Shown here piece after piece: positions 1 through 39,277 of a stretch of DNA of 39,277 bases (position 1 is the stretch's first letter; the number at the start of each line of letters is the position of its first letter). A program made the position numbers and the translations under genes. The notes beneath the pieces are model-generated. The model was not told where the DNA came from. It saw nothing but the letters and a program-made list of their open reading frames with translations, and searched no databases. Source of the DNA: Microscillaceae bacterium (GTDB lineage: Bacteria; Bacteroidota; Bacteroidia; Cytophagales; Microscillaceae); contig JAAUUB010000012.1 of the NCBI GenBank assembly GCA_012031215.1, positions 1 to 39,277 of the forward strand. Reading direction: 5' to 3'.

Positions 1-1875
1 CATGCTACCAAAAACCATTTCGGGGAGACGTGATAGAGGGGTATTTCTTTTTTGAACAAATATATTTTGTCCTTCTATTAGGTAAGCGTTTATATTTCTT
101 ACTTCCTTTTTTAATCCGCCATTTATTAAATACTTAGGGTCGCTTTCAATATTTCGGATACCAACAATTATTACTGTGACTCCTGCATTTCCTTTTGCAT
201 TGTTAGTCCATTTAAAAGAAGAGTATGCAAACCCAATTTCGATACCATTGGAAAGTAACGGAAGCCAAAGTAATTCAACCTGTTCACCTTGACATATAGA
301 ATTTGTGCTTACAAAGGCTGCTTTTGAATTATAACCAAGTATAAATTTTTTTGCTAACAGAAACCAGCAAGCCACATAATCCAAATTATTATAGCCACGC
401 ATCCCATTAAACACAAATGCCATATCAGATTTTTGCTGTTCATCCTGCATTCTTGCCCCTAAATAAGGCGGATTGCCAATCACATATACTTCATCATCCT
501 GTCCTATTGGGCAAACCGTTTTCCAATCCAAACGCGCGGCATTTCCCTGCACAATTTTTCCTGCTTGTTTTAAGGGCAATATGGGTTTTGAACGTCCGTA
601 ATCAAAAAGCATTTCTTCAAACACTTTATTCATTTGATGTTCTGCCAGCCACAAGGAGAGTATGGCCATTTCATGGGCAAAATCGTCTAGTTCTATGCCA
701 TAAAACTGTGAAAGTTGAATTTCTGTTTCAACAATTTGGTTTTGATAATGAGAAAGCTCTATAATTTTTTGAAGAATTTTTATTTCCAGCAGACGAATTT
801 CCTTATAAGTAATAATCAAAAAATTTCCACTTCCGCAGGCCGGGTCAAAGAATTTAATTTTAGCCAAGCGTTTGATGAGCTTTCGTAGCAGTGGTATATT
901 TTTACTTTTTTCAAATGCGGCATACAGTTCGTCAAGGAAAAGCGGCTTGATGAGTTTCAAGATGTTTGGCACGCTCGTATAGTGCATTCCCAAATCACTC
1001 CGGTATTCAGGAATGACCACTGCCTGAATCATGGAGCCGAAAATATCCGGGTTTATGTCTCGCCAGTTCAGCTCACCCAATTCAATTAAAATCTTTCGGG
1101 CTTTTGCTGTAAAAACCGGCGAAGCAATTTTGTCTCGGAACAAGCCTCCATTCACGTACGGAAACGATGCAAAATGAGCAGGGAAACCTTTTGCATTCTC
1201 AGTATTTAGTCGGTCGAACAAACGGTCGAGAAACAAATGCGTATCGCTTCCATTTTCGTTGGTATGCTGATGAAGTGTATTGGTGAAAATACTATCATCA
1301 TCAAAAATTTTGGTATCTTCGGCAAAAAAGCAAAATAATAAACGAGATAAAAAGATATTCAGGCTATGAATACTCTCTTTTGAATGATAAACATTTTCAT
1401 TCTTTGTAACCAATTCATCATAAAGAGTTGCCATCTTATAAGCGGCATTACGGTCGGCTTCATTGTCGTTGGTGGAGTGATATACTTCGCTTCCGGCAAG
1501 CGGTAAAAAGAAAGCATAATGATTAGGTAAATCTTTAATGGAGATATCTAGGTTCTTACCCAATTTCAAATCTTTGGCTACCAGATTTTTGTAATCGGTA
1601 ACCAGGGCAAAGCGTGGGGAGTGTTTTACAATTCGTTCTTCTTTGGCAAGGCCTTCAATGGTATTGAGGAGGTCTGTTGATTCTTGTTTAAAGAATACCT
1701 TCTTTTTGTACAGAATTTCACCATCTACCTTTGAAAGGTTGAAATCTCCGCTTTTCAAACGGGTGATAGAAGCCTTGGGAATGCCATAAGCCAACAACAA
1801 ATCATACAAAAAATTCTCTTTTGAGAAATTCTCTATGATTCGTTTTACATTCTGTTCTATTTCTTGACTCCTCAT
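1..1875 (-). CDS. MmeI-like (type IIG/IIL) DNA N6-adenine methyltransferase / restriction enzyme, 3' end beyond window
   Basis: The reverse strand is one open frame from ATG at 1875 to the left edge, giving 625 visible residues. Methylase motif I (DPACGSGNF) begins near residue 344 and the adenine-specific catalytic motif NPPY is at residues 468-471 (463-474). After NPPY come segments typical of MmeI-family enzymes: GYNNLDYVACW, FVSTNSICQGEQV and LPEMVFGS. These enzymes usually join a nuclease N-terminus, helical spacer, methylase and target-recognition domain in one protein. Here the target-recognition part lies outside the window, so specificity cannot be judged. The N-terminal 100 residues (GDFNLSKV, GEILYKKKVFF) sit where the PD-(D/E)xK nuclease should be, but I cannot place all its catalytic residues, so cutting activity is uncertain. 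The gene is visibly more AT-rich than its neighbours, which suggests horizontal gain. Unlike many genes here it shows no frameshift. Confidence 0.85.
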   Translation of the reverse strand, partial: MRSQEIEQNVKRIIENFSKENFLYDLLLAYGIPKASITRLKSGDFNLSKVDGEILYKKKVFFKQESTDLLNTIEGLAKEERIVKHSPRFALVTDYKNLVAKDLKLGKNLDISIKDLPNHYAFFLPLAGSEVYHSTNDNEADRNAAYKMATLYDELVTKNENVYHSKESIHSLNIFLSRLLFCFFAEDTKIFDDDSIFTNTLHQHTNENGSDTHLFLDRLFDRLNTENAKGFPAHFASFPYVNGGLFRDKIASPVFTAKARKILIELGELNWRDINPDIFGSMIQAVVIPEYRSDLGMHYTSVPNILKLIKPLFLDELYAAFEKSKNIPLLRKLIKRLAKIKFFDPACGSGNFLIITYKEIRLLEIKILQKIIELSHYQNQIVETEIQLSQFYGIELDDFAHEMAILSLWLAEHQMNKVFEEMLFDYGRSKPILPLKQAGKIVQGNAARLDWKTVCPIGQDDEVYVIGNPPYLGARMQDEQQKSDMAFVFNGMRGYNNLDYVACWFLLAKKFILGYNSKAAFVSTNSICQGEQVELLWLPLLSNGIEIGFAYSSFKWTNNAKGNAGVTVIIVGIRNIESDPKYLINGGLKKEVRNINAYLIEGQNIFVQKRNTPLSRLPEMVFGSM

Positions 1876-2059
1876 GCCTTACTTTGTTCATCTTGATTGG
1901 CGGGGGCCGGATTTTTCATTGGGCTAGCCCAGGAGGTAGCCATCAATTTCTGATTTAAAATTGGTATTCAGCAGGTTTTGCAGTATCACCAGGGGTTTAC
2001 CCACCTGGTTTTGGCTGTGGTGATAGCCGGTTGCCCTTCAAGCATCGCGAAATAAAATT
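1876..2059. other. Intergenic stretch between permease and restriction gene
   Basis: There is no complete gene here. One reverse frame holds a short stop-bounded stretch (including VGKPLVILQNLL and SEIDGYLLG, about 1920-2020) that reads like protein but that I cannot assign. It may be a remnant left when the restriction gene arrived. A weak call. Confidence 0.25.
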
Positions 2060-3796
2060 TCAATGTTCCTGCCGCAATTTACTCTGCCAGAAGCCGAAGC
2101 TAAAATAGATGCCCAGGCCCACCAGCATCCAGAGGCCAAAGCCTATCCAGTTGTGAATGCCCAGTTCGGTCATTAGGTAGAAATTGGTCAATAAGCCCAT
2201 CACCGGAATCAGAGAAAGTTTTTTGGTGAGGCAGAAATAACTGATAATCAGGCAAAAAATCACGAAAAGCCAAAGCGGAATACGATGAAAAAATGAGCCC
2301 CAAAAGCCTTCGCCGGTGTCCTGAAAGCTGAAAAATGCCCACATATTTTCCCGATTATAGGCATACAGCAAAGCCACTAGCCCCAGCAACAGGCCCGGCA
2401 CAATCCACTGGCTATTGATATAGGGCACACGAAAGCGCTGGGCGGCTCCTTCATAAGTGGGGTTGGTTTCCAGCAGCAACACCCCCCCCTGACACAATGG
2501 CAAAGGCAAAAAGGGTTCCGATGCTGGTCAGGTCGGTTACTTCGGTCAGGTTGAGAAAAAGGGCCGGAATGGCCACCAACAGCCCGGTGGCAATGGTTGC
2601 GACGTAGGGGGTTTTGAAGCGAGGATGAATCTTGGCAAAAGCCCGGGGCAATAAACCGTCGCGGCTCATGGTCATCAAAATTCGGGGCTGCCCAATCTGG
2701 AAAACTAAAAATACACTGGTAATGGCCACAATGGCGCTCATCGCCACGATGCCGGCCATGAAATTGAGGTTCGTCTCAGCAAAGACGTGTGCCAGGGGGT
2801 CGCCTACGGCCAGGTCTTTGTAGTTGACCATGCCTGTCAGGATGAGGGCAATCAGGATATACAAGACCGTACAGATAATGAGGGCATAAATCATGGCCCG
2901 GGGCAGGTCGCGTTGGGGGTTTTTGCATTCTTCGGCGGTGGTAGAAATGGCATCGAAACCAATGTAGGCAAAAACACGGCGGATACGCCTTTGAGCACTC
3001 CGGTAACCCCATTGGGGGCAAAGGGCGACCAGTTTTCCGGCTTTACATAAAAAGCCCCTACTACGATGACGAGCAAGACCACCGCCAGCTTGATGAGCAC
3101 CATCACATTGCCCGCATTTTTGGATTCTTTGATGCCCACATATACCAGGGCGGTAATGGCTACGGTAATCAACAAGGCCGGAAAATCGGCCACCAGTTTA
3201 AAACTACCACTGAGCGCGGGCGCGGTTTGCCAGGCGCGGTGGGCCTCCTGAATGTGGATAGGCAGCTCATTCATAGCCACGCCTGCCGCCATTTGTGTGC
3301 TTGCTTCCTGAAAGCCCCGGTAGGCTGAAAGATAATCCATGGTGAGGTAATCGGGAATTTTTAGTCCCAAACCACTGAGCAGGCCCGTAAAATAATCGGA
3401 CCAGGAAATGGCTACGGCGATGTTACCGATGGCGTATTCCATCACCAGGGCCCAGCCCAGTACCCAGGCCATCAGTTCGCCAAAGGTAGTGTAAGCGTAA
3501 GTATAGGCACTCCCGCTAATGGGAATGGTAGAGGCAAATTCGGCATAGCAAAGGGCCGAAAAAAGGCAGGCAATGGCCGTGAATATGAACAAAAACACCA
3601 CGGCTGGCCCCCCGTTAAAGGAAGCATTGCCAATGGTGCTAAAAATACCGGCCCCAACAATAGCGGCGATGCCCAGCGAGACCAGGTCGCGCAGTTGGAG
3701 GCTTTTATGCAATTGCCCCCCTTCGTTTTCTTGCTGGCGAAGCTCGGCCAAAATTTGCCCAACGTTCTTTTTGCGAAATAAGCCTTTCAAAATCAA
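2060..3796 (-). CDS. APC-family amino acid permease (cationic amino acid transporter type), two frameshifts
   Basis: An inner-membrane amino acid/cation symporter of the APC superfamily. Three reading frames join into one protein of about 578 residues. The N-terminal part (3796 to about 2975) has GIAAIVGAGIFSTIG, the glycine-rich first helix of APC carriers, and several later helices. The middle begins AYIGFDAISTTAEECKNP, the conserved mid-protein signature of this family. The C-terminal part ends in GIYFSFGFWQSKL. The breaks are at 2970-2974 (A5; a sixth A restores FFAYIGFD) and 2482-2489 (C8; seven C restore VSGGVLLLE). Both look like homopolymer errors, so I treat the gene as intact. The carried amino acid cannot be read from sequence. 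It lies downstream of the patatin gene on the same strand with a 73-base gap. Confidence 0.9.
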
Positions 3797-3869
3797 TCGT
3801 TTGTTTTGGATTAGAAAGGCGAATTAAAGGCAATATTTTGATTTATGGAAATCTGCGGCCTTTTTATTC

Positions 3870-4909
3870 TCAGTGATTGTCCAAAAGCATCTGCACAATC
3901 CTTTCTAATTTTTCGGCAATGTCTTCATTCTCGGAAGCTTTAATGCCCGCCTCTTTGAGGGCTTTCAGGTTTTTGGGGCTGGCATCGTCCATATCTGACT
4001 TGGCATTGTTGAGGTCAGGCTCAATGCGGATATACTGCTCCACCTTGCCTACGGCCTGGTAGATTTGCTTGAGTTGGTAGTGAACGGTTTGGTTTACACC
4101 GGACATCATGATGTTAATGAGGGGTTTTATCCATTCAACGGTGCCCCAGTTTTTGATTTTGTCGTGGGTCAGGCGCATCCGGGAGGCCCCTCCATTGCCA
4201 ATGGATATAATCATCATTCGGCGGCATTGGGCTTGAGCTTGTCCGGGCCAAAGTCCCACTGACGGGCTTCGGCATAGGCGCAAAGCGAAGGGTTATTGGC
4301 AAAGACGCCACCATCAATCAAAGGATAGGTAACCCCACTCATCGAGGCAACTTTGGCCGCCTCAAAGTAGGTAGGGGCAGCCGAAGTGGCCCGGGCAACA
4401 TCCCGGATAAGGAAATTCTGCCCTTCGTGGAGCCGGGCATCTTGCTGGGTGAAGAAGAAGGCCTTGCTGTCGTGCACATCATACGCACTGATGAGGCAGG
4501 GCTTGATGAGTTGCTTGAGCTCGAGATTGCCAAAATACTTTTCCAGCAGGCTCTCTATGGGTGCACTGGGGTATTTTTCATCTATCAAACCCGAAGCACT
4601 GCGCAGTTTCTTCATCCACGAAACACTGAATATTTCGTCCCCGTGTTCCAGGTAGAGGTCCACGGCATCTTCGGCCCGGTAGAGTGGGCGTTTGTTGTCC
4701 ACTTTGTCGGGGGTAAGATAGACACAGGCCAGGATGCCGCCCGTGCTGGTTCCGGCAATTAAATCAAAGTAGTCGGCCAGTTTTACGCTTTGGTCGCCCG
4801 TGCGGTTTTGAAGCATATGTTCCAGTTTTACTAGGATTTGGGCCGGAATGATGCCACGTATCCCGCCCCCATCCAGCGACAAAATACGAGTGAGTTTTTT
4901 GTTCAACAT
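3870..4909 (-). CDS. Patatin-like phospholipase, one frameshift or ATGA-coupled split
   Basis: A serine acyl-hydrolase of the patatin fold, expected to cleave lipid acyl esters. The first part (4909-4214) has the oxyanion loop DGGGIRG near residue 15, the nucleophile elbow GTSTG near residue 54 and the catalytic DGG (LIDGGVFANNP) near residue 200, so the Ser-Asp dyad is complete. The second part (4217-3870) begins MMIISIGNGGAS, a core strand of the same fold, and continues through a helical C-terminus to about residue 346. The join is an ATGA stop/start overlap at 4214-4217. One extra A on the coding strand would give KPNAAEMMIISIG in frame. Because the strand after the join belongs to the fold, a sequencing slip is the simplest reading. 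Bacterial relatives include CBASS CapV effectors, but no nucleotide cyclase is nearby, so this is probably a stand-alone lipase. Confidence 0.88.
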
Positions 4910-4910
4910 A

Positions 4911-5007
4911 AGTAGTTATAAGTTATCAGTTGTCAGTGAGCAGTGAGCAGTGTATTCATTGTTCCCTGTTCATTATATCCATTGTTCATTGTCCATTCTC
5001 CATTGCT
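4911..5007. repeat. Low-complexity tandem-like repeat overlapping the menC 3' end
   Basis: This stretch is built from degenerate short units: GTTATAAGTTATCAGTTGTC and GAGCAGTGAGCAGTG on the left, CATTGTTC, CATTGTCC and CATTCTCC on the right. Such drifting 7-10 base units are a known type of intergenic repeat in cyanobacteria and Bacteroidota. It crosses the menC stop codon, so the last menC residues (RMDNEQWI) are encoded by the repeat. Confidence 0.7.
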
Positions 5008-6064
5008 CTTCAGGATTGTACCAAAGGTTTTCCCCCTTCAACGTGAGAGGCGATGCAATGTTATTATGGTATAAATTGCCCGTTCCCAAGCCCTGAGGCA
5101 GACTTACGGAATATTGGGCCGTAAACTGCGCAATGGCATTGAGGCCAATATTAGACTCGAGTGCTGAGGTCATCCACCAGCCAATACCCAGATGCTCGGC
5201 CTCAGCAATCCACGCCTGAGTAGCCCGGATTCCACCCAAGAGCGTAGGCTTGGTGATGATAAAAGCAGGCTTAATAACACCTAAAAGCCGGGATTTCTCT
5301 TCTCGCTCCTCTACCCCAATCAGTTCCTCATCCAGGGCAATGGGTACGGGCGAGACCGCACATAGACGGGCCATGGCTTCCCATTGCCCGGGCGCAATCG
5401 GTTGCTCAATAGAGTGCAAGGCATATTCCGAAAGGCGTTGAAGCCGGGCCAGGGCCTCTGAAGGTGCAAAAGCCCCATTGGCATCTACCCGCAAAGTAAT
5501 CTGCTCCGGGCCAAAGCCCTGGCGAATCTGGGCCAACAGTCGGAGTTCCTGTTCAAAATCCATGGCCCCTATCTTGAGCTTGAGGCAATGAAAACCGGCG
5601 GCCAGCTTTTCCTCAATTTGGGCTTGCATAAATTCGGGCTTGCCCATCCACACCAGTCCATTAATGGGCAGGCTTTGCTTTCCTTCTGAAAAAGCATTGC
5701 GAAATAACTGTTGCTGGCCTCCCTGCAAGGCATCCAGGAGGGCGGTCTCGAGGGCAAAGCGCAAAGCCGGAAGGGAGGGGGGCACATATTGCGCCGCAAA
5801 TTCAAAAACCTCTTCGGTCGTTTCAGGACCTTTCTGACCTTCCAACCGGGTGCAGAGTTGCGCTATTTTGGCCTCAAAATCGGGCAGGGCATCCAGACTC
5901 AGCCCAGGCAGGGGTGCGGCCTCGCCCCAACCCACGGCTTCGGGTCGGGAGAGCCCGCAAACTTTCAGATAATAGACCTGATGCGTATGCATCACCCCGC
6001 GCGAGGTGCCTGCCGCAAAACGAAAGCGCAAGATGTGAGGTTGATAGGTGGCTTTTAAGGTCAT
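4973..6064 (-). CDS. menC: o-succinylbenzoate synthase (MenC), enolase superfamily
   Basis: MenC dehydrates SHCHC to o-succinylbenzoate in menaquinone synthesis, in the cytoplasm. The 363-residue protein has the enolase-superfamily layout: a capping N-terminal domain and a C-terminal TIM barrel. Visible catalytic elements are the KLKIG lysine, the metal ligands in RVDANGAF, HSIEQPI and ALDEELIG, and the second lysine in FIITKPTLLGG. It could instead be a dipeptide epimerase of the same superfamily, but the sequence pattern (GWGEAAPLPGLS at the N-terminus, LGTGNLYHNN near the end) fits Bacteroidota MenC better. Its last dozen residues run into a low-complexity DNA repeat and are probably not functional. 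No other men gene is in the window. The structured element at 6129-6171 lies in its upstream region. Confidence 0.85.
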   Translation of the reverse strand: MTLKATYQPHILRFRFAAGTSRGVMHTHQVYYLKVCGLSRPEAVGWGEAAPLPGLSLDALPDFEAKIAQLCTRLEGQKGPETTEEVFEFAAQYVPPSLPALRFALETALLDALQGGQQQLFRNAFSEGKQSLPINGLVWMGKPEFMQAQIEEKLAAGFHCLKLKIGAMDFEQELRLLAQIRQGFGPEQITLRVDANGAFAPSEALARLQRLSEYALHSIEQPIAPGQWEAMARLCAVSPVPIALDEELIGVEEREEKSRLLGVIKPAFIITKPTLLGGIRATQAWIAEAEHLGIGWWMTSALESNIGLNAIAQFTAQYSVSLPQGLGTGNLYHNNIASPLTLKGENLWYNPEEQWRMDNEQWI

Positions 6065-6468
6065 AATAGATAAAGATATGAGAAAACAGGCCTTTATTCA
6101 AAAATAGTATAGAAGCCGGAGAAAAATGAAGCCGATTAGGCCGGGATACCCGCCCGGCTCACCTACGGCTTGGCTCAGCTCAAAAAAATAGACCGCTTGC
6201 TGGCTATTTTCCCAGAATTTTCTTTCATCTTTAGGTACCGATGCTTTAAAAAGACTAGTGGGCCAGGAGTTTGGCTTTGCATACTGATTCAGCAATCATT
6301 CCATTGGTTATCAATGGTTTAAAATTGAAAATTAATACAAATAATTAAACTGGCAAAACACTAGGATGGCATCCAATTGCCTTTACTCCCCCAAAAATTG
6401 TCAGAGAACCCCATTTTTTTGGGCACAAACCTGCCTTGCGAGAGCGTAGAATCAGGACTTCTAGCCCA
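6065..6468. other. Intergenic region upstream of menC
   Basis: No convincing gene. A 65-codon reverse frame (6295-6098) has no recognisable domain and overlaps a strong stem-loop, so I do not call it. The region holds the nested hairpin at 6129-6171 and a small perfect inverted repeat CCATTG/CAATGG at 6301-6317. The menC promoter should lie here, but I found no clear TAnnTTTG element. Confidence 0.5.
6129..6171 (-). ncRNA. Nested stem-loop in the menC upstream region (candidate leader RNA or repeat unit)
   Basis: Read on the minus strand, AAGCCG (6171-6166) pairs with CGGCTT (6134-6129). Inside, GCCGGG (6158-6153) pairs with CCCGGC (6145-6140) around a 7-base loop. TAG and CTA can extend the stem between them. 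There is no run of T after it, so it is not an ordinary terminator. It lies 65-107 bases before the menC start and could be a leader structure or a dispersed palindromic repeat. I do not recognise it as a known riboswitch. Confidence 0.4.
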
Positions 6469-6494
6469 CAAAAAAGGAGCCTGGCTTGGCTCCT
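6469..6494 (-). terminator. Rho-independent terminator of the TonB-dependent receptor gene
   Basis: On the minus strand AGGAGCC (6494-6488) pairs with GGCTCCT (6481-6475) around a 6-base loop, followed by a run of seven T (6475-6469). It sits 50 bases after the stop codon at 6544. Confidence 0.85.
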
Positions 6495-6543
6495 CTGCTT
6501 GAGTTGTTTTTGTCTTGCTAGTATGTTTCAGATGCACTTTTGC

Positions 6544-9384
6544 CTAGTTAAGCAGTTGGTCAAAAGTCAGACTGAGGTAATACAAACCACCAATTTCGGG
6601 GTTGCCAAATCCAGTGGTGTAGTATTGATTCAGAAGATTGACCGCGCCCAGCTTCACGATGGTTTTGAGTTTAGACATTTTGTAGCTTATCTGGGCATCC
6701 AGGGTATGATAGGCGGGCACATCGCCCACACCAAAGGTAGATTCCCAGACAAAATCATTCTGCCAGTGCCAGGTCAGGCTGAAGCCAGCGTTTTTATAAA
6801 CGTTTCGGTTTGAGAGGCTTATATTGGTGCGATAGTCAGGGGCATTGAAGCGCGACTGAAAGCCGGGGGGCAGGTTGCTTCGGTCTAGTTCATTATAGGC
6901 GATGTTGCCACTGACTACATAGCCGCGAGGGCCCTGGTAGTCAAGGCTCAATGCCCAGCCATAGGCGCTCACTTCCTGGTCGAGGCTGACGGCGCTCAGG
7001 AATTTTTCGGGGCTGCCATCTTCGCGAAAACGCCCGAAGGCCTGGTTGGCAATAAAGCCATTGTAGGTATTGTAATAAGCATAAAAATCCAGGAGGACAT
7101 TTTTGTCAAAGAGGCCCTTATAGCCAATTTCCCAGGCCACTACGCGCTCGGGTCTGAATTCGGGAAAGACATATTCGTCTTGCGAAAGGTCAGGCTGGCC
7201 CGTGATAGGGTTAGGGCTATCGAGGGGATAGACCGGATTTTCGGCCAGGCCACCGGGGCGAAAACGGGGCAGGCCGCCAATGACTTGAAAAATCCCTACG
7301 TTCAGATTGGTAAACTGGTCGGCCATAGAAGGGAAGCGGAAAGCCGTTTGAGCCGAACCACGGAGAAAATGCCGCTTTTTGGCATCCAGGGTGTAAACCA
7401 CCGAGGCCCGGGGGGTGAATCGGCCTTCAAAATTGCTGTTTTTGTCATAGCGAGCGGTGCCATTAAATTTGAGACGATCGCCCAGCATTTTTTTAGATAC
7501 CTGGACATAGGCCCCAAACTCGCGGATGTCGTGGGGGTCGCCCAGGGGGTCGCCAAAAATAGTCCCTTCGCTGTTGATGCGATAGATGCGATAGCTCATG
7601 CCGGCCAGGATGTCGGCGAACTTAAAAAAGTCGCTGAAGTTATACATCGCTTCTACATTATACATCTGGCTTTTGTCAATGACCCGAGTGCCTCGGATGG
7701 TGTTGCCAGTCTCGAGGGCTGGGAAGGTTTCGGTAACGGGGCGACTGGTAATCTGGTTGAGGGCTTGCTCAAAACGGGGCTCGCCGGGCAGCCAGCGATA
7801 AGGCAAGGTAGGGTTGATGATGTTGTTATTGGCATCGCGGTTGTCGGCGGTGTAGCGGGCCGAAATCAGGGCGACCTCCTGAGGATTGCCCAGCAGCCGG
7901 GCCGTGGTATAGCTGGCAATAAAATCGGCATACCAGTTTTCGCTGGTTTTCCAGGATTCATTGATTTGCGAAGCCGTAGTACCGACATCATAGGAGTCGC
8001 CGGCGTTTTCGCCTACACTCCAGAGGCGGACGAAGAACTTTGGCCCCCGGACTTCCAGCTTGGCACTATAGAGCGTAAAATCAACCAGCGAAAAACGGTT
8101 GCTGGCCGTGTAAACGCTCGTGCCGCGGCCAAAGCCACCCTGGGCCAGCATTTCTACATTTTCGGTCAGGCGGTAGTGAAGCGAAATCCCCCCCTTGAGG
8201 CTTTCGGTATTGTAGTCAGCCAGGTTGCGCTCTTGGTAGCCAGTGCGGGTGATGACGGTGCTTTGGGTAGGAAAAAGATTAAAAGCTTGCTGAAAAGCGG
8301 CCTGGTATTCGGGCGTGCCAGGCGCAAAGCCCTGGGCAGCGGCATAGCCTTCGGCAGTCGGAATACGAATGGCATCGTCGCTAAGGTCCACATCGGCAAA
8401 AGACTCGTCCCCGTAGGTATGCACCCCGTCGTAGCCACTACTGCTGTTGTGGTCAGCATTGGGGCCGTTCAGGTTGTTATTGTCGCGAAAATCGGTGGCG
8501 TGCCAGTCCAGGGCCGTCAGGTAGCCAAAATTGATTTTAAAGGCAAAGCGGTCGTTGAGGGCCTTGGCATAGCGCAGGTTAAATTCATACATCCCGGCGG
8601 GCTGGTCGCGGTAATTGGCCCCAAGGTGCATGGCCCCGGTTTGCAAAGAGGCACTCAGGCCCTGGTAGTCAAAAGGATTTTTAGAGCTTACCAGGATGGT
8701 TCCGTTGACCCCACCCGGGCCATAGAGCGCCGAGGAAGCCCCCACCAGCAATTCTACACTTTCTACATCCAACTGGGAAGAACCGACAATATTTCCTGCC
8801 GGAAAATTAAGCCCCGGCGGGGCATTGTCTATCCCGTCAATGTATTGGGTAACCCGGTAATTGGTATTGCCATTGAAGCCCCGGGTGTTGGGGGTGATAA
8901 ACAAAAGACTTTGCTGGCCCATATCCACGCCCTTAAGGTTGCGCAAGGCATCATAGAAATTGGCTGCCGAAGTATTTCGAATTTCCAAAATACCCAGCCG
9001 CTCTATGCTGACCGGCGACTCAAGCACACTTTCTTCATACCGCGAAGCAGCCACGATAATCTCGCGCCCCAGCAAGGTTTCTTCTTCCAGTTGAATGGTC
9101 AGGAGGGCATTGGCCTCACTTACTTCTATTTCGGTCATCCGGTAGCCGATACTACTAAAAATCAGCGTGAAAGGCGGAGGCGTTTTGGTTTTGAGCACAA
9201 AATTCCCCTGCACATCCGAAGTAGTGCCCGTAACTTTGTCTTTGAGGGTGATGTTGACCCCTATCAGGGCTTCTCCGGTTTTGGCATCCTTGACTTGTCC
9301 CTTTATCAGGGTTTCTTGGGCCAAAAGTGGCCCAAAGGAAAGAAGGGCCAAAAAAAAGAGGATAAAGCAGTAATTTTTTTTCAT
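6544..9384 (-). CDS. TonB-dependent outer-membrane receptor with carboxypeptidase-regulatory-like N-terminal domain
   Basis: An outer-membrane beta-barrel that imports a ligand using TonB/proton-motive energy. The 946 residues show a signal peptide (hydrophobic core ILFFLALLSF, cleavage near LLAQ), then a CarboxypepD_reg-like beta-sandwich at about 25-105 (IKGQVKDAKTGEALIGVNI). The plug follows at about 115-235 (ESPVSIERLG, NTRGFNGNTNY, VELLVGASSALYGPGGVNG), then the barrel to the C-terminus, ending in aromatic strands (GLYYLSLTFDQLLN). The plug and barrel are complete and free of frameshifts. No SusD-like lipoprotein is adjacent, so this is not a classic polysaccharide-utilisation pair; siderophore, vitamin or peptide uptake are all possible. 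The gene stands alone between two intergenic regions and has its own terminator. Confidence 0.93.
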   Translation of the reverse strand: MKKNYCFILFFLALLSFGPLLAQETLIKGQVKDAKTGEALIGVNITLKDKVTGTTSDVQGNFVLKTKTPPPFTLIFSSIGYRMTEIEVSEANALLTIQLEEETLLGREIIVAASRYEESVLESPVSIERLGILEIRNTSAANFYDALRNLKGVDMGQQSLLFITPNTRGFNGNTNYRVTQYIDGIDNAPPGLNFPAGNIVGSSQLDVESVELLVGASSALYGPGGVNGTILVSSKNPFDYQGLSASLQTGAMHLGANYRDQPAGMYEFNLRYAKALNDRFAFKINFGYLTALDWHATDFRDNNNLNGPNADHNSSSGYDGVHTYGDESFADVDLSDDAIRIPTAEGYAAAQGFAPGTPEYQAAFQQAFNLFPTQSTVITRTGYQERNLADYNTESLKGGISLHYRLTENVEMLAQGGFGRGTSVYTASNRFSLVDFTLYSAKLEVRGPKFFVRLWSVGENAGDSYDVGTTASQINESWKTSENWYADFIASYTTARLLGNPQEVALISARYTADNRDANNNIINPTLPYRWLPGEPRFEQALNQITSRPVTETFPALETGNTIRGTRVIDKSQMYNVEAMYNFSDFFKFADILAGMSYRIYRINSEGTIFGDPLGDPHDIREFGAYVQVSKKMLGDRLKFNGTARYDKNSNFEGRFTPRASVVYTLDAKKRHFLRGSAQTAFRFPSMADQFTNLNVGIFQVIGGLPRFRPGGLAENPVYPLDSPNPITGQPDLSQDEYVFPEFRPERVVAWEIGYKGLFDKNVLLDFYAYYNTYNGFIANQAFGRFREDGSPEKFLSAVSLDQEVSAYGWALSLDYQGPRGYVVSGNIAYNELDRSNLPPGFQSRFNAPDYRTNISLSNRNVYKNAGFSLTWHWQNDFVWESTFGVGDVPAYHTLDAQISYKMSKLKTIVKLGAVNLLNQYYTTGFGNPEIGGLYYLSLTFDQLLN

Positions 9385-9686
9385 AAATCAGCAGTTTTCA
9401 AACACACAATAAGAATTTATTATAAAAATGTGCCAAAGCCTTCAATGGGAAGAGGAAACCCATCAGTGAAATAAATTTAAAGAATATCCGCTGGCTTCAT
9501 CAATTATATAAACCTCTTCATTGCAAATTAAACACAAATTGACGGCAATCAAAAAAAAACCAGCCGCACCTGTCTTATCAGCGACTATCCCAGGGCTTAA
9601 TTTTTCTTCGAGAATGGATTTGCAAGCCAATTTGGTAAAGAGAAGAACTTACACTAATTTCACTATTCAAATCAAGACTTCAAAAT

Positions 9687-10081
9687 ATGTATATTTCCAA
9701 ACAACTGTTTTGCTGGATATGCCTGGGAATACTGGGGCTTTCAGCTTGCGAAGGGCAAAACCAGGCGGTACTTTCGGCCAAGGACTTTCAACAAAAAAAT
9801 AAAAGCCACGGCCGGAGTGCAATTATTGGATGTGCGTAGCCCGGAGGAGTTTGCGCAGGGCTATATCTCCGGAGCCAAAAACATCAACTACAGTTCATTG
9901 GATTTTCGGACGCAGGTCGCCAAATTGGACAAAAAAACGCCCGGTCTTTGTCTATTGCCTGAGCGGCATCCGAAGTGGGCGGGCGGCTAGTATCTTGCGC
10001 GAAATGGGCTTTGAGGTCCAAGACCTTGCGGGCGGCTTCAGGGCCTGGTCCAGCCAGGGCCTACCCATCGAAAAGCCCTGA
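9687..10081 (+). CDS. Rhodanese-like domain lipoprotein, two homopolymer frameshifts
   Basis: A single rhodanese module anchored as a lipoprotein. From ATG 9687 the frame gives a signal sequence ending in the lipobox LSAC. The shift at 9793-9799 (A7; six A restore the frame) leads into LLDVRSPEEFAQGYISGA, and a second at 9931-9937 (A7) leads into the active-site loop VYCLSGIRSGRAA, whose cysteine would carry the persulfide. It ends AGGFRAWSSQGLP, as rhodaneses do. The repaired length is about 130 residues, normal for one module after a signal peptide. The native role may be sulfane-sulfur handling in the periplasm. It is followed after 33 bases by the small gene at 10115 and after that by a CxxCH lipoprotein, all on the same strand, so an operon is likely. 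Confidence 0.85.
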
Positions 10082-10114
10082 GCTTATTTTTAACCATTTG
10101 AAAACAAAAGCAAA

Positions 10115-10291
10115 ATGGAAAATATTGACCCGCAAATCTACACTGAGATTGAGCAGATGATTAGCAGTTCGGACAGCGTCGTGGGCATTGATGCCAAGAA
10201 AACCCACATCATCATTATCCACAAACTGATGGCGATTGAAAAACGCCTGGCTGCCCTAGAAGCCGCCCTGCCAACCGAAAAGCAGGAATAA
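10115..10291 (+). CDS. Small conserved-looking protein, 58 residues, function unknown
   Basis: ATG 10115 to TAA 10289-10291. The product has an acidic start (MENIDPQIYTEIEQM), then SSSDSVVGIDAKKTH, an IIII stretch and a helical, charged end (LMAIEKRLAALEA). There is no signal peptide and no known domain I can name; the composition suggests a short helical hairpin or a small dimerising protein. The tight packing (33 bases after the rhodanese gene, 11 bases before the next ATG) and the clean frame support it as a real gene. I believe similar small proteins exist in other Bacteroidota, but this is from memory and would need a search. Confidence 0.65.
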   Translation: MENIDPQIYTEIEQMISSSDSVVGIDAKKTHIIIIHKLMAIEKRLAALEAALPTEKQE

Positions 10292-10302
10292 AACGTACAG
10301 CC

Positions 10303-10899
10303 ATGAAAAATATCCTTCCCTTTGCCCTGGGGCTGTGGGGGGCGGTGGTTTTGTTTCAATGCCAGGCCCCTTCCCAGGAAAAATTTAGTCCCGAAGAAGA
10401 AAAAATATACCTGAGCCGGGGCAAGCAAATTACTGAGGTCAGTTTTGCCGTTTTGAGCAAGGCCCTTTCCGAGGCCATTGCCCAAAAGGGGGTGTCGGGG
10501 GCAGTGGATTATTGCCACTTGAAGGCCTTTCCTTTGATGGATTCGCTGGCCGAGGCCCATCGGGTCATCCTCAAACGAGTGAGCCAAAAAGCCCGCAACC
10601 CAGTGGATGCGCCTGATTCTCTGGAGAAGGTGCTTTTGGAGGCCTATGCCTCCCAAAAGGTCCGAGGGGAGGATTTGCGTCCACAACTGGCCCGGCTGCC
10701 GGGGGGCAAGGTGTTATTCACGGCTCCCATCCTGCTCAAGCCAATGTGCCTCAACTGCCATGGGCTTCCCCAAAAAGACATTGCCCCAGCCACCCTGGCC
10801 CGGATTCAGCAAAAATATCCCCAAGACCTGGCCACAGGCTACCGAATCGGTGATTTGCGCGGCATGTGGGCCATTACATTTTTTGAGAAGCCCCGCTAA
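10303..10899 (+). CDS. Tll0287-like (DUF3365) lipoprotein with CxxCH haem-binding motif
   Basis: A predicted exported lipoprotein of 198 residues with lipobox LFQC near residue 20. The body matches the Tll0287-like/DUF3365 domain: an N-terminal helical region (AVDYCHLKAFPLMDSLAE), then RVSQKARNPVDAPD, where this family has its conserved R-N-P segment, and MCLNCHG near residue 148, a c-type haem attachment site. In this family the domain holds a covalently bound haem and often precedes sensor kinases; here it stands alone. The role may be redox or gas sensing, or electron transfer in the periplasm. It is the third gene of the run starting at 9687. Confidence 0.85.
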   Translation: MKNILPFALGLWGAVVLFQCQAPSQEKFSPEEEKIYLSRGKQITEVSFAVLSKALSEAIAQKGVSGAVDYCHLKAFPLMDSLAEAHRVILKRVSQKARNPVDAPDSLEKVLLEAYASQKVRGEDLRPQLARLPGGKVLFTAPILLKPMCLNCHGLPQKDIAPATLARIQQKYPQDLATGYRIGDLRGMWAITFFEKPR

Positions 10900-10969
10900 A
10901 TCATTCAAAAAAGCCTTTACCCGGTTTTCTTCCAGGCAAAGACTGAGCTTTTGCGCCGTGCTTGGTGTT

Positions 10970-11400
10970 TTATAATTGCCCCATCAGAATCTCAATGACT
11001 TTTTGGATTTGGGAATCTTGGCCCTTGCTCACCGTTTCGGGCCGGTTCATTGCCTTCACATCGGGTTCTAATGGGGTGTTTTCCAGCCATTTGCCGTCCC
11101 AGGGTGGGCATGCCCACTTGCGGAATTCCAAAAACGAGGGTGGCGATTTGTTGGCCACCCGGCGACCAAACTGGCCTGTAATTATGGCCCGGGTGGCGGT
11201 TGAGGGCCGTGGCCGTACCCCCGGACGAAGATACCCGATACAAATCGCCTTGATACGAATACACTATTCTTGGCCATCGGGCGAGATAGCCGGATAGCGA
11301 AGCCAAAGGGGGGATTTCTGGGCCCACACCTGGCTCAGGAGACTGCCTATTATCCAAAAGCAAAAACTTTAAGCATCTCAAAGGTTTTAAATACAATAAA
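10970..11400 (-). pseudogene. Remnant of a tricorn-like S41 peptidase with a large internal deletion
   Basis: Both ends of one large protein are fused here. The upstream part (about 11390-11150), read across frames, shows a signal sequence (FWIIGSLLSQVWAQ), then KSPLWLRYPAISPDGQ and IVYSYQGDLYRVSSSGG, RPVWSPGGQQIA: the first blades of the TolB/tricorn beta-propeller. The downstream part (11160-10970) has DGKWLENTPLEPDVK, NRPETVSKGQDSQ and VIEILMGQL, the C-terminal tail of S41 tricorn-type peptidases (usually about 1,000 residues). Everything between, including the PDZ and catalytic domains, is missing. There are also frame breaks and an in-frame stop near the signal peptide. It cannot make an active enzyme. 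Confidence 0.8.
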
Positions 11401-11617
11401 AGATTATTTTGTCGATTATTTTATCTAAAAAAGAGGTTCTGGGCAAAGAGATAAGCCTACTTTTCTTAAAAAATTTGTTTGTAGAAGATAAGGTCTCTTC
11501 GGTGTATTTTTTCAAGAAAAAATACTTTCTTTGAAAAGCTTAAAAAAACATACGCAACTAGCTTTCGTACCCTACTTTTTAGTATAATTTACGTTAAGAC
11601 GCTTAAAAACAATTGCT

Positions 11618-12468
11618 ATGAGGCACACACGCTTATTTTTTCCTCTCTTTTTAGGCATTTGGGGCTTTTTTTCTCTTACAGCCCAGGCCCAGGAAGATGA
11701 GTTTCAGGTCTTGAAAGTGAACAATGGAAAAATCATCGTGGCCGAGACCGGAGCCGTGCTTCAAAAGGGAGATGTGATTTTGATAGACGACATCTTGTAT
11801 TTTAGCACCGATTCAACGGAGGCAGCACTTTTCAATCCGGAGAGAGGGCTTCTTGTATTAAGGCCCACCAAAGTACTGGGCGGCAGCACCCGGGCGATGG
11901 AAGATGAATATTGGGCCAAAGAAAATATGCAAACCCTGCAAAACTTATCCCTTTCGCGAACACAGCTTATTCTGAACGAGCGCGACTTGCTGGCGCACTT
12001 TTCCGAAGGCCAGTATTTTATTTTTGGGGGTTCTATCAAGCTGATTATCAATCCTAAATACCTCCCTTTGGGGCCAGATAAATACTTTATGATAAAGTAT
12101 GTTTATGAGCAGAAAATCATTGAAAAAAACTACCTCACCAACTGGATACTTTGTTCATTATCCAGGATTCACTTTTTCAGTTAGGAAGCACCCGCATCAA
12201 TGTCCAGCAGGCCCGCGATTTTGAGATTTTTTATACCGATACCAGCAAACAGGCCGCCCAAAAGCTTAGTAATTTTTTTCCAGTCTTTCTGAACGATGCC
12301 CAACTTGAACAGGAGATAGGCCCAATGATAAGGGCTTTACAAACTCGTGAAATCAATGCCGAATCTCTGGCAGACAATATTATTGCGTATTTTAATGAAT
12401 TTTATGAGGCCCAACCTGTGAAACTAGATGTGATGGATTGGCTACGGGAAAAGTATGGCATTCGCTAA
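11618..12468 (+). CDS. Secreted protein of unknown function, one frameshift
   Basis: I do not recognise the family. A signal peptide (FLGIWGFFSLTAQAQ) is followed by a beta-rich segment (FQVLKVNNGKIIVAETG, VLQKGDVILIDDIL), a helical stretch after about residue 95, and a second beta region (EGQYFIFGGSIKLI). The frame breaks at 12144-12145: one more G gives YLTNWDTLFIIQDSLFQLG and joins the second part, which ends MDWLREKYGIR. The joined length is about 283 residues. The start of the mature part resembles the first beta-strands of SH3-like or FHA-like modules only loosely, so I give no function. It stands alone; the 200 bases before it are AT-rich and probably carry its promoter. Confidence 0.75.
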
Positions 12469-12903
12469 CTTTATGCTACTTTCCGGTTTACTCTAATTTT
12501 TGAAGCAGAAATAGTAGTTTTCGGTTCTGAGGCCAAGTTGAGATATTTTGCCCCAATCTTGCTTGTTGCGAAAGAAATTCAGGCGAAAAACTGCGAAAAA
12601 GTACCCATTCCCTTACAAGTACGCAAAATTCGTGTTTTGCCCTCTTAAACTCTTGGGGGTGCAACGCTCGCCTTCATAAAGAGCCTTTCTGGCGAACGAT
12701 TTTACTTATTCGTCAGAAAGGCGAAAATTTTGGGGGTGTAAAGTTCTTTCCGTGCATAGTTTGTTAGGCTGTTGGGAGGTCGAGTAAGCGGGTCTTGGTT
12801 ACAGGCAAAAGTACGGGCCTGGGCGAACGTTTTTCTAGGAAACGTTACTTTTTAAACCTCTTCCCGTATTGTAGAAAAATAATTAACCAAAATTCTTCAA
12901 AGT
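12469..12903. other. 435-base intergenic region with an inverted repeat and short direct repeats
   Basis: No gene is supported. The motif TGGGGGTG(C/T)AA occurs twice (about 12653-12663 and 12730-12741) on either side of the hairpin at 12684-12721, and GGCGAA/GCGAAA words recur. This could be an untranslated RNA, a decayed mobile repeat or a long leader of the gene at 12904. Confidence 0.4.
12684..12721. repeat. 13-base-pair inverted repeat (stem-loop)
   Basis: CCTTTCTGGCGAA (12684-12696) pairs with TTCGTCAGAAAGG (12709-12721) with a single G-T pair around a 12-base loop. No T run follows, so an intrinsic terminator is unlikely. Confidence 0.6.
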
Positions 12904-13155
12904 ATGAGAAAGATATCCGGATACGTATTTTGCAAACTCACCAGCCGTGTTTTGCACAATCCTATCGTGTATTGGTTTGAAAAAGATGGACACATCCAGG
13001 AGAAAGTAATGGGCACGCAATCAGAGGGCAAGTTTGAAGTGGACATCCCCGAGGCCTTGGATAAGTTGTACGTGGCCAATCGGGGCTACAGTGTTCGTGA
13101 AATAAAACTCTCCACCCATACCCAAAAGGTCTTGGTCTATTTGAGCAAAGATTGA
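12904..13155 (+). CDS. Small cytoplasmic protein resembling a lone carboxypeptidase-regulatory-like domain
   Basis: A protein of 83 residues with no signal peptide. Its pattern (ISGYVFCKLTSRVL, then PIVYWFEKDG, then QSEGKFEVDIPEAL, then LYVANRGYSVREIKL, and a final VLVYLSK) follows the strand order of CarboxypepD_reg-like/CNA-B beta-sandwiches: G-x-V, a variable loop, G-x-F, GY and a last hydrophobic strand. Such domains normally lie in exported proteins, so a short version without an export signal is odd. The function is unknown. It ends directly before a strong terminator, so it is transcribed as its own unit. Confidence 0.7.
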   Translation: MRKISGYVFCKLTSRVLHNPIVYWFEKDGHIQEKVMGTQSEGKFEVDIPEALDKLYVANRGYSVREIKLSTHTQKVLVYLSKD

Positions 13156-13179
13156 GCTGCTGTTCAGATAAGGCTTTTT

Positions 13180-13223
13180 AAACTCCGAAACCGCTTGTTT
13201 AGGCTTGGTTTCGGAGTTTTTTT
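13180..13223 (+). terminator. Rho-independent terminator after the small gene at 12904
   Basis: AAACTCCGAAACC (13180-13192) pairs perfectly with GGTTTCGGAGTTT (13207-13219), 13 base pairs with a 14-base loop, and runs into T to 13223. Confidence 0.9.
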
Positions 13224-13239
13224 ATAAAGATGGGGTGTG

Positions 13240-14184
13240 TCAGTGGATAATCACGATGTACTTACTGTCCACTTCCACACTGTTGAGCTGCACTTCGTAT
13301 TCTCCTCCCAGTACCTCAAAAACATTATTTTTGATGATATTTGACAAGTGAATCAGGGGCAGGTCATTGGCCTGACGGCCAAAAGGGTCTTCTATTTCTT
13401 CGGAAATCACCTCTACCCCCACCAACGCATACGAAATCAAGGCTACCGTTGGGATGGTATAATACAAAAGCGAACTGACAATGCCAAAAGGCAGGCTCAG
13501 GACATAAATCAGGATAAAGGTTTTGATATAGCTATTGTGTGAAAAAGGAATGGGCGTGTTCTTGATGCGCTCACAAATACCCAGCGAATCAATCAAACCC
13601 TGAATATGGGTCTTGAGGCTGAGCTTGTCTATTTCGGAAAAAAGCCCAGCTTTCACCCGCTTTTCTACGGCCTCAAAGATGAGTTGGGCAATGTAGAGCG
13701 GGACGTGGTTCGCTTTTTTGAGGCCTTTGGCATAGGCTTCATCCCAGATTTCCAATTCTTCTAGGTTGACCGCTTCGCGCAGGTGGCCTTGCAAAGCGGT
13801 GGCAAAATTGGCAATCTGGACGGCAAAAAACTGTCGGTCTTGTTTGGCCTCCGCAGGGAGCAAAGCGTTGAGATTGACCGAAAGTGTGCGCGAATGATTT
13901 ATCAAAGACCCCCAGGCCTGTCGGCCTTCCCACCATTTGTTATAAGAAGAATTGAGCCGAAACACGAGCATCAAGCTCAAAATCACCCCTAAAAGCGAGA
14001 AAAAGAGCGGGTTAATGACAATTTGATTATTAAACACCTCGATATCTACCAAGACCAGTGCCGTAGTATAGAGCGTAATGTAAAAAATATCCCGAAAGAG
14101 GATACGGGTGGTATAGGCACGATTAAAACTGAGGTAAATCTTGATGAGGGTGTTTGACCAATTTTTGGTATCGTATAAAATCAT
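13240..14184 (-). CDS. Bestrophin-family (UPF0187) anion channel
   Basis: A bacterial bestrophin-like membrane protein, expected to form a pentameric anion channel in the inner membrane. The 314 residues from MILYDTKNW (the frame is open to 14220, but this internal ATG matches family N-termini) include LVDIEVF in the first helix region and FFSLLGVILSLMLVFRLNSSYNKWWEGR, the family hallmark with its R-x-N-x-x-Y-x-x-W-W-E pattern. A second helix pair lies near the C-terminus (PFGIVSSLLYYTIP), followed by EVISEEIEDPFGRQANDLPL, the acidic, glycine-bearing segment conserved in bestrophins. The ion carried in this organism is not known. It may share a transcript with the PAS genes upstream, but the 170-base gap argues against this. 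Confidence 0.9.
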   Translation of the reverse strand: MILYDTKNWSNTLIKIYLSFNRAYTTRILFRDIFYITLYTTALVLVDIEVFNNQIVINPLFFSLLGVILSLMLVFRLNSSYNKWWEGRQAWGSLINHSRTLSVNLNALLPAEAKQDRQFFAVQIANFATALQGHLREAVNLEELEIWDEAYAKGLKKANHVPLYIAQLIFEAVEKRVKAGLFSEIDKLSLKTHIQGLIDSLGICERIKNTPIPFSHNSYIKTFILIYVLSLPFGIVSSLLYYTIPTVALISYALVGVEVISEEIEDPFGRQANDLPLIHLSNIIKNNVFEVLGGEYEVQLNSVEVDSKYIVIIH

Positions 14185-14351
14185 ATACAAAGAAAGCAAA
14201 TGTAGGCCGGATAGTGCCAAAACTTAGCCAAAGATAAAGGCATTTGGGACAAGGGGCAAATCAGGGGCTTGCTTTTTGGCAGGGCCACCAATCAAAAAAG
14301 GGGAGACTGCCCGGGCAAAATCTCCACTTTATTAGGCAAAATCTCTCTCTA

Positions 14352-14744
14352 TTACAAAATCGCCTTTATGAAAGTCAATTTGTGCGCTTTGTCATTGATT
14401 TTATCCGAAAAACCTGCATCCACGTCTATTCGGATGCGGTTACCGCTTTTGCCCAGGATTTCAAATTTCTCAAAAATCTCAATCTGAATCTCAATGAACT
14501 GGTCGTGCATTTCTTTCAGGTCATCCTGGTTGGGTTCGGGCACCACCATCAGAAAGCTCTTGCCCAGCATTTCTTCCCGGGCATAGCCAGTGATTTTGAG
14601 GTAGTTTTGGTTCATTCCTACGTACAGGCCATTTTCATCCGTAACACAAATGCCAAGGGGGGAAGTCTCGATAATTTCCGCAAATTTTTCGGGAGCCGCT
14701 TCTACGGCATCTTTTACTCTCTGGGTTTCGGTAAGGTCAATCAT
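14352..14744 (-). CDS. Short single-PAS-domain protein
   Basis: A 130-residue protein that is almost entirely one PAS domain: ETSPLGICVTDENGLYVGMNQNY and ITGYAREEMLGKSF match the PAS core, with the beta-strand/PAC part (EIFEKFEILGKSGNRIRIDVDAG) after it. There is no kinase, GGDEF, methyl-accepting or DNA-binding domain. It starts 68 bases after the stop of the GAF-PAS gene, in the same direction, so the two are probably co-transcribed. It may bind a small ligand or partner with the larger protein. Confidence 0.85.
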   Translation of the reverse strand: MIDLTETQRVKDAVEAAPEKFAEIIETSPLGICVTDENGLYVGMNQNYLKITGYAREEMLGKSFLMVVPEPNQDDLKEMHDQFIEIQIEIFEKFEILGKSGNRIRIDVDAGFSDKINDKAHKLTFIKAIL

Positions 14745-14811
14745 CGCAAAGAAATTAAAAGGTGAAGAATATTGAAATTAAGCGCAAATACATCATACAG
14801 CCTGCCTGCCC

Positions 14812-16222
14812 TCAGGAAGCCTTATCGGTGCGAATGGCAGAGGGTTCATTTTGCATTTGGGCAATGAGACGGTCTTTTTCTTCCAGTTCGGCTTTGAGAG
14901 CTTTGATGCGAACATAGGCCTTGTCCTGAATGGTTTTGGTGCGTTCACGAAGCAGGGCTTCATTTTGCCGAATGATACGCTGTTTATCGAGCAGGGCCAT
15001 TTGCTGTTCTTTTTCCAGGGTGATGTCGTAAGCGATTTTTAAAACGCGCTTTATCTTTTGTTGCTGGTCCAGAATAGGATAGTAAGTGCCTCTAATCCAG
15101 CGGGTTTCTCCATTCTTGGTTTTTCGGGGAAACTCGCCCGAAACGACCCGCCCTTGCCTCAGGTTTTGCCACAGCCTTTGATACTCCTCGCTTAGGGCTT
15201 CGGCCTCGTTCACGGTGGCATTGTGGTGCTGGCCGATGAGTTCGGCCTTGGCATAGCCCAGGAAGCGCAGCATGTTGAAATTGGCTTTAACAAAATGGCC
15301 TTCCGGATTCAGTTCGGCAGAAAGTGAAGATTGGTCGATGGCGTGCAGGGTGTCTTCTAGGTCTTTGTTGAGGCGGGCCATTTCTTCCTGGGTGGCCTGG
15401 AGTTCTTCCATATTTTGGCGCAGTTCTTCATCCTGGGCCTGGAGTTCTTCCGTTTGTTCGCGGGTAGCGGTTAGCAATACCCTGGTGCGTTCATTGATGC
15501 GTGTAATGATGACCGTAGAGGCCAATACTTGGGAAAGTCGCTCCACAAACTCAATCTCATGGGGTGCAATAGGCTTCAATGAGGCAATTTCTAATACCCC
15601 AATGGCTTCATCATTGTCGCGCAGAGGGCAAATCAACAAATAGCGGGGGGGGGCTTCGCCCAGGCCGGAGGTGATGGAGAGATAGTCTTCGGGAATATTT
15701 TCAAGATAAGCGGTTTTTTCTTCCAAGAAGACCTGCCCCACTAAGCCTTCGGCAAAATCATCTTCAACAAGGAGCTGTTTTTGGAAGTATTTCTTGCGGT
15801 TGTAGGCATAGCAAGCAACGAGACGGAGATAATGTTCGGATTCGGACATCGATTCCAGCAAAAAAAGCCCGCCTTGCACAGCCCCCAGGGACGGAATCAA
15901 ATTGGCCAAAATCTGGTCGCCCATTTCTTTTTGGGTCTCATAATTTTGGCGAAGTACTTCGGTAAATTTGGCCAGGTTTTGCGAAACCCAATTGCGCTGT
16001 GCTTCGGCTTGGGCCAAGCGGTTGATTTCGGCCTGCATCTTTTGGAGATTATCTGCCAGGCTGTTCGCATAGAGATAGGCCCCCCCGATATTCGGCTCGG
16101 GTACTGTTATGGCGGAGTTGCTCTATATACGCATTGGCCTGGGCCATTTCCTCCTTCATTTGGGCTATCTGGGATTCAAGTGCGGCCAAAAGCTTTTTTT
16201 GGGTATTTTTGAAAAGTAACAT
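14812..16222 (-). CDS. Coiled-coil GAF-PAS sensory protein without output domain, one frameshift
   Basis: The repaired protein has about 469 residues. From M at 16222 (MLLFKNTQKKLLAALES) a short coiled coil leads to a frame break at 16080-16086 (C7; six C restore EYRGAYLYANSLADNLQKM). After that come a GAF domain at about 85-245 (GGLFLLESMSE, GLVGQVF, LLICPLRDNDEAIGVLEIAS), a coiled coil at about 247-290 (QTEELQAQDEELRQ, MEELQATQEEM), a PAS/PAC unit at about 290-405 (FVKANFNMLRFLGYAKAEL, TKNGETRWIRGTYYPI), and a final coiled coil. This arrangement is common at the front of Bacteroidota sensor kinases, but here the protein stops before any kinase, cyclase or DNA-binding part. It probably works through a partner. 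Confidence 0.87.
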
Positions 16223-16516
16223 CACATTTAAAAAAACTAATATTTGCTTATATACCACAAAATCCAGGCAAAGTATTTTTGATGAGAAGGCTCTTTTCAA
16301 TAACTTGCTTTGACAGACTTGGCCACAAATGCTTTTATAACGAAAATGCTTTGCCGATGGGTTTTCAAATAAAAAGATAAAAGCTTTAATTTCAAAGGCA
16401 AATGACAATATAGCATCGGCTAATGCTCTTTTTATTTTCTATCCGGGAACAAAGACCGTGCGCAAATTTCCGTTTTTTCCCTTGATTTCTTTTCATTTCT
16501 GATTATCGAGTACCTT
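16223..16516. other. Divergent intergenic region between the GAF-PAS gene and aat
   Basis: An AT-rich stretch between divergently transcribed genes. It must carry promoters for both, but no exact TAnnTTTG element stands out. The open frame continuing upstream of 16222 has no protein-like pattern. Confidence 0.4.
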
Positions 16517-17203
16517 ATGTTTTATCATTTCTTGGATACGTCTTTGTATTTTCCGCCTCTCGAGCAAGCCGACGAAGAAGGAATACTGGCCCTGGGAGGC
16601 GATTTGTCCTTGCCTCGCCTGCTTTTGGCATATCGTTCGGGCATTTTTCCCTGGTATTCCCCTGGCGAGCCCATCATTTGGTGGGCCCCAGACCCCCGGT
16701 TTGTGCTATATCCTCACCAATTGCGTGTAAGCAAAAGTATGCGGCCTTATCTCAATGGGAAGCATTACCAAGTAAGTCTTGACCAGGACTTTGCAGCCGT
16801 GATTTCGGCCTGCCGGCATACACCTCGCCCAGGGCAATCGGGCACCTGGATCACGGATGAGATGCAAAAGGCATATATCGCATTGCACGAAGCTGGCTAT
16901 GCCCATTCGGTTGAAGTTTGGCAAGAAACAGTGCTGGTGGGCGGGCTTTACGGGGTTTCAATGGGGGGGTGTTTTTTTGGTGAATCAATGTTTAGCCGGG
17001 CCAGCAATGCCTCTAAGACGGGCTTTATCAAATTAGTGCAGTTACTAAGCCACAAAGGTTTTACGCTCATTGATTGCCAGGTGTATACCCAACACCTTGA
17101 GAGCCTGGGAGGACAAAACGTGGCCCGGGAGAGGTTTATGGAAGACTTGTCGCAGGCATTGGCGCAAGCTACTTGGCAGGGCCGCTGGACAGGCGCTATG
17201 TGA
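16517..17203 (+). CDS. aat: Leucyl/phenylalanyl-tRNA-protein transferase
   Basis: Adds Leu or Phe from charged tRNA to the N-terminus of proteins that begin with Lys or Arg, marking them for ClpS/ClpAP. At 228 residues it has the usual family length. Conserved blocks are GILALGGDLSLPRLLLAY near the start, GIFPWYSPGEPIIWWAPDPR near residue 43, and GGLYGVSMGGCFFGESMFS near residue 145, all typical of Aat. It is a monocistronic cytoplasmic gene, ending 9 bases before the stop of the convergent gene at 17213. ClpS is encoded about 4 kb downstream at 21028. Confidence 0.96.
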   Translation: MFYHFLDTSLYFPPLEQADEEGILALGGDLSLPRLLLAYRSGIFPWYSPGEPIIWWAPDPRFVLYPHQLRVSKSMRPYLNGKHYQVSLDQDFAAVISACRHTPRPGQSGTWITDEMQKAYIALHEAGYAHSVEVWQETVLVGGLYGVSMGGCFFGESMFSRASNASKTGFIKLVQLLSHKGFTLIDCQVYTQHLESLGGQNVARERFMEDLSQALAQATWQGRWTGAM

Positions 17204-17212
17204 TAAGCCTAT

Positions 17213-17698
17213 CTAGTCATCGTCCTGAGAAGAGGCCGGAGGACTTGGGGTGCTTTGGAGAAGTTCAGGATGACGAATCAGCCCTCCCGAATGCCCGGTT
17301 CGGGCCATCATAAAAAAGACTACCAAAGCCAAGACCAGCACCGAGGAACTGGCCAGCGTGGCAAAGCGATGCTTGCGCCAGGAAAAATAAAAGGCCAGCA
17401 GAGATAGTGCTCCCAGTGCCAACATGAGGGCCACGCTTAGCTCCGCCATTTCTTCGTGTTCGTGGATGAGGTCGTGGCTTACCTGGGCTTCGTATTTTTC
17501 TTCCAAGATTTCTTCGGCGGCTTCCCCCGAACGGTCAACCGGAATGGTGATCAAGGCCGCAACTATGAAAGTCAGTAAAGCTGCCTGGGTAAGGCTACGA
17601 TTGGCTCGGAGAAGCCCAAAAACCAGCAAAACAAGCCCAAAAAGAGCTCCTAGAATAGGGATGTGATTCAAAAGTAGGTGAATCTGTGCGCCGTTCAT
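17213..17698 (-). CDS. Four-helix inner-membrane protein of unknown function
   Basis: A protein of about 161 residues starting at MNGAQIHLLLNHIPILGAL (an in-frame ATG lies upstream at 17746, but this one begins the first membrane helix). Four hydrophobic helices are visible (LGALFGLVLLVFGLL; LLTFIVAALITIPV; ALMLALGALSLLAFYF; SSVLVLALVVFFMMA), with a charged, His-rich loop (HDLIHEHEEMAEL) between helices 2 and 3. The N-terminal NHIP motif and paired histidines resemble small haem- or metal-binding DUF2231-type membrane proteins, but I am not certain of the family. The YHS-domain gene lies upstream on the same strand. Confidence 0.75.
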   Translation of the reverse strand: MNGAQIHLLLNHIPILGALFGLVLLVFGLLRANRSLTQAALLTFIVAALITIPVDRSGEAAEEILEEKYEAQVSHDLIHEHEEMAELSVALMLALGALSLLAFYFSWRKHRFATLASSSVLVLALVVFFMMARTGHSGGLIRHPELLQSTPSPPASSQDDD

Positions 17699-17711
17699 CT
17701 TGTTTTTTTGG

Positions 17712-17719
17712 CAAAAATA
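17712..17719 (-). promoter_or_regulatory. Possible -7 element of the gene at 17698
   Basis: TATTTTTG on the minus strand matches the Bacteroidota TAnnTTTG -7 consensus, 13 bases before the chosen start codon. This implies a very short leader. I could not place a -33 TTTG at good spacing. Confidence 0.3.
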
Positions 17720-17805
17720 GCCCTCCTTTTGGCATTTTTTATACACAAAAACCTAAGGATAAAAAAAATAATGGCGGCCCGGAAGATTCAAAAGTTCAGC
17801 CTTGT

Positions 17806-18306
17806 CTATCGTGTGGGCGAAGCCAGGATTTTCTCCCAAAACACATCGGCTCTTTTTTGCATATTGGCTTCGTCCTGGTTCCAAAGCTCGAGGGCGTTCA
17901 TGCCTTTGGCCTGATAAAAAACAAAAAGGCGATTGTTGATAATTTTAAAACACTCGACATTGGCGGCCAGCTTTTTGCCTGTTTTTCCCAGGGCGAAGGC
18001 GCACCAACCCCCGTAGGCGGGTTCGTAGCGGCTGGGGTTTTTCTTAAAACTTTCCAGATGCCGGACATTGACAAAGTGATAGGTGATTCCCTGATAAGTA
18101 TGGGCAAACTGCGGTTTTCCCTTCACAGGAGCGTCCATCTCAAAATAACTCACCGGATCGTAGCCACTCAGTGCGACTTTATCCTGTAGGCAGAAATGTT
18201 TTTGGCGCTGTTGCGTCATTTTATCTTGCCCGCGCAAAGCCGGGGCCAACAGCAGAAAGGTAGCAAAGACACAAATTTGCAGACAGGCCGTATGGATACG
18301 TTTCAT
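17806..18306 (-). CDS. Exported YHS-domain protein
   Basis: A protein of about 166 residues from MKRIHTACLQ. The signal peptide (CVFATFLLLAPALRGQ) is followed by LQDKVALSGYDPVSYF and GITYHFVNVRHLESFKKNPSRYEP and YGGWCAFALG: the YHS motif and its surroundings as found in small exported YHS proteins, many of which are tied to metal handling. The tail (AANVECFKIINNRLFVFYQ) completes the usual fold. The role is probably metal binding in the periplasm; the metal is unknown. The upstream in-frame ATG at 18327 is less likely as start because it precedes the basic n-region. Confidence 0.9.
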   Translation of the reverse strand: MKRIHTACLQICVFATFLLLAPALRGQDKMTQQRQKHFCLQDKVALSGYDPVSYFEMDAPVKGKPQFAHTYQGITYHFVNVRHLESFKKNPSRYEPAYGGWCAFALGKTGKKLAANVECFKIINNRLFVFYQAKGMNALELWNQDEANMQKRADVFWEKILASPTR

Positions 18307-18445
18307 TTTGGGGAATGGTTTGTGCAAAGTTCAATGCAATTTTACGAAAATTAGGCCAATTAAACAAAAGGCCAAGCAGGGGGGAAAGCCCCGAGAAGCC
18401 AAATCCTCGGGAGACAGTGCCCAAAGTCTTTGCCCAAGTCTCGGG

Positions 18446-18472
18446 TTGGCAATTATTTAATTTCTATTTTTG
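18446..18472 (+). promoter_or_regulatory. Candidate promoter of the Nudix gene
   Basis: TTG at 18446-18448 and TATTTTTG at 18465-18472, 16 bases apart, fit the Bacteroidota -33/-7 pattern. The start codon follows 52 bases after the -7 element. Confidence 0.5.
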
Positions 18473-18524
18473 TAATGTTTGTGCAGGAAAGAACAAGCCC
18501 TCATAACCGCAAATTTTTATCTCT

Positions 18525-19052
18525 ATGAAATATATTTTTCAATACTGCCCAGTTTGTGCTGCCGACTTGGTGCCTCAGGTGGTGCACCAGGCAGAACGAC
18601 TGGCCTGCCAGGCCGACCCGGCACACTATATCCATTATGACAATCCAAAGCCCGTGGTGGCGGCCATCGTAGAGTATGAAGGAGAGGTTCTCCTGGCGCG
18701 CAATGCCAAGTGGCCGCCCAATTGGTTTGCCTTGATTACTGGCTTCCTAGAAAAGGGTGAAAGTCCCGAGGAGGGTATTGTGCGTGAGGTAAAAGAAGAA
18801 ATCGGTCTGGAAGCCGAAGTAAAAAACCTCGTAGGGGTATATCCTTTTCCGATGCGTAATGAATTGATAATCGCCTATCACGTGGAAGCGCGGGGCCAAG
18901 TAAGGCTGGAAGATGAAATCGCGGAGGTGAAAAAAATCCCTAAAAACGAGGTCATCCCCTGGCCTTATGCCACCGGCGATGCCCTCCGCGACTGGCTCCG
19001 GCAGATAGGCGTACTGGACAATGTGGACAAAACGCTAAATTTTCGCGCCTGA
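18525..19052 (+). CDS. Nudix hydrolase with zinc-ribbon N-terminus
   Basis: A pyrophosphohydrolase of 175 residues. The Nudix box is complete: G-F-L-E-K-G-E-S-P-E-E-G-I-V then REVKEEIGL at about residues 82-104, giving the GX5EX7REUXEEXGU metal site. Before it, CPVCAADL at residue 9 and a CQAD segment near residue 29 form a probable zinc ribbon, followed by YDNPKPVVAAIVEYEGEVLLARN. That layout recalls NudC-type NADH/NAD-cap hydrolases and related ADP-sugar Nudix enzymes. The NudC SQPWPFPxS motif is replaced by VGVYPFPMR, so the substrate is uncertain. It is transcribed alone, ending 14 bases from a convergent gene. Confidence 0.92.
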   Translation: MKYIFQYCPVCAADLVPQVVHQAERLACQADPAHYIHYDNPKPVVAAIVEYEGEVLLARNAKWPPNWFALITGFLEKGESPEEGIVREVKEEIGLEAEVKNLVGVYPFPMRNELIIAYHVEARGQVRLEDEIAEVKKIPKNEVIPWPYATGDALRDWLRQIGVLDNVDKTLNFRA

Positions 19053-19066
19053 GCCAATGCCCGTGC

Positions 19067-19450
19067 CTATCGCTTGCGCCCATAACGGATAGGCCCGGCC
19101 CGGTCAAGCAATTGTGCGAATACAAGCGAATCAGGGCTGAGCTTGAGTATCAGGCTGTAAGTAAGGGGGCGGCCATATTCGCGAAACAGCCAAAGGGAAT
19201 CGCCTCGCAACTGATAGGTATAATAAAAGAGCGTATCGAGATGACTGTCTAAAACCAAGTGAAGGCTGTCTTGAAAATACAAAGTGTGGTAAAGGTCGCG
19301 TTCGCCCGATTGCCAGGTGCCTATCAAAAGCTGGGCGGCGGCAGGATGCTGCAAATAAGACGCTTCTCTTGGGCGGCAGCCCTCCAAAGCCACTATGGCG
19401 AGCCAAGCCGTAATCTTCAGGCCCGCACTGGGTATCGAATACTTAAGCAT
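19067..19450 (-). CDS. Small lipoprotein, lipocalin-like pattern, unknown function
   Basis: A protein of 127 residues with a lipobox VALEGC (Cys near residue 25). The mature part has LLIGTWQSGERD, then alternating strands (YHTLYFQDSLHLVL, YYTYQLRGDSLWLF, YSLILKLSPDSLVF), the pattern of short lipocalin-like lipoproteins of Bacteroidota. No active-site motif is visible. Its start lies inside the end of the upstream symporter gene (34-base overlap), so translation may be coupled. Confidence 0.75.
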   Translation of the reverse strand: MLKYSIPSAGLKITAWLAIVALEGCRPREASYLQHPAAAQLLIGTWQSGERDLYHTLYFQDSLHLVLDSHLDTLFYYTYQLRGDSLWLFREYGRPLTYSLILKLSPDSLVFAQLLDRAGPIRYGRKR

Positions 19451-20876
19451 AGCAAGCCCAAAAAAGTGAATAAGCCATTGACCAGCAAAATCTCAAACCC
19501 AAACTGGTAGCCCCAGAGCCATTCTTTTGAGTAGGTGTTCAATACAAAGGCTAAAACTGGTGCCAGCACACAGACCACGGGCACGGCTTTGTCCCAAACC
19601 CCCCGCCGGGTAAACATCCCAAAACTATACAGCCCCAGCAGGGGCCCGTAGGTATAGCCGGCGGCGGTAAATACCTGTCCTAATACATTGCTATTTGGGT
19701 AGGCATCGCTGATTTCTTTAAAAAGCAAAATGAGCAAAACCATGAACACCGAAAACCCAATGTGTACTCTCCGTACCAGCCGTGTTTGTTGGGAAGCCTC
19801 TCTTTTCTCAATGCCCAAAAAGTCGACACAAAAAGAAGTAGTCAGGGCGGCCAGGGCCGAATCGGCGCTAGAATACGTAGCGGCCACAATGCCGAGCAAA
19901 AACATAATCCCGGCAAAAAGCCCAAAATGCTCAAATGCCAGCAAAGGATACAGCGCATCGGTTTTGGCGGGCAGGGCAATGCCTTTGGCCTCGGCAAAGA
20001 GATAGAGCAAAGCGCCCAGGGTGAGAAAAGCCAGATTGACCAACACCAGCACCAGGCTAAACCAAAACATGTTTTTTGGGCATCGGCCAGGGAGCGGCAG
20101 GTCAAGTTTTTTTGCATCATATCCTGGTCAAGGCCAGTCATCACAATGGCAATAAAAGCCCCGGCCAAAAACTGCTTCCAGAAATAAGTGGGCGCTTTGA
20201 TGTCCCAAACCAAGACCTGGGTATAGCCACTTTCTTGCAGGTTTTGCCAAAGCTGGCCCCAGGCCCAGCCCAGTTCTTCCCGAATAAGAAACAAACTGCT
20301 CACTACGGCTAAAAGCATAAAAGCCGTTTGAAAGGTATCCGTCCAAACGATGGTTTTGATGCCGCCCTGGCGGGTATAAACCCAGATGAGCGCAATGCTC
20401 AATACTGCCGTGAGCCAAAAAGGAATGCCTATTCCGGCAAAGCCGACCTGCAAAGCCATGGCCGTCAGAAAAAGCCGAAAAGCCGAGCCGATGCTTCGAG
20501 AAAGCAAAAAGAAAAAAGCCCCCGTTTTATAAGACCAAAAACCAAAGCGAAGCTCCAGGTAAGTATAAATAGAAGTCAGTTGTAGTTTATAATAAAGTGG
20601 AAGCAACAACAAGGCAATCACGGCATAGCCCACCAAATAGCCCAGCACCATCTGAAAATACGCAAACTGCGTGTGGAGCACCGCCCCCGGCACAGACACA
20701 AAAGTTACGCCGGAAAGCGAGGCCCCAATCATTCCAAAAGCCACCAGATACCAGGGCGATTGCCGATTGGCGAGAAAGAAAGTCTGTACGTTGGCCCCCC
20801 GGCTCGTTTGCCGGGCAATCCATAATAAAATTCCAAAATAGAGCGCAATCACGCCCAATACCAGTCCTGGACTCAT
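19417..20876 (-). CDS. Sodium:solute symporter (SSS family), one frameshift
   Basis: An inner-membrane carrier of about 486 residues. The start MSPGLVLGVIALYFGIL (20876) begins helix 1; the open frame to 20966 is an unlikely leader. SSS features are visible: FFLANRQSPWYLVAFGMIGAS and SGVTFVSVPG, the sodium-site region; the long WTDTFQTAFMLLAVV helix; and GLDQDMMQKNLTCRSLADAQK. The break is at 20072-20077 (T6 on the plus strand; a seventh gives DAQKNMFWFSLVL). The rest holds GIVAATYSSADSALAALTTSF, the conserved segment with sodium-coordinating Ser/Thr, and helices to the end. The solute cannot be predicted. The closest relatives by pattern are Bacteroidota symporters of unknown substrate. Confidence 0.9.
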
Positions 20877-20995
20877 TCTTTTTTGGGGGATAAGGCCGGG
20901 CAACTTTGAGGAAATTTTGGTTTTATGCCAACCAAAAGCCCTTTTGCCCAGTTGTAAATCCGGCATTTATGCCTGCAAAACTCCATTTTTTTTTC

Positions 20996-21003
20996 TAAAT
21001 TTG
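20996..21003 (+). promoter_or_regulatory. Candidate -7 element of the clpS-recR run
   Basis: TAAATTTG matches TAnnTTTG 24 bases before the clpS start codon. No good -33 TTTG is seen; a T8 run occupies the spacer. Confidence 0.4.
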
Positions 21004-21027
21004 CTAAACGTTTAATTTGACCCAAGT

Positions 21028-21303
21028 ATGACCCAGGTAAAAGAACTCACCTTATTGGATGAAGAAGTAGTAACTGTGGAAGAACACAAGCTTATTGTCT
21101 TCAATGATGATGTCAATACCTTTGACCACGTCATCCAAACGTTGATTGAGGTGTGTGGCCATACGCCCGAGCAAGCCGAGCAGTGCACCTTGATTATTCA
21201 TTACAAAGGCAAGTGCGTGGTCAAAGATGGTTCATTTGAGGAGCTAAAGCCAATGCGCGATGCCATTTGCGACCGGGGCATCTCCGCCGAAATTGCTTGT
21301 TGA
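21028..21303 (+). CDS. clpS: ClpS, ATP-dependent Clp protease adaptor
   Basis: Recognises N-degrons (N-terminal Leu, Phe, Tyr, Trp) and hands the substrate to ClpA/ClpC-ClpP in the cytoplasm. At 91 residues it is of normal length. NDDVNTFDHVIQTL (residues 27-40) contains the conserved Asn-Asp pair lining the amino-acid pocket. EQCTLIIHYKGKCVVKDG is the second conserved block. The flexible N-terminus LTLLDEEVVTVEE is acidic, as usual. recR follows 66 bases downstream on the same strand. Confidence 0.96.
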   Translation: MTQVKELTLLDEEVVTVEEHKLIVFNDDVNTFDHVIQTLIEVCGHTPEQAEQCTLIIHYKGKCVVKDGSFEELKPMRDAICDRGISAEIAC

Positions 21304-21369
21304 CATTTGCCACCCCGCAGTTTTACAGCACGCCATTTTTTTGTCAATTTTTTTGCTTTCAAAATTGTT

Positions 21370-21975
21370 ATGCAGGTCTTTGCCTCCAAACTCATAGAAA
21401 ATGCGGTACAAGAAATCGCCAAACTGCCCGGAATAGGCAGCAAAACGGCCTTGCGTTTGGTCTTGCACCTGCTCAAACAAAACGAAACTACTACCCTGGC
21501 CCTTACAGAGGCTTTGCGTCGGCTTCGGCAAGATATTCAATATTGTCGGCATTGTCATTTCATTGCCGACGCGCCGGAATGCAGCATTTGCCTGGCCCGG
21601 CATCGCGACCGCAGCCTGGTTTGTGTGGTAGAAAGCCCCCAAGATGTCATGGCAGTGGAAAATACGGCCCAATACCAGGGCCTCTACCACGTATTGGGAG
21701 GGGTTATTTCGCCTATGGCCGGCGTATCGCCCAGCGACCTCAAAATAGATACCCTTGTAGAAAGGGTGCAAAAAAGCGAATGTAAGGAGGTGATTTTTGC
21801 CCTCAGCCCCACGATGGAAGGCGATACCACTACTTTTTATATCACTAAGAAGCTACGCGATTTTCCCCTTAAAATCAGCACCATTGCCCGGGGTGTTCCC
21901 ATAGGGAGCGAATTGGAATATGCCGATGAGATTACCCTGGGCCGCAGCATCCTCACGCGCACGAGTTATGAATAA
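21370..21975 (+). CDS. recR: Recombination protein RecR
   Basis: RecR forms a ring clamp that, with RecO, loads RecA at single-strand gaps. The start MQVFASKLIENAV (21370) gives 201 residues, the usual length; the frame is open to 21307 but that leader is not conserved. Visible domains are the helix-hairpin-helix LPGIGSKTALRL near residue 20, the four-cysteine zinc site CRHC...CSIC (about 58-74), and the Toprim domain starting VCVVESPQDVMAVE with VLGGVISPMAGV. RecF is encoded at 26037. Gene order clpS-recR suggests a shared transcript. Confidence 0.97.
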   Translation: MQVFASKLIENAVQEIAKLPGIGSKTALRLVLHLLKQNETTTLALTEALRRLRQDIQYCRHCHFIADAPECSICLARHRDRSLVCVVESPQDVMAVENTAQYQGLYHVLGGVISPMAGVSPSDLKIDTLVERVQKSECKEVIFALSPTMEGDTTTFYITKKLRDFPLKISTIARGVPIGSELEYADEITLGRSILTRTSYE

Positions 21976-22097
21976 ATTTTCAGATTTTGTGCAAAAAATC
22001 CTCGAAAAAATTCAGCTATAGGCTTGTTATTCCGAATAAAATTTTGCTTTTTTGCCCCTTCAAAGCTTAAACTTATCTACATCAAAATTTTTTTTGG

Positions 22098-22568
22098 ATG
22101 AAAGGGATAAAAATTGATAACACGGACCGCAAAATATTGCAAATTTTGCAAAGCAATGCAAAAATCACCAATGCACAGCTTTCCAAAGAAATCGGGCTTT
22201 CACCTGCCCCTACCCTCGAGCGGGTCAAAAAGCTGGAAAACCTGGGAATCATACGAAGCTACCATGCCACCTTGGACAGCGACAAGGTAGGCCTGGGCGT
22301 GATGACTTTTGTGCAGGTGTTTTTGGCCAGCCACAAAAAATCAGTGCTGGATGCCTTTATGGAAAAAATCAACAAGATTGACAATGTGGTGGAGTGCCAC
22401 CACGTAACTGGGTCTTGCGATTTTATCATCAAGGTCATTTCAGAAGACATTCAATCTTATCAAAAACTGATGTTAGAAGAAATCAGTGAGATCGAAGAAA
22501 TCAGCAATATGCAATCGCTGGTGATTCTTTCTACCTTCAAAGACAATAAGGTATTGCCTATTCCCTAA
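22098..22568 (+). CDS. Lrp/AsnC-family transcriptional regulator
   Basis: A DNA-binding regulator of 156 residues. The N-terminal winged helix is DNTDRKILQILQSNAKIT followed by NAQLSKEIGLSPAPTLERV and a recognition helix; the C-terminal RAM domain (GVMTFVQVFLASHKK, VECHHVTGSCDFIIKVI) binds an amino acid or similar effector. Length and pattern fit Lrp/AsnC members of Bacteroidota. Targets are unknown; in this family they are often the regulator itself and amino acid genes. The gene has its own terminator. Confidence 0.95.
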   Translation: MKGIKIDNTDRKILQILQSNAKITNAQLSKEIGLSPAPTLERVKKLENLGIIRSYHATLDSDKVGLGVMTFVQVFLASHKKSVLDAFMEKINKIDNVVECHHVTGSCDFIIKVISEDIQSYQKLMLEEISEIEEISNMQSLVILSTFKDNKVLPIP

Positions 22569-22583
22569 ATCGGGATTTACTGG

Positions 22584-22628
22584 GAAAGCTATTTGGCCTG
22601 AAAAAGCCAGGTAGTTTTCTTTTATTTT
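22584..22628 (+). terminator. Rho-independent terminator after the Lrp gene
   Basis: GAAAGCTATTTGGC (22584-22597) pairs with GCCAGGTAGTTTTC (22606-22619), using three G-T pairs, with an 8-base loop and a T-rich tail (TTTTATTTTC). Confidence 0.75.
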
Positions 22629-23425
22629 CAAGGAGGGCTTAGTAGTTTTTCAAAAGCCGATTTTCCGCCTTTAAACACATTCAAATCCACCTTGCCCGCA
22701 ATGCCATTGACCAGTCCTTGGTCGCTGTATTGCCAAAAGAGCCACGATGCCGCAGGCTGGGGAGGCCTTGTTCCGTAGCGGGCAATCCAAAAAACATAGC
22801 CCGGAAAATGCCCGGCCAGGTATTTTTGGTAGAAATGCTGATTGGAGTAAATAATAGCCCGGCAACCATAATAATTTTCTATTTCGCGCAACCACCTCTT
22901 GAGGCCCAGGCGCAGATTGGCCGGCGAAAACTTACCTGTCCGCTCAATGTCTAGCACGGGCGGCAAATCACCCGCCTCAAGTGCCACCGCCTGAATAAAA
23001 TTAGCCGCCTGGCGGCGAGAGTTGACATTGGGGTCATAAAAGTGATAGGCACCCCGCCGTAGGCCCTGGCTCCGGGCCATCTGCCAGTTATAAAGAAAAA
23101 AGCGGTCGCGCAGTGAATCTCCCTCCGTAGCTTTGATAAATACAAAAGTGAGGCTATCGGCACCCAGGCGCATCTTTCTTACTTCGGCCCAATCTATTTC
23201 GCCCTGATAGCGCGATACATCAATGCCCAAAATCTTAAAATTTCCCGGAACTGGTACTCCGAAATCACTTCGCTCCCGGGTGCGGGCATCCGAATTTTTG
23301 CCCCACCAGACCGCACTCAGGCTGGGGGATAATAGCCATAAAGCTCCCGCCAGGCCCACCAGTCCGAAAGTAAAGCCAAAGGCCCAGGGATTTACTTTAT
23401 TTTTGCTTGCTTTGCCCAATTTCAA
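22628..23425 (-). CDS. GH25-family lysozyme (muramidase) with N-terminal membrane anchor
   Basis: Cleaves beta-1,4 bonds of peptidoglycan. One helix (GFTFGLVGLAGALWLL, residues 17-32) anchors or exports it. The GH25 barrel covers about residues 65-260: GIDVSRYQGEIDW with the catalytic-site Asp, FVFIKATEG, AYHFYDP, PVLDIER with the conserved Asp-x-Glu, and FWQYSDQG...VDLNVF. All key acids are present, so activity is likely. At 265 residues it has a single catalytic domain without cell-wall-binding repeats. A role in cell-wall turnover or attack on other bacteria cannot be separated from sequence alone. Confidence 0.94.
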   Translation of the reverse strand: MKLGKASKNKVNPWAFGFTFGLVGLAGALWLLSPSLSAVWWGKNSDARTRERSDFGVPVPGNFKILGIDVSRYQGEIDWAEVRKMRLGADSLTFVFIKATEGDSLRDRFFLYNWQMARSQGLRRGAYHFYDPNVNSRRQAANFIQAVALEAGDLPPVLDIERTGKFSPANLRLGLKRWLREIENYYGCRAIIYSNQHFYQKYLAGHFPGYVFWIARYGTRPPQPAASWLFWQYSDQGLVNGIAGKVDLNVFKGGKSAFEKLLSPP

Positions 23426-23476
23426 ATAAGGGTTGGGAGGGAAAGCACAAGGGAGCTTTACCCGGATTTGTGAATT

Positions 23477-23502
23477 TTTGGCCTAATTTGCACATAAATT
23501 TG
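23477..23502 (+). promoter_or_regulatory. Candidate promoter of the symporter gene at 23511
   Basis: TAAATTTG at 23495-23502 matches the -7 consensus, only 8 bases before the ATG, with TTTG at 23477-23480 upstream. Spacing is shorter than usual. If used, the mRNA would be nearly leaderless. Confidence 0.3.
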
Positions 23503-23510
23503 AGAACAAT

Positions 23511-25179
23511 ATGCACCTGGTTGCCCTTGATTTGATTGTTTTGATTGCCTTTGTCCTTCTTTTTTTGATAGTGGGGCTTTATTACACCCGGCAGGCGGGC
23601 CAGGATACGGCCAGCTTTTTTTTGGGGGGGGCGCAACCTGCCCTGGTGGATAGCAGGGACCTCTATGGTGGCCACTACCTTTGCCGCCGATACCCCCTTG
23701 CTGGTAACCGAATTGGTCGCCAACTACGGAGTTAGCGGCAATTGGCTCTGGTGGAATGGCCTGATTGGGGGAATGATTACCACCTTTTTCTTTGCCCGTC
23801 TTTGGCGGCGGGCCAATATTCTCACGGATGTTGCCTTGATTGAATTGCGCTATGGCACTGGCCCGGCAGCCCGTTTTTTACGAGGGTTTAAGGCTGTTTA
23901 TCTAGGCGTTTTGCTCAATTCGGTCATCATCGCCTGGGTCAATATAGCCCTGGGAAAGTTATTGATGGGCTTTTTTGAGGTGCCTCCACAGCATTTAGGG
24001 TGGTATTACCTGCTGGCGATGCTTTTGGTAGGGGTGTATAGCGGGCTTTCGGGCTTGCTGGGGGTGGCGATGACCGATTTTGTGCAGTTTATCACGGCGA
24101 TGCTGGGCACGGTTGTTCTGGCGTTTTTGGTAGTAAATTCAGAAAAAATTGGCGGACTGGCGGGCCTCAAAGCAGCCTTGCCAGCGCAAACGTTTCAATT
24201 TTGGCCCCAGATAGATTTTTCGGGAGAGGGCTTGTTACAAACCTCACAGGTCTTGGTCATCAGCGGGGCCACTTTTTTATCTTACATAGGATTTCAGTGG
24301 TGGGCCAGTTGGTATCCGGGGGCCGAGCCAGGCGGGGGGGGCTATGTGGCCCAAAGAATGATGAGTACCCCCCGCGAGAAAGATGCCCTGAAAGCGACCT
24401 TACTTTTTCAGGTGATGCACTACGCGGTGCGCCCTTTGCCTTGGATTTTGGTAGGACTGGCCTCGGTGGTCTTGTATCCTGAATTGCCCGAAAAGGAAAA
24501 GGGCCTGGGCTATGTGTTTGCGATGCGCGATTTTTTGCCGGATGGCTGGCGGGGCTTGTTGCTGGCGGCTTTTTTGGCGGCCTATATGAGCACCATTTCT
24601 ACCCAGCTCAACTGGGGCAGCAGCTATCTAATCCACGATTTGTATCAGCGCTTTGTGCATCCTCAGGCTTCGGAGCGGCAGTTGGTCCTTTTTTCAAGGC
24701 TCAGTACGCTGGTGCTGATTGTTTGCGCCTGGGGGGTTACTACCCAGATGCAAACCCTGGAAGGTGCTTTTCGCTTTATGGTCAATGCGGGGGCCGGCCT
24801 GGGGGCCGTGTTGATGCTGCGCTGGTATTGGTGGCGCATCAATGCCTGGAGTGAGCTGAGTGCTACTTTTGCCCCCTTGATAGCCTATTCGGTGGCCCTT
24901 TTTGCCTGGAAATGGGATGATACCAGTGCTTTTTTTCTGAGTATTGGTTTTACGACGCTTGTCTGGCTTTTGATTACTTTTTTGACCCGTCCGGTCCCAA
25001 TGGCACAATTGCGTATTTTTTGCCAGCAGGTAGCACCTACAGGCTTTTGGCATCCTGTGTGGCGGGATTTGGGCCAAGCCCCCCCGGTCGCACAAACAGG
25101 CGGTCTTTTGGGGGCCAGTCTTGGGGCTTTGCTGATGGCCTTTGGCGCTTTGTTTACCGCCGGTGCTCTCCTGTTTTAG
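23511..25179 (+). CDS. Sodium:solute symporter (SSS family), second copy type, one frameshift
   Basis: A carrier of about 555 residues, unlike the one at 19417 in detail. The first part (LIVLIAFVLLFLIVGLYYTRQAG) has helix 1; the frame breaks at 23624-23631 (G8; seven G restore SFFLGGRNLPWWIAGTS). The rest starts MVATTFAADTPLLVTELVANYG and continues with helices and GAAFLAAYMSTISTQLNWGSSY-type sequence (at about 24570-24625), the conserved Ser/Thr/Asn sodium-site helix. It ends in helices near LMAFGALFTAGALLF. Tryptophan pairs and the length resemble SSS members found beside glycoside-hydrolase or sugar genes, but none is here, so the solute is unknown. Confidence 0.9.
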
Positions 25180-25277
25180 AATGGGCTTGGGCGGGGATTT
25201 ACGGTTTGCTTTTTTGACAGGTTTGTTTATCTTGGGTTACTTTGTTCGTCAAAAAGCTCTTTTTTAAACTTGACAAG

Positions 25278-26056
25278 ATGCAACAAGAAAGCCCTTCTTC
25301 TGTCTCCTCTTTTCCTCCGTCAGGGGTGCAAATGCCGACAAAGCTTTATTTATCCAGTCTTTTAGGGCTGTATTTTTTGCTGGGCCTCCTCAATTTGGCC
25401 GGGCAGGCTTGGGACCTGCCTGTACTCTCTTTTGGTCTAAACCTTTTTTGATGCCTGTTCTGGGGCTTTATTTTTGGCTGGGGATGGCTCCGCCCCGGCC
25501 CAGGTGGTCTTTTTGGGTTTTATTGGCTTTATTTTTTAGCACCGGGGGGGATGTAAGCCTGCTTTTTGCCCATCAGTCCGATTTGTTTTTTATGCTGGGG
25601 CTAGGCAGTTTTTTGCTGGGGCATCTGGCATATTTGGGGGCTTATTCGGGGGCCGTGCAAGATTTGGGCAAAAGTCCCCTGCTGCGGCGCAAACCACACG
25701 CCATTACCCCTTTTCTGATTTTTTCTATGGGTCTTTATGCCTGGCTTTGGCCGCATTTGGGCGATATGCAGTGGCCCGTATTTGCTTACACGGGCGTGAT
25801 TATTATCATGGCATTGCTGGCCCTCAACCGATGGGGGCGCACAGGTTTTCCTAGCTTTTATCTTTGCTTTGGGGGGGCATTGCTTTTCCTGATTTCGGAT
25901 TCGCTTATTGCCTTAGACCGTTTTGCAGGCATTATTCCCCGGGGCGGATTTTTCGTGATGTTTACCTACATTTTGGCCCAGTTTGGCATTGTGCAGGGAC
26001 TTTTGGTACATACTTACCTTCAAAACAGCCAGGAGGGTGTATTTAGAACAAATTGA
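25278..26056 (+). CDS. YhhN/TMEM86-family membrane protein (lysoplasmalogenase-like), one frameshift
   Basis: A multi-pass protein of about 259 residues from the ATG at 25278 (MPTKLYLSSL at 25332 is an alternative start). The frame breaks at 25439-25441, where a fourth A restores LSFGLKPFLMPVLGLYF, the conserved start of the family with its KP. Later blocks FFSTGGDVSLLF, FMLGLGSFLLGHLAYLGAY and SDSLIALDRF carry the family's conserved Asp and His residues in and near membrane helices. Characterised relatives (TMEM86B, and bacterial YhhN-type proteins) hydrolyse the vinyl-ether bond of lysoplasmalogens; the substrate here is inferred. It overlaps the recF start by 20 bases. Confidence 0.85.
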
Positions 26057-27149
26057 ACTACAAAATTTCAAGAATTATGCTTCGCTCTCCTTGCACTTTA
26101 CGCCGGGTATTCAGGCCCTGGTAGGCGAAAATGGCAGCGGAAAAACCAACCTGCTCGATGCCATTCATTATCTTTCCCTGACAAAGAGCGCCTTTAACCC
26201 CATTGACCAGCAAAATATTCGCCACCATGAAGGATACTTTACAATTAAGGGTGTTTTTAAGCGAGAAAACTCCCCGGAAACGGTGTTTTGCGGCTATGAG
26301 AAAGCCCGGAAAAAAATCATCCGCCACAATGAGCTAACTTATGAAAAGGTAAGCCAGCACATTGGCCGTTTTCCGGTCGTGATGATTGCCCCCCAAGACC
26401 AAGACCTTATCCTGGAAGGCAGCGAAGCCCGGCGGCGCTTTTTTGACAGTGTCATTGCGCAAATAGATGCCGAATATTTGCAAAATTTGCTGCATTATCA
26501 ATATTATCTTCAGCAACGCAACGCCCTCCTCAAAACTTATTATGAACAAAGGCAATGGGATGAGGACCTTTGCCAAACGTATGATGCCGGGATGCTGCAT
26601 TTTGGGCAGAAGATTTATGCTCGAAGACAGCACTTTTTGCAGGATTTTCAGCCCTTTTTTCAGTCTCAATATCAGCAACTGGCCGGGCAGAAAGAGAGCC
26701 CCCAGCTTTCTTATCATTCAGATTTTGGCCAGACCGACATCGCCCAGGCTTTTATAAAAGCCCGCGAAGCAGACCAGCGCCTGCAAAGAACAACCGTAGG
26801 CATTCATCGCGATGATTTTATCTTTCAGTTGGAAAGCTACCCGCTCAAAAAATTTGGCTCCCAAGGGCAACAAAAGTCTTACCTCCTGGCCCTGAAGCTG
26901 GCCCAGTTTGCCATTGTGAGGCAAGAACTCGCCCTCAAACCTATCCTTTTATTGGATGATATTTTTGACAAGCTGGATGATGCCCGGATGCAAGCCCTCG
27001 TGGAAATGGTGAGCCAGCAAACTTTTGGACAAATATTCCTGACCGATGCCCGACCCGAACGTAGCCTAAGTGTGCTGGCGGCACTTAATACGGAAAAGCA
27101 AATGTTTTTTATCCAACAGGGTAAACTCAATAAAACACAAATTTTTTAA
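26037..27149 (+). CDS. recF: DNA replication and repair protein RecF, GTG start
   Basis: An SMC-like ATPase that, with RecR and RecO, guides RecA to gapped DNA. The most plausible start is GTG 26037 (MYLEQIELQNFKNY when read as Met), giving about 370 residues, the normal length; the frame continues upstream without a family match. Walker A is GENGSGKTNLLDAI near residue 30. The ABC-type signature is SQGQQKSYLLALK near residue 279, and Walker B is PILLLDDIFDKLD near residue 303. The overlap with the preceding YhhN-like gene suggests translational coupling. dnaA and dnaN, common neighbours elsewhere, are not in the window. Confidence 0.95.
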   Translation: MYLEQIELQNFKNYASLSLHFTPGIQALVGENGSGKTNLLDAIHYLSLTKSAFNPIDQQNIRHHEGYFTIKGVFKRENSPETVFCGYEKARKKIIRHNELTYEKVSQHIGRFPVVMIAPQDQDLILEGSEARRRFFDSVIAQIDAEYLQNLLHYQYYLQQRNALLKTYYEQRQWDEDLCQTYDAGMLHFGQKIYARRQHFLQDFQPFFQSQYQQLAGQKESPQLSYHSDFGQTDIAQAFIKAREADQRLQRTTVGIHRDDFIFQLESYPLKKFGSQGQQKSYLLALKLAQFAIVRQELALKPILLLDDIFDKLDDARMQALVEMVSQQTFGQIFLTDARPERSLSVLAALNTEKQMFFIQQGKLNKTQIF

Positions 27150-27466
27150 AAACACAAGGGCTTTGAAACCCAGTGAGCAGGTTTGAGAAACCCGTTTCTG
27201 CAAAAAACGACAGATTTTTTACATAAAAATCTCTTAGTTTTTGAAAAAAAACGGAAAAAATAAAGAAAAAGCCCGTTTTTTTATTAAAAAAGTGCATTTT
27301 TTTTGTATCATTGAAAATTAAAAAAACCAGGCTTGGAAATATTTTTATTCCTGATTTTAGTGAGCCTGACTCTGTGCGTAATGGAAAAAGTCTATGCTTT
27401 AATTAAATTAAGGCATTCTTTCCAAACCTGCGGCTGGATTTGTCAGACTCAAGGGATTCAATCTTA
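27150..27466. other. AT-rich intergenic region before the methyltransferase gene
   Basis: No gene is supported. It holds AAACC/GGTTT near 27166-27185, an AT hairpin AGATTTTT/AAAAATCT at 27212-27232 followed by T-rich DNA that may end the recF transcript, and long A and T runs at 27240-27310. No exact TAnnTTTG was seen. Confidence 0.4.
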
Positions 27467-28603
27467 ATGAAAAAAATTAGTATGGATGATTTTACCCATG
27501 TAGAGAGCTTCTTGCCCGTCAAAGAAGTAAAAGATAATTTGCGGAGATATTGGGAAAATGAGCTGATACAGTTTACCCTGCGCCCTTACTTAAAAAAATG
27601 CCTGGCAAACCTGCCCAAAGGGCAAGGACTTCGGATTTTGGAAATCGGAGTTGGCCCCCGGGATGCTTACCGCCTCCTTACCCAAATCCCGGCCCAGGCC
27701 TCTTCCTTAGACCTGGACGTGGAGTATGTAGTGCAGCCCGGACAAATTAGCCTCTATCTGGGCATAGACCCGGAGTATGACTGGGTGGAGCGCGCCAATG
27801 AAATTCACCGCTATGACAAGAGAGTAAGGTTTATCCGCGCCGATTTTGAGCGCGGAATAGGCATACTCAAACAGGCCGAAGCCCCTTTTGACCTCTATTT
27901 TTCAAAATTTGGCAGTCTGTCCCAACTTCACGAAGACGCACTCAAGCGCTTTCTTATCGACACCTGCGAGCATGCCCGCCCGCATAGCTTATTGTTTCTG
28001 GATTTTAAAGGGGAATATGCGGTGCGTAATCACTCCCTGGAATACACCAAATGTTGGTCTGCCAGAGCGATACAAAGCCTTCTCGAGGAAGTGAAAGCGG
28101 AAAGCGGAGTGGGCCTAAAGACGCTCAAAATATTAGACCGCACGCTTTTGGTCGGCTATCCGGACGAAGCTGAGCAGCCCAAAGCCCTGAATATGCGCAA
28201 AGCCGTCAACCGACTTTTACAAAAAGATGTGCGTACGGATTTGAAAAGCCTCCTTGTCCCGCCTCATTTTGGCCAAGCACTTGCAAAACAATCCGTGCGG
28301 GAATTTTTTCATTACCTGGGGACTTGCTGGAATATCCTGGTGCAATATGCCGAGCATCGGCTTCAATGCGAAACGCCCCCACAGCATGTAGCTTCGTGGG
28401 AGCAGATGCCCCCTTCACTACAGTTTGGCTTGCTCACCCTGGACCGTATCATTCGCGATACCCAGTGGATGGCCTATGGCGACCGGCGCGCTAATTTGAT
28501 AGAACCGCATCTGGCTTATGCCCTTCGAAGCCTGGAGTATGAGTTGCAGGTCGGTCTGGGCTGTGGCGAAGATTTGTGTGTGGTGCTGGAGGTGCAAGCC
28601 TGA
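27467..28603 (+). CDS. Class I SAM-dependent methyltransferase of unknown substrate
   Basis: A protein of about 378 residues from MKKISMDDFTHVESF (27467; an in-frame ATG at 27440 would add nine residues). Motif I for SAM binding is RILEIGVGPRDAYRLL near residue 58, with an acidic loop YLGIDPEYDWVERANEI holding the ribose-binding Asp, and VRFIRADFERG as the next motif. PFDLYFSKFGSLSQLHED fits the post-motif strand and helix. The C-terminal 150 residues (LVPPHFGQALAKQSVREFFHY, and later QFGLLTLDRIIRDTQWM) are helical and specific to this protein. The substrate is unknown. It ends 5 bases before the ABC ATPase gene, so the two are co-transcribed. Confidence 0.85.
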   Translation: MKKISMDDFTHVESFLPVKEVKDNLRRYWENELIQFTLRPYLKKCLANLPKGQGLRILEIGVGPRDAYRLLTQIPAQASSLDLDVEYVVQPGQISLYLGIDPEYDWVERANEIHRYDKRVRFIRADFERGIGILKQAEAPFDLYFSKFGSLSQLHEDALKRFLIDTCEHARPHSLLFLDFKGEYAVRNHSLEYTKCWSARAIQSLLEEVKAESGVGLKTLKILDRTLLVGYPDEAEQPKALNMRKAVNRLLQKDVRTDLKSLLVPPHFGQALAKQSVREFFHYLGTCWNILVQYAEHRLQCETPPQHVASWEQMPPSLQFGLLTLDRIIRDTQWMAYGDRRANLIEPHLAYALRSLEYELQVGLGCGEDLCVVLEVQA

Positions 28604-28608
28604 AGTCC

Positions 28609-29587
28609 ATGCTCGAGGTCCGAAACTTACGCAAAAATTATGGCACGCAAACAGCCGTAGAGAATGTCTCTTTTTCGCTTTCGCCGGGCGAAAAGCTGAT
28701 TTTGCTGGGCACAAGTGGCAGCGGCAAAACCACCACCCTCAAAATGATTAACCGGCTCATAGAGCCAAGTGCCGGGCAAATTTGGTTTGACAACCAGGAT
28801 GCCCGGCAGCAAAACCTGAACACCTGCGCCAGCAAATGGGCTATGTTATCCAGCAAACGGGCCTTTTTCCTCATTTTACGGTGGCCCAAAACATTGCTTT
28901 ACTTCCTAAAATGAAGGGCTGGCCCCGCGCTAAAATCAATGCCCGAATTGATGAACTGCTCTCAACTCTAGGGCTGCCTCCGGAGGAATTTCGCCCCCGC
29001 TTTCCGGATGCCCTGAGTGGAGGTCAAAAACAACGCATTGGTATTGCGCGGGCTTTGGCCATTGACCCCCCCTTTTGCTCATGGACGAACCCTTCGGGGC
29101 CTTAGACCCCATCACCCGTCGGCAGATTCAACACGATTTTAAAACCATCGAAAGCCTGGTTGGCAAAACCTTAGTGATGGTAACGCATGACGTGGGCGAG
29201 GCTTTTCTGATGGGGCAGAAAATTTGCCTGATGGACAAAGGCCGGGTGCAGCAATACGGAACTCCCAAAGAACTGCTTTTTCAACCAGCCAATGATTTTG
29301 TACGCGAATTTTTTAAATCTTCCCGGTTTCAGCTTGAACTTCAGGTGGTTAGCTTAGAAGACCTCTGGGATTTTTTTCCTTCCCGGGCGGCTCAGGTCAC
29401 CGATGGGGCCGAAAGTTGGCCAGTGTTTCCTGCCCCACAGGATGTCTGGTCAGTTTTGGAAATACTCACAGGGGTAGCCAAGCCTTGTTTTTTAATAAGA
29501 AAAAGCAACAACTTGTTCCGATTTGCTTCGCGGGAGGCACTTTTGCCCGCTTTTCAGGCCTGGAAAAAACAGTTTGGCTCGTTTTAA
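28609..29587 (+). CDS. OpuC/ProV-type ABC transporter ATPase, two frameshifts, no adjacent permease
   Basis: An ATP-binding subunit of about 326 residues, closest to the glycine betaine/carnitine/choline importers (OpuCA, OsmV). Walker A GTSGSGKTTT, Q-loop VIQQTGLFPHFTV, signature LSGGQKQRIGIARAL, Walker B LLLMDEPFGALDP and H-loop VMVTHDVGEA are all present. The breaks are at 28823-28824 (one C missing; repair gives NTLRQQMGYVIQQ) and 29066-29072 (C7; eight restore DPPLLLMDEP). The C-terminal 90 residues after FVREFFKSSRFQLEL are where CBS domains lie in osmoregulated relatives, but I see none clearly. Normal systems have permease and binding-protein genes beside it; here the upstream partner is a methyltransferase and the downstream gene is on the other strand. 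Confidence 0.88.
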
Positions 29588-29601
29588 TCTTTGCCGGATT
29601 T

Positions 29602-29639
29602 TCCAAAAAAAAAAAGACAATCTCTTGCAGATTGTCTTT
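29602..29639 (-). terminator. Terminator of the TPR gene at 29671 (possibly bidirectional)
   Basis: AAAGACAATCT (29613-29623) pairs perfectly with AGATTGTCTTT (29629-29639) around 5 bases. Read on the minus strand it is followed by a run of eleven T, so its main role is to end the minus-strand gene. The plus-strand tail has only three T. Confidence 0.85.
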
Positions 29640-29670
29640 CTCCTGATTTGGGTCTAATCTTCTTTAATTC

Positions 29671-30510
29671 TCAACGTGGGCAGCCGTGTTCTATCATCTC
29701 AGCAGCGGGTTTGTAGCCCAGCTCGAGGGCCTGATGCCAATCTTGGCATGCCGTTTCTGGGTCGCTCATCGCAAAATAAGCCGTTCCCTTTCCAAAATAA
29801 GCTTTGGCCAGTTGGCGATTGATTTTGAGGGCGGCTTCAAAATCCAGGATGGCTCCCTGGTAGTTACGCAGTTCCATTTTTTGCTCACCTCTTTTGAGAA
29901 AATCATCAGCAGTGAGGGGGTTCTGCATCATTGCTGCCCCGAGCGTGGCCTCATTTCTGGCCTCGGGCGCAGTATTGCGTGTGCCACAATATTTCTCTAT
30001 TTTCATACAGGCTTGAGGATGGCTTAAAGAGGCCGCTTGCCGCCAGTCTTCGCAAGCCTTGTCAATCTGGCCCAAGCCTTCATACACCAGGCCGCGGGTG
30101 TAGTGGGCGGCGGCCATACCAGGGTGTAGATGAATGGCCTTGGATAAGTCGGCCAGGGCTTCGCGGTATTTTTTCAAAGCAAAATATAAAGCTCCCCGGC
30201 TGGCAAATGGCTCGGCATCCTGAGGGGCCATAGTAATGGCGCGGTTAAAGCTCTCAAGGGCTGCCTCGTATTCCTGCAAGAGGTATTGTACGCTGCCCAG
30301 GTTATGATAGGCTTTGCTGAAAGAAGGATCCTTTTCTACGGCTTTTTGGTAATCAGCCCGGGCCAGGGCATACTGATGCTGGCCAAAGGCCTGGTTGCCC
30401 AACCGGAAAAAATCTTCGGCACTTTGAGCCGAGACGCTCAAAGACAAAGTAATGGCCAGAACAAAAAAGAGTGTCCAAAAAACCAGTTCAATACGAAATA
30501 GCTTGTTCAT
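29671..30510 (-). CDS. Exported TPR-repeat protein
   Basis: A protein of about 279 residues from MNKLFRIELVFW (30510). The signal peptide (TLFFVLAITLSLSVSAQ) is followed by TPR motifs in two groups: about residues 30-150 (FFRLGNQAFGQHQYALARADYQ; AYHNLGSVQYLLQEYEAALES; PFASRGALYFALKKYREALADL; AHYTRGLVYEGLGQIDKACED) and 200-265 (FLKRGEQKMELRNYQGAI; AYFGKGTAYFAMSDPETACQ). A Cys-containing linker (CGTRNTAPEARNEA) lies between them, and each group ends with an alike ACxDWxxA segment of Sel1-like flavour. It is a scaffold for protein contacts in the periplasm. The partner is unknown. Confidence 0.9.
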   Translation of the reverse strand: MNKLFRIELVFWTLFFVLAITLSLSVSAQSAEDFFRLGNQAFGQHQYALARADYQKAVEKDPSFSKAYHNLGSVQYLLQEYEAALESFNRAITMAPQDAEPFASRGALYFALKKYREALADLSKAIHLHPGMAAAHYTRGLVYEGLGQIDKACEDWRQAASLSHPQACMKIEKYCGTRNTAPEARNEATLGAAMMQNPLTADDFLKRGEQKMELRNYQGAILDFEAALKINRQLAKAYFGKGTAYFAMSDPETACQDWHQALELGYKPAAEMIEHGCPR

Positions 30511-30721
30511 TGTGTTTGAATTTTTTTTCATCTATGTTTTTTCCCGAAGATGTCATTTTCTTGTCTAAGAGATGTTCCAAAAACATACCAAGTAAGATTT
30601 CGGGGAAATATGACAAAATTCAAACGTGTAAGTATCTGTAAATGAGGTTTTTGAAACGATACGGTTTGAAACCAACAAAGCTAATTTTTCTCAAAAGGGA
30701 AATATATTACAAGTTTGGGAA

Positions 30722-31285
30722 TCATTTTTTCTCCAATCTGGCTCTTTGTAAGGATACCACCGGATAGGTTCTTACTGGGGGAATATCCTCTGATTCCTTA
30801 CCTCCGGTCAAGGCACTCAAAGCCATTTTTGCGACCGCGTTTTCAAAGAACAGCGATTCCCCTTCTAGCCGGTAGATTGTCTGAATGAGATTGCCCTGCA
30901 CCTCAAAAAAGCTGATAAGGGTTTGCTGTGTAAAAAAGGCGGGCAAGACAATCGAGTTGAGTTCATCGATGAGATACTGGCCCTTGTGCGCGTTCCGGGC
31001 TTTGAGGGCATAATTGCGCACCTGGGCTGAATCGCCCTGGCCGTAGCGAATTTGCCATTGCCAGGTATTGGCCGTGCTAGCTTCAATATGCAGGGCCACA
31101 AAAACCTGCATCACTGGTCCACGGCCATTGTCTATGGTCATTTGGCCTTGCCAGTGCCCCAGCCAGGCTTCCGGGATTTGTATGGTGAGAGAATCCTGGC
31201 CCTGAGCTGGGAGTAAAGTGAGAAGAAAGTAACAAAACAAGCCTGACAAGGCGGGTTTGCCAGTAGTGATTTTAGGAGCTTTCAT
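30722..31285 (-). CDS. Exported beta-barrel-like protein of unknown function
   Basis: A protein of 187 residues with a signal peptide (GLFCYFLLTLLPAQGQ). The mature part follows a strand pattern: WLGHWQGQMTID, MQVFVALHIEAS, TWQWQIRYGQGD, NYALKARNAHKGQYLIDE, NSIVLPAFF, LISFFEVQGNLIQTIY and RLEGESLFFE. GHW, RNY and YxIDExN occur at places where they look conserved. It resembles a lipocalin-like (THAP4-type) barrel, a common shape for small ligand carriers, but I do not recognise the family. It is separated from the upstream pair by a terminator. Confidence 0.75.
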   Translation of the reverse strand: MKAPKITTGKPALSGLFCYFLLTLLPAQGQDSLTIQIPEAWLGHWQGQMTIDNGRGPVMQVFVALHIEASTANTWQWQIRYGQGDSAQVRNYALKARNAHKGQYLIDELNSIVLPAFFTQQTLISFFEVQGNLIQTIYRLEGESLFFENAVAKMALSALTGGKESEDIPPVRTYPVVSLQRARLEKK

Positions 31286-31304
31286 ACAGGGTTCGTTTTA
31301 AAAG

Positions 31305-31335
31305 CAAAAAACCTGTCCCGAAAATCGGAACAGGT
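31305..31335 (-). terminator. Rho-independent terminator of the 32421-31370 unit
   Basis: On the minus strand ACCTGTTCCGA (31335-31325) pairs with TCGGGACAGGT (31321-31311) with one G-T pair, followed by a T6 run. The plus-strand reading has a C-A mismatch, which supports the minus orientation. Confidence 0.85.
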
Positions 31336-31369
31336 CTTAAATATAAGCACTAGCTACAGACTTAAAGCA

Positions 31370-31564
31370 CTACTCTAGGGTGCTTTTTTGCTCACTGCCT
31401 TCTTTGGCCTGGCTAGCCACAACGGGGGCTAGCTTGGCCGCTGCCTGCGCAATGGTTTCGGCGGTGGGCAAGAAAAGTTCGTGGGGCACACTGACACTCA
31501 TCAAGTTCACACTGGCTTCGTTAAACTCTGCCAATAATTTTTTTGACTGGCGATGATAATTCAT
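31370..31564 (-). CDS. Small protein translationally coupled to the gene at 31564
   Basis: A product of 64 residues (MNYHRQSKKLLAEFN at the start; 66 if the earlier ATG at 31570 is used). The stop of the upstream gene and this ATG share a base (TAATG), a classic coupling arrangement. The sequence is helical with an Ala-rich tail (ETIAQAAAKLAPVVASQ), no signal peptide and no known domain. It could instead be an amphipathic partner of the exported protein upstream. A terminator follows 35 bases after its stop. Confidence 0.6.
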   Translation of the reverse strand: MNYHRQSKKLLAEFNEASVNLMSVSVPHELFLPTAETIAQAAAKLAPVVASQAKEGSEQKSTLE

Positions 31565-32421
31565 TACCATTTATTAAAGCGGTTTGAATCGTCAAAAGTA
31601 GCCTGCGTACTTTGATTAATCTTGATGATTTCAACAAAATCGCCCTGGGCCGTGGCCCTCAGAAAGTGAGTAAGGGCTTTGGCTTTCTCGAGATACTCCA
31701 AGTTTCCATTGTGGCCGCCCACTTTTTGCAATTCGGCCAAGGCTGTTTCGGCTTCGGCGATGAGGGCACTGCGGGATTTTTCCATTGATTCAATCTGCTT
31801 CTTTTTCATTGCTTCAAAAAACACCTTGCCATGTTCAGAAACACGTGCATAAGCCTGGAAAACTTTCCGACAGTGTGCATTTACGGCGGCTACTTCACTA
31901 AACAGGCAGAACACCTTATTTTCTTCACGGGCCAGTTTGTGCGTACGGTCAAACGTCTTTTGTACTTTGACAAATTTCTTACCCGCTTCAATCAATTGGG
32001 ATTCGGCTTTGGCCAACAGCGAAAAGTAAGCTTCCATTTCTGCAATCGGGCTTTGTTTTGAAAGCTCAGTAGCCTCGGCGGCTTTGAGGGCCACCTGATA
32101 AGTTTCCTTGTAAAGGCCAAAGACTTCGATGGCAGCTTCTTTGAGCGTATTATCGCCAGAAAAGCTGGGCATTGCTTCTACTTTGGCAATGGCAGCTTCC
32201 AGATGCTGCACAATTTGCTTGCGCTCCGCTTCATTTTGGCGGGCTTTGTGGTCGTGCAAAGATTTTGAAATGTAGGCAATGTTTTCGTTCACCACCAGGG
32301 CCTGCTCTGCCAAGATATAATCCTGATAGGCTTTGGCATTGTCAAAATTTTGGGCTTTTAAGCCAAAGGCACTGATGAGCAGCGCGAGGGTAAGGGCAAG
32401 TTTAATCTGAATCTTTTCCAT
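31564..32421 (-). CDS. Exported helical protein, possibly LIC11966-like
   Basis: A protein of about 285 residues from MEKIQIKLALTLALLISAF (32421), with signal cleavage near GLKAQ. The mature protein is almost fully helical and rich in Glu, Lys and Ala (VVNENIAYISKSLHDHKAR, EAAIAKVEAMPSF, LEYLEKAKALTHFL). The helical pattern and size resemble the LIC11966/DUF3829-type surface proteins, but this is recalled, not searched. A pair of Cys (VFCLFSE, NAHCRK) may form a disulfide. The small gene at 31564-31370 is coupled to it, which suggests a shared role at the cell surface. A longer frame start at 32466 lacks an n-region and is rejected. Confidence 0.7.
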   Translation of the reverse strand: MEKIQIKLALTLALLISAFGLKAQNFDNAKAYQDYILAEQALVVNENIAYISKSLHDHKARQNEAERKQIVQHLEAAIAKVEAMPSFSGDNTLKEAAIEVFGLYKETYQVALKAAEATELSKQSPIAEMEAYFSLLAKAESQLIEAGKKFVKVQKTFDRTHKLAREENKVFCLFSEVAAVNAHCRKVFQAYARVSEHGKVFFEAMKKKQIESMEKSRSALIAEAETALAELQKVGGHNGNLEYLEKAKALTHFLRATAQGDFVEIIKINQSTQATFDDSNRFNKW

Positions 32422-32853
32422 AGTAACAAGTGTATTTAATGGCTCGGTAATTTTTTTTAAAGGCAAAAAATTAAGGTTTGAATAAAAATAAATTCTTCGT
32501 GGGGTGTCAGTTTTTGCCCTTCCGAATTGTCCACCAAGCCTGAATCTGCCAGAATCATAGCCGGGTAGGGCCGGTTAATGTTGGTTCCAAAAGCTAAATG
32601 CAGACTTGATTTCATAATCGGGTAATTTTTTACTGAGAATTTGACAAAGTATGTACCAGTGCCAAAAATCTTACAAGGTAGGAAGACCATAGAGATACAA
32701 AAACTTGATTTTAGCCGAAAATCAAGGTTTTTGAAAGGAAAGGGAAGGTGTAAGACTGAGAAGCCAAAAAAGCAGAAGAGGTGGTTTTCGTTTTATTTTG
32801 GAAATAAAGTTTCAAAATTGGAATTAGGCGGTTTTTCTTACATTCCGAGCGCC
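32422..32853. other. Intergenic region with a bidirectional terminator and a doubtful small frame
   Basis: A 52-codon reverse frame (32615-32457, beginning MKSSLHLAFGTN) could be a gene but has no recognisable feature. The strong stem-loop at 32699-32732 lies upstream of it. Apart from leader sequence for the gene at 32421, I see nothing else. Confidence 0.35.
32699..32732 (-). terminator. Probable terminator after the gene at 32854
   Basis: CTTGATTTT (32704-32712) pairs perfectly with AAAATCAAG (32718-32726), extended by A5/T5 with one bulge. It lies 120 bases after the stop of the minus-strand gene and could work in both directions. Confidence 0.7.
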
Positions 32854-33462
32854 TCAGGGGGCGGGGATGGGTGGGGCTTCACTTTGCTCACGGAGGCGTT
32901 GTTCAACCAATTTTTCAAAATCACGATTAAGCTTTTTGACCTCTTTGGTGATGCGTCGTACTTCGGCGGGGCTGCTGGGCCGGGTTTGCTGGGCCAGGGT
33001 GTCGGCGCGGGTTTGTAGTTCTTGCTGTAGGTTTCGGTACACTTTTTCTTCCTCGGGGTGGTTGGCCGCAACGACCTTAGACAAAGTATCGAGCTTTTGG
33101 GCATTTTTTTCAATGATTTCTGCCACACGGTTGGGCGCCAGGCTGCCAGCATTTTCTTCCAAGAAATTATTGCTTTGCTGGATTTGGTAGAGGGTACTAA
33201 CCCGGTAATTTTCCAGCCGGAGGGTATCCAGGTTTTGGCGCAGCAGGGAGTTATTACGAATGGCAGGCAGGCCAAAAACACCCACCACCACCACACAAAG
33301 CAAGACTAGTCCCATAAACATACGGATCGTGCCCAGGATTTCGCGGCGGGGGCGGGCTCGTTTTTGCTCGCCCGCAATCAGGCTATAGGTCATAAATATC
33401 AGCAAAAAGGCCAGCCCGGAAAGGCCATAGCTCAGGATTTTAATGACATCAAAACTTTCCAT
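32854..33462 (-). CDS. Two-helix membrane protein with a cytoplasmic or periplasmic coiled coil
   Basis: A protein of 202 residues. Two membrane helices (LSYGLSGLAFLLIFMTYSL near residues 9-27, MGLVLLCVVVVGVFGLP near 49-65) are separated by a basic loop (EQKRARPRREI) that should face the cytoplasm. The remaining 130 residues are charged and helical (LDTLRLENYRVSTLYQIQQ, AEIIEKNAQKLDTLSKV, VRRITKEVKKLNRDFEKLV), a typical coiled coil, ending in a Pro-rich tail (APPIPAP). By the positive-inside rule both ends would be outside. No enzyme motif is visible and I do not recognise the family. Confidence 0.75.
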   Translation of the reverse strand: MESFDVIKILSYGLSGLAFLLIFMTYSLIAGEQKRARPRREILGTIRMFMGLVLLCVVVVGVFGLPAIRNNSLLRQNLDTLRLENYRVSTLYQIQQSNNFLEENAGSLAPNRVAEIIEKNAQKLDTLSKVVAANHPEEEKVYRNLQQELQTRADTLAQQTRPSSPAEVRRITKEVKKLNRDFEKLVEQRLREQSEAPPIPAP

Positions 33463-33510
33463 TTTTGTATAGATTTATGCCTTAAAATTAGCAAACAAAT
33501 TATATCCGGG

Positions 33511-33891
33511 TTTGAAAAATATTCCTTTCTGGTTCTTGGTTTTTTGGGGGGTGGGCTGGGTAGTGTCTGCCGTTTTTGGCTTAGTCATTGGGTAAATGCG
33601 CATCTTCGCTGGGCAAAGCTTCCCTGGGGCACGCTCACGGTCAATGTGATAGGGTGCTGGCTGATTGGGTTAGTCTTGGCTTATTTGGAAAAACAAGCCC
33701 ATCCACGTCAAGAATGGGCTTTACTTTTGACCACTGGTTTTTGTGGCGGTTTTACCACCTTTTCCGCCTTTGCCTTTGAGCAGCAAATCTTACTTCGCCA
33801 AGGTTTTGGGTTTGGCCTTTATGTAGGCCTGAGTCTGATTTTGGGACTGGGGGCCGTGTATGCGGGTATCTGGCTGGGGCAAAAGGTCTAA
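33511..33891 (+). CDS. crcB: CrcB/FluC fluoride exporter, start codon unclear
   Basis: A small four-helix membrane protein that exports fluoride as a dimer. The signature blocks are all present: GGGLGSVCRFWLSHW, PWGTLTVNVIGCWLIG with the pore Asn, and TTGFCGGFTTFSAFAFE with the conserved GGFTTFS pair of Phe residues. No ATG lies in the right place. The frame is open far upstream, but the protein-like part starts near 33511. A TTG at 33512 with one more A in the A5 run at 33515-33519 would give LKKYSFLVLGFLGGG, a good family start, so another homopolymer error is likely. I saw no fluoride riboswitch in the short leader. Confidence 0.88.
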   Translation, partial: FEKYSFLVLGFLGGGLGSVCRFWLSHWVNAHLRWAKLPWGTLTVNVIGCWLIGLVLAYLEKQAHPRQEWALLLTTGFCGGFTTFSAFAFEQQILLRQGFGFGLYVGLSLILGLGAVYAGIWLGQKV

Positions 33892-33909
33892 TTTTCCAGC
33901 TTTTCTTGC

Positions 33910-33917
33910 TATATTTG
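33910..33917 (+). promoter_or_regulatory. Candidate -7 element of queD
   Basis: TATATTTG matches TAnnTTTG 73 bases before the queD start. The leader after it contains a weak hairpin (AAGAGG/CCTCTT at 33925-33964) that does not match a preQ1 riboswitch. Confidence 0.4.
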
Positions 33918-33990
33918 CCCCTACAAGAGGATTTCAGTATTTTTCAAACCATTCCTGACCTCTTTTTCTTTCAAACTTAACCCCAAAAAG

Positions 33991-34410
33991 ATGGTTTACA
34001 TTTGTAGAAAAGAGCATTTCAATGCGGCCCACCGGCTTTTTAACCCCCAGTGGTCAGAAGCAAAAAATCAGGAAATCTTTGGAATCTGTGCCAATCCCAA
34101 TTTTCACGGCCACAATTTTGAACTGGTGGTTACAGTCAAAGGCCGCCCCAACCCGGATACGGGCATGGTGATGGATATGAAAAAACTGGGCGATTTGATA
34201 AAAAGTGCAATAGTGGATAAACTTGACCACAAAAACCTGAACTTGGACGTGGATTTTTTGGAAGGCAAAATTCCCAGTTGCGAAACCCTCATCGTAGAAA
34301 TCTGGAATATTCTAGAGGCCCCTATCCGACAACTTGGCCCAGGACAATTGCATCGTATCCAGCTCTTTGAGACCCCCAAAAATTTTGTGGAATACTACGG
34401 CGAAGTATAA
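33991..34410 (+). CDS. queD: 6-carboxytetrahydropterin synthase (QueD / PTPS family)
   Basis: Converts dihydroneopterin triphosphate to 6-carboxytetrahydropterin in queuosine/7-deazapurine synthesis. A protein of 139 residues. The zinc histidines are in FNAAHRL (residue 15) and NFHGHNF (residues 40-42). The catalytic Cys lies in GICANPNFHGH, and the conserved DHKNLN and PSCETLIVEIW blocks complete the active site and the pterin-anchoring Glu (LFETPKN). Members of the family also include PTPS proper; the short length and the CxxxxxHxH pattern fit QueD. No other que gene is in the window. Confidence 0.9.
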   Translation: MVYICRKEHFNAAHRLFNPQWSEAKNQEIFGICANPNFHGHNFELVVTVKGRPNPDTGMVMDMKKLGDLIKSAIVDKLDHKNLNLDVDFLEGKIPSCETLIVEIWNILEAPIRQLGPGQLHRIQLFETPKNFVEYYGEV

Positions 34411-34481
34411 AGGCCACCTCCTTTTTAACGGGGCGATGCAGAGGGTTTACTTATTGATACAATCTTTGAGAATGAGTGTTT

Positions 34482-35312
34482 TTAGGCCAAAAAATCCATA
34501 ATAGCCACCACAATCTCCTCGGCTCCTGTGCCATAGAGCATTGTTTGGTGGTTGCCCACCACTTCTACGTACTGACAGTTGGGCATCATTTCTACCGTCT
34601 CGATGGCCAATTCTTTGGGCAGAAGAGGGGCACCAAGGCTATACACACCCGTAGCATTGACAAGAATAGCGGGCTGATGAACAGTTTTAAGGTAATCTAC
34701 CCAGGGTTCGCCCAAAACGGCATTGACAGCTTCAAAGATATTTTCGGGACGGGGGCGTGGTTTTACTTGGCCATTTTCCAGCATTTCCACATCGGCGTGA
34801 TAATAACTGAGCATGGCATCATCCCAAAAATCGAGATAAGGAGCTTGTTTTACTTTGTCCAGATAGGCATCAAAAGAAGGATAGATTTGCCCCAGGCGGC
34901 TCAGACTAGGGGCCAGCATTTCGCGGGTGTTGGGGTGCATTTGGGCCGCCGCATCCAGCAAGACCATCTTCTCGACCCGCGCCGGGTAGTGAATGGCCAG
35001 ATAGAGTGTAAGCAAAGCCCCGAAGGAGTGCCCGCCAATCACCGCTTTTTCAATCTTTAAGTTGTCCAAAAGGCCCAAAATATCCCGGGCGTGGTCGGCC
35101 ATCGTATAGCCTTGCGCGGGTTGGTCGCTCAGGCCGCGGCCCCGCAGGTCAATGGAAATGACCCGAAAACGAGGACTAAGCCCGGCCTCAATCAGGCCAT
35201 CAAAGGCATGGGCGTTTGCCGTGAGGCCATGCATGAAAATCAAAGTAGGGGCATCTCCTTCAAAATCAAGGTAATGCAATTGTATTTGATTGGTTTGTAT
35301 GAATTGTGCCAT
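34482..35312 (-). CDS. Alpha/beta-hydrolase
   Basis: A soluble protein of about 276 residues from MAQFIQTNQIQLHYL (35312). FMHGLTANAHAFDGLIEAG holds the oxyanion-hole region, SIDLRGRGLSD is the strand-4 motif, and GGHSFGALLTLYLA has the nucleophile Ser in GHSFG. The catalytic His is in VVGNHQTMLYG near the end. The acid is probably in the LLPKELAIE region but I cannot place it with certainty. Substrate unknown; related enzymes include esterases and haloalkane or ring-cleavage hydrolases. The gene stands alone. Confidence 0.9.
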   Translation of the reverse strand: MAQFIQTNQIQLHYLDFEGDAPTLIFMHGLTANAHAFDGLIEAGLSPRFRVISIDLRGRGLSDQPAQGYTMADHARDILGLLDNLKIEKAVIGGHSFGALLTLYLAIHYPARVEKMVLLDAAAQMHPNTREMLAPSLSRLGQIYPSFDAYLDKVKQAPYLDFWDDAMLSYYHADVEMLENGQVKPRPRPENIFEAVNAVLGEPWVDYLKTVHQPAILVNATGVYSLGAPLLPKELAIETVEMMPNCQYVEVVGNHQTMLYGTGAEEIVVAIMDFLA

Positions 35313-35379
35313 TTCGCAAAAAGGCTTAGGTGAATGAACTTGCAAAAAATCAAAAGACCAGCTTTGATTACTATCTCTT

Positions 35380-35387
35380 CAAAAATA
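35380..35387 (-). promoter_or_regulatory. Possible -7 element of the alpha/beta-hydrolase gene
   Basis: TATTTTTG on the minus strand matches TAnnTTTG 67 bases before the start codon. The nearest TTTG upstream is too close, so this is weak. Confidence 0.3.
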
Positions 35388-35604
35388 AGGACGAAATTCA
35401 AATTTTTTTTAGAAATGGCCATTTTTTGGCTAAAATCTTGCTTCCATAGCCATACAAAAGTAGGATTTGTGTAAGGCAAAAACATCTTATTTTTTTACCA
35501 ATGACCCCTGTCAGAGGCGATTTCCTACCTGGGTCAGACACCAAATAAAAGCAATACATACTGGATTTTTTGAAGGCTAAGCTACATTTAGCCAAGAAAA
35601 TTGC

Positions 35605-35612
35605 TATCTTTG
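35605..35612 (+). promoter_or_regulatory. Candidate -7 element of the TPR/kinase-like gene
   Basis: TATCTTTG matches TAnnTTTG about 70 bases before the start codon. Confidence 0.45.
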
Positions 35613-35682
35613 TTATTGTCTTTTTTTATTTTGACCCTTCAAAGACAAGGGCTTTACTATCGCAAAGGAAATTATTGGCAGA

Positions 35683-37923
35683 ATGCGTCATTTTGTTATT
35701 ATCACATTTTTCATTTTCATTGATTTTTTGATGGCAGGCGCGCGGCCGCTTTTGGCCCAACGCGATGAGCCATACTATGAAGTGTTGTACCTGAACTGGA
35801 AAAACGCTTTTGATGCCGAAGTAAAAGCCCGCACCGCCGCTAAACTCTCTTTGTACTTGGTGAGCATAGACCCTGCCCTGGCTTTGTCCTATGCCCGCGA
35901 AGCTTTTGAAAATAGCCAAAGCATTGACGACGAAACGCTAAAAGCGGGGGCTTTGCTGGCCCTGGGCAAAGCCGAAATAGAACAGGCGCAGCGCAATAGC
36001 GGCATACAAAAACTCAAACAAGCCCTGGCCCTGGCGCAGACCCTCCACAACGTGTGGCTGGAAGCCGAAACCCTCAACGCCCTGGCCCGCATAAAGCTTA
36101 TAGAGAATCGGAAAGCGGCCTATGCTGACGTGATGAAGGCCCTCCAGCTCTCAGAGAGGCATCAATTGGGGCTTTGCCAGGCAGAATCTTATCTAATACT
36201 AGGCGATTGGCTTCGTCTCGACAATCCGCAGGATGCATTAGGGCAATACCAAAAGGCTTTTGAGATTTATCAAAAAGAAAACCAAACCGAAGCCCAAATC
36301 AATACCTTGCAAAAAATGGCCGAAACCCAACTGACTTATCGGGAAGACGGGAGGGCGGCACTTCAAAACTGGCAACAAGCCATCAAACTGGCCGAAAGCA
36401 CGAACCATCCCCGCTTGCTGGCCCACAGTCTCAATGGGCAGGCCCTGCTCAATGCCAGTGCCCTGATGCAATACAAAGCTGCCCTCCAATCTTATTTTCA
36501 AGCCTATGTCATTGCTCAGGAATACGACTTTCTCCTGAGGGGGGCTTCGCTGGCCACTTCCCTCAAAGGCATTGCGAGCTGCTATGCCGCCCTGGCCCGG
36601 CAAGCCCGCCAAAAAGGAAATGAAGAGGAAAAACGCGAGTATGAGCAGAAATTTAAAACCTACCAGCAGTTATTTGTCGATTTGGAAAATCTGAACGGCA
36701 ATGTGGCACTTTTTAAGCAAAAACAAAAGGCTGAAAATCAAAGACGCTACCAAACGGCCAGCCCCATTGTTTCGCTACCTGCGAACGAAAACCGGCTTCG
36801 GGAAATTAAAAATGAGAAAAACGCCATCGAGAACCAAGCCCGTAAAAACGAAATCTCGGTTTTGGAAGCCTCCCGCCAAAAGGCAATTTTGCTCAAAGAA
36901 GAAGACAGTCTTTTTTTATCTCTCACGAATAAAGATGAACTTATCAGCCGTCTTCAGCGTGAGCAGTCCGAAAAAGATGCCCAGATTGAAGTTTTGAGCC
37001 GCGATGCTCAGCAAAAAGAGCTGGAAATCAACCAGACCTACCAACAACGCAATTATTGGCTTTTGGGGATTTTTCTGCTTGTTTTGGGGTCGGGTTTGTA
37101 CTTGGCCTACCACCAGAAACGTTTTCGCCGTCAACTGGCCGTTCAAAAATCATCCTTTAATCAACAGAAAGAACGCATTAACCGTCAGGAAGTATTGGTG
37201 CGGGAGCAAGCCACACTTATAGAACGCAAGGAAGAGGAATTGGTCTATGCCCTGGCTAAGCTAGATGATGCCAAGCTTGACAACCGGCTGATGGCCGAAA
37301 TGATGAAACAAGAAATGGTGCCCCTGCTTTCGGCTTACATCGATAAAAAAAATGTCCCCTCCGAAAATACTTACCTGGCCCAGGAAGGCCAAAAGCTGGT
37401 TTACCTTTTGCAAAGTATGTATGCTTTGCAAAACCAAGTTGGCCCCCTGGTGATGCTGGCCGCTGATTATTCTCTTTTCAAAATAGCCCGCAAAGCCTGG
37501 GAACAGTGCAATTCCTTGTTTAAGGAAAAAAATATGCTCTTTGTCAATCAAATAAGACCTTTTTACTATGCCTTTGGAGAGGAAGCTCGGCTAATGGAGG
37601 TTTTCTTGTTTTTATATTACAACAGTTTGCATTATGCCCCAGCAGGCGGATTTGTGCAACTGGAAGCTGACCAAATCTATCAAGGAGGGAAAAAATTTAT
37701 TAAAATCACATATACCGACCCAGGGCCAGCCATTGCTGCCGATTTGCAGTCGCTGGCTTTCGAGAAATTTAGCCCCGAAGAAGCCCGACCCCTGGCCCTC
37801 ACGATGCCTTATCTGCGGCGGGTCATAGAACAACACGGCGGACAAATCGCCTTGCAAACTAATCGGGAAGAAGGCTTTCAGGTAATTTTCACCTTGCCCG
37901 AGGCCCAGGAAGTGTTTGTGTAA
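35683..37923 (+). CDS. TPR sensor protein with degenerate histidine-kinase domain
   Basis: A protein of 746 residues. The signal peptide (IITFFIFIDFLMAGARPLLAQ) leads to a periplasmic TPR array at about 30-340 (LKAGALLALGKAEIEQAQR; ALGQYQKAFEIYQKE), a coiled coil, one membrane helix at about 456-475 (YWLLGIFLLVLGSGLYLAYH), a second coiled coil, and a C-terminal GHKL-like domain at about 600-740. The domain keeps an N-box-like LYYNSLHYAPAGG (Asn near 645) and a G1-like DPGPAI near 679. But the H-box reads MKQEMVPLL near 540 with no His, and the second Gly of DxGxG and the glycine-rich lid are missing (EEARPLALTMPYLRRVIE). It is probably a pseudo-kinase sensor. No response regulator is adjacent. 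Confidence 0.9.
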   Translation: MRHFVIITFFIFIDFLMAGARPLLAQRDEPYYEVLYLNWKNAFDAEVKARTAAKLSLYLVSIDPALALSYAREAFENSQSIDDETLKAGALLALGKAEIEQAQRNSGIQKLKQALALAQTLHNVWLEAETLNALARIKLIENRKAAYADVMKALQLSERHQLGLCQAESYLILGDWLRLDNPQDALGQYQKAFEIYQKENQTEAQINTLQKMAETQLTYREDGRAALQNWQQAIKLAESTNHPRLLAHSLNGQALLNASALMQYKAALQSYFQAYVIAQEYDFLLRGASLATSLKGIASCYAALARQARQKGNEEEKREYEQKFKTYQQLFVDLENLNGNVALFKQKQKAENQRRYQTASPIVSLPANENRLREIKNEKNAIENQARKNEISVLEASRQKAILLKEEDSLFLSLTNKDELISRLQREQSEKDAQIEVLSRDAQQKELEINQTYQQRNYWLLGIFLLVLGSGLYLAYHQKRFRRQLAVQKSSFNQQKERINRQEVLVREQATLIERKEEELVYALAKLDDAKLDNRLMAEMMKQEMVPLLSAYIDKKNVPSENTYLAQEGQKLVYLLQSMYALQNQVGPLVMLAADYSLFKIARKAWEQCNSLFKEKNMLFVNQIRPFYYAFGEEARLMEVFLFLYYNSLHYAPAGGFVQLEADQIYQGGKKFIKITYTDPGPAIAADLQSLAFEKFSPEEARPLALTMPYLRRVIEQHGGQIALQTNREEGFQVIFTLPEAQEVFV

Positions 37924-38052
37924 AGACGGGCCTTCATCGGCCTTTCATGCAGGTAATTTACTACCAGCTATCCCTCCAGACCATAAGCCAAAAATAGTTT
38001 CTATCTTTAAGCAGATTTTTATCTTTGAGGCTTCAAAAGCATCTAAAAAAAA

Positions 38053-38078
38053 GCGGCATTGCCCAAGAGTTATGCCGC
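38053..38078 (-). terminator. Terminator-like stem-loop facing the minus strand
   Basis: GCGGCAT (38053-38059) pairs perfectly with ATGCCGC (38072-38078) around 12 bases. On the minus strand the stem is followed by about eight T. No minus-strand gene ends here, so it may stop antisense transcription or be part of the leader of the gene at 38094. Confidence 0.5.
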
Positions 38079-38093
38079 AATCACATCAACTGT

Positions 38094-39277
38094 ATGAAAA
38101 GTAATTATTTCTGGGGTCAATGGGAGCCTTCCTATCGCCTGGCCTATTGGCTTATGCTCGGCGTTTTTATAATGAGTATAGTTTCAAGCTTGGTTTTGTA
38201 TTACACAGGCCCGGATTGGTTTTTCGGCTGGCAAACAAACACCCAACTGGAAGGACTAAAGCTTAAAGTGGCCGATGTGCATTTGGGGGCTTTTCAAATC
38301 CCGATTGAAACACCTTTGTATTTAGTAGAAACCCGTTATGAAGCAGCCCCCCTGCGGCCCCCTCATTGGGCTTTTGGGCCTTTGGGGGCGGCATTTTGCT
38401 GGTCTTTACCCTCTTGCTGGCCGTTTTCACGGAGCTAAAGTCCTGGTTTTATGGCCTGGCAATGGGCCTGATGGCCTTGTTTTTGGCCACTTTGGGCCTG
38501 GATTACCTCGGTTTGTGGCCAGCTATGCCCAAAGGTGTTTTGACGGTGGGGCTGGTGGGCTACCTGGCTTTGAGCTTTCTCTTTCAATCTTTTTGGACGC
38601 AGGTGGCCTTTGGTTTGCGTTGGCTGGCTTTTGTGTTTTTGACCTTTGTTTTTGGGCTGGTGATTGCTTACCGAAGCGGGCTAGGGGCTCCGGTGGCCTT
38701 TTTGAGCAATTTTGGGATGCTTGTGCCGATGGGAATCACCCTTTTGTTTATATTTATGACGGCCCACGAAGTCATACGGGGCATTTGGTATGGGCTGGTG
38801 CGTTATAATCCGGAGGGGGGGCGCAGCAATCTTACCCACTTTAGCATTCTCTCACTCATCTACCTTGGCAACCTGGGCCTTATTCTGGCCGAGCGTCGCC
38901 AGTTCTGGATTTCGGGTTTTTACACCATTGACCTGATATGGTGGCTGGCTTTGGCCGCCGTGGTGGGCATAGGGGGCTTTCGGCAACGCAATCGGAGTAC
39001 TTACCTGCGTCTGGCTTTTCCTTTTGCGCCGGTAGGTGCTTTTGTATATCTAGGCCTGGGAACGGTGGCCTTCCTGACGATGTCCTTTCACTTCGCCAAT
39101 GCCAATGATGCTTTTGTAGAGATGCTGAGCGATGTCGTTTTATATAGTTATCTGGGCTTTGGTTTTGCTTTTATGGCCTATTTGCTTAGCAATTTTTGCC
39201 CCGGTGATGGCCGAGCCTTCTCCACTGGACGAAATGGTGTATGAAGGCAAATTAGTGCCCTATTATATGGTCTATTA
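38094..39277 (+). CDS. Multi-pass membrane protein of unknown function, two frameshifts, 3' end beyond window
   Basis: From MKSNYFWGQWEPSYRLAY (38094) one protein runs through two shifts to the right edge. The first is at 38358-38362 (C5; six restore LRPPSLGFWAFGGG), the second at 39193-39197 (T5; four restore SNFAPVMAEP), after which the frame continues as DEMVYEGKLVPYYMVY. About eleven helices are visible, among them FGGGILLVFTLLLAVF, LAMGLMALFLATLGLD, WLAFVFLTFVFGLVIAY, GITLLFIFMTAHEVI and FGFAFMAYLLSNF. A loop with THFSILSLIYLGNLGL and FHFANANDAFVE separates groups of helices. I believe Bacteroidota carry an unnamed family of large membrane proteins with this start and a C-terminal repeat part, but cannot verify it. 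Function unknown. Confidence 0.8.

Follow-up and report, generated by a model that had tools for sequence, protein, structure and literature searches.

Does the run of three genes around position 10,000 of a Microscillaceae contig encode parts of one system, and if so, does that system act on sulfur? The window, by which we mean the whole 39,277-nucleotide stretch of DNA analysed, carries on its plus strand a rhodanese gene with a lipoprotein-type start (9687..10081), followed after a gap of 33 bases by an ORF for a 58-aa mini-protein of an unnamed family (10115..10291) and, 11 bases further on, by the gene for a 198-aa stand-alone Tll0287-like c-type haem protein that is a probable lipoprotein (10303..10899). 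A TonB-type receptor identified with Pfam lies upstream on the minus strand (6544-9384), the next plus-strand ORF that we judged to be a gene among the long ORFs starts at 11618, and no regulator or transporter adjoins the run. An earlier note had reported these genes and their gaps as we find them, except that the reading frame of the rhodanese proves to be interrupted. The note had also proposed that the products act jointly in redox or sulfane-sulfur chemistry of the envelope, and gene neighbourhoods in other genomes support such a role. We regard it as well supported that the three-gene run belongs to a sulfur module, and we lean towards reading it as a compact member of a modular sulfane-sulfur (persulfide, thiosulfate) island in Bacteroidota and their kin.

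The rhodanese is split across three frames. Its first frame is a 50-aa ORF with the lipoprotein-type start LSAC (by eye) and a stop at 9839; the domain resumes near 9793 in the second frame and near 9932 in the third, which contains the active loop CLSGIRSGR. A single rhodanese domain with its active-site cysteine loop is therefore encoded here, in a broken frame. Two pieces of it, covering positions 7-58 and 58-101 of the PF00581 profile (E-values of 4.4e-7 and 7.4e-9, both passing the Pfam cut-off), join almost perfectly end to end, so that only the phase is disturbed, and both frame changes fall inside A7 runs (9793-9799 and 9931-9937). Judged by their reading frames, with no family search of the fragments, at least four more genes in the window are split over two or three frames. 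One encodes a permease (2454-3823), two encode symporters (19420-20966; 23487-25176), and another, which runs through three frames, encodes an ABC ATPase (28543-29584). Because of these other split genes, a homopolymer-type sequencing error in the assembly is the likely cause of the frame changes in the rhodanese, and likelier than decay. Two frame changes in one gene could mark a decaying pseudogene, which would leave only the mini-protein gene and the haem gene as a functional unit in the organism, but we consider this very unlikely given that both changes sit in A7 runs and that the rest of the coding sequence is intact with a complete active loop. Programmed slippage at the A7 runs may also be considered, with less weight given the genes split elsewhere in the window.

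The third gene had been described as encoding a CxxCH protein, and this is borne out. Its product matches PF11845 (Tll0287-like, DUF3365, ‘sCache_heme’) with an E-value of 2.7e-18 (a score of 67.2 bits, where the curated cut-off is 24.1) and Tll0287 (5b82) by sequence with an E-value of 8.6e-9. The AlphaFold model built from a 14-row alignment (pLDDT 90) adopts the Cache fold of 5b82, with a Z score of 17.2 and an rmsd of 3.4 over 151 aligned residues, the next row in the search reaching a Z score of 7.5. The haem motif reads MCLNCHG (C149, C152 and H153), and these residues together with C20 and C71 are identical in all 34 aligned rows, one genome being counted twice; in another 14-row alignment, C20 is absent from L201. 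The lipobox is atypical (LFQC, cysteine 20), relatives have canonical boxes, and the protein is, judging by its sequence, a probable lipoprotein anchored via cysteine 20. We infer that C71, which lies upstream of the point where alignments with 5b82 begin, is an axial haem ligand, giving a predicted Cys/His ligation. This cysteine is equally conserved in Tll0287 members without sulfur neighbours, so neither the ligation nor the family in itself implies sulfur.

The Tll0287-like family has been described as Cache domains with covalent haem, and redox-related roles have been proposed for its stand-alone members (PMC12889525, a 2026 preprint). The protein in the window shares with this stand-alone class, and with 5b82, the domain, the fold, the CxxCH motif, a conserved upstream cysteine and the lack of an attached signalling module; it differs in sitting in a run with a rhodanese and an unnamed mini-protein, and the words ‘rhodanese’, ‘thiosulfate’, ‘sulfide’ and ‘operon’ are absent from the main text of that study. 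DUF3365 and rhodanese occur as separate rows of one table in the available part of another (PMC9230427). The earlier note knew of no described system of this composition; the haem family has since proved to be a described one, while the combination of the three genes was not found in the open-licence papers searched.

PF11845 matches are present in 118 of 291 genomes from the order. We compared 71 unique Tll0287 loci: 67 from the order's matches (mostly the stronger ones, many of those left out belonging to the single genus g23), the window itself, and L241, L242 and L252, which were reached via the mini-protein. L208, L232 and L233 were dropped for having no Tll0287 match by our own profile. 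A rhodanese, YeeE or mini-protein gene is located within 3 kb of Tll0287 in nine of the 67 loci (L150, L201, L204, L205, L209, L237, L238, L240 and L243), three of which, L201, L204 and L205, are near-copies of one another within a single genus, and 58 of the 71 loci have no such neighbour. When longer flanks were taken for 20 loci, L150 was seen to have a rhodanese and a YeeE pair and the other 19 had no labelled sulfur gene; the L149 and L154 rows kept their short flanks. A minority of the order's Tll0287 genes thus stand beside rhodanese, YeeE-type sulfur-transport or MBL-rhodanese genes, and the linked rows are not scattered at random over the Tll0287 tree: a clade of 41 rows (98/99) contains none of the 13, and the label changes six times on the tree versus a mean of 12.2 when shuffled, with none of 500 shuffles as low.

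The window's own row groups with L209 and L235 (95/86). L209, from the window's family, encodes on one strand an ArsR-type regulator, an MBL-rhodanese, a rhodanese, Tll0287, Usp and two YeeE proteins, and L235 has no sulfur-type neighbour by the labelling profiles. L238 has an ArsR-type regulator, rhodanese, Tll0287 and thioredoxin in this order. In L201, L204 and L205, the rhodanese adjoining Tll0287 has a lipoprotein-type start like that in the window; several partner rhodaneses (for example in L209 and L243) show no recognizable signal peptide when read by eye, which places part of the module in the cytoplasm. L252 (genome G611, from another family of the phylum) carries a run of MBL-rhodanese, TauE-rhodanese, mini-protein, HiPIP, Tll0287 and rhodanese, in which the HiPIP gene sits between those for the mini-protein and Tll0287. 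These six genes are on one strand within about 7.2 kb (<8 kb).

The mini-protein gene is a real one: its product has a relative at an E-value of 4.1e-10 in a different family of the same order, and 155 stretches in named genomes were confirmed by tblastn. The family motif is S[V/P]VGIDAKKTH (SVVGIDAKKTH in the window), and the alignment shows a pattern of Y9, I12, I16, S18 and S21, next [P/V]VGIDAKKTHI and then a helix; since the motif itself was used in the pattern scan, its invariance is partly ascertainment. The structural model (mean pLDDT 81.8) has a short helix at 6-16 and a long helix at 25-51. Residues A27, H31, I34, L38, I41, L45 and L48, as read from the alignment, lie on one heptad stripe, which makes a helical oligomer with a buried histidine plausible. 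There is no signal peptide by eye. No credible relative was found in Pfam, NCBIfam, PHROGs or PDB sequences. A scan of 66 members returned scattered weak matches only, with one or two members per family; the best hit of a PDB profile search was a coiled coil at an E-value of 0.063, and a fold search gave four matches with a best E-value of 7.1, which says little for so small a helical model. The motif as a text string was not found in the open-licence papers searched. Two identities were considered and not adopted. The best match of the 66-member scan, to the effector-associated domain EAD9, involved one member at 1e-4, and no effector fusion was present in the loci read. A persulfide carrier is rejected, because the mini-protein has no cysteine in the window copy, nor one among the three commonest residues of any alignment column, and so cannot itself carry a persulfide.

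The mini-protein is far more widespread than the three-gene operon. With the window's own genome counted, matches occur in two of 57 relatives and in eight of 390 genomes of the order at an E-value of 0.01, two of these being chance on reading. With a 66-row alignment, 25 of 395 genomes of the phylum sample match at an E-value of 0.001. In the family of G504, which we assign to Balneolaceae because a protein recurs unchanged in a named record (L011, L069), 37 of 92 genomes match, one of them with a short and weak hit. Among named genomes, 155 of the 218 pattern-matched stretches were confirmed by tblastn and 80 were kept. Fourteen phylum labels, one of them doubtful, are represented among the 80, archaea being present with Nitrososphaerota (8) and Woesearchaeota (1). 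The sole Pseudomonadota record, L038, bears the label Rickettsiales but has neighbour clusters in common with L042, a Marinoscillum contig, and is probably mis-binned. Three contig pairs (L047/L051, L046/L089 and L043/L049) were each drawn from one named assembly, both contigs bearing a copy of the gene. Plasmids gave no tblastn match at an E-value of 1e-5. Matches at L009, L010 and L034 were discarded as chance, having no GIDA..TH motif or having internal stops. L010 is the sole match in G003, a genome of the window's family whose locus L209 has the fullest sulfur run in that family, and G003 is accordingly without the mini-protein.

The 58-residue gene, whose absence from relatives the earlier note would have counted against its proposal, is present in them. 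Conservation of gene order, which the note had also raised, holds in part. Genes for the mini-protein and Tll0287 are adjacent in L241, L242 and L243, which represent three further genomes from another family, but in the order DUF6132, mini-protein, Tll0287; a rhodanese gene follows Tll0287 in two of the three (L242 and L243), and the exact uninterrupted order of the window recurs in none of the other loci examined.

To survey the neighbours of the mini-protein, we left out the window copies (L001, L003 and L186), the three chance loci, and the rhodanese and Tll0287 loci L115-L154, leaving 148 loci with a mini-protein gene, of which 109 are unique and 87 have enough flank. A rhodanese lies within 1.3 kb in 20 of these 87, and a rhodanese, MBL-rhodanese, SulP, YeeE or CitMHS-type transporter in 31, with labelling profiles that were built from the same neighbourhoods, examples identified with Pfam, and counts uncorrected for kinship. 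All 28 rhodanese ORFs found are on the same strand as the mini-protein, the window's two pieces being counted as two. By comparison, the genome of the window has 10 PF00581 matches, grouped into seven genes in 4.81 Mb, from which simple arithmetic gives a chance of about 0.5% that a randomly chosen gene has a rhodanese within 1.3 kb. The form of the motif goes with the neighbourhood: sulfur neighbours occur in 20 of 27 loci with VV versus 11 of 60 with PV (Fisher p 1.2e-6, uncorrected for kinship). Among named loci, any sulfur-type gene is found in Balneolota (7/7), Bacteroidota (9/17, mostly SulP), Rhodothermota (1/1) and Woesearchaeota (1/1), and rhodanese itself in 6/7, 1/17, 0/1 and 1/1, respectively. 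By the labelling profiles, none of the 33 loci from nine other phyla has a sulfur-type neighbour. The link between the mini-protein and sulfur genes is real but confined to some phyla.

Within Bacteroidota, Balneolota and Rhodothermota, sulfur-type genes of these kinds are repeatedly found next to the mini-protein gene. Balneolaceae have a run of SulP, CitMHS/TrkA_C, rhodanese and mini-protein; Marivirga L036 has YeeE, YeeE, MBL-rhodanese, a peroxiredoxin-like protein, a methyltransferase and the mini-protein; Saprospiraceae and Phaeodactylibacter have a methyltransferase, DUF983, mini-protein, Crp/Fnr and SulP; and L242 and L243 have DUF6132, mini-protein, Tll0287 and rhodanese. Other settings were also seen. 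SUI1-like genes adjoin the mini-protein in 13 unique loci (L028, L160, L162, L167, L171, L172, L173, L174, L177, L180, L181, L184 and L191), where a VGIDAGKTH variant lies 32-242 bases downstream of a gene for a 74-aa SUI1-like protein (recognized by eye, with no family search). In L035, the closest named relative, the mini-protein lies 44-47 bases behind a P-type ATPase (L035:3440-6132) with heavy-metal HMA and HMBD domains (Pfam). As for two envelope proteins and a cytoplasmic mini-protein forming one system, the partners do recur together, but the mini-protein is not tied to that system, as the 33 loci from nine phyla make plain.

Sulfane-sulfur modules are known to combine MBL-rhodanese proteins of the persulfide-dioxygenase type, rhodaneses, YeeE/YedE proteins and an ArsR-type regulator. 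Relatives of the window's genes stand in such runs (L209, L036 and L252). The window has only the rhodanese of this set, to which it adds the haem lipoprotein and the mini-protein. A second comparison is with TsdA and SoxA. TsdA acts on thiosulfate; its active haem is ligated by Cys and His, and a cysteine S-thiosulfonate occurs as an intermediate (PMC9562282, PMC4423706). A c-type haem, a (here predicted) Cys/His ligation and a sulfur gene setting are common to both. The window's haem protein differs in having one haem in an unrelated Cache fold, and the likeness is one of analogy only.

In our favoured reading as a compact sulfane-sulfur island, sulfane sulfur would be moved within the periplasm by the lipid-anchored rhodanese, the haem protein, likewise lipid-anchored and with a predicted Cys/His ligation, would exchange electrons with reduced or sulfane sulfur or else sense it, and the mini-protein would be a cytoplasmic helical oligomer serving the module as an adaptor or regulator. 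The family membership of the rhodanese and the Tll0287-like gene is established, as is the recurrent adjacency. The particular roles are more tentative: by analogy, the haem protein may act on or sense sulfur species, and that the mini-protein is an adaptor or regulator is a possibility we hold about as loosely. The Tll0287-like protein could instead be a general periplasmic electron carrier or a redox or NO sensor, its adjacency to rhodanese reflecting a broad stress regulon rather than sulfur chemistry. In one stand-alone member, that of Pseudomonas putida, the haem is Cys/His-ligated, NO binding is weak and the behaviour seems redox-like (PMC12889525), most Tll0287 loci (58/71) are without sulfur neighbours, and Usp adjoins Tll0287 in both L209 (Pfam) and L235 (by reading). 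We nevertheless find this rather unlikely: in a subset of loci, rhodanese, YeeE or MBL-rhodanese genes stay beside Tll0287 through independent rearrangements.

There is a substantial chance, if somewhat short of even, that the mini-protein does something general and unrelated to sulfur, for instance as a small helical regulator or a metal-binding oligomer, and comes to lie near sulfur genes through common stress or co-transfer. Its SUI1-like neighbours, the heavy-metal P-type ATPase ahead of it and the 33 loci of nine phyla, all without a sulfur-type gene, fit such a function. What such a function would leave unexplained is the repeated same-strand adjacency to rhodanese, in varied arrangements, in Balneolota, Bacteroidota and the Woesearchaeota record, as well as the association of the VV form of the motif with sulfur neighbours. 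The sulfane-sulfur reading can also be taken further, to a proposal that is speculative and improbable. Rhodanese-linked stand-alone sCache_heme lipoproteins would then form a class of sulfur haemoproteins of their own, the Cache-fold equivalent of TsdA and SoxA and new as such, whose axial cysteine would take sulfane sulfur as a covalent adduct, with sulfur passing to or from the lipid-anchored rhodanese and electrons passing to the respiratory chain (the HiPIP of L252 standing between). The GIDAKKTH mini-protein would serve them as a dedicated partner or sensor in the cytoplasm, drawn from an old family also present in ammonia-oxidising archaea.

That some Tll0287 genes are recurrently linked to genes for rhodanese and sulfur transport suggests a concrete candidate class of substrate for stand-alone haem proteins of this family. 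The mini-protein represents a strongly conserved unnamed family of bacteria and archaea, for which the sulfur-linked subset offers a first functional handle.
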